Positions 1 through 64,000 of a stretch of DNA of 64,000 bases are shown here, one piece after another. The position numbers were made by a program, and so were the translations under genes. This DNA comes from Marinicella marina (GTDB lineage: Bacteria; Pseudomonadota; Gammaproteobacteria; Xanthomonadales; Marinicellaceae), in the NCBI RefSeq assembly GCF_030065545.1, contig NZ_JASJNC010000002.1, positions 1-64,000 of the forward strand. The letters are read 5' to 3'. The stretch's first letter is position 1. Every line of letters starts with the position of its first letter. A model generated the notes under the pieces. The model saw nothing but the letters and a program-made list of their open reading frames with translations, did not search any database and was not told the DNA's origin.

Positions 1-2
1 AT

Positions 3-371
3 AGCATCATCATGGAGGATGTTGATGTGATGGAATCATTTGATGTGAACGGCACGTCTGTTAATTTAGAGTTTGATTGTAATCTGGTCAATGAAACTGA
101 CAGTTTGTCATCGGCCAATGGTCTAAGCTTCATCACCAACCGTTTGGCATTGAATTTTATTGATCCTGCCAATGGAAACTACCGCATCGGACAGCCATCA
201 GCAGCGGTTGATTTATGTGCTGAAGTGAATTTCAATTCGTCGCCTGTGGACTTTGAGGGTGATTTCCTGGGTTTTGATGACGTTGCTTTTCCTGATGTAT
301 CAGGCCCTTATGATGCGGGAGCTGATGAGTCGTACTTATCTGATGTGATTTTTGCCAACGGTTTTGAATGA
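3..371 (+). CDS. C-terminal end of a secreted right-handed beta-helix (choice-of-anchor Q-like) protein, cut by the window edge
   Basis: The frame is open to the left edge, so only the last ~120 residues are seen. The tail runs through a short block with NYRIG.PSAAVDLC, then DAGADES, and ends in DVIFANGFE. The same order (AADSPAIDLC, DAGADES, DIIFKDGFD) closes the large beta-helix protein at 9988-11721, so the two are related. Such proteins are secreted or surface-attached; the aromatic/acidic C-terminal tail may be a sorting signal, which is inference. An internal ATG at 12 is unlikely to be the true start because the frame continues upstream. Confidence 0.75.
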   Translation, partial: SIIMEDVDVMESFDVNGTSVNLEFDCNLVNETDSLSSANGLSFITNRLALNFIDPANGNYRIGQPSAAVDLCAEVNFNSSPVDFEGDFLGFDDVAFPDVSGPYDAGADESYLSDVIFANGFE

Positions 372-440
372 TATTTGGTTTCATCACTAAATAAGGATTA
401 TAGGCTTGTGAGGTAAAAAATAATGAACTGACCTGGTATG

Positions 441-469
441 AGAGGAGAGCTGTTTATTCGCTCTCCTCT
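441..469. terminator. Perfect 10-bp hairpin after the beta-helix gene
   Basis: The arms AGAGGAGAGC (441-450) and GCTCTCCTCT (460-469) are fully complementary around a 9-nt loop. No clear T-tract follows on the plus strand, so it may be a weak or Rho-assisted terminator of the preceding gene rather than a classic intrinsic one. Confidence 0.5.
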
Positions 470-527
470 AATCAATGGCGATGTGTATGTGGTTGATTGA
501 GTAAATGGTTCAATATCAAGTGCCAAC

Positions 528-631
528 ACTTAACAAGCGGTTGCACCAGACAAATTTCCGCTGTAAACTTTTGTGCAAAATGACGTACAAAGCCGACACC
601 AGAAATTTGCTCGGTGAGCTGGGTGTTAGCA
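528..631 (+). other. Integron attC-like recombination site A
   Basis: The left inverse core ACTTAAC (528-534) matches RYYYAAC and the right core GTTAGCA (625-631) carries the GTTRR start of a core site. Between them the arms form an imperfect palindrome: CAAATTTC (551-558) against GAAATTTG (602-609), flanked by CACC against GGTG. Length (104 bp) and layout fit a chromosomal attC. The right core is the exact reverse complement of the inverse core of the next site at 1318, and the complementarity extends to 9 nt (GTTAGCACT), as expected for the two ends of a single gene cassette. Confidence 0.6.
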
Positions 632-642
632 CTCAAGGAAAA

Positions 643-1314
643 ATGAGAACTATATTTCTAATTTTACTTACCTTTGCTTCTGTAGATTCATTCTCAATTG
701 AGAGTACCTGCTTCGGAACATCCTCAAGTGGTAGGCTTGAAAATGGTGTTCGCTTACCTTCTGAAGGAAAAAACTTCATAGGCTACAGTGCCATGGCAAG
801 AATAGCTGGGCGTACCTATGTTCATTCAGTTGTAAGAGATATAATTGTTACTTCCTATAAAGATTTAGAAACAGAACAACCTGACAAAGTATTTAAGTAC
901 GCAGAGACTGGTTTACGGGAAGGTGGTGAGTTCAAACCTCATAAAACTCATATGAACGGGCTATCGGTGGATTTTATGACGCCGGTCCTTAATGAGAAAG
1001 GTGAGTCTGTTCATCTCCGAACAAACCTTCTGAATCGTTTGGGTTACGATATAGAGTTTGATAAAGCTGGGGTTTACGATGGTTTAGTCATTGATTACGA
1101 AGCCTTAGCTGCTCACATCGTTTTACTTCATAAAAACTCAAAAAAACTGGGTTATGATTTGTGGCGTGTGATTTTCAATCCAAAGCTTCAGCCCAGTTTG
1201 TTTAAAACAAAGTATGGTGCTTATTTGAAAGAGCATATTCAATTTTCAAAAAAGAGATCGTGGGTGCGGCATGATGAGCATTACCATGTTGATTTTTCAA
1301 TACCGTGCAAATAA
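643..1314 (+). CDS. Secreted LAS-type metallopeptidase (penicillin-insensitive murein endopeptidase-like), cassette-borne
   Basis: The 223-residue product starts with a signal peptide (MRTIFLILLTFASVDSFS). It has a THMNGLSVDFMTP block and a C-terminal RHDEHYHVDF block. The H-x(n)-D plus H-x-H pattern is the zinc site of LAS-type peptidoglycan endopeptidases (MepA/M74, M15), so peptidoglycan cleavage in the periplasm is the likely role. The ATG at 643 is chosen because AAGGA lies just upstream and the signal peptide starts there; the frame extends back to 505, but that stretch is the attC site. The gene begins 12 nt after the attC A core and ends 3 nt before attC B, so it fills a typical integron cassette. 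Family assignment is by motif only. Confidence 0.7.
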   Translation: MRTIFLILLTFASVDSFSIESTCFGTSSSGRLENGVRLPSEGKNFIGYSAMARIAGRTYVHSVVRDIIVTSYKDLETEQPDKVFKYAETGLREGGEFKPHKTHMNGLSVDFMTPVLNEKGESVHLRTNLLNRLGYDIEFDKAGVYDGLVIDYEALAAHIVLLHKNSKKLGYDLWRVIFNPKLQPSLFKTKYGAYLKEHIQFSKKRSWVRHDEHYHVDFSIPCK

Positions 1315-1317
1315 AAG

Positions 1318-1378
1318 TGCTAACAAAGTGTTCAAGTTTCAGGCAAGCCGGCTAGGACACAGCAAATATGTGTTAGTT
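1318..1378 (+). other. Integron attC-like recombination site B (61 bp)
   Basis: Inverse core TGCTAAC (1318-1324) and right core GTTAGTT (1372-1378) lie 61 bp apart, the classic 59-base-element size, with a central GCCGGC. TGCTAAC is the reverse complement of the core at 625-631, linking the two ends of the 643-1314 cassette. Internal arm pairing is weaker than in site A, so activity is uncertain. Confidence 0.55.
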
Positions 1379-1416
1379 TTAAGGTGTTCACACAACAAAG
1401 AAGAGGTGTTTCAGTT

Positions 1417-1911
1417 ATGAATTTATTTCAAATAGCATTAATCTTATCCACTTTTCTGTGTTCTTTGGTAGCAGGTTTTTTGTTTGCGTATGCGATAGTG
1501 GTGATGCCGGGGATCAAACATTTGAGCGATAGGGCATTTATCAGGGCTTTTCAGGTCACAGATCGCATCATCCAGAATAATCACCCGGTGTTTATGTTGG
1601 TTTGGCTGGGCTCAGCAATCGCATTAATAGTTTCGGCATATTATGGGACAACAAGACTAGAGGGCTTGGATTTGTATCTTTTGGCTTTTGCTGCAATTGC
1701 GTACGTTGTTGGCGTGCAAGTTCCGACCATTGTTGTTAATCTACCGCTGAATAATAAATTACAAACAATAGATATTGACGCGTTAAGCGAATCTGATATA
1801 AAGACAGCTCGTAATGACTTCGAGTCGCGCTGGAATAGGTCCAACTTGATCAGAACGGTCATTGCCGCTTGCGTATCTGCATTGTTAATCGTACTTTTGT
1901 TGCGGTTGTGA
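1417..1911 (+). CDS. DUF1772-family membrane protein
   Basis: 164 residues with four hydrophobic segments (near residues 5-30, 50-70, 82-102 and 145-163). The signature NLPLNNKL plus a later ESRWNRSNLIRT block matches the DUF1772 (anthrone oxygenase-like) family. ATG 1417 is preferred over a GTG at 1384 because an AGAGGTG ribosome site precedes it. It follows attC site B directly and is followed by an attC-like inverse core at 1935, so it may be a second cassette. Function in bacteria is not established; the product is likely in the inner membrane. Confidence 0.7.
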   Translation: MNLFQIALILSTFLCSLVAGFLFAYAIVVMPGIKHLSDRAFIRAFQVTDRIIQNNHPVFMLVWLGSAIALIVSAYYGTTRLEGLDLYLLAFAAIAYVVGVQVPTIVVNLPLNNKLQTIDIDALSESDIKTARNDFESRWNRSNLIRTVIAACVSALLIVLLLRL

Positions 1912-1934
1912 CGCATCGATACTTGTAGCAGCAA

Positions 1935-1967
1935 ACCTAACAAATCGCTGACTTGAAGGGGTTACCT
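1935..1967 (+). other. Truncated attC-like site
   Basis: ACCTAAC (1935-1941) is a perfect RYYYAAC inverse core followed by AAATCGCTGACTTG, a sequence style common in attC left arms. The expected right arm is missing; GTTACCT at 1961 is a poor core. It looks like a decayed or truncated cassette end. Confidence 0.35.
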
Positions 1968-1997
1968 GTCGTAAATCAATTAATAGGAATACATTCA

Positions 1998-2297
1998 ATG
2001 TTAAAAATTTTTCGAATGGTCAGTTTAATGGAAGGCATTTCATTTCTACTGATACTGTCTGTGACACTGGGCTTGATCAGCAGAGAGTATGTTTTTGTTT
2101 TGGGTATGAGTCATGGTGCTATATTTCTGCTGTATTTCATACTTTCTTTGCTTGTCTCACACAAACAAAACTGGTCTGTGACTGTTTGGTTATTGGTTTT
2201 ATTGGCCGCTTTTATCCCTTTTGCTTTTATTCCAGTAGAGCTGTTTCTTAAAAAAGAACTGGGGAAAAGCCAACAAAACACAAACCAAGTCAGTTAA
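1998..2297 (+). CDS. DUF3817-like small integral membrane protein
   Basis: 99 residues, three hydrophobic helices. The N-terminal VSLMEGISFLLIL and central GMSHGAIFLLYF blocks resemble DUF3817 membrane proteins. ATG 1998 has TAGGA 9 nt upstream; the longer reading from 1953 overlaps the attC-like sequence. It is the third small same-strand gene in the putative cassette stretch. Function unknown. Confidence 0.65.
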   Translation: MLKIFRMVSLMEGISFLLILSVTLGLISREYVFVLGMSHGAIFLLYFILSLLVSHKQNWSVTVWLLVLLAAFIPFAFIPVELFLKKELGKSQQNTNQVS

Positions 2298-2354
2298 TTT
2301 TGTTCCCAAAATAGTTCGATAAACTATGGAAACAAGAGTTATCAATCTCGTTTT

Positions 2355-2403
2355 AAACGCAGGTCTCGAAACAAATTGCTGGCCTATTATTGGCGCGTTA
2401 GCT
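2355..2403 (+). other. attC-like remnant with GTTAGCT core
   Basis: GCGTTAGCT at 2395-2403 can pair with AAACGC near 2355, enclosing about 40 nt with a partial palindrome. It sits between the DUF3817 and CPBP genes where a cassette junction would fall. The left core is imperfect, so this is suggestive only. Confidence 0.25.
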
Positions 2404-2420
2404 TTATAAAGGATTTATAA

Positions 2421-3128
2421 ATGGACTCAAATATACGCACATCAACACCAGAAAATACCCCGTCAGCTTTTGTTTTCTTGCTAGATCTGGTGATTTATAT
2501 TGCGATTATGTTTCTTGTACGGGAACTGTATTTTGCTCAGTTTAATTTTATAACCAACGGCCTTTTTTGGTCATTGACAACCTTGCTTACTGCAGCAGTT
2601 TTGATGCGAATGAGACAGGTTTCTTGGAGAGAAATAGGGTTATGCAAGCCAGAAAATTTTAAAAAAGCATTGTTTGCCACTGTTTTTATTTTTGCCTTCA
2701 CAATTATTTCAATCGTGGTTTTTCAAATGATAAAAGACCAGCTGGGTCTGCAGGTCGCACCTGATTTGTCGAATGAAAATGCTGCTTCTAAGTTCGGTGA
2801 GCTAGCTGGTAATTGGGCACTTTTTTTAACCCTTATTCCTTTCATATGGCTGCAGTCGGCATTGGAAGAAATATTGGACAGAGGGTTTCTGATCAATTGG
2901 ATAGAAAGAGCACTGGCCAGTACATGGTTTGCCACCATCATGGCGGTGCTGGTTCAGGCCATGATTTTTGGTTTCAGGCATTCTTATGATATTTCAGAAC
3001 GTTCAATCACTGTGGCTTTGATTGGCCTGGCTATGGGCATTGGTTATGTGGCGTTTGGACGGAACCTGTGGCCATTAATTATTGCGCACTGCATACTGAA
3101 TACCATGTCTATGCTGGAAAGGGTTTAG
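2421..3128 (+). CDS. CPBP-family intramembrane metalloprotease
   Basis: 235 residues, multi-spanning. The CPBP (Abi/CAAX) motifs are present in order: EEILDRGFL (motif 1, EExxxR), FGFRHS (motif 2) and AHCILNT (motif 3). The family cleaves prenylated or other membrane substrates in eukaryotes and often acts in bacteriocin self-immunity or maturation in bacteria; the substrate here is unknown. An AAGGAT ribosome site precedes ATG 2421. It may be the last gene of the cassette-like stretch; a GTTAGTC core-like word lies after it at 3159. Confidence 0.8.
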   Translation: MDSNIRTSTPENTPSAFVFLLDLVIYIAIMFLVRELYFAQFNFITNGLFWSLTTLLTAAVLMRMRQVSWREIGLCKPENFKKALFATVFIFAFTIISIVVFQMIKDQLGLQVAPDLSNENAASKFGELAGNWALFLTLIPFIWLQSALEEILDRGFLINWIERALASTWFATIMAVLVQAMIFGFRHSYDISERSITVALIGLAMGIGYVAFGRNLWPLIIAHCILNTMSMLERV

Positions 3129-3242
3129 ATTAAGGCTGCTGACATCTCGAGTGAAGCGGTTAGTCTGAAGCCATTGACCTCAGTCGCAACAGATCCTGTT
3201 AATTACGCTAAAATCAATCGCATAAAAAGGTAGAATAAACTC

Positions 3243-3884
3243 ATGAAGAAAGCCATAGTTTTGGGAGCCACGGGATTGGTTGGCAGCAAGCTCATCGAAC
3301 ACTTAGCCAAGGAACCAACCATTGAGAAAGTGGTTGCTGTGACCAGGCGGCCTGTTGCATATGAGTCTGAAAAGATCATCAATGCAGTGGTTGACTTTGA
3401 TGGGTTAGAAAAACACCGCGATCTTTTCAACGGCGATGTGCTTTTTTCATGCTTGGGGACAACGCTGAAACAAGCCGGTTCGATTGCAGCACAAAGGGTT
3501 GTTGATTTCGATTATCAGTATATCGTTGCCAAGATGGCTGCTGACAACCAGGTCAATCATTACCTACTGGTTTCATCCAGCGGCGCCAATGCGAACAGCA
3601 AGAGTCCGTACTTAAAGATGAAAGGTGAACTGGAAGATGCCATTTCATCATTGCCATTCAAGCGAATCAGCATCCTACAACCCTCACTGCTCATCGGAGA
3701 ACGCGAATCCTTTCGTTTGGCAGAAACGGTCGGCAGTTGGGTGCTGCCTGTGGTATGCAAACTGCCAGGGCTGAAAAAGTACCGCCCCATATCAGGTGAT
3801 CAAGTGGCTGAAAAAATGGTAACACTGGGTTTATCGGCAGGCCAGTCCAGGGAGGTCTATCGACTGGATGAGGTATTCAAATGA
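3243..3884 (+). CDS. NAD(P)-binding Rossmann-fold oxidoreductase (HTATIP2/TIP30-like)
   Basis: 213 residues. The N-terminal GATGLVGSKL is the dinucleotide-binding glycine motif. Further on are VDFDG, a SCLGTTLKQAGS block, VSSSGAN (active-site Ser region) and YLKMKGELE, in which Y-x3-K fits an atypical short-chain dehydrogenase. The overall order matches the CC3/TIP30-like oxidoreductases of Proteobacteria. Probably cytosolic; the substrate is unknown. Confidence 0.8.
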   Translation: MKKAIVLGATGLVGSKLIEHLAKEPTIEKVVAVTRRPVAYESEKIINAVVDFDGLEKHRDLFNGDVLFSCLGTTLKQAGSIAAQRVVDFDYQYIVAKMAADNQVNHYLLVSSSGANANSKSPYLKMKGELEDAISSLPFKRISILQPSLLIGERESFRLAETVGSWVLPVVCKLPGLKKYRPISGDQVAEKMVTLGLSAGQSREVYRLDEVFK

Positions 3885-3942
3885 TGCTCAAAACAGGCCA
3901 CAATAGATGATGAATTCAACGGTTAAGAACGGGGACTGATTG

Positions 3943-4293
3943 ATGAAATTCAATGAAATTCGCGCCTTTATTCCATGCAAAGATTACGAACAATCCGTAT
4001 CGTTCTACCGCGCGCTGGGTTTTAGAGGCGAGCCTGCTGGCGAAGACATGATGATGTTTGAGAGGGATGGGTGTACCTTCTTTTTGCAGAAAAATTTTTA
4101 CGATGAAGCATTTTCAAAAAACCAGATGTTTCAATTAATTGTCTCTGACATAAATGAAACCTATGCAGTGGTGTCACAAATTAACGACAGTGATGCCAGA
4201 CACAGCGCCATTAAACAGGAGCATTGGGGTCAAGTGATTTATTTGTGGGGGCCATCCGGAGAACTTTGGCATGTTACTGAACTCAACAGCTGA
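3943..4293 (+). CDS. VOC-superfamily (glyoxalase/bleomycin resistance-like) protein
   Basis: 116 residues, a single beta-alpha-beta-beta-beta pair typical of VOC proteins: IPCKDYEQSVSFYRALGF near the N terminus and WGPSGELWHVTE at the end. ATG 3943 is used because GGGGA lies 8-12 nt upstream; a TTG just before it is less likely. The role could be small-molecule binding or resistance and cannot be read from sequence. Confidence 0.75.
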   Translation: MKFNEIRAFIPCKDYEQSVSFYRALGFRGEPAGEDMMMFERDGCTFFLQKNFYDEAFSKNQMFQLIVSDINETYAVVSQINDSDARHSAIKQEHWGQVIYLWGPSGELWHVTELNS

Positions 4294-4397
4294 TAAGTTT
4301 TGGTCGATAACCACCTCACGTTATTCTGTTTTGTGGCGACATAAGCAAACGCAGTAAAATTTGATTACACCCAAGACCCGCTTTCAGGAGAAAGTAA

Positions 4398-4757
4398 ATG
4401 ACATCAACAGCCGCAGTGATTCTTATCTTAATCGGGATTGCACACAGTTATCTGGGTGAGCGCTATATCTTGATTCGTCTGTTTAAAAGAGGGCAGGTTC
4501 CGCATTTATTTGGCAGTGACTTTTTTACCAAAGGCACCCTGAGGTTTTGTTGGCACATCATGTCGGTGGCGGCATTTGGCTTTGCCGCCATTCTCATGCA
4601 CCAACCCTCACACACTGCTTTTGTGCTTCAAGTCATTGCTGCAGTGTTTTTGGCAAGTGCGGTACTTTCTTTTTACTTTACCAAAGGCAAGCACCTCTCT
4701 TGGATCGCATTTTTAGTGGTAGCGGCTTTGTGTTTACTTGAAGCGCATGGGTTGTAA
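4398..4757 (+). CDS. Small four-helix membrane protein of unknown function
   Basis: 119 residues with four hydrophobic segments and a short polar stretch (ERYILIRLFKRGQVPHLFGSD) after the first. A CAGGAG site precedes the ATG. I do not recognise a named family. The product is likely an inner-membrane protein; no operon partner is evident. Confidence 0.65.
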   Translation: MTSTAAVILILIGIAHSYLGERYILIRLFKRGQVPHLFGSDFFTKGTLRFCWHIMSVAAFGFAAILMHQPSHTAFVLQVIAAVFLASAVLSFYFTKGKHLSWIAFLVVAALCLLEAHGL

Positions 4758-4803
4758 AACAATTAAAATAATGACCTGAGAAAAATGATGCACCAACCAC
4801 CGC

Positions 4804-5418
4804 ATGATGAATAAAGACAGATGGAAAGCCCTTATGGGTGTCATGGGGTTTGAGCCCTCACTTGATTGTTATGATATTCTCTATGCTGCTTATTCAGAAA
4901 AACATCGTTTCTATCACACCGCCAAGCACATTGATGCCATGTTGAAACACTTTGATGAGGTGAAAGAACTGGCCCAGCGACCCAATGAGTTAGAACTGGC
5001 CATCTGGTTTCACGATGCCATTTATAAACCGTTTTCAAAAAGCAATGAGCTGGACAGCGCGGTATGGGCCCGAGATTTTATGCTGGCCAACGGTGCAGAT
5101 GAATCCAATGCGCAGCGGGTTTATGACTTGATCATGGCCACCGTGCACGATGTTGATGTGACATATAATAATGATGCGCAGTTGATGGTAGACATTGATC
5201 TGACCATTCTTGGCACACCGCCGCCTGTTTATGATGCCTTTGAAAAGCATGTGCGCAAAGAATACAGGTGGGTGCCTTATTTTATCTACCAAAAAAAAAG
5301 AAAGCAGTTGCTCAACTCATTCCTGCAGCATAAAAACATTTATCACTTGGCTTATTTTCGAGAAAAGTTTGAGGACAATGCCAGATCGAACATCAAAAGA
5401 GCCATCAATACATTGTAA
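4804..5418 (+). CDS. HD-superfamily predicted metal-dependent phosphohydrolase
   Basis: 204 residues. YHTAKHIDAML followed by AIWFHDAIY supplies the H...HD metal site, and MVDIDLTILG supplies the later Asp. This order matches the COG4339-type predicted HD hydrolases. Two ATG codons (4804, 4807) are possible. Likely cytosolic; the substrate is unknown. Confidence 0.8.
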   Translation: MMNKDRWKALMGVMGFEPSLDCYDILYAAYSEKHRFYHTAKHIDAMLKHFDEVKELAQRPNELELAIWFHDAIYKPFSKSNELDSAVWARDFMLANGADESNAQRVYDLIMATVHDVDVTYNNDAQLMVDIDLTILGTPPPVYDAFEKHVRKEYRWVPYFIYQKKRKQLLNSFLQHKNIYHLAYFREKFEDNARSNIKRAINTL

Positions 5419-5463
5419 AACAGCTGGAATTTTGTTTGATTATTTTAGGTGACAATCACTGTT

Positions 5464-6084
5464 TTATAAAGCTTTGCGGCCATGAACCAAAAAACATGAG
5501 AGTAAAGTCAATATCAACAAAGCCATCAGCCCAGTTACAGAAAGCGTTGGAACTGCAGTAGGCTCAATCCCGAAAACCATGGTTGATACATTGTTATCAG
5601 GGTTTGGGTCAACATCTTCATTATTTATACTAAATAAACCAAAGGTTGAAGTCCACTCGACTTCTCTTACACCTGTTTCAAAGTTAACTAAAAATAAGCC
5701 ATAGCAGGTAATTGACTCTCCAGGCGCCATTGGTGGATAGAAAAACTGATAACCAAAAGCTACTGGGTTTGGGGGGCGAGGATCTACAACACTGATTCTA
5801 AAATCACATGCTTGATCAATATTGGTGTTCTGAAAAAAATCTAACGCAACACCGGTATCGTTTCAAACTGCAGACGATGCAAGCGCCGATAATGGCCTGC
5901 CATTGCCCCCTACATCAGGACCATGATTTGTCAGAGTTATGCTGAATTGACCAACTTCACCAAGATTTAAATCACTGAATTGAGTTTGGTCAACGGAAAT
6001 TTCGAAATCGCTCACTGCAGCATGCGCTGAATAAAAAACAAAAAGCCATATGAAAGAGACATGTAAAAATTGATATTTTTTCAT
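5464..6084 (-). pseudogene. Secreted DUF11-like protein with C-terminal membrane anchor, interrupted by an in-frame TGA
   Basis: The reading starts at 6084 with a signal peptide (MKKYQFLHVSFIWLF...AHA) and a domain containing QFSITLTNHGP. TGA at 5865-5863 stops it after LASSAV, but the same frame continues without a shift (NDTGVALDFFQNTNIDQACDF, DPRPPNP, GESITCY) to a C-terminal VPTLSVTGL plus a hydrophobic helix and a basic end, an IPTL-type anchor. The domain layout therefore spans the stop, and the whole is one broken gene unless the stop is read through. A paralog at 17989-18630 is broken at the equivalent place. Confidence 0.7.
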
Positions 6085-6370
6085 GTTTTCATAATATATT
6101 GAGATGACTAATTAAGTGATTGTTTTCTTAAAATCTTCAAGAAATATTTTAAAAGTTCGTGGTGGGTCGTAAATAGTTGAATAACTATTCTTCAAATATT
6201 TCTTTTTATCAATGAAAGCCAAAGACATTGGAAGAAATTTATTTAGTCTGGAAATTGTAGAATTTGAGTCATACCATTCGGGACAATCAGTTCTCAACGC
6301 TTACCATAAAACTTGTGTATTTATCTGGTGTATACTTTTGATCTTAGAATAAATCATTACAAAAACCACT

Positions 6371-9235
6371 ATGCAGACTTCTGAACTTTGGCAACAAGCT
6401 TGTGAAATATACATGGGGTTGTCTGAGCTAGATAAAAAACACGCACTGGAAAAGATTCAAAAGTTAAAACAATCAACTTCTGAAAAGACAAAAATAGATG
6501 TGTTTAAGCTGGTTGAGCAGATGTTCAGTAACGATGAATTGGTCACTCATTTATTAGCACCTGAGTCGATTTTCGATAGTCCGTTCAATGATGAAATTAA
6601 TATACCGGCCCTCAGAGCAGGTGACATTTTAGATCAATACACCATTACTGAACAAATTGGTAAGGGTGGCATGTCATCGGTTTACCTAGCAGAAAGAAGT
6701 GACGCCAATGAACAAAAGCCAGTGGCTGTTAAAGTATTTGATAACATTCGAGCTTCAAATAAACTCATCAACCACTTCAAAGCAGAACAGGCTATTTTAT
6801 CGAAACTGAATCACCCCAATATTATCTCAATGCATTATGGCAGTGTCGACCAAAACGGTCTGCCATTTATGGTGATGGATTATGTTGAGAGTGCCAGCAC
6901 GATTGACCAATATGTCGCAGCCAATAAACTTAAAACGCAAGCTATAGTCAAGCTTATTCAATGCGTCAGCGAAGCTTTGGCATATGCTCACGGACATTTG
7001 GTTGTTCACAGAGATATTAAGCCCAGTAATTTATTGATTGATGCCAATGGCGTTTTACAGGTAGTTGACTTTGGCATCGCTCAATCCTTAGACAATAAAG
7101 GCACAGAACAAGGCACAACAACATTGATCGCTTTGACTCCTGGATATGCAGCCCCAGAACAAATCAATAATCAATCCATCAACGTCCAATCAGACGTGTT
7201 TTCATTAGGCGCTGTATTACTCAGTTTGCTGGCAAAACAACCACCCCTGCCGACAGATCGCATGATCAAAGGTTGTCAAACTGACGATGCCTATATCGGT
7301 CAGTTATTAAAAAGGCTTAATCTCAATTCTGATTTGAAAAACATCATCAACAAAGCGCTACAGAATGATCCCAAAAGGCGCTACTTAACCATGCAAGCAT
7401 TGGTAGATGATTTGAGTGCCTGGCTGGATAAAAAGACCGTATCAGCCACCCCAGATTCATTGGGCTACCGTTTAAAAAAATTCAGTCAGCGTCGGCCAGC
7501 TGTCATGGCCTCAACACTGACGCTGTTCATCAGTCTGTTTTTGGCGTTGACAGCGATGATGTGGCAAGTACAAAAGACCCAAAAGGAGGCTGAAAAAGTC
7601 AATCAAGTAAAAAACTTTATGCTGAACACCTTCTCGGTTACCGATCCTGATGTAAAGCAAGGTGAGGAGGTAACCGCCACTGAATTACTCAACGTGGCCC
7701 TGAGAGAAATTCATCCTGATACAGATGATGAGCTGAAGGCAGAGTTACTGCAATCCATTGGGACTGCTTACGGTAATCTGGGCAATTATCCAAAAGCAGT
7801 GAAAGTGTTATCAGAAGCCAACAACATTGACAGCAATGACGTTAACATTCAAACAGCCTTGTTAAAAAACCTTCTGGCAGAACAACAGTTAGAAAAAGTT
7901 GCAAGTTTGACAGAAAGAATCGAAAAAAATGATGGTTTATCACCAATTAACAAGGCCTTACTTCTGCAAGCCAAAGCCACTTTGGCTTCATCTGATAAAA
8001 AGTTTAACGATGCTGAAAAACTATACTTAGAGGCCATAAAGTTTTGGCGAAAAATGGATGACATATACGGTCTTGCACAAGCCAGAAGGGAGTATGCGAC
8101 GGTACTGGATTTGCATGCCAAAACCCCTGAAGCTCTGAAAGAGGTCAATGAAATCCTGATAGAAATAGAGGGCATTATTCCGGAGAGTCACTCAGTGTAT
8201 TTAAAAACACTTTATCTGAAAGGGTTTTTATTAACCGCATTGGGGCAATTTGAGTTGGCTCAAGATATTTTTATACCGTTACAACAAAAAACAAAAAAGT
8301 TTTTGGGAGAGAAACACCCCCTATACACCAACATTTTAATGAACCGGATCAATGTGAATCGAGGAATCGGTCAAATTGAGGAAGCCGATGCGTTGGCAGT
8401 GAAAGCGCAAACAATAATTACCAACCTGTATGATGCTGACCACTTCAACATCGGAAACTTGGCTCAAATCAGGGCGACTTTGTCAATGATGCGTGGTGAT
8501 TTTGCACAGGCCGCCATGTTTTTAAAAGAAGCTTCAAGAATTTATCAGATTAATTTCGGGGTTGAGAACCAGAGCTATCTGGTTGCACAAACAGATTTAG
8601 CAAATATGTTGAATCGTTTGGGTAATTACCAAGAAGCCAAAAAAATCATCGAGGCAGTTTATTCAACACAATTAAAATTGGTGGGAAAGTCCCACCGTGA
8701 TACTTTCGCAGCTGAATCTCAACTTGGGTTAATACTTTCAAACCTCAAACAACACGATGATGCCATATCGGTTCAGTTAAGATCATTGGAATCAGCGAGA
8801 GAACAGCTCGGTGAATCCAACCCACTGTTTCTCAGCCACCTTTTTGGACTTGGCAAGACTTATCAAGCTGCCAATTTGCACCAGCAAGCTGTAGTTATAT
8901 TTCAGGAAATTTATGACAAAGAACTTCTGAACGAAAACGACCAACGGCAAGTACCATTTAAAAAAAGTTTTGCGAGTTCCTTGTCAGAATTGAATCAGCA
9001 TCAACAAGCCATCACTTTATCTGAGGAAATGGTTGATCAAACAAAAACAATTTTCGGAATAAATAGCCAACAAGACTTTCAAAACCGAATTTTCCTGGTT
9101 GAGCAACTTCTTAAAGCAAAACAAAAAGAAAAAGCGAGGGGGTTGTGGCCAGAAATTAAATCATACTTCACTACCAACAAGAACCAGGAAATGTCAGAAG
9201 TAATAGTTGAAATCGAAAATAAAATCAATGATTAG
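6371..9235 (+). CDS. Membrane-anchored Ser/Thr protein kinase with C-terminal TPR domain
   Basis: 954 residues. The kinase domain (about 90-352) carries the P-loop GKGGMSSVY, catalytic Lys121 in VAVKVF, HRDIKPSN (213-220), DFGIA (233-237) and APE (261-263), so it should be active. A single transmembrane helix follows at about 378-397, and the remaining ~550 residues are TPR-like helical repeats (for example AYGNLGNYPKAVKVL, ANMLNRLGNYQEAKKII). The layout suggests a cytosolic kinase and an exported TPR sensor or scaffold. It converges on the sigma-factor gene with only 5 bp between stops; kinase/TPR and ECF sigma genes often sit together, so a shared pathway is likely but inferred. Confidence 0.9.
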   Translation: MQTSELWQQACEIYMGLSELDKKHALEKIQKLKQSTSEKTKIDVFKLVEQMFSNDELVTHLLAPESIFDSPFNDEINIPALRAGDILDQYTITEQIGKGGMSSVYLAERSDANEQKPVAVKVFDNIRASNKLINHFKAEQAILSKLNHPNIISMHYGSVDQNGLPFMVMDYVESASTIDQYVAANKLKTQAIVKLIQCVSEALAYAHGHLVVHRDIKPSNLLIDANGVLQVVDFGIAQSLDNKGTEQGTTTLIALTPGYAAPEQINNQSINVQSDVFSLGAVLLSLLAKQPPLPTDRMIKGCQTDDAYIGQLLKRLNLNSDLKNIINKALQNDPKRRYLTMQALVDDLSAWLDKKTVSATPDSLGYRLKKFSQRRPAVMASTLTLFISLFLALTAMMWQVQKTQKEAEKVNQVKNFMLNTFSVTDPDVKQGEEVTATELLNVALREIHPDTDDELKAELLQSIGTAYGNLGNYPKAVKVLSEANNIDSNDVNIQTALLKNLLAEQQLEKVASLTERIEKNDGLSPINKALLLQAKATLASSDKKFNDAEKLYLEAIKFWRKMDDIYGLAQARREYATVLDLHAKTPEALKEVNEILIEIEGIIPESHSVYLKTLYLKGFLLTALGQFELAQDIFIPLQQKTKKFLGEKHPLYTNILMNRINVNRGIGQIEEADALAVKAQTIITNLYDADHFNIGNLAQIRATLSMMRGDFAQAAMFLKEASRIYQINFGVENQSYLVAQTDLANMLNRLGNYQEAKKIIEAVYSTQLKLVGKSHRDTFAAESQLGLILSNLKQHDDAISVQLRSLESAREQLGESNPLFLSHLFGLGKTYQAANLHQQAVVIFQEIYDKELLNENDQRQVPFKKSFASSLSELNQHQQAITLSEEMVDQTKTIFGINSQQDFQNRIFLVEQLLKAKQKEKARGLWPEIKSYFTTNKNQEMSEVIVEIENKIND

Positions 9236-9240
9236 CGTAC

Positions 9241-9840
9241 TTATATACTACTGAGACTGGATTGTTGCTGAACACCTTGAATGAGTGCTTTAACCACTTT
9301 CCATTTTCGAATGACCTGCCGTTCTGAACAACGCATTAACCCTGAAATTTCTTTAACCTCTAAGCCAGCAAAAACTTTTAAATCAATTAATTGGGCGTAT
9401 TCAGCATTAAACTTTTCGATTCGATCAAAGATATACTCCAAATCCATCAGTTCGATATGAACATCTTTATCACCTATTTCCTGGGTCATTTGATTGTAGT
9501 ATTTCTTTGGTGCCCTTTGCTTAGACCGGTACACATCTATTAAATAACAGCGCATGCTTTTAGCTAAAGAAAAGATAAAATGTTTTGAATTTTTGAACGT
9601 TTTACTTTGGTTAAGGCTTTCCTGTTTTAATATTTTTAAATAACATTCATGCATCAAAACGGTTGGTGTGATGGTTTCATTGTTAGGAAGCTGCCCTAAA
9701 ACTCGACGTGCCATGACTTTCACCTCACCATAACAGGCAGCGTACACCTTGTTTATTCGCTGCGTATGGTTTAGGTTTTTATCATGAAGCAAATATGTAA
9801 TGGATGAGTCAGTCATTACTTGATTGTAACAATTACCCAT
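9241..9840 (-). CDS. ECF-type RNA polymerase sigma factor (Sig-70_X6/TIGR02999-like)
   Basis: 199 residues. Region 2 includes TPTVLMHECYLKIL and FIFSLAKSMRCYLIDVYRSKQRA. Region 4 includes LIDLKVFAGLEVKEISGLM and a helix-turn-helix ending CSERQVIRKWKVVKAL. This pattern belongs to the ECF-like group found next to TPR-kinases. An alternative ATG lies at 9816; neither start has a strong ribosome site. No anti-sigma gene is adjacent, so the kinase may take over the regulatory role (inference). Confidence 0.85.
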   Translation of the reverse strand: MGNCYNQVMTDSSITYLLHDKNLNHTQRINKVYAACYGEVKVMARRVLGQLPNNETITPTVLMHECYLKILKQESLNQSKTFKNSKHFIFSLAKSMRCYLIDVYRSKQRAPKKYYNQMTQEIGDKDVHIELMDLEYIFDRIEKFNAEYAQLIDLKVFAGLEVKEISGLMRCSERQVIRKWKVVKALIQGVQQQSSLSSI

Positions 9841-9987
9841 TCATTTTATTTAATAGAACTGGCTTTTTTGTTGTCCGATAGGAAAACTTTAAAACCAGTT
9901 CACATTTTTTTGAGTGTTTTTAAATAGAGCGGCACTGAAAATTCAAAATAGCGCCTGACTTATTAAGACCGTAAAATTCATAGTTAT

Positions 9988-11721
9988 TTAATCAAAACCA
10001 TCTTTAAAGATGATGTCATTAAGGATACTTTCGTCCGCACCAGCATCTGCAAAACCAGCCTGGTTAGCAGCAGTTGGGTCATCAAAACTCCGCAAATCCC
10101 CATCAATGTCACGGACTGATGACACATCAAATATCTGATCACACAGATCAATGGCGGGTGAGTCTGCTGCTAAATGATAGTCTCCATTTGATCGGTTTAA
10201 AAATCTTGGGTTCGCAACCACTACATTATTCGTGTTAACTAAACCAGTCGCATCATGAACTACCAAACACTGAAAAGACTCTGTTCTGCCACTGGAGTCA
10301 TCGTAAATTGTGTTTAAATTGGTTTCATCAATAATAGATGCCTGGACCGTTAAATCACTCTGAAAACTTATCAGAATCTCATCAACAACTGCATTGTCAG
10401 CAATAGTGGATTCCATTATATTAATTTCGGTTAAGTTGCTGACTGTGCCACCATTGCTGCCAATAAATAAATGAAAATCTGAACTTGAGATACCACCAGC
10501 ATTCAAACCGCTGTTACCATTTGCGGTAATGTAAGAACCAATGATATCTAAACTACCTGTATTAAAAGCATATCCTACTACACCAAAATCAGCACGGTTA
10601 CCCTCGACGTAAGCATGTTGAACCGATAAGGAGCCATTGGTTTCTGCATAAATTGCACCACCAAATGTAGAATTATTATTGATAATGCTGGTACATTTAC
10701 CTCCACTCCAATAACAGTTCACGGGCAGTAGTGAGCCATTACGAACTTGAAAACCGACATTCATACCAGCTAGGTTATCAACATAAAAACCACCACCATC
10801 GACTGTGGCGCTGTTAGATTCAAAAATCCCACTTCCTATTAAAACAATGCTTTGTGCACCAGTGGCATAAACTGCCCCACCATCATTAGAAGCTTGGTTC
10901 AATCTAATTCGCGCAGGTCCATCAACAGTCGAATTGTAGGTAAAATATGCATTGTTTACAAAAACACCACCGCCATTCCTGGCATTGTTGCCTTGAATAT
11001 TTGATAGCGTCCCACCATCCATAATCATTGAGCACTGATCATACAAGGCAATCCCTCCCCCATCATTGCTGGCCTTATTGTTAGTTATAAGAGTTGAACC
11101 ATCAAAGTAGACAAAATTGTTGGCTCCCTCACAAGACAGTCCGCCACCATTGGCAGCAGATGAATCATTGTCATTAATCAAAACTTCAAAACCAACCAAT
11201 GAAACATCACCATCTTTAATACCGATGCCTGCTCCATCATTGAATTCACCGTTCAGAAAGTTCCTTACAATGTCTACCCTGTTGAGCTCAATATCAGCTT
11301 GAGCATCAGCAACACGGATGCCATGGCGTCCTCTGAAAAAGCGCATGTCTTCCAAATAAATTGTATTCTCATTTTGGTCACCTAAAATTGTCAATAGGTC
11401 ACCTCTGTCAGTACTTAAATTTGAGACTGTTACCTTATTGAGTGCACTTATGGTCTTAATGTTGTTCATTGCATCGGTGCAATTTGTAAAACCACCCACC
11501 AGCCGCATATCGATGTCGTTCAGAATTAGGTTTTCTCTGTATTCACCAGTACTGATTCTGATTTCATCATACAAGCCAGAATCAATGGCATCCTGTATGC
11601 GTGATGTACCCACTTGAAAATCACAGTTGTTGTCGTTTCCTACCGTAGCAAAATCTACCGTTTGTGCATTCAACCCTTGACCCAACAAGATCAAAGTGGC
11701 CATATAAATCATTTTTTTCAT
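9988..11721 (-). CDS. Secreted right-handed beta-helix (choice-of-anchor Q-like) surface protein
   Basis: 577 residues with an N-terminal signal peptide (MKKMIYMATLILLGQGLNAQ). The start at 11721 has TAGGA about 9 nt upstream; the longer reading to 11775 is less likely. The body is a series of parallel beta-helix coils rich in NNNA.NDGGGI, NNARNGGGVF and SNDGGAVYA motifs. The C terminus has AADSPAIDLC, DIDGDLRSFDD, DAGADES and a DIIFKDGFD tail shared with the protein ending at 371. It is likely exported and surface-attached, possibly polysaccharide-binding; no catalytic site is evident. It lies upstream of, and in the same direction as, the sigma-factor gene (147 bp gap). Confidence 0.8.
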   Translation of the reverse strand: MKKMIYMATLILLGQGLNAQTVDFATVGNDNNCDFQVGTSRIQDAIDSGLYDEIRISTGEYRENLILNDIDMRLVGGFTNCTDAMNNIKTISALNKVTVSNLSTDRGDLLTILGDQNENTIYLEDMRFFRGRHGIRVADAQADIELNRVDIVRNFLNGEFNDGAGIGIKDGDVSLVGFEVLINDNDSSAANGGGLSCEGANNFVYFDGSTLITNNKASNDGGGIALYDQCSMIMDGGTLSNIQGNNARNGGGVFVNNAYFTYNSTVDGPARIRLNQASNDGGAVYATGAQSIVLIGSGIFESNSATVDGGGFYVDNLAGMNVGFQVRNGSLLPVNCYWSGGKCTSIINNNSTFGGAIYAETNGSLSVQHAYVEGNRADFGVVGYAFNTGSLDIIGSYITANGNSGLNAGGISSSDFHLFIGSNGGTVSNLTEINIMESTIADNAVVDEILISFQSDLTVQASIIDETNLNTIYDDSSGRTESFQCLVVHDATGLVNTNNVVVANPRFLNRSNGDYHLAADSPAIDLCDQIFDVSSVRDIDGDLRSFDDPTAANQAGFADAGADESILNDIIFKDGFD

Positions 11722-11906
11722 GCTGTATTTCCTAAAATAATTAAAGTTCATACAGCTATACGAAAGCCACATCACCCAAGTGACATTTTTTTATAAAAGA
11801 TTAAAAGAAAAGGATAGGAATACACCTCTACAATACATTTGATTTCTAACAAAAATCGACATACTACTGGTAAATTCCATTCCTTTGAATAGACCTCATA
11901 ACAATA

Positions 11907-12134
11907 TCACCATCGGCTTTTCCACTGTTTTAGGCGTTGTTTTTTCCAACAACGCTGATTTTTATAGAACCTCCAGTTGTAGGTCTCATAACCATGTGGG
12001 AAACAGAATGAACAACCAGATTCTTCACCCAGAGTAATTCGGCGCACGAATACGCCTGATACTTTATGGGGTAAATCTGCCCAGCCAGCATCGTTCTTTC
12101 CATACGCCTTGATAAGGCAATTTTCTCTTTTCAT
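11907..12134 (-). CDS. Small Cys/Trp/basic-rich protein of unknown function, downstream of slipin
   Basis: 75 residues, strongly basic. A very good ribosome site (AAGGAGATCAC) sits directly before ATG 12134, arguing for a real gene. Its core is GCSFCFPHGYETYNW followed by RCWKKQRLKQWK: a C-x2-C pair, a His and many aromatics, suggesting a nucleic-acid-binding or metal-binding small protein. It lies after the slipin terminator on the same strand. I do not recognise the family with certainty. Confidence 0.65.
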   Translation of the reverse strand: MKRENCLIKAYGKNDAGWADLPHKVSGVFVRRITLGEESGCSFCFPHGYETYNWRFYKNQRCWKKQRLKQWKSRW

Positions 12135-12206
12135 TGTGATCTCCTTCAGTTAATAAACTAAAAGAGCGCACCTTTCCTGCAAATGACTAACATTCTAAAT
12201 CCCCAA

Positions 12207-12239
12207 TAAAAAACCCACAGCATCAGAGACACTGTGGGT
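12207..12239 (-). terminator. Rho-independent terminator of the slipin gene
   Basis: On the minus strand ACCCACAG pairs with CTGTGGGT (8 bp, 11-nt loop) followed by TTTTTTA. It begins 20 bp after the slipin stop. Confidence 0.85.
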
Positions 12240-12258
12240 CTGTTTTACCCTTCAGGCA

Positions 12259-13392
12259 TCAAACATTTAATTTGATGCCTTCTTTGATAACGCCTTCCAT
12301 GCCGCCGAAAACAGTTAAGGTTTCGACTTTGTCGGCGATTTTTTCCAAAGTTTCCAACTCTTTCAAACGTCTCAAAGTGTCGCTTTGATCCATCAACTTT
12401 GCGGTGTTCAACAAAGAACGGGTCGCAGCAGTTTCTTCACGGCGTTTGATGATGTTGGCTTTGGCGGCTTTTTCCGCTTCAACCACTTGGTTCAAGATGG
12501 TTTTCATCTCGCCAGGCAAGATGATGTCTTTGACACCCACTTCAACCAAGGTCAAACCGTAGCCAGCCACTTTTTTGGCCACGAAGCCTTGGACAAAAGT
12601 ATCAATGGCTTCTTTGTCGGCTATCAAGTTGTCCAAGACTTTGGTACCGATGGCTTTTCTCAAAGCCAACTGCAACGCGTTGTACAAGAATTCTTTGTAG
12701 TTCGACAATTCAGTCAAGGCCACCACTGCATCGTTGACTTTAAAAGTGGCAGACAAATTAACCCTTAAGCTCACTTTGTCTTTGGTCAAGATTTCTTGAC
12801 CGGCCACTTCTATGGTCTGGGCGCGGGTCTCCACGACCTCCAAGTTGACTGATTGGTTGTAGTTCCAAAAACCGTATTTACCGGCCTTCAAAGTACGCAC
12901 CAACTGACCATCGATGAATAACAAACCCACTTGTTGGTTGGTCACTTCTTTGATCACCAAGCCTGCAGACAACACCGAGGCTTTGGCTGCTTTGGCCAAC
13001 ACTTTCATGTCTTTGGCAGACACTTCAATCTGCTCGGTGACATTGATGCGTCTGACTTCCACTTGAGCCGCGGTGTTCCAAAACCACTTCTCAGACTGAG
13101 GTTTAATCAAGTCATTGAATTGGCCATCTACATAAATCAAAGCCACCTCATTTTCGTCGGTGCTGATGACTGTGTAGAATTGTTCGCACAAGTTAGTTTT
13201 GTTTCTCAACAACACTTTGACGTCTTTCTGGGTGATCTCAGTGGCGGTGATATCAAATAAGCGCACTTTGATGCGGTTACCGAAATCCCAAAACTGGTGT
13301 ACACCCGCAGTTAAAACGGCAGTTAATTGACGATCACGAAATAACAAACCACGTTCGTTATCAGCAATCACTATTCTTTTTCTAAAAATCAT
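12259..13392 (-). CDS. Slipin-family SPFH/band-7 protein
   Basis: 377 residues from ATG 13392 (AGGATAT upstream). The first ~200 residues hold two similar segments with GLLFRDRQL...GVHQFW and GLLFIDGQLV...GKYGFW. The SPFH domain follows (VETRAQTIEVAGQEILTKDKVSLRVNL, KALGTKV-like AIGTKVLDNLI, GLTLVEVGVKDIILPGEM) and a coiled C terminus (VEAEKAAKANIIKRREETAATRSL). There is no clear transmembrane helix. This longer slipin type is one I associate, from memory, with predicted RNA-repair gene neighbourhoods; here it lies directly downstream of tRNA-like and structured RNA sequence on the same strand. Its own biochemical role is unknown. Confidence 0.85.
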   Translation of the reverse strand: MIFRKRIVIADNERGLLFRDRQLTAVLTAGVHQFWDFGNRIKVRLFDITATEITQKDVKVLLRNKTNLCEQFYTVISTDENEVALIYVDGQFNDLIKPQSEKWFWNTAAQVEVRRINVTEQIEVSAKDMKVLAKAAKASVLSAGLVIKEVTNQQVGLLFIDGQLVRTLKAGKYGFWNYNQSVNLEVVETRAQTIEVAGQEILTKDKVSLRVNLSATFKVNDAVVALTELSNYKEFLYNALQLALRKAIGTKVLDNLIADKEAIDTFVQGFVAKKVAGYGLTLVEVGVKDIILPGEMKTILNQVVEAEKAAKANIIKRREETAATRSLLNTAKLMDQSDTLRRLKELETLEKIADKVETLTVFGGMEGVIKEGIKLNV

Positions 13393-13529
13393 TTTCTTAT
13401 ATCCTGTGCTACTTATCACCAACCCAAGTTGATAACTTCACACTGCTAGTAAAACTCAGTCATTAAAACCTCGTTGTTGTTGTTAATATCATGTCCAAAT
13501 GGACGCTTAAAATTACTTCCTCATCACCT

Positions 13530-13990
13530 GCCAACTGCCTCATCAAGCCATCCTGATAGCGGCCATGCTTCGCTCTCTCGCCTTCCGCACCAACGCAAGC
13601 CATCCTGCGTTGGCTTTGATTTACCCAAATCTGAGCTCATCAAATAAAAGTCAGTCTCACGACCGCCCAGTGGTCAAGGGTGGGTTGTTCTGGTTCCACC
13701 AGATCATGAAGTCAGTCAAATCCTTGTGTGTTCGATACGTCCTAAAAGGTTTGTATCCTGACTTCAATCCTGGTTTCTCAATCCGAACCCAAGGGCTCGA
13801 AAAGCAGACCAATGCACCCATGGCGCGAAAACATGCTGCACAAGCCAAGCTTTCCTGGGAGGCCGTTGTGAGTCGACGGCCTTGTCGTTGCTACATGTCG
13901 GTAGCAATGGGCTTCTCGCCCACTTCACTGAAACTGACCTGTGATGTTTAAAGACGTCACGCGTCTCTCATTAGATAGGGCTCTCGCCTT
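13530..13990 (-). ncRNA. Candidate long structured noncoding RNA between tRNA-like genes and slipin
   Basis: This stretch has no convincing gene but many perfect short inverted repeats. Arms (plus coordinates) include 13590-13597/13606-13613, 13690-13694/13698-13702, 13707-13714/13759-13766, 13861-13866/13876-13881, 13890-13894/13901-13905, 13909-13912/13918-13921 and 13952-13956/13962-13966. Two minus-strand hairpins show the same 8-nt loop GGATGGCT on different stems. The density of nested hairpins is unlike the neighbours and fits a folded RNA rather than coding DNA. Strand is inferred from the flanking tRNA-like genes and slipin, all on the minus strand. The family is not recognised. Confidence 0.5.
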
Positions 13991-14003
13991 GGTGCCTTGC
14001 GGC

Positions 14004-14081
14004 TGGGTTTTTGAACAGGAGTCGAACCTGCGACCTACAAATTAATAATTTGTTGCTCTAACCAATCTGAGCTATCAAAAC
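14004..14081 (-). tRNA. tRNA-Asn-like gene with AUU anticodon
   Basis: The minus strand folds as a cloverleaf: acceptor GTTTTGA/TCAAAAA (6 of 7 pairs, G1-A72 mismatch), D arm GCTC...GAGC, anticodon stem ACAAA/TTTGT with loop TTATTAA, variable loop AGGTC, T arm GCAGG-TTCGACT-CCTGT, then C and encoded CCA. The loop gives anticodon AUU, which would read AAU (Asn). Bacterial tRNA-Asn normally has GUU, so this is unusual. The 1-72 mismatch and AT-rich stems suggest a degenerate or specialised tRNA. Confidence 0.65.
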
Positions 14082-14152
14082 TTTAGAGAAGGAATTGAAC
14101 CTTCGACAAGCAAAATCAAAGTCTGCTGCTCTACCAACTGAGCTATCTAAGT
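14081..14152 (-). tRNA. tRNA-Gln-like gene (UUG), abutting and overlapping the next tRNA
   Basis: D arm GCTC AGTTGGTA GAGC, anticodon stem GCAGA/TTTGC with loop CTTTGAT (anticodon UUG), variable loop TTGTC and T arm GAAGG-TTCAATT-CCTTC are all clear. The acceptor ACTTAGA/TCTAAAG pairs at about 5 of 7 positions. Its last acceptor base is also base 1 of the following tRNA-like gene, leaving no discriminator base or CCA. A normal tRNA cannot be cut cleanly from this layout without end repair, so it may be a tRNA-like element or a decayed gene. Confidence 0.55.
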
Positions 14153-14283
14153 ATCCAATCACTTGGTATACACACCAACACAGTTGGCTGCACCGGCCTG
14201 CCATACAGAGACAGGACCACAAAGTCATTTGGATTCGGGGTTAACTGATGATCATCAGAACAAGCAGTTAAAATTTTTCAGGC

Positions 14284-14364
14284 AAAAAAAAGCCTGTCTG
14301 AATGACCAGACAGGCTTTACGTAAAAGATTCCTGAAAGGCCAATCAATGCCTTTCAAGATTTTT
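14284..14364 (-). ncRNA. Candidate ~80-nt small RNA ending in a strong intrinsic terminator
   Basis: An extended -10 element lies just upstream (14372-14380, minus strand). The predicted transcript has one hairpin TGAAAGGC/GCCTTTCA (14333-14340/14349-14356), then a terminator with a 10-bp stem (14291-14300/14307-14316) and eight T residues. No coding gene lies upstream that would need this terminator. No homology is known to me. Confidence 0.45.
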
Positions 14365-14371
14365 GAAGGGC

Positions 14372-14380
14372 ATTATATCA
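14372..14380 (-). promoter_or_regulatory. Extended -10 promoter element
   Basis: On the minus strand TGATATAAT fits TGnTATAAT. No good -35 is present at normal spacing, as is usual for extended -10 promoters. It would start a transcript near 14364. Confidence 0.45.
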
Positions 14381-14505
14381 ACGTCATGAGCGCACGCGAG
14401 TCACAACTCGGGTGGCTGTTTTGTTTTCTTATGTTGAAATAAAGTGTATTCATCATTGTTATTTGTTTCGTTGGTGGGCACTGCCCAATTTCATAATGGC
14501 TGCGC

Positions 14506-14533
14506 ATTCTACGCCTGTGATTTTCAGAGTCAA
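14506..14533 (-). promoter_or_regulatory. Strong sigma-70 promoter with GC-rich discriminator (stable-RNA type)
   Basis: On the minus strand TTGACT (-35), a 16-nt spacer and TAGAAT (-10) are followed by GCGCAGCC, a GC-rich discriminator like those of rRNA/tRNA promoters. The upstream stretch 14534-14575 is AT-rich with A-tracts resembling an UP element. It would transcribe toward the tRNA-like genes and slipin, though the terminator at 14284-14316 lies between. Confidence 0.55.
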
Positions 14534-14662
14534 GCATTTATTAACATATTTTTAACATTTTGATGTTTTTTACTGATCTGTTGTGTCCTTGAGCCTTTGA
14601 GGCAGAACCGCCTTTGCTTGTGGGTGAGGCCGTTTAACCAGACCTGGACTCATATTTTCAGG

Positions 14663-14671
14663 TGCTATAAT
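14663..14671 (+). promoter_or_regulatory. Extended -10 promoter of the DUF2200 gene
   Basis: TGCTATAAT matches TGnTATAAT 28 bp before the ATG at 14700, with a weak -35-like TGGACT at 14645. Confidence 0.45.
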
Positions 14672-14699
14672 CTGTAATGATCCATAACAGAGCGTTTTC

Positions 14700-15059
14700 A
14701 TGACAGATACCAGCCACCACGATGCCAGAATGGCACAGATGAAGTTTGCGGACATTTACCCGCATTATGTGACCAAAGTTGAAAAGAAAGGTAAAACTGT
14801 TGCTGACTTACACCAATTGATTACTTGGTTGACGGGTTTTGATGATGAACAAATCAAACAGCTTATTGATGAGGGTGTGAGCTTTGAAAGCTTCTTTGCC
14901 CAAGCGACCATCCATCCGAATGCCCACCTCATCAAAGGCTTGATTTGTGGTTATCGGGTAGAGGAGATCACCAACACCCTGACCCAACAAGTGCGGTATT
15001 TAGATAAGTTGGTTGATGAACTAGCCCGAGGCAAGAAGATGCAAAATATATTGCGGTGA
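14700..15059 (+). CDS. DUF2200-family protein
   Basis: 119 residues. MAQMKFADIYPHYVTKVEKKGKT and LITWLTGFD near the N terminus are the conserved DUF2200 blocks, and the length fits the family. Small soluble protein, function unknown. Transcription likely starts from the extended -10 at 14663. Confidence 0.85.
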   Translation: MTDTSHHDARMAQMKFADIYPHYVTKVEKKGKTVADLHQLITWLTGFDDEQIKQLIDEGVSFESFFAQATIHPNAHLIKGLICGYRVEEITNTLTQQVRYLDKLVDELARGKKMQNILR

Positions 15060-15131
15060 TGAAAAGCATTGTTGACAATGAATCAGATGGGACATTTTTA
15101 GTAACCGGTCCACAGGCTTTTGTTAGATGAT

Positions 15132-15422
15132 ATGGCGCTGATAAAACCGCAAAATAAGTCGCTGCTTTTGACTGTTTTAGTCGCAGTTGCTGCTTTTTGG
15201 GGCGCACATTTTTCTCCATACATTGGTTATGCACTTGCTTTGGTTATCCTTTTAATGATTGGCTTTTATTCGCATGCGGCGTGGCCATCTTCAGAAAAAA
15301 CTGAAAACCCCTATCTTTTTTCATTGTTCTGGGGTTTGATTATCGGCTTGTTGTTGCCGTTCCTTGTTAAGGTGTTCATCAATGAGGGCATTGATGGTTT
15401 TATTAGAATTTTTGAGTTTTAG
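15132..15422 (+). CDS. Small membrane protein of unknown function
   Basis: About 96 residues with three hydrophobic segments (SLLLTVLVAVAAFWGAHF, IGYALALVILLMIGF, LFWGLIIGLLLPFLVKVF). A TTG at 15120 could extend it by four residues. No recognised family; probably an inner-membrane protein. Confidence 0.5.
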   Translation: MALIKPQNKSLLLTVLVAVAAFWGAHFSPYIGYALALVILLMIGFYSHAAWPSSEKTENPYLFSLFWGLIIGLLLPFLVKVFINEGIDGFIRIFEF

Positions 15423-15457
15423 TTTTATAGTGATATCAATACTGGAGGTGAATGGTC

Positions 15458-16252
15458 ATGAATAATCCATTTCAAGCGAGCATCGGGGTGGTTATGAGTG
15501 CTGATATAGCGGTGCCAAAGCATGCGCAAATGAAACAGTTCTATGCGGCGATTTTGACCACGGGCGACAAGGCTTTTTGGCAATCCGACTTAATGAATTC
15601 CTTGGGTATACCGATCATAGGATTGGGTAAACAAAGCCCAGAATATGGTGAATTGCCATTGCAGTGGATGCCACACATGCAAGTGGCTGACGTTGGCCAC
15701 AGCGTGACTCAAGCGCTGGCATTGGGCGGTCGTGAACTGGTTCATGGCAAAGATGAGGCAGGTCGGAGCCAATGGGCGGTGATGGAGGATCCAAATGGTG
15801 CGGCATTTGGTCTGATTCCGCTGGTGGCAGATGCGATGTTGCCAAAGCTTGATGATAAAAGCGATGCAGAATTGGCCCACATGGGCAACATTGCGTGGCT
15901 AGATTTAACCGTTACTGATGCCACAAAGACCCGTGATTTTTATTGCGCGGTGGTGGGTTGGCAAGCCGAAGAAGTCGCGATGAAAGATGCAGGCAATGCT
16001 TATGCTGATTACAACATGCTCAACAGCAACGGCCAGCCTGCTGCTGGGATATGTCACGCCAAAGGGGTCAATGCCGAGCTGCCAGAAGTGTGGTTGATGT
16101 ATCTGCCAGTGGGCGATTTGGCAGACAGCTTAAAACAGGTTGTGTCGTTGGGCGGACAAGTGCTCAATCAGTCTAACAACAACAAAAACCAGCCAACCCA
16201 GGCATTGATAAAGGACCCAAACGGGGTCAGTTTGGTGTTGGTGCAGGGTTGA
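15458..16252 (+). CDS. Two-domain VOC (glyoxalase-like) protein
   Basis: 264 residues with two VOC repeats: residues ~5-125, ending DPNGAAFGLIP, and ~140-264, starting WLDLTVTDATKTRDFYCAVVGW and ending DPNGVSLVLVQG. The order resembles CFP30B-like hydroxylase/glyoxalase-fold proteins. GGAGGTG lies 9-15 nt before ATG 15458; ATG 15452 is also possible. The substrate is unknown. Confidence 0.75.
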   Translation: MNNPFQASIGVVMSADIAVPKHAQMKQFYAAILTTGDKAFWQSDLMNSLGIPIIGLGKQSPEYGELPLQWMPHMQVADVGHSVTQALALGGRELVHGKDEAGRSQWAVMEDPNGAAFGLIPLVADAMLPKLDDKSDAELAHMGNIAWLDLTVTDATKTRDFYCAVVGWQAEEVAMKDAGNAYADYNMLNSNGQPAAGICHAKGVNAELPEVWLMYLPVGDLADSLKQVVSLGGQVLNQSNNNKNQPTQALIKDPNGVSLVLVQG

Positions 16253-16371
16253 TGGCAGGTATTATGCTGGCACTTGAACAGTCAGATTGTAATAAGCGAT
16301 TCAGATCAGTCATTGGTTTCATTTTGGCAGTAAATCTCAACAAACTTTCACTGGAGTCATAAATTAGACAC

Positions 16372-16734
16372 ATGAATAAACTTTTATTGGTCTTGGTTTT
16401 TGGCCTCAACTTGAACCCAGCCAAAGCAGCAGATGACTTAGAAATTCCACTGTATCAAATGCTGAAGATGAATTTCAATGAAGCGGATCCCAGCAGCAAT
16501 CCAGAGGTGATGATGCGTCAGTTTGAGTATATTTCCTCGGCTTCGCTGGCAGACATCTTGGCATTTTACCGCGACAGTGATCACACCCAATCATGTGAAT
16601 ACAACGACATGGCGGATAATTACATCTGCCGTTTAGCCAAACACAAGAAGGTGTCATCAGGGTATGTTTTTATTCCTGCCCAAAGTAAGGGTGGTGAGGT
16701 GACTGTGCTGGCTGATTATTTCTTTTACCCATGA
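16372..16734 (+). CDS. Secreted protein of unknown function, first gene of a three-gene overlapping unit
   Basis: 120 residues with a signal peptide (MNKLLLVLVFGLNLNPAKA). The mature part is about 100 residues with two Cys residues (SCEYNDMADNYICRL), possibly a disulfide. Its stop overlaps the next start by 4 bp (ATGA), indicating translational coupling. Not recognised. Confidence 0.6.
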   Translation: MNKLLLVLVFGLNLNPAKAADDLEIPLYQMLKMNFNEADPSSNPEVMMRQFEYISSASLADILAFYRDSDHTQSCEYNDMADNYICRLAKHKKVSSGYVFIPAQSKGGEVTVLADYFFYP

Positions 16735-17288
16735 TGATTAACTGGCATATAAACGGTGGTGATTGGTTGAACACATTCATCAATTCAAGCGTTCTGCTGG
16801 CTCTGTTTGTGGGCAGTCAATCGATGGCAGCGACAGCATCCAGCGATGACAACTATTCGATGTGGGTTGAGCCGAATTACGTCGATACCGCTTACTCGGC
16901 CTTGCTGAAAAGTAGCAGCGTTAAAAAAGTACCTACTGAAGATGACATTCATGACCACATTCCTTTTGGTTGGTGGCCTTATCGGGTCAAAGCTGAGGTC
17001 TTGGATGTGTACAAAGGCCCCTTGAAAGTAGGTGATGAGATTGAGCTTTTGGTCTATGTTTCGGTGCTCTCCCAATTACACAATGAACTGCAAAAAGATG
17101 CGTTTTTGGTGAGTTTTTGTCTATCAAAAAATGGCGTCTATTACACCAGCCGCGACTACCTGGTGCAACAAGCCAAGCCTGCCAACACCCAGCGATTCGC
17201 TGCGGTCAGAGAGAACGGCACTGATTATGAAGGTTCCGGTGATTGTTCCGGCAACTACCCTTCGTTGAATCCTGACACCCACCACTGA
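16731..17288 (+). CDS. Exported protein of unknown function with OB-like strand motif
   Basis: 185 residues with a hydrophobic N-terminal segment (FINSSVLLALFVGSQSMAA) that is probably a signal sequence after a short polar start. The central YRVKAEVLDVYKGPLKVGDEIELLVYV resembles the beta-barrel core of several small secreted proteins. It overlaps both neighbours and is likely co-translated with them. Not assigned to a family. Confidence 0.6.
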   Translation: MMINWHINGGDWLNTFINSSVLLALFVGSQSMAATASSDDNYSMWVEPNYVDTAYSALLKSSSVKKVPTEDDIHDHIPFGWWPYRVKAEVLDVYKGPLKVGDEIELLVYVSVLSQLHNELQKDAFLVSFCLSKNGVYYTSRDYLVQQAKPANTQRFAAVRENGTDYEGSGDCSGNYPSLNPDTHH

Positions 17289-17995
17289 TGCTTGGTATTG
17301 TTGTTATCCTGTTGGTTTCTTGGGGTTTGTTGCATGTGACCACCCAACGGCACTTGACTGCTCTGGGTTTGGGCATGAATAAGCGGCGTCTTTTGTATGT
17401 TTTATTGTCGTTTGTTTTCGCCATGACCACCTGTGTTTTGAGTCAGTGGCTGGATGCCGAACTGGGTCAGTTTACTTGGCGATTGAATCCATCTTTTACC
17501 TTTTCGCTGCTGTTGGATGCGGTCTTTTGGGACCTGAAGTCGGTGCTGACTGAAGAACTGATTTTTCGCGGGGCTTTGTTGTATTTGCTGATCAGGTGGT
17601 TAGGAATCTATCCAGGGGTGGTGATTTCTGCCGCAGCTTTTGGAATTTATCATTGGTTTTCTTATGGTATTTTTGGACAGTTGATGCCGATGCTGGTGGT
17701 GTTCTTTGGCACCGGCATCATGGGTGCCGCTTGGGCTTTGTCATATGCCAAGTCAGGTTCCTTGTGGCTGCCAGTGGCCTTGCATTTTGGTTGGAATTTC
17801 ACCCATAACAGCCTGTTTTCAGAGGGGCCATTGGGCGCGGTGGTTTGGGTCGCCAATGAAGCAGCTGATGTTTCAGGCTATTGGGCTTTGTTTAATTTTA
17901 TGGTGCCGATGGTGCTGGTACCGATTTTCACTTTGTTGTTTGTGGTGTTTGTCATTCCACAAGAAATGAACAAAACTGACGCACCCGTTCAGTGA
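17288..17995 (+). CDS. CPBP-family intramembrane metalloprotease
   Basis: 235 residues, multi-spanning. Motifs in order: TEELIFRGALL (EExxxR), FGIYHWFSYG and ALHFGWNF. Its ATG shares one base with the previous stop, so it is the third member of the overlapping unit with two exported proteins. CPBP proteases can process or protect against secreted peptides; a link to the two exported proteins is plausible but inferred. Confidence 0.8.
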   Translation: MLGIVVILLVSWGLLHVTTQRHLTALGLGMNKRRLLYVLLSFVFAMTTCVLSQWLDAELGQFTWRLNPSFTFSLLLDAVFWDLKSVLTEELIFRGALLYLLIRWLGIYPGVVISAAAFGIYHWFSYGIFGQLMPMLVVFFGTGIMGAAWALSYAKSGSLWLPVALHFGWNFTHNSLFSEGPLGAVVWVANEAADVSGYWALFNFMVPMVLVPIFTLLFVVFVIPQEMNKTDAPVQ

Positions 17996-18630
17996 AGTCG
18001 CTTTTTACCTTTGATGTAAATCGCCGTGGAGATCAGTAAGCACAGTATCAGAAGGAAATTGATGCTTAAGGGCACCGGCAGCACTTGGCCTCTGAAATAG
18101 AAGGGGATATCGATGAACTCAATATTGCCATTGTTAATTTGTACAATTCTCAAAACAGTTTCAAGGTACCCGCTCTGTTCAAATGTAGTCGTTACTGTAC
18201 AAGTGTAAGTTTCGTTGATCTCAATGTCTGCTGAGATGCGGTAACCGTAGAAAAATAAATAGTCATCCACAGGCGGGCGAGGATCACCACTTAATAGGAT
18301 GCGGCAATTGGGGTCATTGGTTGGGCTATTTGCGATGTTGAAAAATAAATCAATGTCTTATGTGGTGTTGAAACCAAGAATAACAAACAGGTTATCTTCC
18401 ATGGTAATGGCGTTTGGCCCAAGGTTGGTGATGTTGATGTTGATCTCTCCGGTCTCTCCTGGCGCAATGCCGTCTTGGAACGCCTCTGACGTTATACTGA
18501 GTTCAAACAGCCTATCATCTACTTGGGCGATGGCACCAAAGCACAAGAACAGCATTAAAATTAACACCATCATGTGCTGGGCGTTGAGGTATGAGTGTTT
18601 ATTGAATGTGGTTTTTTGTTGTGATTTCAT
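17989..18630 (-). pseudogene. Secreted DUF11-like anchored protein, interrupted by an in-frame TAA (paralog of 5464-6084)
   Basis: From 18630 the frame gives a signal segment (MMVLILMLFLCFGAIAQ) and a domain with GEININITNLGP. TAA at 18360-18358 stops it after LGFNTT. The same frame continues with DIDLFFNIANSPTNDPNC, GDPRPPVDDY, NETYTC, and ends in VPLSINFLLILCLL plus a basic tail, a C-terminal anchor. The residues before and after the stop align with the 5464-6084 gene: GP to the following Cys is 36 positions in both, and the stops are one codon apart. It overlaps the end of the CPBP gene by 7 bp. Confidence 0.7.
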
Positions 18631-18796
18631 GTCATCAATTACTGCTGCGATATCAATAGTCCGCTTTCAGGCTGATTAAGATTATACCTAATGTGCCTTA
18701 GGTTCACGGCATAATACTGATAAATTGCCTTGATTAAATATGGATTATGCATTGATAATAATTACTTACGGTTAAATTGCGGACAATGAGATTACT

Positions 18797-19264
18797 ATGA
18801 AACGATTGCTTACAACCATGCTTTTGTTAACCACCGCGGTGGTGGTGATGGCAGCGGCCAGTCCAAAAGATGTCAAAACCATCAATGCAGCTCGCAAAGC
18901 TTTTAATAAAGCAATAGCCGAACATGATTTGATGGCAATGAAAAAATTTCTCGCTGAAGATTACGTCATTACCATCAGCGATGGCAGCATTGAGCGCTCC
19001 AGGGATGCGCATATCAACAGCTTTGCAGCGCACTTTAAACAATACCCAGATGTGAAATACACCCGCAACCCCACTGGGATTCAAACCAGTGAAGCCTATC
19101 CACTGGCCATTGAACATGGCACTTGGGTTGGTACTCGAACCACCGAGAGTGGCCCCTTAGAAAATGGCGGAGAGTACACCGCAGCTTGGCGCCGAACGGA
19201 ACACGGTTGGGTGATTTATTCCGAGCTTTTTGTCGCGCTGTATTGTGAGGGCGAGGCTTGTTGA
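18797..19264 (+). CDS. Exported SnoaL/DUF4440-like (NTF2-fold) protein
   Basis: 155 residues with a signal peptide (MKRLLTTMLLLTTAVVVMAAA). The mature part has INAARKAFNKAIAEHDLMAMKKFLAEDYVITISDG, typical of NTF2-like DUF4440 proteins, and ends WRRTEHGWVIYSELFV. The NTF2 fold binds small hydrophobic ligands or has isomerase-like activity; the periplasmic role here is unknown. Monocistronic by position. Confidence 0.75.
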   Translation: MKRLLTTMLLLTTAVVVMAAASPKDVKTINAARKAFNKAIAEHDLMAMKKFLAEDYVITISDGSIERSRDAHINSFAAHFKQYPDVKYTRNPTGIQTSEAYPLAIEHGTWVGTRTTESGPLENGGEYTAAWRRTEHGWVIYSELFVALYCEGEAC

Positions 19265-19417
19265 ATGTGGCTTTTCGCTTATATATCAGGGCCAAAATTA
19301 CCAATTAGTTCCAACCAAAGCCTAAAAATAGCGTTGCTAACATGTTAAAAATATTTGACATGAGTGACGGTTATGGCTATCATTGATGTTAATTATTTTT
19401 AACATTATGGGTGTTCA

Positions 19418-19840
19418 ATGTCTTTTCAAGAAAAATCTGCGTGGGTTATGGTGGTCGGTTTAGTGGTTTCCACTGTGCTCTATGCATTCCTCGTATACGT
19501 GATGTCCTCAGCCGCGGGTCAGTTGGTACCGCTTCATATTCCGGTTCTGGTTGCTTTCACGGTTGTGCTCACTTTGATAGCGGTAGTGGGTCATATAGTC
19601 ATAGCCATTTTTTCACCCAAAGAGGCCAACGCCAGAGCGGATGAAAGGGAACAAAGAATCATCGATAAATCAGGTTACCTATCGAGTAATGTCCTTGGTT
19701 TTGGGGTGATTACATCGCTGATGGTGTATTTATTTTTTTACAATGGTGAGCTGCTGTTCTACGGCGTTTTTGGTAGTTTAATTGTGGCGCAAATATTGGA
19801 ATACATGCTACAAATTTACTACCAACGGCGAGCCATATAA
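19418..19840 (+). CDS. Four-helix membrane protein paired with an HTH regulator
   Basis: 140 residues with four hydrophobic segments and a conserved-looking polar stretch ARADEREQRIIDKSGY between helices 2 and 3, as in DUF2178-like membrane proteins. The stop overlaps the start of the XRE regulator by one base; such membrane/HTH pairs are common in bacteria and probably coregulated. Function unknown. Confidence 0.7.
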   Translation: MSFQEKSAWVMVVGLVVSTVLYAFLVYVMSSAAGQLVPLHIPVLVAFTVVLTLIAVVGHIVIAIFSPKEANARADEREQRIIDKSGYLSSNVLGFGVITSLMVYLFFYNGELLFYGVFGSLIVAQILEYMLQIYYQRRAI

Positions 19841-20055
19841 TGGCCAAAAAATTCCCCATCGCCAATCAAGTGCGCGCCTTGCGTGAACATAAGGGCAACA
19901 TCACACAGACCGAATTGGGTGAGGCGGTGGGTGTTACCCGACAGACCATCGCTGCGATTGAACAAAGACGCTATTCGCCATCTTTAGAGACTGCTTTCAG
20001 AATTGCCCTGTTTTTTCAGGTGGGCATCGAAGATGTTTTCAATTGGGACGAATAG
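19840..20055 (+). CDS. Small XRE-family HTH regulator (YgzD/PA-type)
   Basis: 71 residues, essentially one helix-turn-helix: VRALREHKGNITQTELGEAVGVTRQTIAAIE followed by RRYSPSLETAFRIALFF and the typical IEDVFNWDE end. Translationally coupled to the preceding membrane-protein gene. Probably autoregulates the pair. Confidence 0.85.
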   Translation: MAKKFPIANQVRALREHKGNITQTELGEAVGVTRQTIAAIEQRRYSPSLETAFRIALFFQVGIEDVFNWDE

Positions 20056-20106
20056 TGGTCTTAATGTTGCACGAATAATTGATGCCAGGTGCAGTATGCT
20101 GTATGT

Positions 20107-20769
20107 ATGATGAAGTTGATTATGACATTGATGCTGGCTTGCTTGGTGATGGCTGCGGCAGGTGCTGAAGAAAACTGGCAGTTGGTCAAAGACAAAGACC
20201 AGATACAAATTTTTGCGACACAAAAAACTGGGCACAAACTCAAACACCACAAAGCCGAAACCGAAATCAATAAAGACGTAGACACGATTTTGGCGGCATT
20301 ACAAGACACGGCAGCCTGTCCAGAGTGGGTGTATCAATGCATCACGAATAAAATGGTTGAGATGATTGATGTCAAACAAAGGATTTATCACACCTCAATT
20401 GATTCGCCGTTGTGGTTTAAAAGCCGTGATTTTTATCTGCAATCAGACGTCAGTTTCGATCCCAAAACCCGTTCATTTGTGATTGTTTTGGTTTCAATTC
20501 CAAATCATGCGGGTTTTCAGGAGAATCATGTCAGGTTAACAGATGTGAGTATGATTTGGCGTTTGCACCCGATTGGTGAAAGTTTGACCGCGGTCAGCTA
20601 TGAAGTCTATATTGATCCTGAGTTACCCATCAAGAGCATCAACCACCAAATGATCAAACGATCTATTTTTAAAACCATCGAAGGATTGCGTCATTTGGTA
20701 GAAAAGCCAATTTATGCACAAACCAAGTACACTGCATCTGAGCTAGAGATGTTGGTGGAATTGGATTAA
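20107..20769 (+). CDS. Exported START-domain lipid-binding protein
   Basis: 220 residues. Signal peptide MKLIMTLMLACLVMAAAGA, then a START-like domain: WQLVKDKDQIQIFAT, ALQDTAACPEWVYQC, SPLWFKSRDFYL and RHLVEKP at the end. Start chosen at ATG 20107; ATG 20110 and an upstream ATG at 20089 are alternatives. START domains bind lipids or sterols; a periplasmic lipid-binding role is an inference. Confidence 0.75.
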   Translation: MMKLIMTLMLACLVMAAAGAEENWQLVKDKDQIQIFATQKTGHKLKHHKAETEINKDVDTILAALQDTAACPEWVYQCITNKMVEMIDVKQRIYHTSIDSPLWFKSRDFYLQSDVSFDPKTRSFVIVLVSIPNHAGFQENHVRLTDVSMIWRLHPIGESLTAVSYEVYIDPELPIKSINHQMIKRSIFKTIEGLRHLVEKPIYAQTKYTASELEMLVELD

Positions 20770-20807
20770 GCAACCAGATTTAGATTTATTTTAGTGAGGA
20801 AAACACA

Positions 20808-21026
20808 GTGAAAGAAGCATACCAAACCAACAGCAAAGTCCAGTGGAACTGGGGCGATGGCACTGCTACCGGATACGTGCGAAAAGTCTACCGTGAAGCC
20901 GTCACTTTGACCCTCAAAGGCACCGAAGTGACACGCGATGCCAGTGATGACGAACCGGCTTATTTGTTAGAACAAGAAGACGGTGATGAAGTACTGAAAT
21001 CCCATTCTGAGTTGAGCAAAGCTTGA
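20808..21026 (+). CDS. DUF2945/HVA1 TUDOR-like small protein
   Basis: 72 residues. VQWNWGDGTATGYVRKVYREAVTLTLKG...VTRDASDDEPAYLLEQEDG is the recognised pattern of the DUF2945 'hypervirulence-associated' TUDOR-like family. It starts with GTG at 20808, with GTGAGGA 8 nt upstream. Function unclear. Confidence 0.8.
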   Translation: MKEAYQTNSKVQWNWGDGTATGYVRKVYREAVTLTLKGTEVTRDASDDEPAYLLEQEDGDEVLKSHSELSKA

Positions 21027-21106
21027 TTTCACGTCAAATTGCTTTACATTTTTTGCACTGAAAACGGCATGCTGCGGTCTTATCAGTACTTCAATCAGGA
21101 AAATCA

Positions 21107-21466
21107 ATGATGTTACATCAAAAAACACTGGCAGCAGTCTTCGTTTTGTTGCTTACGGTGAGCAACTTTGGCTCGGCTCAAAGCACAAACCGAGCAGAAC
21201 AAACTCCCCCAACATGGCAGCCCAACACCGATGTGGAGGTTTTTTGGATGGCATATACCCAATCCAAAGGTGGCTTGACCTGGGGTCGCTCGGCGCAATA
21301 CCCTGAATATAACTTGGTTAAGGAAGGTGACACTTTTATGGTTGAGTTGAGTCAAGGGCCTTGTTTGATGGAATTTTTCCACAGCCGTTGGCGCCGAGCC
21401 AATGACGTCAGGCGATGGGATGACAGCATCAACGAATACGGTGGCTGTCCGTTCGTATTCGACTAA
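21107..21466 (+). CDS. Small exported protein of unknown function
   Basis: 119 residues with a signal peptide (LAAVFVLLLTVSNFGSA). The mature part is ~90 residues and Trp-rich (VFWMAYTQSKGGLTWGRSAQYP, FFHSRWRR) with two Cys. No recognised family. Two adjacent ATG codons can start it. Confidence 0.55.
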   Translation: MMLHQKTLAAVFVLLLTVSNFGSAQSTNRAEQTPPTWQPNTDVEVFWMAYTQSKGGLTWGRSAQYPEYNLVKEGDTFMVELSQGPCLMEFFHSRWRRANDVRRWDDSINEYGGCPFVFD

Positions 21467-21592
21467 GGTCGTAAAACAAATACCTGCATCAACAGACAAC
21501 GATGATGCAATATAAGCGTGAACACAACAATTCATTTGCTCGTGGGGTGTGCTTGTGATTTAATCGATACATCTGATTAATTCAAAAGTCAC

Positions 21593-22504
21593 ATGTCAAT
21601 CAAACACTTGAGGTTCTTGTTCCTTTTTATCACCAGCTCATTGATTTTATTCGCTTGCAGCAGTACCCCGCATCAACATCAAAAAATGGCTCAAGCAATG
21701 TGGGCTGAGACCTGCACAAAGTGGGATGACTGGGATAAGCCAGGTCCACCATTTCAAGTTCATGCCAACACCTATTATGTTGGAACATGTGGTATTTCAG
21801 CCATCCTAATTACCGCTGATGCAGGTCATATTTTGATTGATTCTGGAACACAAGCAGGTGCTGATGTGGTGATTGATAACATTCAAAGTTTGGGCTTTAA
21901 ACTGAATGATATAAAATGGTTACTGCACAGTCATGAGCATTTTGATCATGTCGGTGGCATGGCTCAATTACAACAACTAACCAACGCCAAACTGCTGGCA
22001 TCTCAAGCGGCAGCCCCGGTATTACAAAGCGGAATATCAGCAAACAATGACCCTCAGTCTGGGATGCATCAACCATTTCCTGCCGCGCAGGTTGATGGGC
22101 AGGTGCAAGCGGGTAAGGATTTGGTTTTGGGTTCTATCACCTTGACTCCCATTGATACGCCTGGACACAGCCCAGGGGCATTGAGCTGGCAATGGCAATC
22201 ATGTCAAGCAAGTGAGTGCCTGCACATAGTATACGCCGATAGTTTATCACCCATCAGCGCTGATGCTTACCGCTTCAGCGACCATCCTGAATACGTTAAA
22301 TCGTACCAACAGGGCTTGCATCAATTGGGTCAGCTTGAATGTGACATCATTTTAGCCCCCCACCCATCTGCCAGTGGCATGCGAGATAAGTTATTGGGTG
22401 GCACCGGCTTAGTGAATTCAGCTGGGTGTGAACAATATGCCCAAACCGTTGCCAAACGCTTGCAACAGCGTTTGGTAGATGAGCAACAGTCGGATACCAA
22501 TTGA
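21593..22504 (+). CDS. Subclass B3 metallo-beta-lactamase, predicted lipoprotein
   Basis: 303 residues. The N terminus has a lipobox-like LFAC (Cys22). The zinc ligands of the B3 group are all visible: H114, H116, D118 and H119 in HSHEHFDHVGG, H192 in DTPGHSPG, and H257 in LAPHPS. The B3-type stretch YADSLSPISADAYRFSDHPEY is also present. B3 enzymes hydrolyse penicillins, cephalosporins and carbapenems, so intrinsic beta-lactam resistance is plausible; a non-lactamase MBL-fold role cannot be excluded. No regulator such as AmpR is adjacent. Confidence 0.85.
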   Translation: MSIKHLRFLFLFITSSLILFACSSTPHQHQKMAQAMWAETCTKWDDWDKPGPPFQVHANTYYVGTCGISAILITADAGHILIDSGTQAGADVVIDNIQSLGFKLNDIKWLLHSHEHFDHVGGMAQLQQLTNAKLLASQAAAPVLQSGISANNDPQSGMHQPFPAAQVDGQVQAGKDLVLGSITLTPIDTPGHSPGALSWQWQSCQASECLHIVYADSLSPISADAYRFSDHPEYVKSYQQGLHQLGQLECDIILAPHPSASGMRDKLLGGTGLVNSAGCEQYAQTVAKRLQQRLVDEQQSDTN

Positions 22505-22541
22505 TTTGGTATAATATAATTCGTTTAACAGGAGTCAAGTT

Positions 22542-22817
22542 ATGAGTCGAAGAAAGGAAAGATCAGCAGGTTTGCGCTTGTTGTCTGCGGTGGCATCATT
22601 TGTGTTTTTGGGTGCAGGTATTTATATGTTTTTTGCTGGAGTTAATCTATACAACTCGGCGTTGATGACATCTGCTGTTTTGGGCTTGGGCATTCCCGCG
22701 GTGGTTGCTGGCGATGGATTTTTAGAAATGGTTGTGGGTTTTTTTGAGGTCTTTTTTGATGGATTGATGGAGGTTGTAGGCGGTGTGCTTGAGGCGCTGT
22801 CTTCGATATTCAATTGA
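22542..22817 (+). CDS. Small hydrophobic membrane protein
   Basis: 91 residues with two to three hydrophobic segments (LLSAVASFVFLGAGIYMFFAG, ALMTSAVLGLGIPAVVAG) and a glycine/phenylalanine-rich end. AGGAGTCAAGTT precedes ATG. Not recognised; 24 bp before the next membrane-protein gene, so likely one unit. Confidence 0.55.
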   Translation: MSRRKERSAGLRLLSAVASFVFLGAGIYMFFAGVNLYNSALMTSAVLGLGIPAVVAGDGFLEMVVGFFEVFFDGLMEVVGGVLEALSSIFN

Positions 22818-22841
22818 AATTTTCACAGTGAGTTTTAATTG

Positions 22842-23531
22842 ATGGTTAATCGGCTGACCACAATTCTCAAAGAACAAATGCGCTTGCTGTTATTCCATCG
22901 CATCAGGCCGACCTTAGCCACTGATTTTTATGCTTACCTCATTTATGTGCTGATCATCACTTGGGTGGTGGGTATGGGCCGTTATTGGGACAGTCCATCT
23001 GCCGATTGGTGGCAGCTTCTGGGTTTGGGCTCGGTGCTTTACATGTTCTTTCTTTCCAGTCTGTTGTTTGTTCTGATTTGGCCGTTAAAACCCAACAATT
23101 GGTCATACCAAACAGTTTTGATTTTTGTTGGTTTGACTTCATTACCAGCCATCCTGTATGCCATTCCACTTGAACAATATGTGCCTATGGAACAAGCCCA
23201 AAGTATCAATGCATGGGCTTTGACTTTGGTGGCATCTTGGCGCGTCGCGCTGTATGGTTTTTTCTTGCACACGGTTGCCGGCTTGGAGGGTCTGGATTGG
23301 GTGGTTGCGATGCTGTTGCCATTGAGCGCTATTTTGGTGGCGCTGTCTGCGCTCAATCTTGAACACGCGGTGTTTGAAATCATGGCAGGTAACGCGACAT
23401 CTCCAGAAACAGCCTCAGACAAGGCCTACTTCATGGTGCTGTTTTTGAGTGTTTTTGCTTACATCACTTTGCCGATAACTTTGATTATTTATTTTTATCG
23501 AATTTATGTGAAATGCAAAAAAACTGCTTGA
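22842..23531 (+). CDS. Multi-spanning membrane protein of unknown function
   Basis: 229 residues with six or so hydrophobic helices and a Yip1-like overall layout (N-terminal amphipathic stretch, helices grouped toward the C terminus). No diagnostic motif. Possibly cotranscribed with the small membrane gene upstream. Confidence 0.6.
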   Translation: MVNRLTTILKEQMRLLLFHRIRPTLATDFYAYLIYVLIITWVVGMGRYWDSPSADWWQLLGLGSVLYMFFLSSLLFVLIWPLKPNNWSYQTVLIFVGLTSLPAILYAIPLEQYVPMEQAQSINAWALTLVASWRVALYGFFLHTVAGLEGLDWVVAMLLPLSAILVALSALNLEHAVFEIMAGNATSPETASDKAYFMVLFLSVFAYITLPITLIIYFYRIYVKCKKTA

Positions 23532-23553
23532 AAGTTGATTGTTTAATGTCAGT

Positions 23554-24027
23554 TCACTGGGCTTTCTGTTGCAACAAAACCGCACCTGCTTGTTGCTCGC
23601 CTAATTCGTCATTGGGGTTGTAAAGCGGGCAGGCTTTGAGTGATAAACAGCCACAGCCAATGCAGCTGCTTAAGTGGTCCCGCAGGGCCGAGAGTTGTTG
23701 AATTTTTTGGTTCAGTTCATCATTCCATTGTTTAGATAGTTTTTGCCAATCACCTTTATCAGGGGCATGTTTGGTGGGCAGAAAAGACATCGCTTGTTTG
23801 ATGTTTTTTAAACTGATGCCCACTTGTTGTGCCGCTTTTATCACCGCAATGCGCCGCAACACATCTTTGGTATAGCGCCTTTGGTTTCCCGCATTTCTAA
23901 CCGAGTGAATCAAGTCTTTCTCTTCATAGAAATGCAAAGTTGCCACACTTACCCCGCTGCGTTTGGCGACATCGCCAACAGCCAGATTGGCTGGTTTGAT
24001 TTTCCTTGTTTTTACTTTCTTTGTCAT
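23554..24027 (-). CDS. soxR: Redox-sensing MerR-family activator SoxR
   Basis: 157 residues. The N-terminal MerR helix-turn-helix (LAVGDVAKRSGVSVATLHFYEEKDLI, NQRRYTKDVLRRIAVIK) and a C-terminal iron-sulfur cluster: C122-x2-C125-x-C127-x5-C133 in CIGCGCLSLKACPLYNP, the exact SoxR spacing. Start at 24027; the longer reading runs into the promoter. SoxR activates promoters with over-long spacers when its [2Fe-2S] cluster is oxidised by redox-cycling compounds. Divergent from the VOC genes it probably controls. Confidence 0.95.
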   Translation of the reverse strand: MTKKVKTRKIKPANLAVGDVAKRSGVSVATLHFYEEKDLIHSVRNAGNQRRYTKDVLRRIAVIKAAQQVGISLKNIKQAMSFLPTKHAPDKGDWQKLSKQWNDELNQKIQQLSALRDHLSSCIGCGCLSLKACPLYNPNDELGEQQAGAVLLQQKAQ

Positions 24028-24032
24028 GGTGC

Positions 24033-24063
24033 TTGACCTCAAGTTAACCTGAGGTTTTATTAT
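24033..24063 (+). promoter_or_regulatory. SoxR box and promoter with 19-bp spacer
   Basis: CCTCAAGTTAACCTGAGG (24037-24054) differs by one base from the classic soxS operator. It lies between TTGACC (-35, 24033-24038) and TATTAT (-10, 24058-24063), a 19-bp spacer as used by MerR-type activators. It points at the VOC gene starting at 24106, with soxR on the other side. Confidence 0.9.
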
Positions 24064-24105
24064 CGGTGCATGAATTGAAATAAGCAATCACACAGGAGTA
24101 AAAAT

Positions 24106-24519
24106 ATGGTTCGTTTAGAGCACGTCAACTTGGTTGGCAAAAACATCGAAAAGTCATTGGCTTTTTATCAAGCGGCATTTCCTCATTGGAAAATCAGGGC
24201 AGAAGGCGGCGGCCAATGGTACGGTAAATCACGACGTTGGGTGCACTTTGGTGATGATTATCAGTACCTGGCAATCAGCGATTTTGGTGAGGGTGAAAAC
24301 CGTGATTTGAGTGGTCACAGTGTGGGCTTGGCGCACATCGCTTTTGCGGTGGATAACTTAGAAGCTTTGATACATCGATTGGTTGCTGCGGGTTATGCTG
24401 TGCACAAACCTGGCGCTGATGCTGACTTTAGAAAAAACATTTACTTCCTTGATGCCGATGGATTTGAAGTTGAATTCACCGAGTACGCCTCTGATTTACC
24501 TGACCAACGCAACGCATAG
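24106..24519 (+). CDS. VOC-family protein, predicted SoxR target
   Basis: 137 residues. LEHVNLVGKNIEKSLAFYQAAFPHW opens the first VOC module, and YFLDADGFEVEFTEY ends the second. A strong CAGGAG site precedes the ATG. Placed immediately behind the SoxR promoter, it probably protects against redox-active compounds or handles oxidised metabolites; the exact chemistry is unknown. Confidence 0.85.
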   Translation: MVRLEHVNLVGKNIEKSLAFYQAAFPHWKIRAEGGGQWYGKSRRWVHFGDDYQYLAISDFGEGENRDLSGHSVGLAHIAFAVDNLEALIHRLVAAGYAVHKPGADADFRKNIYFLDADGFEVEFTEYASDLPDQRNA

Positions 24520-24528
24520 GAGTACGCT

Positions 24529-24954
24529 ATGGATTTGAACCAAATCACCTTACATTCAACCCATGTCAACCGCGCACTCAACTTTTATCAAAAACTGGGT
24601 TTAGTGCTGATTGTTGATGCCGCCCCTCGCTATGTGCGCTTGGCTTGTCCGGTGGGCACAAGTACCTTCTCAATCAGCCACTGTGATGAGGCTCCAAGCA
24701 GTTCAACCACGGTTTACTTTGAAGTCAATGATGTCGACAGAACATGTGCCACACTCAAGCACAAAGGCATCCAGTTCACCGCAGCAGCCACCGATCAAAA
24801 GTGGCTGTGGCGAGAAGCTGAATTGTATGATCCTGACGGGCACCGCTTAGTCATCTATACAGCCGGTAATAACCGTCAATTCCCACCTTGGCGGGTTAAG
24901 CAAAACAAATGGTTTGAGGGCTTGGCAACAAGTCGGGTGAATTGGATGAAATAG
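24529..24954 (+). CDS. VOC-family protein, second gene of the SoxR unit
   Basis: 141 residues. ITLHSTHVNRALNFYQKLGLVLIV and AELYDPDGHRLVIYTAG are typical VOC blocks. Only 9 bp after the previous gene with TAGGAG upstream, so cotranscribed. Related in fold but not closely in sequence to its neighbour. Confidence 0.85.
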   Translation: MDLNQITLHSTHVNRALNFYQKLGLVLIVDAAPRYVRLACPVGTSTFSISHCDEAPSSSTTVYFEVNDVDRTCATLKHKGIQFTAAATDQKWLWREAELYDPDGHRLVIYTAGNNRQFPPWRVKQNKWFEGLATSRVNWMK

Positions 24955-25094
24955 AGCAAGTTGTAGAGGCTACAGTTTGCTGAATTGAGAACCATTCGGC
25001 AGACTGAAAGACAGTTTGTGACTATAATCACTCATGGTGTTTACGAAGGCCCCAAACTTTGCTTATTGGGTCGATGGGTTATAAAGGTGGGGTG

Positions 25095-26942
25095 ATGTCA
25101 GTCAACTTTAGTAAAATGAGGGTTTTGAATACAGGTAAGCGTATGGGTTGTTGGCTGTATGTGCTGCTATGGGCTGCGTTGTTTTTGAACACAAAAACTG
25201 TTGTGGCTAATATCCAGTTAAGTGCATTGGAGTCGTGTACCCACACCGTACGGTCTGAAGATTTTGAGTTGGCGGCAGTCATCTGTCAACAACAGCTCAT
25301 TCAAGCCGAGCAAGCCAATGACCAACAATTGGCCCTGCACTTGATTATTGCTTTGGTGGATACCTACCGACAAGCCGAAAAAGGTGACTTGTATCAACAG
25401 TTTTTACTGCGTGCTGAGAGCCATCCTATGCTGCCTTTGGCACCTGAGTCACGCTATAAATTGTTACGCATGAAAGCCATTGAGCTACACCACCAGAAAT
25501 CCTTTGTGGCATCAGAGCAGTTATTCACCGACGCACTGAGGTTAGCCATTGACATGAATGACAGCGGTAAAATTTCAGACAGCAACATTGATTTGGGCAT
25601 ATCGGCCTCGGCGCAAGAAAATTACAAAAAAGCCTTAAGCCATTACCGCACCAGTTTAGATTTGACCCGTGAACAAAATGATTGGTATGCCATCGGCTTG
25701 TCACTTAAAAGTGTGGCCAATGTTTATGTCAAGTTGGAGGAGTATGATGCTGCCATTCGCTTTTTGAATGAAGCGTTGGCTGCCTATCAAGCCTACACCC
25801 AAACAACGGATTTTGATCAGCGGGTGTTTAATCGCATGCACAGTGTATACGAAGGTTTGATGGAGGTTCATCGCATGGTGAATGATGAGACCACAGCGAC
25901 TCATTACCAGAGCTTAATGGCGCAGAACGGAAAAAATACCGTCAATGACCATGACCGTGCCAATGCCTTGATCACTGAAGCCAAGCAACACAACGAGTTA
26001 GAGCGCCACGATTTGGCGGTGGAAAAGTTATTGGAGGCCAAACACCTGTATCATCACAGTGGCGTCGAACAGCCGCTGGAGATACTGCAATTGCTGGCAG
26101 AGTCGTATGCCCAATTGAAACAACAGCAACTGGCATTAAGTTATGCACATCAAGTTGAGCATAACCTAGAAAACACGCCAAATGGTTCGCTCATAATCAG
26201 TCAAAATCAACTGCTGTTGAGCCAGCTGTACACCGATGAAGATGTCACCAAAGCTTTGTACTACACCCAGCAATACAACCAATCCCGAGAAGCTTTTTTG
26301 CGCAACAAGTACAACAGCGACTTAAAAACCATCCAACATCAAATTGAGCTGGAGAAAAACCACAACAAATTGATGCGCAGTGAAGTGGAAAACCTGCAAC
26401 AAAAAGCCCAAATCCAAACACTGAACAACCGCTATTTGTGGTCGCTTTTGGTGCTGCTGTTATTGGGTACTTGGGTGGTTTATCTGATGATTAAAAAACG
26501 CCGGCAACAGGCTGCATTGACTGCCACCATCAATTACCACAAAAACCAATTGGCGGTGTTGTCCTTGTCGAGTCAGCCAGCAGTCAGCGATGAGCACAGT
26601 GAATTGACCCAAGAACAAATCAATGAGGCATTGGTCAGGCTGATGATTGATGCCACCGAACTGTGGTTAAAAACCACTGGGGAAACGCTGTTGGAGTTAG
26701 CTGATCGAAGTAAAGTATGGACCATAACCAACGACAATGGCACCCTCAGGACCAGGTCATTGGATCGCTATCTGTCGATGCAGAAAATGCCAGCCAAGCC
26801 ACGTTGGCGGAATGTGGTGAGGACCGGGCATTTTGTTCTGGCTGAGCCCGCTTTAAACGAAACAGAGCGGGCACAGTTGAATCAAAAACTGGAAGCTTTG
26901 ATGCAGATGATCAAAGACTTTTATGGCACCTCAGTCAAATAA
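25095..26942 (+). CDS. Exported TPR protein with transmembrane helix and cytosolic C-terminal domain
   Basis: 615 residues. A hydrophobic N-terminal signal (WLYVLLWAALFLNTKTVVA), TPR-like helices (~residues 45-400), a coiled segment, a transmembrane helix (YLWSLLVLLLLGTWVVYLMI) and a basic KKRRQQ stop-transfer. A ~130-residue C-terminal domain follows, with ATELWLKTTGETLLELADRSKVW, LRTRSLDRYL and KPRWRNVVRTGHFVL. The layout looks like a periplasmic sensor with a cytosolic output domain, but that domain is not one I can name. ATG 25095 is preferred over a TTG at 25059. Confidence 0.7.
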   Translation: MSVNFSKMRVLNTGKRMGCWLYVLLWAALFLNTKTVVANIQLSALESCTHTVRSEDFELAAVICQQQLIQAEQANDQQLALHLIIALVDTYRQAEKGDLYQQFLLRAESHPMLPLAPESRYKLLRMKAIELHHQKSFVASEQLFTDALRLAIDMNDSGKISDSNIDLGISASAQENYKKALSHYRTSLDLTREQNDWYAIGLSLKSVANVYVKLEEYDAAIRFLNEALAAYQAYTQTTDFDQRVFNRMHSVYEGLMEVHRMVNDETTATHYQSLMAQNGKNTVNDHDRANALITEAKQHNELERHDLAVEKLLEAKHLYHHSGVEQPLEILQLLAESYAQLKQQQLALSYAHQVEHNLENTPNGSLIISQNQLLLSQLYTDEDVTKALYYTQQYNQSREAFLRNKYNSDLKTIQHQIELEKNHNKLMRSEVENLQQKAQIQTLNNRYLWSLLVLLLLGTWVVYLMIKKRRQQAALTATINYHKNQLAVLSLSSQPAVSDEHSELTQEQINEALVRLMIDATELWLKTTGETLLELADRSKVWTITNDNGTLRTRSLDRYLSMQKMPAKPRWRNVVRTGHFVLAEPALNETERAQLNQKLEALMQMIKDFYGTSVK

Positions 26943-26950
26943 GCTAAAAC

Positions 26951-27496
26951 CTATTCAACCGCCAATGCCACACAATCAAATTGAATGCCTTGGGCCAAGG
27001 CATAATGGTAGTGGTGTGATAAAGCTGGTGTGTTATCGAAACCGGCAAATGTGCCTGGGCCGGTGAATTGAGGCACCACTGAGGCGCCGTAGCTGGCACA
27101 TATGTCATTGGCTAAATTCAAAGCCATTTTAAAATCATCAATGTGTACATGTGGGAACTCGTCCTTACAGCGGTCCTGCGCATCATTATCAGGCCGACCA
27201 CTGAGTTCACAAACCTGGCGGTGTGCTGGTAAGTTTTGTTTGTTGTAAGGTGGGTGATTGATGAACTTATATTGTCTCTGATCCTCGCCGCGTGGCACTG
27301 CCAACAAGCGGTATTCAGGTAAAAAATACCCATTCCAAATTTCAGTCCCTGATAAATCATAACTGGCCACCCATGTGGCGCCTGAGGTGTTGGCCAAATC
27401 ATGAGCCATTACCGAACTCATCGGTAATGAAAAAGCCAAGGTTAAAGCCAATAAAGTCGGTTTGATAATCGGTGTAAAAAGCGCTTTGGTTTGCAT
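26951..27496 (-). CDS. Exported protein of unknown function
   Basis: 181 residues with a signal peptide (LLALTLAFSLPMSSVMA) starting at ATG 27496. The mature part begins with HDLANTSGATWVASYDLSGTEIW and contains four Cys. Not recognised. It shares a ~380-bp divergent promoter region with the 27874 gene, which carries repeated GGAACAAAT words. Confidence 0.6.
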   Translation of the reverse strand: MQTKALFTPIIKPTLLALTLAFSLPMSSVMAHDLANTSGATWVASYDLSGTEIWNGYFLPEYRLLAVPRGEDQRQYKFINHPPYNKQNLPAHRQVCELSGRPDNDAQDRCKDEFPHVHIDDFKMALNLANDICASYGASVVPQFTGPGTFAGFDNTPALSHHYHYALAQGIQFDCVALAVE

Positions 27497-27570
27497 GTTG
27501 TTTCTCGGAATTATGAATTGTTTTAATTCTAAGTGTTGGTGTTGCTTGGTGGTGGTCATTGGCCACAAAA

Positions 27571-27712
27571 TTTTGGAACAAATTGGAAAAATGTGACGTA
27601 AGTCATTGTTCTGTAATGAATACTTAAAAGGTCATAAAAAGTGCTCTTGGCATTGTAGCAAAGGGTGTTGTGACTGGCAGTTTTATCTTTGGAACAAATT
27701 GGAACAAATAGA
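27571..27712. repeat. Repeated TTTGGAACAAATTGGAA motif in a divergent promoter region
   Basis: The 17-bp word is present at 27572-27588 and again at 27688-27704, where it continues into another GGAACAAAT copy (27701-27709). Spacing between the two is 116 bp. Both genes read away from this region and encode exported proteins, so an operator role is plausible. Confidence 0.4.
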
Positions 27713-27873
27713 AATGAACCATTTTGTGCCGGTAATTGACTGGGTTTTTACTGTCTCGTGGCACAAACTGGGTCGGGTCAACTGCTGTGTCTCATTGGGA
27801 CGCTGCGGTGCGAAAAATGGGGGTACTTGCCCTGAAATGTATTGCTTTAAACAATTTTCGAGAGGAGATAAAC

Positions 27874-28422
27874 ATGAAAAAATTCAACTTAAAAAAATCC
27901 ATCACCGCTGCACTGGTGATCACCGGCTTATCAGCATCGTTGGCGCACGCAGTGCCATGGTGTCATCAAGGTACCATTGTACAAATCGCTGATGTCAATT
28001 GGGGCGAATCAAGCATCATCGCCAATTACCCCGGCAGCATACCAGCTGACATCCCACCATGGGTCACAGGTAATGTAGACATGCACATCACATTCATGGC
28101 TACCCATACGTATGCCAGTGGTTTCGCCGGCGGCGGCGGTGGTTTTGGTGGCTACAGTGTGCCGGGCTCTGGTCAGGTCAAAGTATACGCCTATGCGCCT
28201 TATAACTACATCACCGCTCCCAGTCTTTACAGCACCGCACAGGGGGTGCAATTCAAACTGAAAAAATGCTACACCATTCCACCCATGGTGGCAGTTAAAG
28301 AATTACGTGAGTTAGAACTCCCATGGAGTCCAGGCGGACAAGACAATCCAGTATCTGTCAGACCACTTGAGCGCTTGCAAGAGTTGGATGCTTACTGGGA
28401 AAAAACCAGTCCTCGCCGTTAA
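27874..28422 (+). CDS. Exported protein of unknown function with Gly-rich loop
   Basis: 182 residues from ATG 27874, preceded by GAGAGGAGATAAAC. Signal peptide MKKFNLKKSITAALVITGLSASLAHA. The mature part has SGFAGGGGGFGGYSVPGSGQ and several Cys. No known family. Ends before a terminator-like hairpin that separates it from the next exported-protein gene. Confidence 0.65.
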   Translation: MKKFNLKKSITAALVITGLSASLAHAVPWCHQGTIVQIADVNWGESSIIANYPGSIPADIPPWVTGNVDMHITFMATHTYASGFAGGGGGFGGYSVPGSGQVKVYAYAPYNYITAPSLYSTAQGVQFKLKKCYTIPPMVAVKELRELELPWSPGGQDNPVSVRPLERLQELDAYWEKTSPRR

Positions 28423-28440
28423 TTCATCATTAAAACCAAC

Positions 28441-28469
28441 TCGCCCAAAGTCAGGCTTTGGGCGATTTT
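28441..28469 (+). terminator. Intergenic intrinsic terminator or attenuator
   Basis: TCGCCCAAAG pairs perfectly with CTTTGGGCGA (10 bp, 5-nt loop) and is followed by TTTT. It directly precedes the ribosome site of the next gene, so it may reduce rather than abolish readthrough. Confidence 0.75.
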
Positions 28470-28481
28470 CAGGAGCAAAAA

Positions 28482-29300
28482 ATGAAACACAAAACAATCA
28501 TGTTGTGGCTGACTGGTCTGCTGTTGTGTTGGCACTTTTCTGCCAACGCCAGTGTGCTGGCTACAGTACAAACCAATGACAACGTTAAAGTCACCTGGGA
28601 TGCACAATGCATCATTGAATGGGCCGGCGGTAAAGACAGTTGGGATGGTCACTTTTATAAAGTCAAATACCGCCGTGTGGGTGATTTATTTTGGAGCGAT
28701 CCGAAATATACCAGCGGCACCAATTACACCTATGCAAGCAGCGAATTTGAGGTTGGGGAAACTTACAAAGTTAGGGTCAGGTATTATGGCAAACGACCAG
28801 GTTGTCGGGGTATGGTCAGATCGCGTTTGTTGGGTGATGATGAGTTCACCTACCAACCCAAAGGTGTGTTGAACCCGCCGCAGGGTGACTTGAGTGAATA
28901 CGTGCGCATCAAGAGCGTTTCTTTTGGTCGCTGTATGTATCCCTATACTGCGTCTGGTTTGGCTGGTTTGCGCATGCACAACTGGGTGTGCTGGAATGAC
29001 CCCTATATGGCATTTACAGTGATTGCTACCGCAGCTCCCGATGAGGTGCGCTTACAATCTGCCACCACCGGCTTGTGTATCAAACCAATGAACAGTGTTA
29101 ATTACCACCCAGTGACCATGGGCAGTTGCGCTGCCAGTGACACCTTGTTTGATATTCAGGACATGGGCGGTGATCAATTCAGACTGCGCAATGTATCCAA
29201 TAACATGTGTTTGTATGGCAGTCCAGATGACGGTGGCTTCATCCGCCAGTTTGGTTGTTGGAATAACCCGGACATGTTGTTCGAGTTTGAGGAGTATTGA
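28482..29300 (+). CDS. Exported protein with ricin B-like lectin repeats
   Basis: 272 residues, signal peptide MKHKTIMLWLTGLLLCWHFSANA. Residues ~25-135 look like a fibronectin-III-style beta domain (VKVTWDAQC, YKVKYRRVGD, YKVRVRYYG). The C-terminal half holds a trefoil-like pattern: RCMYP, LCIKPMNS, NMCLYGSPDD with repeated WN(D/N)P motifs, as in ricin-B lectins. A carbohydrate-binding secreted protein is likely. CAGGAG precedes the ATG. Confidence 0.65.
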   Translation: MKHKTIMLWLTGLLLCWHFSANASVLATVQTNDNVKVTWDAQCIIEWAGGKDSWDGHFYKVKYRRVGDLFWSDPKYTSGTNYTYASSEFEVGETYKVRVRYYGKRPGCRGMVRSRLLGDDEFTYQPKGVLNPPQGDLSEYVRIKSVSFGRCMYPYTASGLAGLRMHNWVCWNDPYMAFTVIATAAPDEVRLQSATTGLCIKPMNSVNYHPVTMGSCAASDTLFDIQDMGGDQFRLRNVSNNMCLYGSPDDGGFIRQFGCWNNPDMLFEFEEY

Positions 29301-29317
29301 TACACTGCTTACTGATT

Positions 29318-29350
29318 GCGCCGCTGTTTGCTTTAAACAGCGGCGCTTTT
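29318..29350. terminator. Bidirectional intrinsic terminator
   Basis: GCGCCGCTGTTT (29318-29329) pairs with AAACAGCGGCGC (29335-29346), 12 bp with a 5-nt loop, followed by TTTT. It separates the lectin-like gene from the convergent DUF885-like gene. Confidence 0.85.
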
Positions 29351-29369
29351 GTGTTTGGGCTGGGTGGTC

Positions 29370-31007
29370 TTATTTTCTGGCTTCAGCCTCAACTTGATCC
29401 AAAAAGGCTGGTTTGATACCGGTCATTTCCCAAGTACCCATGGCAATTGGAACACTGCCGATGCGGTTCAGTTCATCGAAGAAATTTTTGAGTTTGAAGG
29501 CTTTGCCTTGTTCTTCATCGATTCTGGCTTTCTCAGCCATGGCATGATCGAGTAGAGCCTTGCCAGTGACATAACTGGTGCCGTATCCTGGTTGGCGCAA
29601 ATACAAATGCTGTTCAAAGATCAGCAGTTCTTTTTCAGTTTTCATCCAACCTCTTGGGGTGTAGTTCATATGAATTTCACCGGCTTTTTCCATGGTCATC
29701 TGATTGGCGTGGGCATATAAAGACCCCAAGCCTCTGGCCGCCCTTTGGGCCAACATAATGTAAACAATTTCACGACTGCGGGGGTTGTTGTCATACAAAC
29801 CTGCATGCATGAAAATTTCTTCAACTGCAGTGGCCGTACCTTCGTTGCGGCTGTCAAAGATGTTATAGAGTAAAGCACCTGTTCTTACCGCTCTGGGGTT
29901 GGGGTCGTTTTCCATGATGGCCAACTCAAACCAGTGGTAAAAGTGTGAATACAGTGGCGTGGGGTCAAAGTGGGATCCGATGTAGAAAAAATTACGGGTT
30001 GCTTCAGGCACAAAGCTGCCCAGTCTGGCATACAAGGCCGGTTTGAAATAATCAGCCACTGTGACGATTTCTTTTTCATCCAACCATTGCAGGAAATAAG
30101 CCGCTGATCGGTTGGCCAAGGCATCATATTCTTCGGCATTTTTGGCGGCCACCTGTTGCGGTAAATCGCGGTTGCGGTGCTCCTCAAGTTTCAGTGAGGA
30201 CCAAGCCCGATCGAGTTCTCTTTGTAACAGGCGAACTTCATCTTCCCAGGTCATCGGCAGCAAGTGGACGTGTTGTTGGTACCAAGTATATTGTTCAGCG
30301 CCCAAGCCGGATGGGCCAGTTTTCGAGGTACTTTGTTGTTCCAGCCACTGGGCAAATTCAGCCGTTGATTCGGTGGCTTGCTGGAGGGTATCGAGCAGTT
30401 TTTTATTACCCGTGTCTTTGAGTTTGGGAGCCAGCTCGAGCAGTACTTGGTGTTGGGCTTTGATGTCTCGTATGCCTGCCACCCACAGCTCTTTGGCATT
30501 ACCGGTTAAGTTGATCTTGCCTTGGGCATGAAAGGGCTTGATGCGACTTAAATCTTGAGTCAGACGCTGTTGTTCAGCATCACTGAGGGGGAATTCATAG
30601 GTCCATAACTCGGTCACATAATGCGGCGTGGGTCCTTCGTGTGCCGGTACATCACTTTTATAGGTCCATACTTGACTGTAGAAAGCTGGGTCGCGTTGCC
30701 AAGGCCTGAGGATGCGCTCATTGAAGTCGTAACCATTGAGCTCTGCCAGAAAAACAAACCAATCAACCTGCTGTGGAGTGGACCAGTCAGACTTGTCAAA
30801 GCTGAGTAATTGGGCTTTGAACTCAGCCCATTGTGGTCGCCGCTTGGCAAATGTTTCTTGGCGGTAATCGGGTGCCGAATTATGTAATGGTGCCAGTTCA
30901 AAAGCACGCCATTGGCTGAACAGTTTTTCAAGATCAGCAAAATTGCTGTTGGCATGACAGTTAAGCGCAAAACTGAACAACATCAAGAATAAGGATTTTT
31001 TTAGCAT
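29370..31007 (-). CDS. Exported DUF885-like protein
   Basis: 545 residues with a signal peptide (LKKSLFLMLFSFALNCHA). It has the general order of DUF885 peptidase-like proteins: helical N-terminal half, a middle YSHFYHWFELA, then an EGTATAVEEIFMHAGLYD block and RQPGYGTSYVTGKALLD near the end. The usual HExxH-type metal site of active members is not obvious, so it may be catalytically altered. Periplasmic. Confidence 0.65.
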   Translation of the reverse strand: MLKKSLFLMLFSFALNCHANSNFADLEKLFSQWRAFELAPLHNSAPDYRQETFAKRRPQWAEFKAQLLSFDKSDWSTPQQVDWFVFLAELNGYDFNERILRPWQRDPAFYSQVWTYKSDVPAHEGPTPHYVTELWTYEFPLSDAEQQRLTQDLSRIKPFHAQGKINLTGNAKELWVAGIRDIKAQHQVLLELAPKLKDTGNKKLLDTLQQATESTAEFAQWLEQQSTSKTGPSGLGAEQYTWYQQHVHLLPMTWEDEVRLLQRELDRAWSSLKLEEHRNRDLPQQVAAKNAEEYDALANRSAAYFLQWLDEKEIVTVADYFKPALYARLGSFVPEATRNFFYIGSHFDPTPLYSHFYHWFELAIMENDPNPRAVRTGALLYNIFDSRNEGTATAVEEIFMHAGLYDNNPRSREIVYIMLAQRAARGLGSLYAHANQMTMEKAGEIHMNYTPRGWMKTEKELLIFEQHLYLRQPGYGTSYVTGKALLDHAMAEKARIDEEQGKAFKLKNFFDELNRIGSVPIAMGTWEMTGIKPAFLDQVEAEARK

Positions 31008-31151
31008 CATCAGGCCTGGTTTTTAAGTTACATTAATATAGCAGAGGGAACCTTGTTATGGGCGCTTTATTGTTTTGAAGTTGATTCAAAGCTTGGGATA
31101 AACTTATTTCATAAGACCTGCTAGAATACTGTTTTTGTTTATGGAAGCGTC

Positions 31152-31475
31152 ATGAAAAATATCATTTTTATCTGTATGGGCCTTATTCTTTTAACGGCTT
31201 GTGGCAGTGAACAAGCTGCGGTTACAGAGGCACAAGAGGTCACAGAACTAACTACTGGTAATAAATTCAAAGATGCTGCAATCAAGAAAGTAATGGTTTA
31301 TAACGCTGGCATGAACCGCGACCAAGCGATGTGTGTGGTTGATGAATTAACGGCGGATGGCGTTTATGGGTTGGGTGAAATCAACCAACTGAAGTTAGAG
31401 CCGGGCCAAGCACAAGAAAACAGCCAAAAGCTCTATCAAGCCTATACTGATGCAGTGGCCAGCTGTCAGCAATAA
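31152..31475 (+). CDS. Small predicted lipoprotein
   Basis: 107 residues with a lipoprotein signal (MKNIIFICMGLILLTAC), lipobox LTAC. The mature part has two more Cys at MCVVDEL and ASCQQ, probably a disulfide. No recognised family. Confidence 0.7.
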   Translation: MKNIIFICMGLILLTACGSEQAAVTEAQEVTELTTGNKFKDAAIKKVMVYNAGMNRDQAMCVVDELTADGVYGLGEINQLKLEPGQAQENSQKLYQAYTDAVASCQQ

Positions 31476-31510
31476 CATTTTGCTGAATTGGTAGTTGACT
31501 CAGCCCTATT

Positions 31511-32059
31511 TCATTGGCCCATCATTTTTCTGAATGGCGACTTCTTGGGGAAGTGGTTCATCAAGAAATTCATTTGATCGGCAATGATGTTTTTGTTTTG
31601 CAAGAAAATGTATTCGGCATAATTTGGTGCAAAAGGTATCGCCAGTAAGCGCATGTTGGCCTGCAATGGCGTGCGGTCTGCTTTGTGGTTGTTACAGCGT
31701 TTACATGCGGTGACCACATTGGTCCATAAATCTTTACCGCCTTGTGATACCGGTGTTACATGATCACGTGATAACTGGTGGCGGTGAAACACCTGGCCAC
31801 AGTACATACACAAGTTCTGATCGCGTTTAAACAAGGTTTGGTTGTTCAATGGTGGAATGTATTGAGCCAGTTGTTTGTGGATGTGGTTGTTATAGCCTTT
31901 GGTGCCAATGATGGCAGGAATGTCAAAGTAGCTTTGATCGCCTGATAAGGCATTGATACCGCCGTGGAGGCGGGTGATGGTGGCGCCGAACTGGTATTGA
32001 ACCATGTCCAGGGCCATGAGTTTAGCGACTTGTTCGCTGTTCAGCCACTCCAGTGGCAT
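31511..32059 (-). CDS. HNH endonuclease family protein
   Basis: 182 residues as drawn. CMYCGQVF...LSRDHVTPVSQGGKDLWTNVVTACKRCNNHKADRTP is a full HNH site with two Cys pairs. N-terminal homology seems to start earlier: the same frame upstream reads TLRTDASG before MPLEWLN, and AGGAGA precedes an ATT codon at 32110, so a non-ATG start is possible. Free-standing, no mobile-element context seen. Function may be in DNA metabolism or stress. Confidence 0.8.
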   Translation of the reverse strand: MPLEWLNSEQVAKLMALDMVQYQFGATITRLHGGINALSGDQSYFDIPAIIGTKGYNNHIHKQLAQYIPPLNNQTLFKRDQNLCMYCGQVFHRHQLSRDHVTPVSQGGKDLWTNVVTACKRCNNHKADRTPLQANMRLLAIPFAPNYAEYIFLQNKNIIADQMNFLMNHFPKKSPFRKMMGQ

Positions 32060-32374
32060 GCCCGATGCATCAGTTCTGAGGGTTTGATGCGACCCAAGGT
32101 GGTTATGAATAACTAAATTCTCCTCAAGTGGTTTATATAATTACAAACCACCTCAGCATAAATTGCAAGCATTTATGAAAGCTGTCATCTAAATATCATA
32201 ACCATTTCACAGAATTTTAATAAAGTGCGCTGTTTTTTTAGAGTGCAGAGGGGGTAGATTACATTTATATTAAATTGATTGCCTATAGCGATAAATTAAT
32301 GCACTAAGGCACTCCTATTGTCTCATCTCCTGTTAACGATGCTGGGAGTAAATTCTTAAAAAGTGTAGAAAGTG

Positions 32375-32775
32375 ATGACTGACAATGAACTCGTTGAATT
32401 GAGCGTGCACGAATTCAAGCCAATACCTTGATAGATGGCATTGATGCAATAATAATAAACTTTAAGCTTCTCATGAGAATAGAAATGTGGTCGGAAATTA
32501 AAGGTGAAAATAGGATTGGTAGCGAAGGTGGAGAAATTATCAACGATTATGAACACTCTCTAGGGGCTAGGGTCACATTAGAGAAAAATGGTGATGTTGC
32601 ACCATTCTCAATCACCGTTGGGGTCTATGGCTCTTTTTTTCATACCGTTTATATGGGTAGTCTTTGCGAAGGTGTTGCCATATTTAAAAGTATGAAATCT
32701 GATATAGGTGAGTACTTAAATAACCCACAAAAAGCAGAAAGTAGTTGGGTAGAAAATTTTGTAAATCGGTACTAA
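32375..32775 (+). pseudogene. Hypothetical protein gene with an apparent -1 frameshift
   Basis: ATG 32375 opens MTDNELVELSVHEFKPIP and meets TGA at 32429. A second frame (-1) from 32428 continues as IDGIDAIIINFKLLMRIEMW through EGGEIINDYEHSLGARVTLE to VENFVNRY, 115 residues. The two pieces join naturally at KPIP/LIDGI if one base is missing near 32427. No recognised family. Could be a real frameshift, a sequencing error or two unrelated frames. Confidence 0.4.
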
Positions 32776-32794
32776 AAAACAAGTCATGTAGGAA

Positions 32795-33031
32795 GGGCTT
32801 CGCCCATCACATTACTGCCTGTAAGGCTTAGAGTGATTAAATTGGACAACATTTTTTGAAAATTGAAAATTCCTCCTCAATTTAAAGTTCATCATGATGG
32901 GCGGAGCCCATCTTACTTTTGAATTATATTTATAACTCATACCCTTGAACTATCCGGTCATGCCCGATAATGACGTGAGACAGTGGGCTTTGCACTTAAG
33001 TCTCAATCGGACCCTCGGGACGAGCCCGAGG
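32795..33031. repeat. Cluster of REP-like short palindromes
   Basis: Three hairpins lie in the 290-bp gap: GGGCTTCGCCC (32795-32805), GATGGGC-GGA-GCCCATC (32896-32912) and CCTCGGG-ACGAG-CCCGAGG (33013-33031). The words around them (GGACCCTCGGGACGAGCCCG) resemble dispersed intergenic repeats of other bacteria. No gene is visible in this gap. Confidence 0.5.
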
Positions 33032-33063
33032 ATGACGCATTCAGCTGATAAACCATATTGAAC

Positions 33064-34389
33064 TTAACCCACCAACATCCCAGCCATGGTCGCTGAAAAC
33101 AGGGAGGCGAGGGTGCCGCCGAGCAGGGCTTTCATGCCGAACTCTGACAAGGTTTTTCGTTGCCCAGGGGCGAGTGAGCCGATGCCGCCGACTTGGATGC
33201 CGATGGAGGCGAAGTTAGCAAAACCACACAGCATATAAGTGGCCATCAAGATGGATTTGTCATACATCAGGTGCACGTCTTGGGCGGTGTTTTTCATGTT
33301 GGCGAGGTTTTCATAACCAACAAACTCAGAGGCTATGATCTTCACGCCTAACAGCTGACCCAATAAAGTGATGTCTTCAGTCGCCACGCCTATCAACCAC
33401 ATCAACGGTGCAAACAAATAACCCAGTAAAAACTCCAAAGACAGGCCATCATAATCAGTGCTGGCAGCAATGATTTCATTCAAGCCAACCCAGCCACCGA
33501 TGGCGCCGAGGAAATAATTAATCATCGCCAAGAATGCGAAAAACACCAGTAACATCGCACCCACATTCAAAGCCAATTTCAAACCTTCGGTGGTGCCGTT
33601 GGTCAAGGCATCCAGTACGTTGGAGCCCACTTCATCGTGACTGATTTCAATGTTTGAGTTGATCTCTTCGGTTTGTGGCATCAAGATTTTGGCCACCACG
33701 ATGGCGCCAGGTGCGGCCATCACTGAAGCTGCCAGCAAGTGCTTGGCGTAGAACTGTCGCATCACTTCATCCTCGCCACCGAGGAAACCGACATATGCCG
33801 CCAGTACACCACCGGCTACGGTGGCCATACCCCCAATCATCACCAGCAGTATTTCAGATTTATTCATGGCCTCTAAGTATTTCTTGATCATAAGCGGTGC
33901 TTCGGTTTGGCCCAAGAAAATGTTACCGGCCACAGATAAACTTTCAGCGCCTGAAATTTTTAAGGCCTTGGTCAATAACCATGCCAGGCCTTTGACAATT
34001 TTTTGAATGATTCCAAGGTAAAACAATACCGAGGTTAATGCAGAGAAAAACACGATGGTGGGCAGAATCATCACCGCAAAAGTTATCAATGGTGACTCGA
34101 TTTCACCTTTACCAAAGGAGCGGAACAGGAAGTTGGTGCCCTCTTTGGTGAAGTCCATGATCAAAATAAAGAATTTACCGACCGCATCAAAAATGGCACC
34201 TACAAAGGGTACGTACAACACACCGATGGCCAGAATCAACTGCATGCCCAAGCCAATGCCAACTACTTTCCAACTGACCGCTTTGCGGTTGTTACTGAAA
34301 GCATAAGCAATCGCCACCAAGGTAATCATACCAATGGCACCGCGCATCAAAGACTCGAGAGAAAAACCCGCTGAAGGAATGATTTCCAT
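33064..34389 (-). CDS. CNT-family (NupC-like) nucleoside transporter
   Basis: 441 residues, multi-spanning. Diagnostic blocks in order: VGAIFDAVGKFF, AVMILPTIVFFSALTSVLFYLGI, SLSVAGNIFLGQTEAPLMIKKYLE (substrate motif GQTEAP), and CGFANFASIGIQVGGIGSLAPGQR. Inner-membrane Na+ or H+ coupled uptake of nucleosides. Start at 34389 (AAGGGTC upstream) rather than the longer 34482 reading. Confidence 0.9.
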   Translation of the reverse strand: MEIIPSAGFSLESLMRGAIGMITLVAIAYAFSNNRKAVSWKVVGIGLGMQLILAIGVLYVPFVGAIFDAVGKFFILIMDFTKEGTNFLFRSFGKGEIESPLITFAVMILPTIVFFSALTSVLFYLGIIQKIVKGLAWLLTKALKISGAESLSVAGNIFLGQTEAPLMIKKYLEAMNKSEILLVMIGGMATVAGGVLAAYVGFLGGEDEVMRQFYAKHLLAASVMAAPGAIVVAKILMPQTEEINSNIEISHDEVGSNVLDALTNGTTEGLKLALNVGAMLLVFFAFLAMINYFLGAIGGWVGLNEIIAASTDYDGLSLEFLLGYLFAPLMWLIGVATEDITLLGQLLGVKIIASEFVGYENLANMKNTAQDVHLMYDKSILMATYMLCGFANFASIGIQVGGIGSLAPGQRKTLSEFGMKALLGGTLASLFSATMAGMLVG

Positions 34390-34503
34390 GAATGACCCTT
34401 TTTTTATTGTTTGGAAGCGCTGATTATAGCGGATTGTATTGGGCTGTTCATTTAATTTTATTATACACAGCGTGCGGTGCAATCAGGGGGTGGCTATCAA
34501 AAC

Positions 34504-35190
34504 TCACTTTTTACTTGTTTGGGACAACTTCATCAAAGCCATCATTGTCTGCTTTTTCACTTGGTTGTGGTTTGGATAGGTATTAACAAATGCGTCCAAC
34601 TGTTGACGAATTTGTTGACCGGTGAGGTTGATGGTAAGGGTTCCGGGACGACCGTCTTCGACCGGTATAACTGTTAAGTTATTGGGGATGTATCCAGCGA
34701 TGCGGCTGCCCGTGAAGCGCAGATTCTGTCGCCAATCTTGGCGATACTGCAAAGCTGCGGCTGCACCATAAGTGTGATGCAGTAGTGTTGTTTTTTGCTC
34801 TGCTGCTGCCAGCTCCTCGCTGCTCAGCTTTTGTTTCAGCGAATCAATGATGCGATGACATGTGGCTGGGTCATAGCCGGTGTTCTCTTGTTGCAATAAC
34901 AGCAACCAAGCCAGCGCATCAAGCCATTGATCGTGCTCTTTAGTTTGGTCTTCTAGCAGGTGCTGGGCTACGGATGCTTTGGCCTGATTGCTGCCAAAGC
35001 GAGCGGCTTGCAGCAGGTAACCAAGTGCCTCATCTGGGCGATTGTCTTGGTGTGCATGCCTGGCTTTATTCAGCAGTTCGGCATCAGGCAGGCGCAGTTG
35101 GCCGGTGCGATCAAATGAGACGGATGATTCAGCGAGGGTTGTTATGGCTACAAACAAAAGTAAAAGGAGTGTTGTTGTTTTCTTAATCAT
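34504..35190 (-). CDS. Exported Sel1/TPR-like protein of unknown function
   Basis: 228 residues; signal peptide MIKKTTTLLLLLFVAITTLAE. A Sel1-like repeat (ALGYLLQAARFGSNQAKASVAQHLLE) is followed by a ~100-residue C-terminal domain ending KKQTMMALMKLSQ. ATG 35211 is an alternative start. Next to hutI on the same strand, 5 bp or so downstream of its stop, so possibly cotranscribed, but no obvious histidine-pathway role. Confidence 0.6.
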   Translation of the reverse strand: MIKKTTTLLLLLFVAITTLAESSVSFDRTGQLRLPDAELLNKARHAHQDNRPDEALGYLLQAARFGSNQAKASVAQHLLEDQTKEHDQWLDALAWLLLLQQENTGYDPATCHRIIDSLKQKLSSEELAAAEQKTTLLHHTYGAAAALQYRQDWRQNLRFTGSRIAGYIPNNLTVIPVEDGRPGTLTINLTGQQIRQQLDAFVNTYPNHNQVKKQTMMALMKLSQTSKK

Positions 35191-35215
35191 ACTGAAAGTC
35201 GTTGTTTTCATGCTA

Positions 35216-36415
35216 TCAAGGGTAATGTTGTGCTTGCCGCTGACCTTGCCAGTAAACTAAATCAGCCACTTCAGTGGTGTTCCACAACACCAGTTCGGCA
35301 TCTTTGCCTACTTCAATACTGCCCTTGTTGTGATCAAGCCCCAAGGCTTTGGCGGCGTTGATGGTGACGGCTAAAATGGCTTCCTCCACGGTTAAACCGA
35401 ATTGGGTACAAGCCATGTGGAGGCACTGTAAAAGGTTGGTGGTAGGCGCTGTGCCGGGGTTGCAATCGGTAGCAATGGCCATTCCAACACCGTGTTTCCT
35501 GAAGGCTGCAATCGGCGGTAATTGAGTTTCGCTTAAGGCATAAAAAGCATAAGGCAATAGGGTGGCAACGGTGTCAGATGTAGCCATTTTTTTGATGCTG
35601 TCGATGGAGGTGTATTCGACGTGATCGGCTGATAAACCGCCGTACTCAGCAACCATGCCTGCCCCGCCTAAATCAGAAAGTTGGTCGGCATGTAGTTTTA
35701 CCGGTAAGCCCCAACGTGCCGCGGCATCAAAAACCAAGCGGGTTTCCTCCGGTGAAAAACCGATGCCCTCACAAAAGGCATCAACGGCATCTGCCAACTG
35801 TTCTTTGGCAACGTATGGAATCAGTTCTTGGCAAATCATTTTAAGATAAGCTGCGCGGTCATCTTGGTATTCAGTAGGTACAGCATGTGCGGCCAATAAG
35901 GTGGTTTGGACCGTCATTTGCATTTTCTCAGCGGCCCTCTTGGCGGCTTGTAGCATTTTGATCTCGTTGTCAAAATCCAAACCATAGCCTGATTTAATTT
36001 CAACAGTCATCACACCTTGTGACTTCAGGTGAGCCAAGCGCTCACAAGCCGATGACACCAAAGCATCCATGCTGGCTTTTCGCGTTGCCTTAACGGTAGA
36101 TAAAATGCCACCACCAGAGCGGGCAATTTCTTCGTAGCTGACACCGGCCAAGCGCTGTGCAAATTCACCTGCTCTGGAGCCAGCAAAGACCAAATGGGTG
36201 TGACAGTCAATCAAAGCCGGTGTCAATACCTGGCCTTTGGCATCAATGCATTGGGCTGCGGTAAAATCATCGCTGCTGCCAGCAGCTTCAACGGCGATGA
36301 TTTTTCCACCAGCACAGGCCACCACGCCGTTTTCGAGCAGGCCATAGGGTTGGCCATTTTCTGCACAAGTAATCACTTGGGCGTTATGAATCAGCAAATC
36401 ACAGTTTTTTTTCAT
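35216..36415 (-). CDS. hutI: Imidazolonepropionase HutI
   Basis: 399 residues, amidohydrolase fold. LIDCHTHLVFAGSRAGEF holds the metal-binding HxH, followed by RSGGGI, TVEIKSGYGLD, KLHADQLSDLGGA, ADHVE and ATDCNPGTAP, all HutI hallmarks. It opens the imidazolone ring in histidine catabolism, giving N-formimidoyl-L-glutamate. Divergent from hutF with a 64-bp gap. Confidence 0.95.
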   Translation of the reverse strand: MKKNCDLLIHNAQVITCAENGQPYGLLENGVVACAGGKIIAVEAAGSSDDFTAAQCIDAKGQVLTPALIDCHTHLVFAGSRAGEFAQRLAGVSYEEIARSGGGILSTVKATRKASMDALVSSACERLAHLKSQGVMTVEIKSGYGLDFDNEIKMLQAAKRAAEKMQMTVQTTLLAAHAVPTEYQDDRAAYLKMICQELIPYVAKEQLADAVDAFCEGIGFSPEETRLVFDAAARWGLPVKLHADQLSDLGGAGMVAEYGGLSADHVEYTSIDSIKKMATSDTVATLLPYAFYALSETQLPPIAAFRKHGVGMAIATDCNPGTAPTTNLLQCLHMACTQFGLTVEEAILAVTINAAKALGLDHNKGSIEVGKDAELVLWNTTEVADLVYWQGQRQAQHYP

Positions 36416-36479
36416 TGTGTTGGTGCCTGCTTTGTCCTACAGTTTTATGATTAAATCATTATCTGAAATTTAAACAGCA

Positions 36480-37727
36480 ATGAACAGTTATTTTTTACAA
36501 AGCGCTCTGCTATCAGATGGTTGGCATCGCCATGTTCGGGTGACCGTAAAGGACAGTATTTTTGAGCGGATTGAACTGAATGCAAAACCGCAAGACAACG
36601 ATCAATCCATGACACATGTGATTCCTGCCATGCCCAACGCCCATTCGCATGTGTTCCAGCGAGCCATGGCTGGTTTGTCAGAGTTCAGGAGCAGTGAGGG
36701 CGATGATTTTTGGTCGTGGCGCGATTTGATGTATCGGTTGGCAAACCGCTTAGATACCAGTACCTTATACGCTGTGGCCAAAGCCTGTTACACCGAAATG
36801 CGTCAGGCGGGTTACGCCTCAGTCTGTGAATTTCACTACGTCCATCGATCGCGTGAGGATGCACAAGATTTCTTGACCCACTCAAAAACATTGCTCAAAG
36901 CGGCCGATGAGGTGGGGTTACCCATCACCTTTTTACCGGTTTTATATGCCTATGCTGGCGCTGGGGAAAGGCCGTTATCGGCTGAACAGAAGCGTTTTGA
37001 GTTATCCACCAAAGAATACATCAACCTGTTTAAACAACTGCAGAAAGAATTGCAGCCACAGCAACAGCTAGGTATTTGTTTTCATTCTTTGCGGGCAGTC
37101 AATCAACAACAAATGCAGCAGGTGCTGAAGGCTTTGCCAAACGATGCACCGGTTCACATCCACATTGCAGAACAACAAGCAGAAGTTGAACAAACCTTAA
37201 AACACTTGGGCCAACGCCCGGTGGCCTGGTTGTTTGAGCATTTTAAAGTAGATAAACGGTGGGCGCTGGTGCACGCCACTCATTTGGATGAACAAGAGGT
37301 GTCCATGCTGGCAAAATCTGGTGCTGTTGCGGTGCTGTGTCCGTTGACCGAAGCCAATTTGGGTGATGGCATTTTTCCGATGCCAGCCTACCAAGCGGCT
37401 GAGGGGCGATGGGCCATAGGCTCAGATTCACACATTGAAATAAAGCCGCAGCAAGAATTTAAAATGTTGGAATACTCACAACGGTTGAAATACCAGCAGC
37501 GTAATGTGTGTTGTGATGAAAAACAACCTCACGTGGGCACCTGGATGTGGTTACAAGCGCTCAGTGCCGGCAGCCAAGCCAGCGGTGGCATCGGTCATGG
37601 CATCACAAAAGGCAGCCGTGCTGCGGTGATTGAATTGTTCCCTGAAGACCCAGAGAAGCAAGCTGAATTGGCGTTGGATGATTGGGTTTTTTCTGATCGC
37701 ACCCAATCAATCGCTCACTTGTTGTAA
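36480..37727 (+). CDS. hutF: N-formimidoyl-L-glutamate deiminase HutF
   Basis: 415 residues, amidohydrolase. MPNAHSHVFQRAMAGL (HxH), CEFHYVHRSR, CFHSLRAVN, HIHIAEQQAEVEQ, LVHATHLDEQE and GSDSHIEIKP match HutF. It converts formimidoylglutamate to formylglutamate and ammonia, so this organism uses the two-step HutF/HutG route instead of direct HutG; hutG, hutH and hutU are not in this window. Confidence 0.95.
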   Translation: MNSYFLQSALLSDGWHRHVRVTVKDSIFERIELNAKPQDNDQSMTHVIPAMPNAHSHVFQRAMAGLSEFRSSEGDDFWSWRDLMYRLANRLDTSTLYAVAKACYTEMRQAGYASVCEFHYVHRSREDAQDFLTHSKTLLKAADEVGLPITFLPVLYAYAGAGERPLSAEQKRFELSTKEYINLFKQLQKELQPQQQLGICFHSLRAVNQQQMQQVLKALPNDAPVHIHIAEQQAEVEQTLKHLGQRPVAWLFEHFKVDKRWALVHATHLDEQEVSMLAKSGAVAVLCPLTEANLGDGIFPMPAYQAAEGRWAIGSDSHIEIKPQQEFKMLEYSQRLKYQQRNVCCDEKQPHVGTWMWLQALSAGSQASGGIGHGITKGSRAAVIELFPEDPEKQAELALDDWVFSDRTQSIAHLL

Positions 37728-37801
37728 GAATAAGTTCTGTGGACAACTGCGGTGATAATCTCACCTGCTGGGCCAAAACATCGTGATAGAATGACCGCCA
37801 T

Positions 37802-38356
37802 ATGACCAACATCAACCACATTCCTAACAGCATCGTTTTGGTCGGCCCCATGGGCGCCGGCAAGACCACAGTGGGCAAACAGATTGCCCAAAAGCTGGGT
37901 AAGCGTTTTGTTGATGTCGACCAAGAGTTGGAAAAACGCACGGGTGTTTCAATCAATTTGATTTTTGAAATTGAAAAAGAGGCTGGTTTCAGGGCCAGAG
38001 AAACAGCCATGTTGGCAGAGCTGATGGCACTTGATAATGCCGTGATTGCAACCGGTGGTGGCATCATTGTGACGCCGGAGAACCGAGATATTCTGAAAGC
38101 CACAGATAATTTAGTGGTCTATTTGAAAACCGAAGTCAAGCACCAGCTCAAACGACTCAAACGTGACAAACAAAGGCCTTTGTTGCAGGGTAAAGGCAGA
38201 CGTGAGAAATTGTTGAATTTGGCTCGCGTCAGGAATCCATTGTATGACGAAGTCTCTGATTTGGCATTTGCCAGTGGTCGTACCAGTTCTTACGGCATGG
38301 CGAATAAAATAGTCGCTTATTTACGAGAAAAAACCCAAAGTAAACAACAGTCATGA
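37802..38356 (+). CDS. aroK: Shikimate kinase
   Basis: 184 residues. P-loop GPMGAGKTT (15-23), DVDQELEKRTG (shikimate-binding Asp), FRARE, ATGGG and RDKQRPLL (lid Arg region) are present. Phosphorylates shikimate at O3. Stop and aroB start overlap (ATGA), the usual aroK-aroB order. Confidence 0.95.
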   Translation: MTNINHIPNSIVLVGPMGAGKTTVGKQIAQKLGKRFVDVDQELEKRTGVSINLIFEIEKEAGFRARETAMLAELMALDNAVIATGGGIIVTPENRDILKATDNLVVYLKTEVKHQLKRLKRDKQRPLLQGKGRREKLLNLARVRNPLYDEVSDLAFASGRTSSYGMANKIVAYLREKTQSKQQS

Positions 38357-39441
38357 ATAACCCACAAACACTCAAAATAACTTTAAATGACAACAGTTAC
38401 CCCATCATCATTGATGCCAACCGCTTCAATTTGGAGGCATTGACTAATGTTGTGTCCAAGCGAAAAATCATGCTGGTCAGCAACACCACTGTCGCACCCT
38501 TGTACTTGAAACAGGTTGTTGCGTTGTTTCCTGAGAACAAGGTATTTTCCTGTGTGCTTGAGGATGGTGAAGTGCATAAAAATATCAACAGTTGGCAACA
38601 CATTTTAGATCAATTGGCCGCCCATCAGTTCAATCGCTCTGATTTACTGGTCTCATTGGGAGGTGGGGTGATTTGTGACATGACCGGCTTTGCTGCTGCC
38701 AGTTGGATGCGCGGTATAGATTTTATTCAAATGCCAACCACCTTGTTGTCGCAAATTGATGCGTCAGTGGGCGGCAAAACAGGTATCAATCACCCCCAAG
38801 GGAAAAACCTCATCGGCGCCTTTCATCAGCCCAAAGCAGTGATTATCAATGTCGATACCTTGAACACGCTGCCAGCCAGAGAATTCAATGCAGGCATCGG
38901 TGAGGCGATAAAGTATGGTGGCATCAATCAGCCTGATTTCTTTGGCTGGCTGAGCGAGCATGTTGAATCCATCAAACAACGTGACCCATTGATCTTGCAG
39001 GAGCTGATTGCACAATGTTGTCAATTCAAAGCAGACATTGTTGAGCAGGATGAGAAAGAACAGGGAGTGCGGGCTTTATTGAATCTGGGGCATACTTTTG
39101 GGCATGCCATCGAGACCATCACTGATTATCAATATTTGCATGGTGAGGCTGTGGGATTGGGCATGGTCATGGCAGCTGAATTATCACAACAGTTAGGACA
39201 CTGTGATTCAGATATACGAAAAATGCTGGAAAACTTGTTGCAAGCCTTTGATTTGCCAATTAAGCTGGATGCTGATGTCACAAGTGATGGTATGTTGCAG
39301 CTGATGAAGGCAGATAAAAAAGTAATCAATAATCAGCATCGCTTGATATTAATGAAAGGTTTAGGCGCTGCATTTATTGCGGAAGACATCAAAGATTCCG
39401 AAATAACAGCTGCGCTAAAATGTTGTTTAACCCACACCTGA
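38353..39441 (+). CDS. aroB: 3-dehydroquinate synthase
   Basis: 362 residues. DGEVHKN, LVSLGGGVICDMTGFAAA (NAD site), PTTLLSQIDASVGGKTGINHPQGKNLIGAF, GEAIKYGG and NLGHTFGHAIE are the standard AroB motifs. Second step of the common aromatic pathway. Overlaps aroK by 4 bp. Confidence 0.97.
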   Translation: MNNPQTLKITLNDNSYPIIIDANRFNLEALTNVVSKRKIMLVSNTTVAPLYLKQVVALFPENKVFSCVLEDGEVHKNINSWQHILDQLAAHQFNRSDLLVSLGGGVICDMTGFAAASWMRGIDFIQMPTTLLSQIDASVGGKTGINHPQGKNLIGAFHQPKAVIINVDTLNTLPAREFNAGIGEAIKYGGINQPDFFGWLSEHVESIKQRDPLILQELIAQCCQFKADIVEQDEKEQGVRALLNLGHTFGHAIETITDYQYLHGEAVGLGMVMAAELSQQLGHCDSDIRKMLENLLQAFDLPIKLDADVTSDGMLQLMKADKKVINNQHRLILMKGLGAAFIAEDIKDSEITAALKCCLTHT

Positions 39442-39449
39442 AAACCGAG

Positions 39450-40274
39450 ATGATTCTAAAGCAGCCCAGACTTCAAGTTTCAACACAACATTTCAATGCA
39501 CTTGTCATGCTGTTCAGTTTAATGCTCACATCGATGGCATGGGCACAAGAAGAAGAGGAGACGCCACCGCCAGAAAATAAAATTGTTTGTATCGCAGCCA
39601 AAAAACAATGGGTATGTGCGCCTGCTGATGAGCAAGAAAAGGCGCAAGAAAAAGCCATGCAGCTGGTTAATAAACAACCACCAGATGTGACAGAAAACGA
39701 TGATACCGCAGTTGTGACTCAGCCCGCAGCATTTAACAACAATCCCACGCCTGGTGCAGCGCAGCCTGTGACGCCAGTGGTTGACAACCAAGTCAACATC
39801 AATGAACAAATCAAAGATTTTATCCCAAGGGCAGAAGCTAACGAACCCAATAGCGATGTGACGGTTGAAACCGCCACTGTCAGTGAAACTGTTGTCGAAC
39901 AACAGCCAGAACCAACAATCGCAGCTGTTGAACAACAAACAAAACCCATTGCAAGCCCAGCAGCGACAGCCGTTGCTGGCAATAAAAACAATTTCAATGA
40001 CTGGCAACTTAACCATGCTGAGCAATGGTCTTTCCAAGTGATCGGCACCTCAAACCGGCACCAATTGGATGCATTCATCAGCGACAATGGCCTACAAAAT
40101 TCACCACATGTAATCGTCAAAACCTCAGCCAATGGCGCTGATTGGTGGGTGGTTTTGGCTGGTTTGTATGACAGTCGCGATGCAGCGCTCGCACAGCGCC
40201 AAAGCCTGCCCAGTCAATTAGCCAGTCAGGCTTGGGTGCGACAAATAAAAAGCATCGATGGCAAAGCTGATTAA
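39450..40274 (+). CDS. SPOR-domain protein (DamX-like), following aroB
   Basis: 274 residues. A possible signal segment (LVMLFSLMLTSMAWAQ), a long acidic/Pro/Gln/Thr-rich linker, and a C-terminal SPOR domain (WSFQVIGTSNRHQLDAFI...WWVVLAGLYDSRDAALAQRQSLP...WVRQIKSI). SPOR domains bind denuded peptidoglycan at the septum. Position after aroK-aroB matches damX of other gammaproteobacteria, but the N-terminal part differs from E. coli DamX, so no symbol is given. Confidence 0.8.
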   Translation: MILKQPRLQVSTQHFNALVMLFSLMLTSMAWAQEEEETPPPENKIVCIAAKKQWVCAPADEQEKAQEKAMQLVNKQPPDVTENDDTAVVTQPAAFNNNPTPGAAQPVTPVVDNQVNINEQIKDFIPRAEANEPNSDVTVETATVSETVVEQQPEPTIAAVEQQTKPIASPAATAVAGNKNNFNDWQLNHAEQWSFQVIGTSNRHQLDAFISDNGLQNSPHVIVKTSANGADWWVVLAGLYDSRDAALAQRQSLPSQLASQAWVRQIKSIDGKAD

Positions 40275-40332
40275 GTGATGTTTTTTTTGGTAATGTCCTC
40301 AACTGCTGTATCTAACGACTGAGTAAATAACC

Positions 40333-40878
40333 ATGAACAGATTTGAAATTGAAAAATGTGCTTTATTGGTGATAGATGTGCAAGGCCGTTTGGCTGAACT
40401 GATGCATCAGAAAGAGGATTTATTTGACCACCTCAAAATCATGCTCAAAGCCGCCGCCTTACTCGAGATTCCGATTCATTGGTTTGAACAATACCCCAAA
40501 GGCTTGGGCGGCACCAAAGACAGCATCAAAGCACTTTTAGGTGATGCCGAGTACTTTGAAAAAATGACTTTCAGTGGCTGTGGCGCTGATGGTTATCTGG
40601 ATGCGTTAAAAGCCAGTGGCAAAACCCAATGCATCATTACTGGCATAGAAACACATGTGTGTGTTTACCAAACCACCTTGGATTTATTGGCCAATAACTA
40701 CCAAGTGAAGCTCAACCAACAAGCCGTTTCATCCAGACTGGCCAGTAACAAAGCTTTGGGCCTGAGCAACATGCAACAAGCTGGCGCTGAGATTGCCAGC
40801 ACAGAAATGATTTTATTTGAACTGATGCACAGCGCCGAGCACCCCCAGTTCAAAGCCATATCAAAACTGCTTAAATGA
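40333..40878 (+). CDS. Isochorismatase-family cysteine hydrolase
   Basis: 181 residues. Catalytic triad: Asp15 in LLVIDVQGRL, Lys77 in DAEYFEKMTF and Cys110 in ITGIETHVCVYQT, the last with the family's cis-peptide region. Related to YcaC-like hydrolases. Substrate unknown. Cytosolic. Confidence 0.9.
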   Translation: MNRFEIEKCALLVIDVQGRLAELMHQKEDLFDHLKIMLKAAALLEIPIHWFEQYPKGLGGTKDSIKALLGDAEYFEKMTFSGCGADGYLDALKASGKTQCIITGIETHVCVYQTTLDLLANNYQVKLNQQAVSSRLASNKALGLSNMQQAGAEIASTEMILFELMHSAEHPQFKAISKLLK

Positions 40879-40964
40879 GGTAATTTTGAGAGCTTCCTGC
40901 CCATAATAGTTGGGATGAAAGTGCGATTGTCGCTATAATATTGGATTTGACCCAACCCATAAGT

Positions 40965-43472
40965 ATGCAACTGAACCAAGACTTCCTGTTATTGAATCGC
41001 AAAGGCCAATCCATGATTTCACAGATTTCAGGGGTGAGCCAACCTTTTATGATTCACGAACCTGATGTGTTGTTGTTGTCCTTGTTTTTCAATGATGTTG
41101 ATGCACAGTTGGCTGCAGATCAATTCATAGACAATGAGTGGGTAAAAAAATGGTTGCCTCATGCAGCAAGCCAAGCAGTTTTGCATCGCATTGAACAATT
41201 CAAACAAGCCGGAATTTTTAACCGCAGCTTAAAACCCAATTCAGCGCTTAAATTAAAATCCATCGAATTATTGCCAGCACAGCTAGAAAAACCGTTGCCC
41301 GAAAATCTGGCTTTGAGCAGTCATGCTGCGGTATCAATTCATGATGATGGTTTTTTTGCGTACTCAGCGATAGATAATCAATGTTATCAACTGCCCGTTG
41401 CTTGGGTCATATTGATGTTGGCTTTTGGTGATGGCCAGGCCCATGAAAAAATCATGACTGAGCGCGGTTTTTTACACGGTGCTGAGCCGCAGCAAGTGCT
41501 GGCGACTTTGTTGCATCATGGATTTTTGATTCCACAAAAACAAGCCGGAAAAAAAGTTGAGGAGTTGAATCAGTTCGCTGAGGTCAAGCCTACCCAACCC
41601 ACCATGCGCTGGCAGGACCTGAAACCAGATGGTCGCATCCCGGTTTATTTTGTGCCGCATATGGAAAACCACTTTCCGATGGCGTTGGGCGTCATTTACA
41701 GTGCGTTAGCCAATCACAATGATGGCGAGCTGCTGGAAAAGTTTCAGTTGATTCCCATCACATTTCTCAACCCCAATGATTTATTGAACGGACCTTACCG
41801 AAAGTTCAAAACTGGGGTGTGGTTGTTCTCAAATTACATGTGGTCAATGGATGTTAACCTACAGGTCAGTCAAGCGGTTAAAACACATGACAAACGAAAC
41901 CTGACTATCCATGGCGGCCCCAGCACACCTGAGTACAAACAAGCCAATCAAGATTTTATGCAAGCACATCCTTCGGTGGATATTGCGGTGATGGGTGAGG
42001 GTGAAGTCGCGATCACTGAAATTTTTGCTGAAATTTACCGTTCCAACGAAGGTGACGTTACCTATCAGCAAGAGGCCATGTCAGAAGTGACTGGCGTCAG
42101 TTTCAGAGACAAGCTGTTTGGTGGAATCACCCGCACCGCAAAAAGACAACGAATGGCAGCGCCTGATTCGGTGCCTTCGCCTTATCTGGATGGCATATTT
42201 GATGTGTATGACGGTCGGGTTGAAGCAGCCATCATTGAGTCGAATCGCGGCTGTCCGTTTGGTTGTACTTTTTGTGATTGGGGTTCAGCCACCAATCAAA
42301 AGGTAAGAAAATTTGACTTAGATAGGGTCAAAAAGGAAATTGAATGGATTGGCAAAAACAAAGTCAGGGTGATCTGGATTGCGGATGCCAATTTTGGTTT
42401 GTATGACCGTGATATCGAATTGTCGCAGTTCATTGTCGATACCAAAGAAAAATACGGATTCCCGCAAGAGGTGGTGGTCAATTACACCAAAAACTCAACT
42501 TGGCGTTTGGTTGAAATTATCAAAATATTTACCGCCGGTGGCATCATCTCTCAAGGTATCATATCGATTCAAACCACCGATGAAAAAACCCTTGAAGTGA
42601 TCAATCGAAAAAACATCAAAACTGAAAAGTATGATGAGTTGACCAAAGTTTTTTATGACCTGAAATTACCGCTTTCAACTGATTTGATGATCGGATTACC
42701 GGGCATCACGGTCGAAGCCTTTAACAATGATTTACAGAAATACATCGACATGGATGTGTCGGTCAAAGCCTATCCAACCCAGTTATTACCGAACAGCCCC
42801 ATGGCTGATCCAGAGTACATTGAAAAATATCAAATCAAGACCGATGAGAAGGATTTTGTGATTGCTTCTTACAGCTTTACCGAGAAAGATTTGCAAATGA
42901 TGAAAGCCATGTATCAAATTTATACCATGGCAGATGGTTATTCTTTGTTGCGGTATGTGATTCGATATTTACAATGGGAACATGACATTCGAGGCATCGA
43001 TTTTCTGCAAAAACTGTTAAAAGCAATCAAAAGAGAGCCCAATCTTTACCCTCAAATTGCTTGGGCGGTAAAATTTTTTAACCAAGACAAAAGCATGCCA
43101 GGTGGTTGGTCATTGTTTTACCAACAAGTGGCCGACTTCATCAAAACTGCTTATGGTATTGAAGCTGATTCAGGGCTGCAAACCATTTTAGAAGTCAATC
43201 AACTGTGTATGCCGGATGACCGTTTGAGTTATCCCATGCAAGTTGATTTGGCGCATGATTTTACCGCTTATTTTGCCGCTAAATCCAGCCAGGCGAAGCA
43301 CAAGGAAAAACCCTTGTCTGACTATCCGCCGGCTAAATTCCATGTTTCTGACCCCAATTCCATGGTCAGTGTCGACCTTGACTACCTACAGTATGATTCA
43401 CATCAGTTTTTCTGGGAGCTGCATTCGGATGTGGCCAGACCCAAATCGGTATCGGAGTTTGCTGAAACCTGA
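40965..43472 (+). CDS. B12-binding-domain radical SAM enzyme with a novel-looking N-terminal extension
   Basis: 835 residues. A ~200-residue N-terminal region (coenzyme-unrelated, PqqD/winged-helix-like at best) precedes a cobalamin-binding-like domain with HGGPSTPEY and VMGEGEVAITEI. Then comes the radical SAM core with RGCPFGCTFCDWGS (C-x3-C-x2-C, Cys430/434/437), IWIADANFGLYDRD, and LMIGLPGITVEAF. The ~200-residue C-terminal end is helical. Class B radical SAM enzymes often methylate unactivated carbons; this one's substrate is unknown. A TTG at 40941 is an alternative start. Confidence 0.85.
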   Translation: MQLNQDFLLLNRKGQSMISQISGVSQPFMIHEPDVLLLSLFFNDVDAQLAADQFIDNEWVKKWLPHAASQAVLHRIEQFKQAGIFNRSLKPNSALKLKSIELLPAQLEKPLPENLALSSHAAVSIHDDGFFAYSAIDNQCYQLPVAWVILMLAFGDGQAHEKIMTERGFLHGAEPQQVLATLLHHGFLIPQKQAGKKVEELNQFAEVKPTQPTMRWQDLKPDGRIPVYFVPHMENHFPMALGVIYSALANHNDGELLEKFQLIPITFLNPNDLLNGPYRKFKTGVWLFSNYMWSMDVNLQVSQAVKTHDKRNLTIHGGPSTPEYKQANQDFMQAHPSVDIAVMGEGEVAITEIFAEIYRSNEGDVTYQQEAMSEVTGVSFRDKLFGGITRTAKRQRMAAPDSVPSPYLDGIFDVYDGRVEAAIIESNRGCPFGCTFCDWGSATNQKVRKFDLDRVKKEIEWIGKNKVRVIWIADANFGLYDRDIELSQFIVDTKEKYGFPQEVVVNYTKNSTWRLVEIIKIFTAGGIISQGIISIQTTDEKTLEVINRKNIKTEKYDELTKVFYDLKLPLSTDLMIGLPGITVEAFNNDLQKYIDMDVSVKAYPTQLLPNSPMADPEYIEKYQIKTDEKDFVIASYSFTEKDLQMMKAMYQIYTMADGYSLLRYVIRYLQWEHDIRGIDFLQKLLKAIKREPNLYPQIAWAVKFFNQDKSMPGGWSLFYQQVADFIKTAYGIEADSGLQTILEVNQLCMPDDRLSYPMQVDLAHDFTAYFAAKSSQAKHKEKPLSDYPPAKFHVSDPNSMVSVDLDYLQYDSHQFFWELHSDVARPKSVSEFAET

Positions 43473-43538
43473 CTTCTGGCACTCACTTTTCCGACTGAAA
43501 CTTGCTATTTTAGTTATTGGTTCATTGAGGAAAAGGCA

Positions 43539-43763
43539 TTGATTGAAGCTTTTATAGGCATTTTAATACTGTTACTGGTTATCAAGCTGGTGTTTTGGTT
43601 GGCGGTGTTAATCTTCAGTCCATTTATTTTGATATTGGGTTTGTTGATATCAATACCCTTATTTATCTTTGCGATGATTGGTGGGGTGTTGCTGTTGATG
43701 CTGAAAGTGTTGTTGTTGCCTTTGTTGCTGTTGTTGTTATTGCCCTTTTGCTGGGTCTCTTAA
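43539..43763 (+). CDS. Very hydrophobic 74-residue membrane peptide, TTG start
   Basis: Nearly the whole protein is Leu/Ile/Val/Phe, forming two or three membrane helices, with few charges. GAGGAAAAGG lies just before TTG 43539. It directly follows the radical SAM gene (66 bp) and may be cotranscribed. No known family; low-complexity composition makes this a cautious call. Confidence 0.5.
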   Translation: MIEAFIGILILLLVIKLVFWLAVLIFSPFILILGLLISIPLFIFAMIGGVLLLMLKVLLLPLLLLLLLPFCWVS

Positions 43764-43824
43764 GCGCCCTCGGTCATAGATGAGAAAAGGACATCCTTGT
43801 CCTGACACACAATCCATTATGGTG

Positions 43825-44262
43825 TCATAGGTCTTCCTTGTGGTTTTCCTCATCAATCACAATTTGACCATCTTTCATGGTGTAGTTGATTAATTTAAAA
43901 TCGATTGTTTGAGTCAATTGGTAAGGCACGGCTTGTCCGTTCACCATCTTTTGTTTGAACTGCCATTCATGTAAACTCTGTTCGGCGGCTTTCTCAAAAA
44001 TTCGTTTGGGATAGGCGCTGACCACTGTTACTTCAGCCAGTTCGCCAGCAGTGTTGACATCAACGACCAGTTTAACCCAACCTTCGATGCTTTCTCGTTG
44101 GGCTTTTTTGGGGTAGTGTGGTTTGACAGCTGATAAAACACCACCGTCCTGATTGATCATGATTTTCTGAGGGTCGACTTTCTGTTCTAAGGGCGCGGTA
44201 TAAGCGCTTGTGCTGATAATTCCAATGGTGGTGATAACAATTAGTTTTGCAGTATTTTTCAT
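43825..44262 (-). CDS. TonB-C-terminal-domain protein (exported)
   Basis: 145 residues: signal peptide (LIVITTIGIISTSAYTA) then one TonB C-terminal domain (YPKKAQRESIEGWVKLVVDVNTAGELAEVTVVSAYPKRIFEKAAEQSLHEWQFKQ). There is no N-terminal membrane anchor with proline-rich linker, so it is likely periplasmic rather than a classic energy transducer. GGAG precedes ATG 44262. First of three related genes. Confidence 0.8.
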   Translation of the reverse strand: MKNTAKLIVITTIGIISTSAYTAPLEQKVDPQKIMINQDGGVLSAVKPHYPKKAQRESIEGWVKLVVDVNTAGELAEVTVVSAYPKRIFEKAAEQSLHEWQFKQKMVNGQAVPYQLTQTIDFKLINYTMKDGQIVIDEENHKEDL

Positions 44263-44379
44263 GTGTACGCTCCAGAATAAGGTATTGGCAATGAATGCCG
44301 GTTGGTGGCTGGTTTGGCATTGAGAATAAATGTTTTTAGTATTCAATGCCAAACCTAAGATCAGATAAAAAATAATCAA

Positions 44380-45015
44380 TTACTCATCAATGGTGAATTC
44401 AATGGTTTGGGTGGCAATAAAAGAGACCGCTTGACCGTCCACCATCTTGGGATGAAACTTCCACTTTTTGATGGCTTTCGTGGCCGCTGCATTGAACACC
44501 CTTTTAGGTTGTGCATCAATCACACTGACGGCACTGACGCCGCCGAATTCATTGACAGTGATTTGTAGCTTGACCCAGCCTTCGGTTTTTTTCATCAATT
44601 CATTAGGAGGGTACATGGGGGCGATGGCTGCTTTGATGCCTCCTGATTGGTTTTCACGGTAAACCCCTCCAGCACCTGGCAAACCAGGCATTCCAATACC
44701 GGGTAACAAATCAGGGGTGTCTTTGCCAATTCCATCAATCGGTAAGGCAACAACGGGTGCACGATCAATATCTACAGCAATGGAAGGTGCGGCAGGTGGT
44801 TGTTTGACTTTTTGGGGTTCGGGGAGCGTCTTAGTTGGCTTGGGTTCTTCAGCGGGTGCTTTGTAGTCTTGCACGAATGAAAATTTAATGTTGGCATCAG
44901 TTCCAACCGGCATTGCTTTGGACTGTTTTAATAAACTCAACATACCAATGAACAATGTTGCTGTGATAAAAAATCCGATGATGGCAGAAACTGAAAATCT
45001 TATTTTGGCTGTCAT
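44380..45015 (-). CDS. TonB-like protein with N-terminal anchor and Pro-rich linker
   Basis: 211 residues: an N-terminal transmembrane helix (IIGFFITATLFIGMLSLL), a Pro/Lys/Glu-rich linker (EEPKPTKTLPEPQKVKQPP), then a TonB C-terminal domain (MYPPNELMKKTEGWVKLQITVNEFGG...RVFNAAATKAIKKWKF). This is the TonB energy-transducer architecture, though no exbB/exbD gene is adjacent. Confidence 0.85.
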   Translation of the reverse strand: MTAKIRFSVSAIIGFFITATLFIGMLSLLKQSKAMPVGTDANIKFSFVQDYKAPAEEPKPTKTLPEPQKVKQPPAAPSIAVDIDRAPVVALPIDGIGKDTPDLLPGIGMPGLPGAGGVYRENQSGGIKAAIAPMYPPNELMKKTEGWVKLQITVNEFGGVSAVSVIDAQPKRVFNAAATKAIKKWKFHPKMVDGQAVSFIATQTIEFTIDE

Positions 45016-45105
45016 GTGATTGCTCCTTTTTTATTATTAGTAAGGAGTGTGACTTCTGGCCTATATGATTAGTTCAAATTTATTTACTAATATATTCGTA
45101 GAAGA

Positions 45106-45750
45106 TCAATCAGCAATCTTGAATTCGAAGCGATGGAAGTATTCATTTTGTACTTGGGCTTGGTCAATGCGGTCGTATTGCACTTGCCAATCAAAAACTG
45201 CGGTAACCACAGCCATCTCAAAAATACCTGCAGGGCCAGCGCCGATGATTTCGATGTCATCAACAGAACCGTCTTGTTTAACCTTAATCATCGCCTCTAC
45301 CCAGCCTTCTTGTCCAGCTACCAAAGCTTCATAAGGATACTGTGGGTCAGGACCTATGACATTAAACTGCCCAGCCAAAACCACTTTGGCCTGAGATTGA
45401 CTACCCAATTCAAGCAGTTTTTGTTGGTTGGCCGCCGCTGCGAATCGGTCTGATTGGTTGCCATCAGCTTCTTGTGCTTTGATGTTACTGAGTAACTTTT
45501 TATGGTCAATTGGTAGTTTGACTTTGCGCTTGGATGGCAGTTGGTTGTGTTTGCGCTTACTTTCTGAATTGATTTTTTTGGATGGCGCCAGGCCTGGTGG
45601 TGAACTGACTTTCACCTGGGTGGTTAGTATGTTATGTATCGGTTCTTCTTTATCATCTAAAGTAATTAGGGCAATCATAAAGAACACCAGTGATAGGGTG
45701 ATGACTGAGCCGACCAGGGCTGCTGCGATGTATCTTTTGACTTTGCCCAT
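45106..45750 (-). CDS. TonB-like protein, third paralog
   Basis: 214 residues from ATG 45750 (GGGATTC upstream): an N-terminal membrane helix (AAALVGSVITLSLVFFMIALI), a basic linker (KKINSESKRKHNQLPSKRK), and a TonB-C-like domain (YPYEALVAGQEGWVEAMIKVKQDGSVDDIEIIGAGPAGIFEMAVVTAVFDWQV). More diverged than its two neighbours; may start at 45858 in the longer reading. Confidence 0.75.
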   Translation of the reverse strand: MGKVKRYIAAALVGSVITLSLVFFMIALITLDDKEEPIHNILTTQVKVSSPPGLAPSKKINSESKRKHNQLPSKRKVKLPIDHKKLLSNIKAQEADGNQSDRFAAAANQQKLLELGSQSQAKVVLAGQFNVIGPDPQYPYEALVAGQEGWVEAMIKVKQDGSVDDIEIIGAGPAGIFEMAVVTAVFDWQVQYDRIDQAQVQNEYFHRFEFKIAD

Positions 45751-45840
45751 GCGATTGAATCCCAAAGCTGAAACGCGTTCTGTTTTTTTAGTTATATTAA
45801 TCAGATAAAACTGAATACAATCTGAATACTGCGTTTTGCT

Positions 45841-46434
45841 TTGATACAATGGAATCACATCACAATCCCAGCATTGACATTGAGCCAGAATATCCTGTTA
45901 TTTAATAAGCCTTATCACGTGCTATCACAATTCACTGATACGGCGAGTCGGCAGCATTTGGGTCACTATATCAACGAACCCGGGTTTTATGCAGCCGGTC
46001 GTTTAGACTACGATTCTGAGGGGCTGATGCTGTTAACAAATGATGGAAAAATACAGCACCATGTCGCAGGCAGCGACACCCACAAAAGCTATTTGATTCA
46101 GGTTGAGGGTCGTGTACAAGCCAAACATTTACAGCAGTTACGCCAAGGGGTGAAAGTCAAAGACTACGTGGCCAGAGCACTTCATGCTGAGACACTGGCG
46201 AAAAAACCAGCTTGGTTATGGAAGCGCAATCCACCCATCCGAGTCAGACAAAACATCCCAACCAGCTGGATGATGTTGACCATCAACCAAGGTAAAAACC
46301 GCCAAGTCAGACGCATGAGCGCAGCGGTGGGTTTACCGGTTTTGCGTTTGGTTCGCACCCAAATCGGTCCCTATGAATTGGGCCAGATGCAACCGGGTGA
46401 ATACAAAATAGAAAAATACCCAAGCAAGCAGTAA
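45841..46434 (+). CDS. rluE: 23S rRNA pseudouridine synthase, RluE-type
   Basis: 197 residues. LLFNKPYHVLSQF, AGRLDYDSEGLMLLTNDG (catalytic Asp in GRLDYDSEG) and NQGKNRQVRRM are the RsuA/RluB-E family motifs; the small size without an S4 domain fits RluE. Modifies U2457 of 23S rRNA in E. coli. The start is uncertain (TTG 45841 or an internal TTG); the 5' end overlaps the third TonB-like gene only if that uses its longer start. Confidence 0.85.
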   Translation: MIQWNHITIPALTLSQNILLFNKPYHVLSQFTDTASRQHLGHYINEPGFYAAGRLDYDSEGLMLLTNDGKIQHHVAGSDTHKSYLIQVEGRVQAKHLQQLRQGVKVKDYVARALHAETLAKKPAWLWKRNPPIRVRQNIPTSWMMLTINQGKNRQVRRMSAAVGLPVLRLVRTQIGPYELGQMQPGEYKIEKYPSKQ

Positions 46435-46486
46435 CATTTGTGAAGTCAGTTCGTTATAACTACAAATAACCGATCAGAGGATAAAT

Positions 46487-47155
46487 ATGAAATACTTAAT
46501 AATTATATTACTGGCAATCACCATCACTGCCAATGCAGGGGTTTTCGGCAGCGAGAAAGTAGCGGCAGGCACGGTTTCGCCGGAAAAAGATTATGATTCT
46601 GTTAATGGCAGCATCACCGTTGGTGCAAAAGCCCATGTTGATAATTTAGACACCGTCAATGGTTCCATTAAAGTCGGTGAAAATGCCATTGTTGGTCAAG
46701 CCGAGACGGTCAATGGTAGCATCAAATTCAAAGATGGTGTGGTGGCAGATCATGCCGAAACCGTTAATGGTTCAATCGATTTGGGCGCGAGCTGTATGAT
46801 CAAAGGCCATGCGGAAACGGTTAATGGTTCAATCACGGCTGGTAGCGGTTGTGTGCTTGAAAGTTACATGGAAACAGTCAACGGCAAAATCACCGCGATG
46901 GGCACCGAAGTGGATGGTAATATTGAAACCGTCAATGGCAACATCAAGTTAGATGAGGGCACGGTGGTCAACGGCGATATCATCGTAGAAAAATCATCCG
47001 GCTGGTTCAACAGCAACAAGAAAGTCCCTGAAATTCACATTGGGGAAAATGTGGTGGTTAAGGGAGATCTTATTTTTAAGAAAAAAGTGAAATTGTACAT
47101 CGCTGATTCTGCCAAAGTAGGTGAAATCAAAGGCGATAATGTGGTTGAGATGTAA
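46487..47155 (+). CDS. Exported bactofilin-like repeat protein with ETVNGSI repeats
   Basis: 222 residues: signal peptide MKYLIIILLAITITANA, then about eight copies of a ~16-20-residue beta unit with the core (D/E)(T/S)VNG(S/N/K)I. It ends with a bactofilin-like stretch (NGDIIVEKSS, VVVKGDLIFKKKVKLYI). A left- or right-handed beta-solenoid is likely. Bactofilins polymerise, but an exported version suggests an envelope role. Convergent with folK, overlapping by 29 bp. Confidence 0.7.
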   Translation: MKYLIIILLAITITANAGVFGSEKVAAGTVSPEKDYDSVNGSITVGAKAHVDNLDTVNGSIKVGENAIVGQAETVNGSIKFKDGVVADHAETVNGSIDLGASCMIKGHAETVNGSITAGSGCVLESYMETVNGKITAMGTEVDGNIETVNGNIKLDEGTVVNGDIIVEKSSGWFNSNKKVPEIHIGENVVVKGDLIFKKKVKLYIADSAKVGEIKGDNVVEM

Positions 47156-47657
47156 AGCTTTCATCGACCAACTCCAGCTTGGTCTGGTCAGATTGACTCA
47201 AGGCTTGCCACAAATCGGTGAGCCTTTTTTGTGCCTGGGGATGAAGTAAATTGGGAGCCAGGTCCTGTAGTGGTTTTAATACGTATTTGCGGTGAATGAT
47301 TTCGCGGCGTGGAATTTGCACCAATCCATCATCGATGATTAAGTCATCACACAGCAACAAATCAATGTCTAGTTGGCGATCAGAGTAACGGGGTTTGGAA
47401 CGATCCCGGCCATGCCTGTCTTCCAGTTGTTGTAGCCAAAGTTTGAGTTGATGTGGTTTGAATGCGGAGCTGACTTTAATCACCAAATTAAAAAAATCAT
47501 GCCCTTCAAAGCCGAAAGCAGCAGAACGATAGACTGGTGAAACTTCAGTCAAGGCAAATGACGCACGAAAAAAGTGCAAACATGATTGGATGTTATGACG
47601 TCGGTTAAGGTTGCTGCCGATGCCCAGGAAGTAGTTGTGTTTTCTGGCTGTGGTCAT
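47127..47657 (-). CDS. folK: 2-amino-4-hydroxy-6-hydroxymethyldihydropteridine pyrophosphokinase
   Basis: 176 residues. FLGIGSNL, YRSAAFGFEGHDFFNLVI, LEDRHGRDRSKPRYSDRQLDIDLLL (metal-binding Asp pair) and IPRREIIHRKYVLKPLQDLAPNLLHP match FolK. Folate pathway. It starts at 47657 inside an ATGA overlap with the SirB2 gene; a much longer upstream reading is spurious. Confidence 0.9.
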   Translation of the reverse strand: MTTARKHNYFLGIGSNLNRRHNIQSCLHFFRASFALTEVSPVYRSAAFGFEGHDFFNLVIKVSSAFKPHQLKLWLQQLEDRHGRDRSKPRYSDRQLDIDLLLCDDLIIDDGLVQIPRREIIHRKYVLKPLQDLAPNLLHPQAQKRLTDLWQALSQSDQTKLELVDESFTSQPHYRL

Positions 47658-48022
47658 GGCAGTGGTGTGGGTGTCTTGAAGTGGGCCACCAACATCACAT
47701 ACAAGACCGTAAAGCTGGCTAGGACATAGGCCAACCATTGTTTGACGCCAGTGGTTTTCATGGCCACAAAGCCCAGTATGATGTAGCTCAGCACGGCCAA
47801 CAGTTTGATCCCAAACCAGCCAACATGAAATGGTGAAAATCCAGCCAACCAAGCCAAAAAGACACCGCTGGTCAGCAATAAAGTATCAATCAGGTGCGGT
47901 GCAATTTTATACAGTCGACTCGGTTTGTGGTTGGGGTATTTGAATCGCCAATAGCGCAGCTGAAACAATGACACACTGATAATAACCAAAATGATGTGTA
48001 TTTGTTTTACAATAAGGTACAT
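47654..48022 (-). CDS. SirB2-family membrane protein
   Basis: 122 residues, four hydrophobic helices. VKQIHIILVIISVSLFQLRYWR, APHLIDTLLLTSGVFL and WFGIKLLAVLSYIILGFVAMK match SirB2 (invasion-gene-regulator-like) proteins. Start taken at 48022. Translationally coupled to folK. Confidence 0.8.
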   Translation of the reverse strand: MYLIVKQIHIILVIISVSLFQLRYWRFKYPNHKPSRLYKIAPHLIDTLLLTSGVFLAWLAGFSPFHVGWFGIKLLAVLSYIILGFVAMKTTGVKQWLAYVLASFTVLYVMLVAHFKTPTPLP

Positions 48023-48102
48023 AAAAAAAGGACTGGCAAGGTGACTGACTGAGCTCACATTGTAACAGTTTATAAAACACAAAAAACAGAGGGTTTATAA
48101 AG

Positions 48103-48954
48103 ATGAAGAAGATTTCAGCAGTGCTTTTGTTGATGGTTTCCTGTGCGCTGATGGCGCAAACCACCAAGGTTTTGATTGTTGGCGACAGCTGGGCCGAACA
48201 ACAATGGAATGATGGCATTCACAATGTGGTTTTTGCTGACAGCAATTACCCAGAGTTCACAGCATTGGGTGACGTGGTGGCCATCAGTGGCTCAACCGCA
48301 GCCGATTGGGTGGTGCCCAGTGAATTACAAAAAATCACCGACGCCTTGACCGCCAACCCCAGCATCGACACGGTACAACTTACCTTGGGAGGCAATGATT
48401 TCTTGGCCCAGTGGAACGTGGCATTAACACCGATGGCAGTGACCGCGATTCAAAACCAAATCATCATTGATTTACAAATAGTGGTTGATCATATTTTGGC
48501 CCAAGACATCAACATGGAAATCGTCTTGAGTTTTTATGATTATCCCAACTTTGAGGACACCACCGGTGGTTTCACAGGCATCATATGTGCCAACCTACAC
48601 AATGATTTAGGTAATCCCACGCCACTGGAATTGAACACCATCGCAGTCTCATTCGAACAAGCTTTTGCATCCTCAGCTACCACCAATCCCAAAGTATTCC
48701 AAGTGAGTCACTCAGGATTGATGCAAAATTATTTTGGTTTCCCTGATGCCAATCCGGTGATTCCACCCGGACAAATTCAGCCCCCCGGCGATTTGAGTTT
48801 GCCCAGCCCCGTGCAATCAATGCGTTTGAATGCGGGTGTGGTGGTTGATTGTTTCCACTTAGGCGCCGAGGGTTATGATGTGTTGGTGCAGAATACTTTT
48901 GATCAGTACTTCAGGTACCGCTTTGATACCCTATTTAAATCACTGTTTGAGTAA
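48103..48954 (+). CDS. Exported SGNH/GDSL hydrolase
   Basis: 283 residues; signal peptide [18 protein letters not shown]. Block [12 protein letters not shown] (nucleophile Ser), block [12 protein letters not shown] and block [11 protein letters not shown] are visible. Likely an esterase or lipase acting in the periplasm or outside. The last residues [10 protein letters not shown] resemble the aromatic/acidic tails of the beta-helix proteins. Its 3' end overlaps ispF by 15 bp (convergent). Confidence 0.8.
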
Positions 48955-49413
48955 CAAACAAACCGCCTGAGCAGCAATGCCCTCACCTCGACCGGTGAAG
49001 CCCAGTTTTTCGGTGGTGGTGGCTTTGATGCTGATTTGGTTGGTTTCAGTATTTAATATTTCAGCCAGTCGGGCTTGAATGGTTTTTACATGTGGGCCGA
49101 TTTTTGGTGCTTCGCAGATAATGGTGCAGTCAATGTTGCCAATTTGATAGCCTTGTTTGCCAATTAAATCATGACAGTGCTTGAGAAAAACCACGCTGTC
49201 ACAACCTTTCCATTGAGGGTCGGAAGGCGGGAAGTGCTGACCAATATCCCCCAGTGCACAAGCACCGAGTAAAGCATCACAAATGGCATGGATCAATACA
49301 TCACCATCAGAGTGTGCGATGAAACCATGATCATGGGGGATTTTGATGTTACCCAATGTTACATAATCACCAGGCCCAAAAGCATGTACATCAAAGCCGT
49401 TGCCTATTCTCAT
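48940..49413 (-). CDS. ispF: 2-C-methyl-D-erythritol 2,4-cyclodiphosphate synthase
   Basis: 157 residues. [42 protein letters not shown] and [18 protein letters not shown] are IspF signatures. MEP isoprenoid pathway. Overlaps ispD by 4 bp. Confidence 0.97.
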
Positions 49414-50132
49414 TGAATTCTCCCTTGTTGTTGCAGTATGAACCTCGCCAGCGCCAAATCTTCATAAGTGGTTATTTTGATGTTACTGGTTTGGCCTTGA
49501 ACCATGATGGGGTGTTGGCCTTGTGCTTCTATAGCTGATGACTCATCGGTGATGCTGTCGGCCTCAAATAGTGTCAGGGCTTGGAGTAAGTCTTTGCGTA
49601 AAAACATTTGTGGCGTCAGGGCCGCATAGAGCATATCGCGGTTGATGGTTTTGTAGACCGTTTCACCGTTGCGTGATTTTTTGATGGTGTCACTGCATGG
49701 TTTAACCAGCAAACCGCCTTTCGACTGCTGTTGACAGGCTTGGATCAAAGCTTTGATCTCTGCTGTGCTGACGCAAGGTCTGGCGGCATCATGGACCAGT
49801 ACCCATGTGTCATCGGAGTCAGGAATTGATAACAGGCCATTGCGCACTGAATCGTGTCGTTCATTGCCACCGATACAGGTTTGTAGAGGTGGTTTGAAAC
49901 CACTGAAATCAAATTGTGACCAGTGTTCATCCTTGGGGTGTAGCACCACTGTTATGGCTTCAACCTCAATCTCATTGAATGCTTGTATGGTGTGCCAAAG
50001 TACCGGTTTGTCATCAATCAATGCGTATTGTTTTGGTGTTGAGGTTGGTTGTTCGGCTGTTTTTTGGAACCGATCACCGGTGCCTGCAGCAACAATAATT
50101 ACGTGCGGTCGCTTGGGTCTATCAGTTGCCAT
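49410..50132 (-). CDS. ispD: 2-C-methyl-D-erythritol 4-phosphate cytidylyltransferase
   Basis: 240 residues. [13 protein letters not shown] (nucleotide site), [39 protein letters not shown] and a TDESSAIEA end are typical. Overlaps ftsB upstream and ispF downstream; ftsB-ispD-ispF is a common gammaproteobacterial operon. Confidence 0.97.
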
Positions 50133-50412
50133 CTTGATCTGATTGGTTGATGACTTGGATAAAGGTCTCGCCTTCTTTGATCATGCCCAGCTCAGATCGG
50201 GCGCGTTCTTCAATGGCATCTAAACCGGTTTTTAGGCTGGAAACTTCAGCAGCCAGTTGTTCATTGCGCTGCTTCAGCTGTTCAATTTCTACTTGTTGTG
50301 ATTCCAACAACAGTTGTTTGGCTTTGAGCTCTTTTCTGCCACCATCACCGAATTGTTGTTGGAACAAGGCCCAAACAATCAGGATTGCCAATATGATATT
50401 CAACCACTTCAA
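50122..50412 (-). CDS. ftsB: Divisome protein FtsB
   Basis: 96 residues. N-terminal transmembrane helix (LNIILAILIVWALFQQQFG), a leucine-zipper-like coiled coil (LLLESQQVEIEQLKQRNEQLAAEV), then the conserved IEERARSELGMIKEGETFIQV end. Links FtsL/FtsQ in the septal complex. First gene of the ftsB-ispD-ispF operon. Confidence 0.93.
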   Translation of the reverse strand: MKWLNIILAILIVWALFQQQFGDGGRKELKAKQLLLESQQVEIEQLKQRNEQLAAEVSSLKTGLDAIEERARSELGMIKEGETFIQVINQSDQDGN

Positions 50413-50508
50413 GGGAAATAAGGCTCAAAAATAAGGTGATCCACATTGTAACATTTTGCTTCTATAATAGTTAATAGAGAGTAAACACTAAACCATGGCA
50501 AATAAAAA

Positions 50509-50931
50509 ATGATCAAAATTCAGTCATTATCTAAAAATTATGGCGATTTCACAGCGGCTGAGGACATAAACTTTACGGTAGAGTCGGGAGAAATATTCGG
50601 TTTATTGGGACCCAATGGTGCCGGCAAATCAACCACCATCAACTGCATATCAGGTTTGTTAAAACCGACAATGGGTGAGGTGTCTATCAACCACCATTGA
50701 GTGATTGGTGAACCGATAAAAGCCAAAAAGTCCTTGGGTTTGGTGGCGCCTGAATGGATGCAAACATTGGCCATGTTCTTGCTCTCTGGCTGGGTCATGG
50801 ATGCGTTACACAAATTGATGTATTTTGGTGGAAATTACCAAGATGTCATCAATCACCAGTTGGCACTGTATGCGCTGGCAATCATCGCTTTGTACTTCGC
50901 GTTTACAAAATTTAACCATGAAGTCAAATAA
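50509..50931 (+). pseudogene. ABC transporter relic: ATPase N terminus fused to permease C terminus
   Basis: The frame opens with an ABC ATPase (MIKIQSLSKNYGDF, Walker A GPNGAGKST), meets TGA at 50698, continues in the same frame as GEPIKAKKSLGLVAPE (normal ATPase continuation), and then runs into AMFLLSGWVMDALHKLMYF...ALYALAIIALYFAF, the end of an ABC-2-type permease. A large internal deletion has joined the two genes and a stop has appeared. Non-functional. Confidence 0.8.
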
Positions 50932-50984
50932 CCCAGCTGATTTATCAGTTATACTGTTTGGTTTTCAGTATTTAGGATTTAAAT

Positions 50985-51851
50985 ATGCGTTGGAAAGGTA
51001 ACAGAAGAAGTACCCGAATTGAGGATCGACGCGGTCGCGGTGGTGTGGTTAAAGGCGGCGCAAAACTTTCTGGTGGTATGATAGTTTTGGCATTGATTTA
51101 TGCTGTTGTCACGGGTCAGAACCCATTGACGCTGTTGGGTGGCATGATGCAACAAACCGGTGGCAGCAGTCAACAAAAGGTACAAATCCCCAAACAGAGG
51201 TCTGCCGCTGAGCAGGAACAAGCGGAATTTTCATCGGTAATTTTCGCTTCCACTGAAGACATCTGGAATCAAATTTTCAGCCATTCTAATCAACAGTATC
51301 AAGCCCCATCCATGGTGCTGTATGAGGGCCAGGTACAATCACGTTGTGGCATCAATTCTGAAGCCGTTGGACCGTTTTATTGTCCTGCTGACAGCAAGGT
51401 TTACCTGTCTTTGAATTTTTTCAGGCAGTTAGAACGCATGGGTGCTCCCGGCGACTTTGCCCGGGCCTATGTCATCGGCCATGAAGTGGGCCATCACATT
51501 CAAAACATCACTGGCACAGCGCGACAAGTGCGTCAATGGCAACAACAAGCTGGCAGCAAAGCCAAAGTGAATCAGTTATCAGTGATGATGGAATTGCAGG
51601 CTGATTGTTTGGCTGGGGTGTGGGCGCATCATGCCAATAAACAACAAAATATGCTTGAAGCAGGCGATGTAGAAGAAGGTTTGCGCGCCGCTGCATCGAT
51701 TGGTGATGACACCATCCAATCTCGAGCTGGGCGTGAAGTTAAAGTTGAAAACTTTACTCACGGTTCCTCAGCGCAACGGGTCAAGTGGTTAAAACGCGGG
51801 CTACAAACCGGCAACTATGATTCATGCAATGTATTTTCCGAAGGTGCATGA
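50985..51851 (+). CDS. YpfJ-type neutral zinc metallopeptidase
   Basis: 288 residues. N-terminal MRWKG...RRSTRIEDRRG, a membrane helix (GGMIVLALIYAVVTGQNP), then FYCPADSKVYL, YVIGHEVGHHIQ (HExxH zinc site), MELQADCLAGVWAHH (third ligand Glu region) and GREVKVENFTHGSSAQRVKWLKRG. All are hallmarks of the YpfJ/zinc-metallopeptidase family; its cellular role is unclear. Confidence 0.92.
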   Translation: MRWKGNRRSTRIEDRRGRGGVVKGGAKLSGGMIVLALIYAVVTGQNPLTLLGGMMQQTGGSSQQKVQIPKQRSAAEQEQAEFSSVIFASTEDIWNQIFSHSNQQYQAPSMVLYEGQVQSRCGINSEAVGPFYCPADSKVYLSLNFFRQLERMGAPGDFARAYVIGHEVGHHIQNITGTARQVRQWQQQAGSKAKVNQLSVMMELQADCLAGVWAHHANKQQNMLEAGDVEEGLRAAASIGDDTIQSRAGREVKVENFTHGSSAQRVKWLKRGLQTGNYDSCNVFSEGA

Positions 51852-51916
51852 TGAAAGCTGATCATGTTTGGCTGGGCTGAAATGGTTTTTTTCTTTAATT
51901 GCCATAAAATAAGCCT

Positions 51917-52309
51917 GTGAATATCAAAAGATTCAACAGCGGATCTGAGTTTGAAAACCGCATTGGATATTCCAGGGCGGTGGATGATGGCCGCTATGTG
52001 TTTGTTTCTGGCACCACTGGTTATGACTATCAATCAATGCAGATTGAGTCTTGTGTTAAGGCACAAACCATCCAATGTTTTAAAAATATCGAATTGGCCC
52101 TTAAAGCTGTTGAGGTTAATTTAATTGATGTTTTGCGGGTGCGGTATATCTTAGCTGATGCCGATGACTTTGAGGCTTGTTGGCCCATCATGCGCCAGTA
52201 CTTAGGTCAAGCCAAACCAGCTGCCACACTGATCATCGCTGACTTAATGAATGATGAAATAAAGATAGAAATCGAGGTCATGGCCACCTCAAAAGCAAAC
52301 AACAACTGA
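51917..52309 (+). CDS. RidA/YjgF-family protein
   Basis: 130 residues, GTG start. FENRIGYSRAVDDGRYVFVSGTTG and the C-terminal PAATLIIADLMNDEIKIEIEVMA are the RidA core; the canonical catalytic Arg is not in its usual RxQ(V/T) context, so deaminase activity on enamines is uncertain. Confidence 0.8.
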   Translation: MNIKRFNSGSEFENRIGYSRAVDDGRYVFVSGTTGYDYQSMQIESCVKAQTIQCFKNIELALKAVEVNLIDVLRVRYILADADDFEACWPIMRQYLGQAKPAATLIIADLMNDEIKIEIEVMATSKANNN

Positions 52310-52348
52310 TAAAAGTGATACACTGCGATATTTTCGACGGAACGGCTC

Positions 52349-53119
52349 ATGTCTCAGAAAAATCTGAATTCTTCACCTTTAGTGATAACAACCATGGTGT
52401 TGTTGCTTTGTGCCTGTGGCGGTCCCAGAATCAATAACAAACCCGCGGTTGATAAAAGCGAAGATCCTTTGGATGTTTTCGCTGATGCGCATGTCATCGT
52501 TTCATTGGATAAAATCTTGGTCAGGAACAACCCCACAGCATGGGTTAAGGATGCCAATTGGGATGAGTATTTGTTGACCATTAGGGCGCAAGCAGGAAGC
52601 GGTGAAATCGTGCTGCAGTCAGTTCACATTGAAGACAAAATGGGTGAATGGCATGGTCATGAAGAGAGCCGCAAAGCCTTAAATAGAAGCACCAGAGTGC
52701 TGAAGAAAAAATACAAAAAAGCAGGCTATAAAGTCAAGCTGGGTCAGGGTTCAACCCATGCCTCAGTGACTGGTGTGTCGATTGCTTTGGGCAGTGGGTA
52801 TTTGGCCGGTGCGGTCACTGCCACAGGGTCCATAGGTACTTTGACTTCTGTCGGTGTTGGGGTGGCTGTTGCAGTACCTGCATTGGTTATTTCTGGTATG
52901 ACCAAATTGGTCTATAACACCAAGGTCAATAACCGCATCCAAGCACGCAAAACCATTTTACCTCTGACAGTCAGTCAAAGTGGTTCGGCGGTAGATTTAT
53001 TTTTCCCTGCTGTGCCTTTACCGCAGTTGTTGGTGATTGAATACACCCACAATGAACAACCACACCAAATTACATTTGATTTGAATCGGGTAACCACTGG
53101 TTTACACATCAAGAAATAG
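52349..53119 (+). CDS. Predicted lipoprotein with Gly-rich membrane-like segment
   Basis: 256 residues; lipoprotein signal ending LLLCACGG. Middle part has ALGSGYLAGAVTATGSIGTLTSVGVGVAVAVPALV, a glycine/alanine hydrophobic region that may insert in a membrane. No recognised family. Outer-membrane or periplasmic anchorage expected. Confidence 0.65.
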   Translation: MSQKNLNSSPLVITTMVLLLCACGGPRINNKPAVDKSEDPLDVFADAHVIVSLDKILVRNNPTAWVKDANWDEYLLTIRAQAGSGEIVLQSVHIEDKMGEWHGHEESRKALNRSTRVLKKKYKKAGYKVKLGQGSTHASVTGVSIALGSGYLAGAVTATGSIGTLTSVGVGVAVAVPALVISGMTKLVYNTKVNNRIQARKTILPLTVSQSGSAVDLFFPAVPLPQLLVIEYTHNEQPHQITFDLNRVTTGLHIKK

Positions 53120-53198
53120 AAAATACTGCGAGCGTGGTTTTGCAAAAATCAGCGTTCGCGTTAAAATACAACACATTCATCAAATCTAGGGCATCACT

Positions 53199-53915
53199 AT
53201 GGGCAGAGCATTTCAAAACCGCAAAGAATCAATGGCGAAAACATCAGATCAAAACGCCAAGATATACAGTAAGTTCAGTCGAGAAATTTATGTTTGTGCC
53301 AAAGCTGGTGGCCCTGACCCGGACGGTAACCTGTCATTGCGCAGCTTATTAGATCGCGCTAAAAAAGCACAAGTACCAGCACATGTGATTAAAAATGCCT
53401 TGGACAAATCACAAGGAGCCGGCGGTGAAGATTTTGCAGTGGCCAGGTATGAGGGCTACGGTCCAGGGGGATGTATGGTGATTGTTGATTGTCTGACCGA
53501 CAACCCAAACCGCACTTTTGGTGATGTGCGTTTATGTTTTACCAAAACCGACAGCAAAATTGGTACCCAAGGAACGGTCATGCACATGTTCGATCATGCC
53601 GCTATTTTGGTTTTTTCAGGTGATGATGAAGATGCTGCTTTGGAAGTGTTGATGGATGCCGATGTGGATGTCACTGACATTGAATCAGAGGACGGCAAAT
53701 TAACTGTTTTTACCCCGCACACAGAATACTTCAAAGCCAAACAAGCGTTGGAAGAAGCTTATCCTGAGATTGATTTTGATGTTGACGAAATCCAATTCGT
53801 ACCACAAACCACCACGCCAATTTCAGCCGATGACATGCCGAATTTTGAAAAATTCATAGAGATGTTGGATGAATTGGATGACGTACAAAACGTGTACCAC
53901 AACGCCGAAGTCTGA
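53199..53915 (+). CDS. YebC/PmpR-family transcriptional or translational regulator
   Basis: 238 residues beginning [15 protein letters not shown], the family's signature start. [45 protein letters not shown] and [10 protein letters not shown]-type blocks follow. This sequence is nearer YeeN than YebC ([14 protein letters not shown]). Family members regulate transcription or help ribosomes on proline stretches. Confidence 0.93.
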
Positions 53916-53963
53916 TTGGCCGTTAACAGGTTTTTAGTTCAACGCCCAATGGTCTATAAAGCT

Positions 53964-54692
53964 TCAGTTGAAAGACTTTGCTAAATCTCTGAATCGAGGC
54001 AACAAATCATAGGCATCTGGGCAAGCTTTCAGTGCTTGTTTCATATGCTCAGGTTTTCGACCCTCTGCCAATAAATCCTCATGGCGGGCTTCAATATAAG
54101 TGGCAGTGATGGCAGCATTCCATTCAGGGTGGAACTGCAAGCCCCAAATAAAGTCATCCGAACGGAAGGCATGGTTTTTATCCAAGTCACAATGTCCCAA
54201 TCGAACCGCTGATGCTGGTAATTTCTTAACGCTTTGTAGGTGGGAAGCATATGTGTCAATGGTTGATGCTGGTTTTAAATGTCCTAACAAAGCATCCTGA
54301 TCAGCAGCAGCTTGTAGCGTAAATTCACTTAAGCCTAAATTTCTGCCATTGGGGTTGTATCCCACTTCTCCACCCAATAAATCAACCAACAGTTGATGAC
54401 CAAAACAAACACCTAAAGTTGGGATGCGATTTTTAAATGTGCCCTCCAACCAATTTTGTGTGGACAACAGCCATTCATCGCCATCAGTGACCATGGCTGG
54501 TGAGCCTGTAATGATGATTCCTGTATAGTTTGCAGCTTCTGGGTCGTTGGGTAACGGCGCTCCGCGATGGACATTAACCACCTGAACTTGTTCATGAGTT
54601 AACTCCATTGCCGTTGTGAACCATTGGTCAAAGCGACCAAATTGGTTGAGCGCAGGGGTAACAGGGTCACCCGTTTGAATGATCAGGAACAT
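53964..54692 (-). CDS. Class I glutamine amidotransferase-like protein
   Basis: 242 residues. GVCFGHQ with nucleophile Cys96, GIIITGSPAMV oxyanion region and FHPEWN (catalytic His-x-Glu) are present. Belongs with YfeJ/GuaA-like stand-alone GATase proteins; the acceptor is unknown. Its start overlaps the end of the GspE-like gene. Confidence 0.85.
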   Translation of the reverse strand: MFLIIQTGDPVTPALNQFGRFDQWFTTAMELTHEQVQVVNVHRGAPLPNDPEAANYTGIIITGSPAMVTDGDEWLLSTQNWLEGTFKNRIPTLGVCFGHQLLVDLLGGEVGYNPNGRNLGLSEFTLQAAADQDALLGHLKPASTIDTYASHLQSVKKLPASAVRLGHCDLDKNHAFRSDDFIWGLQFHPEWNAAITATYIEARHEDLLAEGRKPEHMKQALKACPDAYDLLPRFRDLAKSFN

Positions 54693-54695
54693 CAA

Positions 54696-56450
54696 TCAAT
54701 GCGCGTCTGGTGGCGCCAGCCTGATGGCTTCTTCCAAGGAAGTTTTACCGGCTTTTAACAAATGAGAAATTGAAATGCGCAAAGGCATCATGCCTTGTTG
54801 GTAAGCCGCAGCGGCTAATTTTTCCGACGGCACATCATCGCGAATTAACTTTCTGATGTCGTTATGAATCGGCATCATTTCGAACACGCCGGAGCGACCA
54901 TGATAACCGGTGTTGCGACATTCATCACAACCCACCGCCTCAAACAGTTCTTTGGGTGGCGAAATATCAAAAGGATGTACCATTGAAACCCAGCGTTCAG
55001 CGTCAACTTTGGTCGGTTTCTTACAGTGTGGGCAGAGTAATCTGATCAGCCTTTGGGCCAACACCCCGGCCAAAGTACTGCGCAACAAATAATCAGCCAC
55101 ACCCAAGTCTAATAAACGGTTGATACTGGATGGGGCGTCATTGGTGTGCAAGGTGGATAACACCAAGTGGCCGGTCAAGGAGGCTTGTACGGCCATCTGT
55201 GCGGTTTCCAAATCGCGTATCTCACCAATCATGATGATGTCTGGATCTTGTCGCATCAAGGTTCTCACACCATCAGCAAAATGCAGGCCAATTTTTGGGT
55301 TAACTTGCATTTGATTGAGGATGGGATCGACCATTTCAATCGGGTCCTCAACGGTTGAGACGTTGACATCTGGGGTGGCCAGTTTTTTCAGCGTGGAATA
55401 AAGCGTGGTGGTTTTACCTGAACCAGTCGGCCCAGTAACCAACACAATGCCGTTGGGTCTATTGATGAGGCGGCGCCAGTTATCGGCCTCGCCTTCAGAA
55501 AAGCCCAAGTCTTCATAATTGACCACCACAGCATCGGGATCAAAGATTCGCATGACACATTTTTCACCAAAAGTGGTCGGCATGGTAGAAACCCTCAGCT
55601 CAATTTCGCGGTTACCTTGAGACAGTGTTTTGATGCGGCCATCTTGTGGTCTTCGCTTCTCTGCCACATCTATTCTTGAGAGGATTTTGATGCGGCTGGT
55701 AACTGCGGCCATAACTGCTGGCGGTAAGTCATAGACTTTAAGCAACTTGCCATCAATCCTGAACCTGATCAGACAGTTTTCACGTTTGGGTTCTAAATGG
55801 ATGTCACTGGCGCGCTGGTCAAAGGCATACTGTAACAACCAATCAACCAGTCCTATGACATGTTGGTCATCGGCGTTGATGTCTTTTTTTGTGCCCAGTT
55901 TGACCAATTGTTCTAAATTAAGAATCGGGTCGGAGCTTTTGTTTTTATGCAGCCGTTTGGCGCTTTGGACTTGTTTATTGACGCCGTAAAACTCAAATAA
56001 CAAGCGTTGAATATCGATCGGGTTGGCATGTACCCTTCTGATGGTTTGCCGATGAATTTTTTGTATATCAGCCAGCCAACTGGTATTTTTTGGATCGGCC
56101 ACGGCAATCACTATTTCATCACTGTCTACATAAACAGGTAGGATTTGATGCTGCCTGGCGTATGCCTGAGAAATGACTTGAGTGACCTGATTGACATTGA
56201 TGTTAGTCGGATCTATCTTTAAATAGTCCAATTTGTTGGTTTTAGCTACCCACTGGGTCAAAAATTCCATGGTGATGGGTTTACCCGTTTTCTTGTTGAC
56301 TAATTTGTTGTCAATGATAGAAACATAGGGGTGGACAGATGCTGAGGACACCGTTGATTTTTCCAGCAGCTTAGCGAATTCCTGTTGGCTGATGATATTG
56401 GCCGTTAACCATTGTTTGGCAATGGTTGCCATGAATGTATTTTTAATCAT
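54696..56450 (-). CDS. GspE/PilB-type secretion or pilus ATPase (orphan)
   Basis: 584 residues. N-terminal MshEN-like domain (LLEKSTVSSASVHPYVSI), then LQYAFDQRASDIHLEPK, Walker A GPTGSGKTTT, Asp box and Walker B-like DPDIIMIGEIRDLETAQMAVQASLTGHLVLSTLHTNDA, and the tetracysteine zinc site LCPHCKK...CDECRNTGYHGR. Type II secretion or type IV pilus assembly ATPase. No gspF, pilC or other machinery is adjacent, so it may serve a distant locus. Start choice (56465, 56450, 56432) is open. Confidence 0.9.
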   Translation of the reverse strand: MIKNTFMATIAKQWLTANIISQQEFAKLLEKSTVSSASVHPYVSIIDNKLVNKKTGKPITMEFLTQWVAKTNKLDYLKIDPTNINVNQVTQVISQAYARQHQILPVYVDSDEIVIAVADPKNTSWLADIQKIHRQTIRRVHANPIDIQRLLFEFYGVNKQVQSAKRLHKNKSSDPILNLEQLVKLGTKKDINADDQHVIGLVDWLLQYAFDQRASDIHLEPKRENCLIRFRIDGKLLKVYDLPPAVMAAVTSRIKILSRIDVAEKRRPQDGRIKTLSQGNREIELRVSTMPTTFGEKCVMRIFDPDAVVVNYEDLGFSEGEADNWRRLINRPNGIVLVTGPTGSGKTTTLYSTLKKLATPDVNVSTVEDPIEMVDPILNQMQVNPKIGLHFADGVRTLMRQDPDIIMIGEIRDLETAQMAVQASLTGHLVLSTLHTNDAPSSINRLLDLGVADYLLRSTLAGVLAQRLIRLLCPHCKKPTKVDAERWVSMVHPFDISPPKELFEAVGCDECRNTGYHGRSGVFEMMPIHNDIRKLIRDDVPSEKLAAAAYQQGMMPLRISISHLLKAGKTSLEEAIRLAPPDAH

Positions 56451-57153
56451 ACTGGTGGTGGTCATTAAATAATCGGCCTATGTTCGCGTCAGTTAATATT
56501 GTAGCTGAAGTGCCGGTCAGATAACAGTCATTCGCAAACAGCATCATCACGTGAGTACAGTGCTTTTTGACCACTTCTAAGTCATGACAAACCATCACCA
56601 CGCAGCGCTTTTGGCTGATTGCTGAGAACACTTTTAAAATGTGTGCTTTGTAAACCAAATCTAAATGGTTCAAAGGCTCATCAAGCAGCAGATAATCTGA
56701 TTGTTGGGTGATACAAGTGGCAATCTCAACTTTGCGGCGTTCGCCACCTGAGAGACGCAGTATGGATTTTTCAGCCAAATGTTGGATGCCGCACTGTTGC
56801 AATGCTTGTTCGGTTATTTTGTTGTCATCGGCTTTTTTACTGTGCCATGGGTAGCGACCCATGCCCACTGCGGCCCTGACTGAAAAAGCCAATGTGGCCT
56901 CTTGTTCTTGGAACAGGTAGCTGAATTTTTGCGCGCGCAGTTGTGGCGGCATTGTTGTCACCTCAGTACCATCAATCAACACCGCACCATTAAGTGGTTT
57001 ATTGATGCCAGCAATGGTTCTCAACAAGGTGCTTTTACCGACACCGTTTTGGCCAATGATGCCCCAAAACTGACCCGGTTTAAAACTCACATTGAGGTGA
57101 TTAAACAAGGGCACTTGGTCTTGACTGATGGATAAGTTTTGTAACTTTAACAT
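56443..57153 (-). CDS. ABC transporter ATPase, BtuD/FecE-like
   Basis: 236 residues. Walker A GQNGVGKST, LSGGERRKVEIA signature (unusual RRKVE), Walker B YLLLDEPLNHLD and H-loop CHD. FecE/BtuD group for cobalamin or ferric-siderophore import. Overlaps the permease stop by one base; no periplasmic binding protein in the window. Confidence 0.9.
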   Translation of the reverse strand: MLKLQNLSISQDQVPLFNHLNVSFKPGQFWGIIGQNGVGKSTLLRTIAGINKPLNGAVLIDGTEVTTMPPQLRAQKFSYLFQEQEATLAFSVRAAVGMGRYPWHSKKADDNKITEQALQQCGIQHLAEKSILRLSGGERRKVEIATCITQQSDYLLLDEPLNHLDLVYKAHILKVFSAISQKRCVVMVCHDLEVVKKHCTHVMMLFANDCYLTGTSATILTDANIGRLFNDHHQYD

Positions 57154-58118
57154 CAGACTTTCCTATTCAGCATGAGGAACACAGGCACGCCAATCATGGC
57201 GGTAAAGACCCCAACAGGTAATTGAATGGGACTCATGATGGTTCTGGCCAGCGTGTCGGCAGCCACCAAAAAACAAGCACCCACTAAAAAGCACATGGGT
57301 ATCAGGTTTTGGTGTTTAAAACCAGTCATCAACCTGACCAAATGAGGAATGATTAAGCCGACAAATCCTATGGTGCCAGCTTGCGCCACTGCCATGGCAG
57401 TTAACAAGGCTGTGATGGTGAATATGATTAAGTTGATGCGCTGGGCATTGACCCCAGATTTGAGGGCAAACAACTCACCTCGGGCTAACAAATCCAATGC
57501 CCGATGGTGTTTCATTAACAGCAGCATGCACGCCAAAATGACCACTGGCATCAACAGATTGGGCTGGGCAAAACTCATGTCGCCCATCAGCCAAAACATC
57601 ATTGATTTGACCTGTTGACCAGATGCCGTGGCCAAAACAAAACTGATGATGGCAGCAAAGCCAAAGGCTAAAACAACACCATTTAAGGTGATTTTTTCAG
57701 GTTTAATTTGACCGTGATAGCTCAGTTTTAATAACAACAAGGTGGCTGCAAGGCTGCCTAAAAAACCGAAGAAAAACAGTGTGTTTTGAGCCAAAGCAAT
57801 GCCAGAAATGATCACCACCAACTGCACCGTGGCGGCGCCGCCTGAAACCCCCAGTAAATAGGGGTCTGCCAATGGGTTTTTGACCAAGTTTTGAATCAAT
57901 AAACCAGCCAAAGCCAGGCTGCCGCCAACCAACATGGCATTAATGATTCGCGGCATTCGCAACTGCCAAATAATCTCAAAGTATTCGGAATCGCTGTTAA
58001 AAACAGCAGCCAGAGGGGTGTGGACAGAACCCATGGTCAGTGCCACCAAGCCAATCACAATCAACAGCAGCAGCCACCACCACCATTGGCCCCATAAATT
58101 GGTTGTTGTTGATACCAA
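57153..58118 (-). CDS. FecCD/BtuC-family permease
   Basis: 321 residues, about ten helices. WQLRMPRIINAMLVGGSLALAGLLIQNLVKNPLADPYLLGVSGGA is the family hallmark, with GTIGFVGLIIPHLVRL later. Imports cobalamin or iron chelates with the 56443 ATPase. Given the B12-type radical SAM enzyme at 40965, a cobalamin role is plausible but not proven. Confidence 0.92.
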   Translation of the reverse strand: MVSTTTNLWGQWWWWLLLLIVIGLVALTMGSVHTPLAAVFNSDSEYFEIIWQLRMPRIINAMLVGGSLALAGLLIQNLVKNPLADPYLLGVSGGAATVQLVVIISGIALAQNTLFFFGFLGSLAATLLLLKLSYHGQIKPEKITLNGVVLAFGFAAIISFVLATASGQQVKSMMFWLMGDMSFAQPNLLMPVVILACMLLLMKHHRALDLLARGELFALKSGVNAQRINLIIFTITALLTAMAVAQAGTIGFVGLIIPHLVRLMTGFKHQNLIPMCFLVGACFLVAADTLARTIMSPIQLPVGVFTAMIGVPVFLMLNRKV

Positions 58119-58124
58119 AGCTGT

Positions 58125-59450
58125 TTATCGGGTGATGCTCATTGATACCACATCATCACGCATCACTGTGATGGTGGCATTACCCCGCATGTATTTTGAA
58201 ACAATGGTCAATTGTTTGTCATTGATGGAAGACAGTTTGCCAAAAATGGGTCGACCTCGTTTGGTTCTTACTTTGATGTTTTGCCCCACTGCTTGTGACC
58301 AGTCACTGACGGTCACCTCATTAACGCTTTTGCCAATGGTGGTGGTGATGGTTTTGAGCAGCTCTTTGGGTTTGTTGGCTTCGGCTTCCAAGCGATCTGC
58401 CTCTTCTTGCTTGGCTTGCATTTCAGCCCGCAAGGTTTCCATGTCTAAATTGATGTAGTCGATTTCAGAGAGGACAATTTTTTGGTATTCGCTCTCTCCC
58501 AGAGCGGCCTCAATATCAATCAAGGCATAATAGTTTTTCTGACTCATTTCCGCTATTTCAAATATGTATCTGGGTTCACGCAGATCAAAAATGGCATTGA
58601 GCTCGATGTCCTCGGTCAGTAATCGTTGGTATTGGTTGCTCAAAAAAGAGGACATTTCTTGGCCAGCAAAAACCCGCAAATATTTTTGTATCTCCTCAGC
58701 GCTGTTCAGGCGGTACGCAGCGAAGGATTCTTTGTTTGCTTTTGCACAAACATCGTTCCTCTTTTTGTTGAAGCCTTGGTCGGCATGGTAATAATACAAA
58801 GTATCAATCACAGTGTCATTGAAGGAGATGCGCTCAACATCACTGCTTCTGGTTAACGTGCCGGACCAAGCAATGAACCAATTACTGGGGCTGTTGATGT
58901 TGAGGTTAAAATCGATGTGGTAATCATCGACCAAGGAATAACTCAACTCCAAATTGAAATTGGGGTTTTGTGGCAGTATTTGTTGCCATTGTGCATCACT
59001 GAAACTGGGTCCAACACCTTCACCACATCCAAAGGCGCCGAGGTAATTGGCTGCCATGGGCCAATAATTGGCGCGATTGATGGCAGTCTTTAAGTCTCCG
59101 TTACCAGGGTTGACCCGCGCGTTTTGGAAAGTCATGGTTAAGTTGGTGGGGATGTGGCTGAGCAAACGAGATGAGCCAGAAAACAGCAGTTTTTTCATGT
59201 CTGTATGCACTTCAATGGCATCGATGCTGATGGTTTGTTGATAACCTGTGGGTCTGAAAGTTAAATTTTTGATCACCACCTCGCCATTAAGAGAAGTATC
59301 TATGCTTTGATGTGACCATTCTCCCAGCTCATTTAAATGGGACAATAGGCCCTCTGCAAAGAACTCGCTGTTATGAGTGATTCGCCAATACGGCAGACCA
59401 ATTAATGCAGCAATGATGACAATGGTTATGATTTTATTGGTGTTGTTCAT
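58125..59450 (-). CDS. Membrane-anchored protein of unknown function with coiled coil
   Basis: 441 residues. One N-terminal membrane helix (IITIVIIAALIGLPYW), a large periplasmic beta-rich part, a coiled segment (METLRAEMQAKQEEADRLEAEA), and a short C-terminal domain VRTKRGRPIFGKLSSINDKQLTIVSKYMRGNATITV that resembles an SH3-like small barrel. Not recognised. Six bp upstream of the permease gene; possibly one transcript with the BtuCD-like genes. Confidence 0.6.
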   Translation of the reverse strand: MNNTNKIITIVIIAALIGLPYWRITHNSEFFAEGLLSHLNELGEWSHQSIDTSLNGEVVIKNLTFRPTGYQQTISIDAIEVHTDMKKLLFSGSSRLLSHIPTNLTMTFQNARVNPGNGDLKTAINRANYWPMAANYLGAFGCGEGVGPSFSDAQWQQILPQNPNFNLELSYSLVDDYHIDFNLNINSPSNWFIAWSGTLTRSSDVERISFNDTVIDTLYYYHADQGFNKKRNDVCAKANKESFAAYRLNSAEEIQKYLRVFAGQEMSSFLSNQYQRLLTEDIELNAIFDLREPRYIFEIAEMSQKNYYALIDIEAALGESEYQKIVLSEIDYINLDMETLRAEMQAKQEEADRLEAEANKPKELLKTITTTIGKSVNEVTVSDWSQAVGQNIKVRTKRGRPIFGKLSSINDKQLTIVSKYMRGNATITVMRDDVVSMSITR

Positions 59451-59463
59451 TTTTAGTTTCTCG

Positions 59464-61221
59464 TTACATTACTGGTTCAGCAAAACCAGCAAAAGCAGAT
59501 ATTATTATCGTTTGAATTTGCTTAGAAGACAAATCAACATTGGGAAAATTGCCAATTGCTTCATAATTTTGGTAAAAGTCAGGGTGATTTGGCGGCACTT
59601 CAGGAAAGCCTTGTTTCAGTTTGTAGCTGGTTGAATAGCGAAAAGGCCAGATGTCAAAAATGGGTAACTTTCTAGAAATTGTGGCAATGAAGCCGCTGAT
59701 GTGACTGAAAAATGGAATTTGTTCCTTAGCCGCAACCACCCAACTGTTTTCATCGGTCATATCAACTTGAATTTTTTCTGACAGGGCTTTGGCAAATGCT
59801 TCGCTGTGAATCACAAAGCCAGATTCAGTATTCAAAACATCAGAACGGGGGTCAAAGTTGTGAGAACCAATCATGGATATGTAATCATCTATAACAAAAG
59901 ACTTGCTGTGCATGCCAAAGCGGGTTTTTTCATCAATCACATGAGGCGCAAAGTCCTCGGCCACTGTGCCCGGCCGGTCCTTGTATTCATAGATTTGCAT
60001 GCCCAATTTTTTCAGATAAAATCGTTTGTATTTGTAGGAGATGGCATAGACATAATAAGCATCAGTCGAAGCCAGTGAGTTGGTCGAAACCAGCAATTCT
60101 AAGTCGGGAATTTGTCGGCGTAATTTTTTCAGGGTTTTGCGGGCAGGCCGACTGAAAATCAAATAAGGCGTTTGAATCAGTATTTTATGCTTGGCCTCGG
60201 CAAAAAATGTGTGGATCCTTTGGGTCAGTTGATCATTGGCTTTGCGTGCCTTTTTGTTGAAGGGTTTGTCGTGGGTGTCGCTGAAATATTCCACCCGCTC
60301 AACCTCGATGATGTCATCGAAAAAAGTATGCTTGATGACATTTTGATTGGTGGCTTGTTCTAGGATGCTGTTGGCCTTATGGGATAAGGGTTGCTGCCAG
60401 TCTATATTTGACCGTTGACCGTTCAAGATGCGCTCGCTGACATCTCTTAAGTGTTCCACAGGAACCACATGTGGGCTTTGCCAATAACTCCTGAAAGAAG
60501 TACTGATATCATCGACGACAGGTCCAATGGCCATCACATCACGGTCCTTGTAATTAAAAGATTCATCCCAGTCGTAATACCGGCTTTGGTAATTCCTGCC
60601 TCCTACGATGCCATATTTGTTGTCAACGATGAAGGCCTTGTTGTGCATGCGTTTATTCAGTCTTGCCATACAACAAGCCATGGCACTGAAAAATTCAAAA
60701 GCCGAAGTATGGGCGTCCTGGAATACTGGATTGTAAAGTTTGAACTCTAAATTCTGATGAAGGGTAGCAATGTCGGTGACCAACCATGAATTTCCCATGG
60801 AAAACAATTGATCGATGATGACTTTGACTTTGACTCCGCGCTTGGCTGCTGCCAGCAGTTCTCTGATCACCAGATGACCGGCTTCATCATTGACCCAGAT
60901 AAAACTTTGAATTTCTATGGTTTCGCGCGCGGCTCTGATCAGGTGCAGTCTGGCCAACAGGGACTGTTCTCCATGCTCCAGCAAAATCATGCTATTTAGG
61001 GCTTTGTTTGTCGCTAATTCAAAAGTATCAGCAAACGGTGATGCTATGGAACAACGATCGGTTTGTTCGGTAGGACAGGTAATAGTGGCATCTTTTTTAA
61101 CTTGAACGACTTGCTCAACTTTTTTGATGGTTTCGGGGGTGACATGACAAGCGCTGAGTACCACAGCAGCCAATAATGTTGTCCAAATGTTTTTATTCAC
61201 AAGCTTTTTGTAATATTCCAA
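59464..61221 (-). CDS. Phospholipase D-family lipoprotein (cardiolipin-synthase-like)
   Basis: 585 residues with lipobox LSAC. Two HKD motifs: MHNKAFIVDNKYGIVGGRN and MHSKSFVIDDYISMIGSHNFDPRS. Two PLD catalytic domains, YmdC/ClsC-like arrangement. Acts on phospholipid head groups in the periplasm or outer membrane. Its 5' end overlaps the phosphopantetheinyl transferase gene by 29 bp. Confidence 0.9.
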   Translation of the reverse strand: MEYYKKLVNKNIWTTLLAAVVLSACHVTPETIKKVEQVVQVKKDATITCPTEQTDRCSIASPFADTFELATNKALNSMILLEHGEQSLLARLHLIRAARETIEIQSFIWVNDEAGHLVIRELLAAAKRGVKVKVIIDQLFSMGNSWLVTDIATLHQNLEFKLYNPVFQDAHTSAFEFFSAMACCMARLNKRMHNKAFIVDNKYGIVGGRNYQSRYYDWDESFNYKDRDVMAIGPVVDDISTSFRSYWQSPHVVPVEHLRDVSERILNGQRSNIDWQQPLSHKANSILEQATNQNVIKHTFFDDIIEVERVEYFSDTHDKPFNKKARKANDQLTQRIHTFFAEAKHKILIQTPYLIFSRPARKTLKKLRRQIPDLELLVSTNSLASTDAYYVYAISYKYKRFYLKKLGMQIYEYKDRPGTVAEDFAPHVIDEKTRFGMHSKSFVIDDYISMIGSHNFDPRSDVLNTESGFVIHSEAFAKALSEKIQVDMTDENSWVVAAKEQIPFFSHISGFIATISRKLPIFDIWPFRYSTSYKLKQGFPEVPPNHPDFYQNYEAIGNFPNVDLSSKQIQTIIISAFAGFAEPVM

Positions 61222-61786
61222 TGTTATTCAACCAAATGTCTTCAATGACTTGGGTGGCGGCCACACTGCAAGCAAATCCTTTGATGTTGGGTAAGGTTCG
61301 CATGTAAACAGTTTCGCCGTGTTGGGTTTTCAATTCGGCACCAGACAGCACAGAACGACGCAAATAAGACCACAGTGTTCCGCCATCTAATTTACACCAT
61401 GCCTCTTTGCGCGTCCACAGTTGATAAAAATGGTCCTCGTAGCTTTGTCCACTGAATTGATCAAGGAAATTGATTTCATCCTGATGGAAATAACGGCGAG
61501 CTAATTTGGGTAGCTTTTCTCGGTCTTTCATTACCTCAACATCAATCGCTATTTCATAGCCCTCTGTTACCACGTAGGCATACAAGTTAGCACTGTTAGA
61601 ATGCGAGAAAAATATCGAACCTTTGACATAAGGCTTGCCATTTTTATTGGTTAAAATGTCCACCTCAACCGAAGTATTCATCGTGTTTTGTAGCAACTGT
61701 TGTAAAATGGCATCCGAGTGAGGCTTGGCCTCTGTTTTTTGAGAATATGGGTTGTTATGCAACCAAACACTGAGTTCTGAAGCCAT
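61193..61786 (-). CDS. 4'-phosphopantetheinyl transferase (Sfp-type)
   Basis: 197 residues. NGKPYVKG, FSHSNS, IAIDVEVMKDR (Mg-binding D-x-E), and WTRKEAWCKLDGG (W-x-KEA) match Sfp-type enzymes that activate carrier proteins. No PKS/NRPS gene is near; the partner carrier is elsewhere. Divergent from the MidA-like gene (5-bp gap). Confidence 0.9.
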   Translation of the reverse strand: MASELSVWLHNNPYSQKTEAKPHSDAILQQLLQNTMNTSVEVDILTNKNGKPYVKGSIFFSHSNSANLYAYVVTEGYEIAIDVEVMKDREKLPKLARRYFHQDEINFLDQFSGQSYEDHFYQLWTRKEAWCKLDGGTLWSYLRRSVLSGAELKTQHGETVYMRTLPNIKGFACSVAATQVIEDIWLNNIGILQKACE

Positions 61787-61791
61787 TTAAT

Positions 61792-62922
61792 ATGTCCGAT
61801 TCACTGGAAAAAATCAAAAGCTCATTGCAACATAAAATCAGTACACAAATCAAACAAAAAGGTGCGATTAGTTTTGCTGAGTTTATGCGAATGGCCTTGT
61901 ATGAGCCTGGTTTGGGTTATTACAGCGCTGGTTTACATAAATTTGGTAAGGCAGGTGATTTTGTGACGTCATCAGAACTGGGCGATCTATTCGCCCAATG
62001 TCATGCCAGCTGCTTTGCTGAAATACTACCAACAATAAGCAGTCCAGTGATTTTTGAGCTGGGTGCTGGCAGTGGTCAGTTTTGTGTTGATGTTTTATTG
62101 GCCTTGGATGAGCTCAACTGTTTGCCTGATGCTTACTGGATTTTCGAAGTCAGTGGCGCGTTGAAACAAACCCAACAAGAAGCGGTTAAGCAGCTGCCAG
62201 CAGCATTGGCTGATCGGGTCAAGTGGTTGCACGCACCACCTGATGAGGTGTTCAATGGCATCATATATGCCAATGAAGTGCTCGATGCGTTGCCGGTGGA
62301 AGTGTTTCGCTTTAAACATGATCAATATCAGCGGCTGATGCTGACCGATGAAGCGGGTCAATTGACAGAGACTTGGGATGATTTCCCCGCTGATTTGTCA
62401 GCACAACTCACCCAGAAAGAGTTGCAGCTGGCAGCGGGCTACCGCTCTGAATTCATTCCCAACCTTTCGGCTTGGTTTGCATCTGTGGTGAAAAACCTGC
62501 AACAAGGTGCGGTATTAATGGTTGATTATGGTTATGGACGTCCAACCTATTACCATCCTCAGCGGCACACCGGCACCCTGGTATGTCACCGCCGCCACCA
62601 AGCCAATTTCAATCCATATCAGGATGTAGGCTTACAGGACATCACGGCTTTTGTGGATTTTACGGCCGTGGCAGAGGCCATGGAGTCTGTGGGTTTGACT
62701 GTTTGTGGTTTCACTAATCAAGCCGATTTCTTGCTTAACAACGGCATTGATAAGCACCTCGATGCCGATGGTGAGTACCAAACTTACTTTCAACAAGTAA
62801 CAGAAATGAAGCAATTGGTGATGCCTGAGGAAATGGGCGAGAAGTTCAAGGTCATTGCTGCGCACAGGAATTTACCACTGAATTTGTCCGGCTTTTCAGT
62901 GAATTATTGGCAAACCCTATAA
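61792..62922 (+). CDS. SAM-dependent methyltransferase, MidA/NDUFAF7-like
   Basis: 376 residues. GAISFAEFMRMALYEPGLGYY, GDFVTSSELGDLFAQC, FELGAGSGQFCVDVL (SAM site), YANEVLDALPVEVF and MVDYGYGRPTYYHPQRHTGTLVCHRRH are the COG1565/MidA family blocks. Protein arginine methylation in mitochondria; the bacterial substrate is unknown. Confidence 0.92.
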   Translation: MSDSLEKIKSSLQHKISTQIKQKGAISFAEFMRMALYEPGLGYYSAGLHKFGKAGDFVTSSELGDLFAQCHASCFAEILPTISSPVIFELGAGSGQFCVDVLLALDELNCLPDAYWIFEVSGALKQTQQEAVKQLPAALADRVKWLHAPPDEVFNGIIYANEVLDALPVEVFRFKHDQYQRLMLTDEAGQLTETWDDFPADLSAQLTQKELQLAAGYRSEFIPNLSAWFASVVKNLQQGAVLMVDYGYGRPTYYHPQRHTGTLVCHRRHQANFNPYQDVGLQDITAFVDFTAVAEAMESVGLTVCGFTNQADFLLNNGIDKHLDADGEYQTYFQQVTEMKQLVMPEEMGEKFKVIAAHRNLPLNLSGFSVNYWQTL

Positions 62923-63007
62923 CTTAGCCATGCATTCATAGCCAAATCATGCTTGAATTTGTTAAGATAGGGCGCATTATAAGCATTACCCAGCAACAGT
63001 CAGTCCA

Positions 63008-63928
63008 GTGTTAGATTCAACCAACCAAACCCCAACCTTGCCAGATATTGCCGCAGAAGAGAAAGCCAAAGTCGGTGGCCAGCTGCAGTGGGTTGGCATG
63101 AGTGATATAGAAATGCCATTGGTATTGAGTGCCGATGCTGCAATTCCAAATTCAGTGGCTCGAGTCAGGGCCGAAGTGTCCTTGGATGATGAGGTGTCCA
63201 AAGGCATTCACATGTCACGTTTATACTTGGCTTGTGACGAAGTTTTCAGCCAACAAAAAATTGATTATGCAGTGTTGACTGAATTAACTCATCAGTTTCT
63301 TCGCACACACCATGAGTTGAGCAGCAATGCCTTGATTGAGGTTGAATCTGAAGCTTTGTTGCGACGTCCGGCCTTGGTCAGTGAATACGCTGGTTGGCGC
63401 TCATACCCCATTAAGTTGACGGTGGTGCAATGTCATAAATCGGGAATCAGTCAGTATTTAAGTTTTCAAGTGACTTACTCCAGTACCTGTCCGTGTTCAG
63501 CAGCGCTGGCCAGACAGCTGATACAAGAGAACTTCAAGCAAAATTTCGATGCAGAAAATTTTGACTACCAAGCGGTGGTTGATTGGCTGGGTTCAGAGAC
63601 TGGCATCAATGCCACACCCCACTCACAACGCAGTTCTGCAGTGATTAAAGTTAAATTGGATGAAGCGCAACAGCAAGTGCCGCTGCAGAAATTAATAGAC
63701 TTGGTTGAAAACGCACTTCAGACTGCGGTTCAAGCAGCCGTTAAGCGGGCCGATGAGCAAGCATTTGCTTTGAGAAATGGTCAGAATTTGATGTTTTGTG
63801 AAGATGCTGCACGCCGAATCAAGCAGGCTTTGATGAAAGACGAGCTGGTGAAGCAGTTTCACCTGCGGGTCACCCACCACGAATCACTGCACCCGCATGA
63901 TGCCACGGCTGAAGCGTACAGCGAATAA
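63008..63928 (+). CDS. folE2: GTP cyclohydrolase FolE2 (type IB)
   Basis: 306 residues, GTG start. QLQWVGMSDIEMPL, ARVRAEVSLDDEVSKGIHMSRLYL, STCPCSAAL (catalytic Cys region), TPHSQRSSAVI and RNGQNLMFCEDAARRI are FolE2 signatures. Makes dihydroneopterin triphosphate for folate; together with folK it completes part of that pathway. A 13-bp tandem repeat lies across its stop codon. Confidence 0.93.
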   Translation: MLDSTNQTPTLPDIAAEEKAKVGGQLQWVGMSDIEMPLVLSADAAIPNSVARVRAEVSLDDEVSKGIHMSRLYLACDEVFSQQKIDYAVLTELTHQFLRTHHELSSNALIEVESEALLRRPALVSEYAGWRSYPIKLTVVQCHKSGISQYLSFQVTYSSTCPCSAALARQLIQENFKQNFDAENFDYQAVVDWLGSETGINATPHSQRSSAVIKVKLDEAQQQVPLQKLIDLVENALQTAVQAAVKRADEQAFALRNGQNLMFCEDAARRIKQALMKDELVKQFHLRVTHHESLHPHDATAEAYSE

Positions 63929-63949
63929 GTACAGCGAATAAGTACAGCA
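63920..63949. repeat. Short tandem repeat at the folE2 stop codon
   Basis: The 13-bp unit GTACAGCGAATAA occurs twice in direct succession (from about 63917 and 63930) and a third partial copy follows (GTACAGC). The first copy carries the folE2 stop. Likely a slippage repeat. Confidence 0.55.
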
Positions 63950-64000
63950 TGACTGCTAGTAAGTTAAAATAAAGACAAAATAATCATTGCTTTATTGATT

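What the first reader, a model, noticed from the sequence alone, without database searches (positions are those of the whole stretch)
12259..14540. Slipin / structured RNA / tRNA-like locus driven from a stable-RNA-type promoter
On the minus strand a promoter with GC-rich discriminator, a terminated small RNA, two odd tRNA-like genes, ~460 nt of hairpin-dense non-coding DNA, a slipin gene, its terminator and a small Cys/Trp-rich protein lie in order. From memory, slipins occur in predicted RNA-repair neighbourhoods, and tRNA-like RNAs there act as ligands. RtcB or RtcR is not present in the window, so this may be a distinct RNA-handling system.
Basis: partly seen in the sequence, partly recalled or inferred. 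Interest (0 to 1): 0.72.

Follow-up and report, generated by a model that had tools for sequence, protein, structure and literature searches.

The report
Slipin gene with variable tRNA-like RNAs
A bacterial scaffold-protein gene is preceded by two tRNA-like RNAs and a large folded RNA; the same layout recurs in distant bacteria, often beside RNA-repair genes, and the tRNA-likes keep their shape while their anticodons keep changing, as if they imitate the targets of tRNA-cutting enzymes.

Summary
On the minus strand lie a sigma70-type promoter, a leader with short ORF and terminator, two tRNA-like genes (TLS1, TLS2), a 357-nt RNA and a slipin. The RNA covaries: 52 of 91 pairs show two-sided changes in 12 Marinicellaceae loci, this one included. 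The layout is widespread: 125 of 126 slipin loci with enough upstream sequence carry a tRNA T-arm on the sense strand, 105 as a tandem pair (controls 8 and 13, tandem 0 and 0). rtcB follows slipin in 73 of 117 loci. The window's lineage is derived: no RtcR, RtcA or RlaP hit in its genome, and RtcB 75 kb away behind its own tRNA-like gene. New here: TLS2 keeps its body but its anticodon turns over fast (28 triplets in 91 loci; different in 21 of 41 pairs with slipins at least 95% identical). Best reading: an SPFH scaffold with tRNA-mimic RNAs that absorb or sense tRNA cleavage; this function is inferred. The kind is known (from memory, Burroughs & Aravind 2016 named SPFH/Band-7 modules with a 'novel tRNA-like molecule'; paper not held). 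Anticodon turnover, the 357-nt RNA and the RtcR-free form look new; relaxed constraint remains a rival for the turnover.

The parts
14506..14533 (-). sigma70-type promoter TTGACT-16-TAGAAT, followed by discriminator GCGCAGCC (14498-14505)
   Evidence: a TTGAC-type promoter element followed by a leader ORF was found in 12 of 15 Marinicellaceae loci printed (not in L107, L109, L110)
14373..14453 (-). leader ORF, 26 aa (MNTLYFNIRKQNSHPSCDSRALMTLI*); forms of 24-32 aa in the other 11 loci, most with YFNI or a similar motif
14330..14382 (-). two mutually exclusive leader hairpins (14382-14339, or 14359-14330 if the 5' strand is unavailable)
   Evidence: RNA folding of stretches that include the terminator, z -5.4 and -5.8 for the whole stretch
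14289..14318 (-). intrinsic terminator of the leader
   Evidence: 13 pairs plus T run
14152..14236 (-). structured 5' domain before TLS1 (GTCTCTGTATGGCA motif)
   Evidence: single-sequence fold z -2.0; 9 of 19 predicted pairs with two-sided changes in 13 of 15 loci tried (L051 and L107 lacked the search motif), 1-2 when slid
14080..14152 (-). TLS1, tRNA-like (Gln-like, TTG)
   Evidence: ARAGORN, Rfam tRNA 55.2 bits; 5 of 7 acceptor pairs
14004..14081 (-). TLS2, tRNA-like (Asn-like, ATT, an A34 anticodon)
   Evidence: ARAGORN, Rfam tRNA 54.9 bits; 6 of 7 acceptor pairs
13651..14007 (-). structured non-coding RNA, closed domain about 13651-13937; no Rfam family
13446..13463 (-). tiny ORF MTEFY* with upstream ACGAGG
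   Evidence: MTEF[YTN]* or MTEF* in 15 of 15 loci printed
12259..13392 (-). slipin, SPFH/Band_7 protein, 377 aa
   Evidence: Pfam Band_7 E 4e-31; full-strength matches in 10 of 18 same-genus genomes, own included
12211..12241 (-). terminator after slipin
   Evidence: 14 pairs

Best explanation
This is a slipin/tRNA-like RNA module of the RNA-repair type, in an RtcR-free form. Shown by sequence: an SPFH protein, two tandem tRNA-like RNAs, a large structured RNA, and a leader with short ORF, alternative hairpins and terminator, conserved together in the family. Inferred: the tRNA-like RNAs are non-decoding mimics that stand in for tRNAs as targets of tRNA-cleaving nucleases, so that cleavage is absorbed or sensed while the SPFH oligomer holds them (and, where present, RtcB, RtcA and RlaP rejoin or rebuild broken ends). 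Different anticodons would serve against different nucleases. Inferred further: in relatives RtcR, which senses cut tRNA halves, controls the unit through sigma54; in Marinicella that control is replaced by a leader whose terminator responds to ribosome progress on the leader ORF.
For: Layout: T-arm in 125 of 126 loci, tandem pair in 105 (controls 8 and 13 of 126, tandem 0 in both). Repair genes adjacent in relatives. TLS2, 91 loci: 28 triplets; 78 of 91 with at least one trait unlike a working tRNA; 4-5 acceptor pairs in 66 of 91. Anticodon turnover: 40, 29, 25 parsimony steps at positions 34, 35, 36 against mean 18.6 (sd 6.9, max 39) at slipin third codon positions; 42 of 93 anticodon sites differ in 31 disjoint close pairs, 19.2 expected at the slipin fourfold rate. 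In 7 genomes of one genus, three bases in that loop are the only bases over about 960 nt that separate two alleles (besides two gap columns at the alignment edge), so no pairing partner co-varies in that stretch. Housekeeping tRNA-Asn(GTT) and tRNA-Gln(TTG) exist elsewhere in the genome. Literature: RtcR CARF binds tRNA 5' halves with cyclic phosphate, and YrlA's tRNA-like domain was proposed as a competitive inhibitor of the nuclease (PMC7790460, passages); in Anabaena slipin, rtcB and a tRNA operon share one repressor (PMC10272220, passages).
Against: No nuclease, cleavage or binding was observed. Unpaired position 59 of TLS2 changes about as fast as the anticodon (34 steps; 16 of 31 disjoint pairs), so relaxed constraint can explain the turnover without selection. 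YrlA was found not to be cut in Salmonella (PMC7790460). Three of ten same-genus genomes with slipin show no RtcB hit (G001, G008, G014), so repair by RtcB is not needed there; in G014 (as in G013) slipin itself is interrupted. The leader's direction of control is not determined: the terminator folds in both hairpin states.
Confidence: 0.4

Rival explanations
1. The tRNA-like RNAs are structural handles only: the SPFH scaffold or a repair enzyme binds their elbow (D- and T-arms), and the anticodon loop is free to drift.
For: D- and T-arms are conserved and the loop changes about as fast as unpaired position 59. Acceptor stems are degenerate.
Against: The loop is not random: A37 in 79 of 91, U36-A37 in 56 of 91, A34 (other than ACG) in only 9 of 91, though these counts are not phylogenetically independent. 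Part of the arm conservation is forced by the search pattern.
Confidence: 0.35
2. They are working reserve tRNAs that replace cleaved ones, as proposed for stress-induced tRNA operons.
For: True-looking tRNA arrays lie near slipin/RtcB in L077, L091 and several Phycisphaerae. Anabaena trn operon is co-regulated with slipin and rtcB (PMC10272220). Some TLS2 carry a CCA (27 of 98, loosely counted and before the 7 mis-parsed loci were dropped).
Against: 32 of 91 lack U33, 9 have A34 other than ACG, 3 have anti-stop triplets, only 20 of 91 have 6-7 acceptor pairs. The window's TLS2 has A34.
Confidence: 0.12
3. The RNAs are a cis regulator of slipin (tRNA-mimic leader acting on transcription or translation), not a separate product. 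This need not exclude the other readings.
For: Fixed position upstream of slipin on the same strand; leader ORF, alternative hairpins, terminator and tiny ORF. In the same genome rtcB also has a terminator and then a tRNA-like gene before it.
Against: No co-varying partner for the anticodon loop within about 960 nt. The large RNA is a closed domain that ends over 250 nt before slipin.
Confidence: 0.25

Closest known systems
SPFH/Band-7 plus tRNA-like RNA modules of RNA-repair systems (Burroughs & Aravind 2016, NAR; abstract recalled, paper not held)
   Same: SPFH protein with cognate tRNA-like RNA beside RtcB/RtcR/RlaP in relatives
   Different: Window's genome has no RtcR, RtcA or RlaP hit and its RtcB is elsewhere; two TLS, a 357-nt covarying RNA and a translation-type leader are present; the listings of my searches show no report of anticodon turnover, but the 2016 paper itself was not seen
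rsr-yrlBA-rtcBA operon of Salmonella (PMC7790460, passages)
   Same: scaffold protein plus tRNA-mimic RNA with RNA-repair enzymes
   Different: Ro60 and Y RNA in place of slipin and full cloverleaf TLS; YrlA only sub-threshold here (31.8 bits, cut-off 69)
Anabaena TrcR regulon: trn operon, rtcB, slipin alr0740 (PMC10272220, passages)
   Same: slipin, rtcB and a tRNA operon under common stress control
   Different: separate loci under a repressor; whether a tRNA-like gene precedes alr0740 was not tested
PaFlo8 in the rtc locus of Pseudomonas aeruginosa PA14 (PMC13086221, one passage)
   Same: SPFH gene embedded with rtcA, rtcB, rtcR
   Different: the word tRNA does not occur in that paper's main text (term search)

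Membership tests
RtcR-regulated slipin/RtcB(A) RNA-repair operon | SPFH/slipin protein of this clade | tested here: met
   relatives at about 35-89% identity
RtcR-regulated slipin/RtcB(A) RNA-repair operon | tRNA-like RNA directly upstream of slipin | tested here: met
RtcR-regulated slipin/RtcB(A) RNA-repair operon | rtcB in the same operon | tested here: not met
   RtcB only at C12:89200, about 75 kb away; no rtcB in about 9 kb after slipin in relatives L051, L053, L054
RtcR-regulated slipin/RtcB(A) RNA-repair operon | RtcR in the genome | tested here: not met
   PF06956 in 0 of 18 genus genomes
RtcR-regulated slipin/RtcB(A) RNA-repair operon | sigma54 promoter | tested here: inconclusive
   My loose pattern hit 1 of 143 loci (L083) and missed even the rtcR-flanked Pseudoalteromonas loci, so it has no power; a sigma70-type element is present
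Y RNA / YrlA (RF02553) | Rfam gathering score 69 | tested here: not met
   31.8 bits
Functional tRNA | 7-bp acceptor, U33, used anticodon, CCA | tested here: inconclusive
   Window: TLS1 5 of 7 and TLS2 6 of 7 acceptor pairs; TLS2 anticodon ATT (A34); cloverleaf scores above Rfam cut-off
Functional tRNA | aminoacylated, used in decoding | not testable with these tools
   needs acid-gel northern or tRNA sequencing
Major vault protein-like cage | N-terminal repeats with the MVP repeat fold | tested here: not met
   full model aligns to MVP over 405-462 columns, gaps included (first at rank 18, E 2.8e-10, rmsd about 12), but the N-terminal 188 aa alone give no MVP among the 50 listed of 678 and nothing at E <= 0.001
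Stomatin/SPFH oligomers | SPFH core and coiled coil by sequence and predicted fold | tested here: met

The most novel reading that the evidence does not exclude
The TLS are exchangeable baits: bacteria keep a scaffold-bound tRNA body and swap its anticodon loop quickly, under diversifying selection, to match the tRNA-cleaving toxins and phage-defence nucleases they meet; cutting the bait spares real tRNAs or switches on the repair unit. Marinicella runs this without RtcR, and in some species without RtcB.
Probability: 0.27. Interest if true: 0.9.

Novelty: new variant of a known kind. Interest (0 to 1): 0.68.

Why it matters
What the slipin and the tRNA-like RNAs of bacterial RNA-repair units do is, as far as I know, open. 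A conserved tRNA body with a fast-changing anticodon gives a direct, cheap test: swap the anticodon and ask which nuclease the cell then tolerates or senses. A related stretch with slipin and a nucleotidyltransferase (RlaP in the 3 E. coli copies tested) is present in 1617 of 5426 complete E. coli genomes, so part of the question can be asked in a laboratory species. The 357-nt RNA is a candidate new RNA family.

Tried and rejected
Vault-like cage: the full slipin model matched major vault protein over 405-462 alignment columns, gaps included, but the N-terminal part alone did not, so I dropped it to a weak lead. Kissing or specifier partner for the anticodon loop: none co-varied over about 960 nt in 7 genomes of one genus. 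Rfam for the large RNA: only chance-level hits besides tRNA and sub-threshold YrlA over the TLS. Sequence homologues of the large RNA outside Marinicellaceae: none by nhmmer among the 143 loci; partial matches in L107, L109, L110 and their duplicates. Phage-borne copies: no match at E <= 1e-20 in 50,697 phage records. Link of slipin and RtcB presence within the genus: both in 7, slipin only 3, RtcB only 3, neither 5 of 18, not a clear association. Sigma54 sites: my pattern scan had no power.

Limits of the counts: of 143 slipin loci, 13 were dropped as duplicates between collections and 4 more for short upstream sequence. From, G350, G218, G137, G095, G085 and the second piece of G010 were not fetched. 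The TLS2 parse demands GCTC/GAGC and TTCRA, so conservation at those positions is by construction; 32 of 130 non-redundant loci gave no such parse. On checking, 7 of the 98 parsed elements were not the last T-arm before slipin (L012, L064, L081, L086, L139, L146, L173; TLS1 or a neighbouring tRNA in most), so I dropped them and recomputed; the figures in this report are those (91 loci, 90 in the tree because L011's slipin is cut by its contig).
Full report
What is there. Reading the minus strand from 14540 downwards: promoter TTGACT-16-TAGAAT with a GC-rich discriminator; a leader with a 26-aa ORF, two mutually exclusive hairpins and a strong terminator at 14318-14289; a structured 5' domain; TLS1 (14080-14152) and TLS2 (14004-14081), both called by ARAGORN and above Rfam's tRNA cut-off; a 357-nt non-coding stretch 13651-14007; a tiny ORF MTEFY* just before the gene; slipin 12259-13392; a terminator. 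The 75-aa Cys/Trp-rich ORF behind it has no match in the other loci held at that point. The window's genome belongs to Marinicella by its nearest named relatives (inference).

The large RNA is real. Aligned from 12 Marinicellaceae loci including the window's own (A3), RNAalifold gives 91 pairs. 95.0% of cells pair (shuffled mean 83.9, sd 0.6), 52 pairs show changes on both sides (24.8, sd 3.0) and the covariation score is 0.437 (0.211, sd 0.012), with 0 of 500 shuffles reaching any of these; sliding partners by one column drops the score to 0.08-0.10. The structure was derived from these sequences, which favours it over slid versions, and the shuffle keeps no phylogeny; still, 13 of 14 helices contain at least one two-sided change. 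No Rfam family matches beyond chance. By sequence it is found full length only in the loci that built the model and their duplicates, with partial matches in L107, L109, L110 and theirs.

The layout is conserved far beyond the genus. I collected 143 slipin loci. After removing 13 duplicates and 4 with short upstream sequence, 125 of 126 have a tRNA T-arm on the sense strand within 1500 nt before slipin, and 105 of 126 have a pair 55-95 nt apart. The same scan finds 8 of 126 on the antisense strand and 13 of 126 in the 1500 nt from the slipin start, with no tandem pair in either; other SPFH genes give 3 of 15 (that upstream stretch may include some of their own coding sequence). By record title the loci include gammaproteobacteria, Planctomycetota, Bacteroidota and others. 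The one miss, L097, has only a partial slipin.

RNA-repair genes sit beside it in relatives. rtcB starts 0.9-2.4 kb after the slipin start in 73 of 117 loci with more than 2.4 kb of sequence, and lies 0.7-6.8 kb upstream in 10 more, six of these only 25-34% identical to the window genome's RtcB. rtcA or rtcR are near slipin in fewer loci. In Pseudoalteromonas the order is rtcR (divergent), TLS, slipin, rtcB, rtcA, rlaP, with a CCA-adding/poly(A) polymerase-type gene before rlaP in L076. Citrobacter has rtcR, leader, slipin, rlaP. In E. coli a 2.5-kb stretch with slipin and a nucleotidyltransferase (RlaP in the 3 copies tested) matches over 80% or more of its length in 1617 of 5426 genomes, beside yjbD in the rows listed and between yjbD and lysC in the one region annotated in full. 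Its leader matches in 1624 of 5426 and has a T-arm-like hairpin and a TGGCACGCTTCTCGCA sigma54-like site (the reading as sigma54 is mine), but ARAGORN finds no tRNA there or in Citrobacter, so the enterobacterial form is a weaker case.

The window's lineage is different. RtcR (PF06956) has a hit in 0 of 18 same-genus genomes, RtcA (PF01137) in 0 of 18, RlaP in 2 of 18 and not in G000. RtcB is in 10 of 18, slipin in 10 of 18 (full-strength matches), both in 7. G000's RtcB lies about 75 kb away and has, just upstream, a terminator and then a tRNA-Leu(TAG)-like gene with a short variable loop, which suggests the same plan in two places. G001, G008 (88% complete) and G014 have slipin but no RtcB hit; in G014 and G013 slipin is interrupted.

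The anticodon turns over fast. A strict class-I parse succeeds in 98 of 130 loci; 7 of these were not the last T-arm and were dropped. The remaining 91 show 28 different triplets: GTT 20, CAT 13, no other above 5. U33 is missing in 32 of 91, acceptor stems have 4-5 pairs in 66 and 6-7 in 20, and 78 of 91 have at least one trait unlike a working tRNA. On the slipin tree (90 loci) positions 34, 35, 36 need 40, 29 and 25 steps; slipin third codon positions average 18.6 (sd 6.9, maximum 39 of 278 sites). Among pairs with slipin identity of 95% or more, the triplet differs in 21 of 41 while the D- and T-arm body differs by 1.8%. In 31 disjoint close pairs, 42 of 93 anticodon sites differ against 19.2 expected at the slipin fourfold rate (all). 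In seven genomes of one genus, three bases in this loop are the only bases in about 960 nt that separate the two alleles, apart from two gap columns at the alignment edge. Against a selective reading: unpaired position 59 changes as fast (34 steps; 16 of 31 disjoint pairs), and codon bias may slow fourfold sites. So the data show that the anticodon is not held to any decoding identity; they do not by themselves show diversifying selection.

Within Marinicella TLS1 also changes class and anticodon: Gln-, Met-, Phe-, Leu- and Ser-like forms occur in loci whose slipins are 80-88% identical to the window's. Housekeeping tRNA-Asn(GTT) and tRNA-Gln(TTG) exist elsewhere in G000 (which saw 30 of the 41 tRNA matches), so the TLS are extra.

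Slipin protein. Its closest solved relatives by sequence are stomatins, then QmcA and HflK. An AlphaFold model (pLDDT 79.6, pTM 0.57) matches stomatin, HflK/C and prohibitin, and major vault protein over 405-462 columns (the aligned range is not given); the N-terminal part modelled alone (pLDDT 87) does not match vault protein in the list shown. I read it as an SPFH oligomer with extra N-terminal beta domains.

How it may work. Established by others: RtcR binds tRNA 5' halves with cyclic phosphate and activates repair genes (PMC7790460, passages); RtcA and RtcB also act on RtcR (PMC9650030, start of abstract in the listing); slipin, rtcB and a tRNA operon share a repressor in Anabaena (PMC10272220, passages). 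My inference: TLS mimic tRNAs toward cleaving enzymes, held by the slipin scaffold; cutting them protects tRNAs or signals damage. In Marinicella the signal would be read through a leader whose terminator depends on ribosome progress. The bait step, the scaffold step and the leader step are all untested. I give 0.95 that this is a conserved slipin/tRNA-like RNA module of RNA-repair descent and 0.4 for the mechanism as stated; the readings listed are not mutually exclusive.

What is known. From memory, the abstract of Burroughs & Aravind 2016 speaks of scaffolding SPFH/Band-7 modules with 'a novel tRNA-like molecule'; the paper is not held, and later papers that I looked into add nothing on this point in the passages I saw. 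P. aeruginosa PaFlo8 lies in the rtc locus (PMC13086221, one passage). Searches for slipin, SPFH or band-7 with RtcB, tRNA, tRNA-like or RNA repair, and for anticodon nuclease with decoy, listed no paper on anticodon turnover in such RNAs (titles and abstract starts only); the library holds open-licence papers only.

Noticed in passing
L058 about 6837-7103 and L010 about 2398-2647: In two same-genus genomes (G014, G013) slipin is interrupted at or next to the same conserved site (ILPGE|MKTILNQ) by an element of roughly 250-270 nt (ends not determined) with inverted repeats that folds on itself (about -100 and -79 kcal/mol), 77% alike over 194 nt; both gene halves stay open. MITE-like insertion, or something removed from the RNA?
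   Followed up: partly
L125 8916-8992 (G000:C12:88915-88991): The only RtcB hit of the genome is preceded by a terminator and a tRNA-Leu(TAG)-like gene with short variable loop and CCA; G004 has one as well.
   Followed up: partly
L077, L091, L082, L085, L087, L096: Arrays of 5 to 13 tRNA genes lie near slipin and RtcB, and a tRNA-His follows slipin in L082, L083, L085, L087, L096; L091 also has an RF-1-domain protein next to RtcB.
   Followed up: partly
L186, L189-L191: E. coli slipin-RlaP stretch in 1617 of 5426 genomes with a conserved leader that carries no annotated RNA in the regions viewed; one strain has a zeta toxin family gene next to it.
   Followed up: partly
L177-L184, about 600-700 nt before slipin: Repeated ACATTATC / GATAATGT palindromes before the TLS in one Xanthomonadales genus look like an operator for an unknown regulator.
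   Followed up: no
L003, L007, L008 between the large RNA and slipin: Extra repeated or palindromic sequence (in L003 repeats with CACTTCGA..GAGCTCAGTGA-like palindromes) lengthens the spacer there.
   Followed up: no
window 11907-12134: 75-aa Cys/Trp-rich ORF without family hits or matches in the other loci held.
   Followed up: partly
L007 and L011: Two Marinicella loci with otherwise different sequence share the same TLS1 and TLS2 anticodon arms (Leu TAG, Met CAT), which hints at exchange or convergence of the arms.
   Followed up: no
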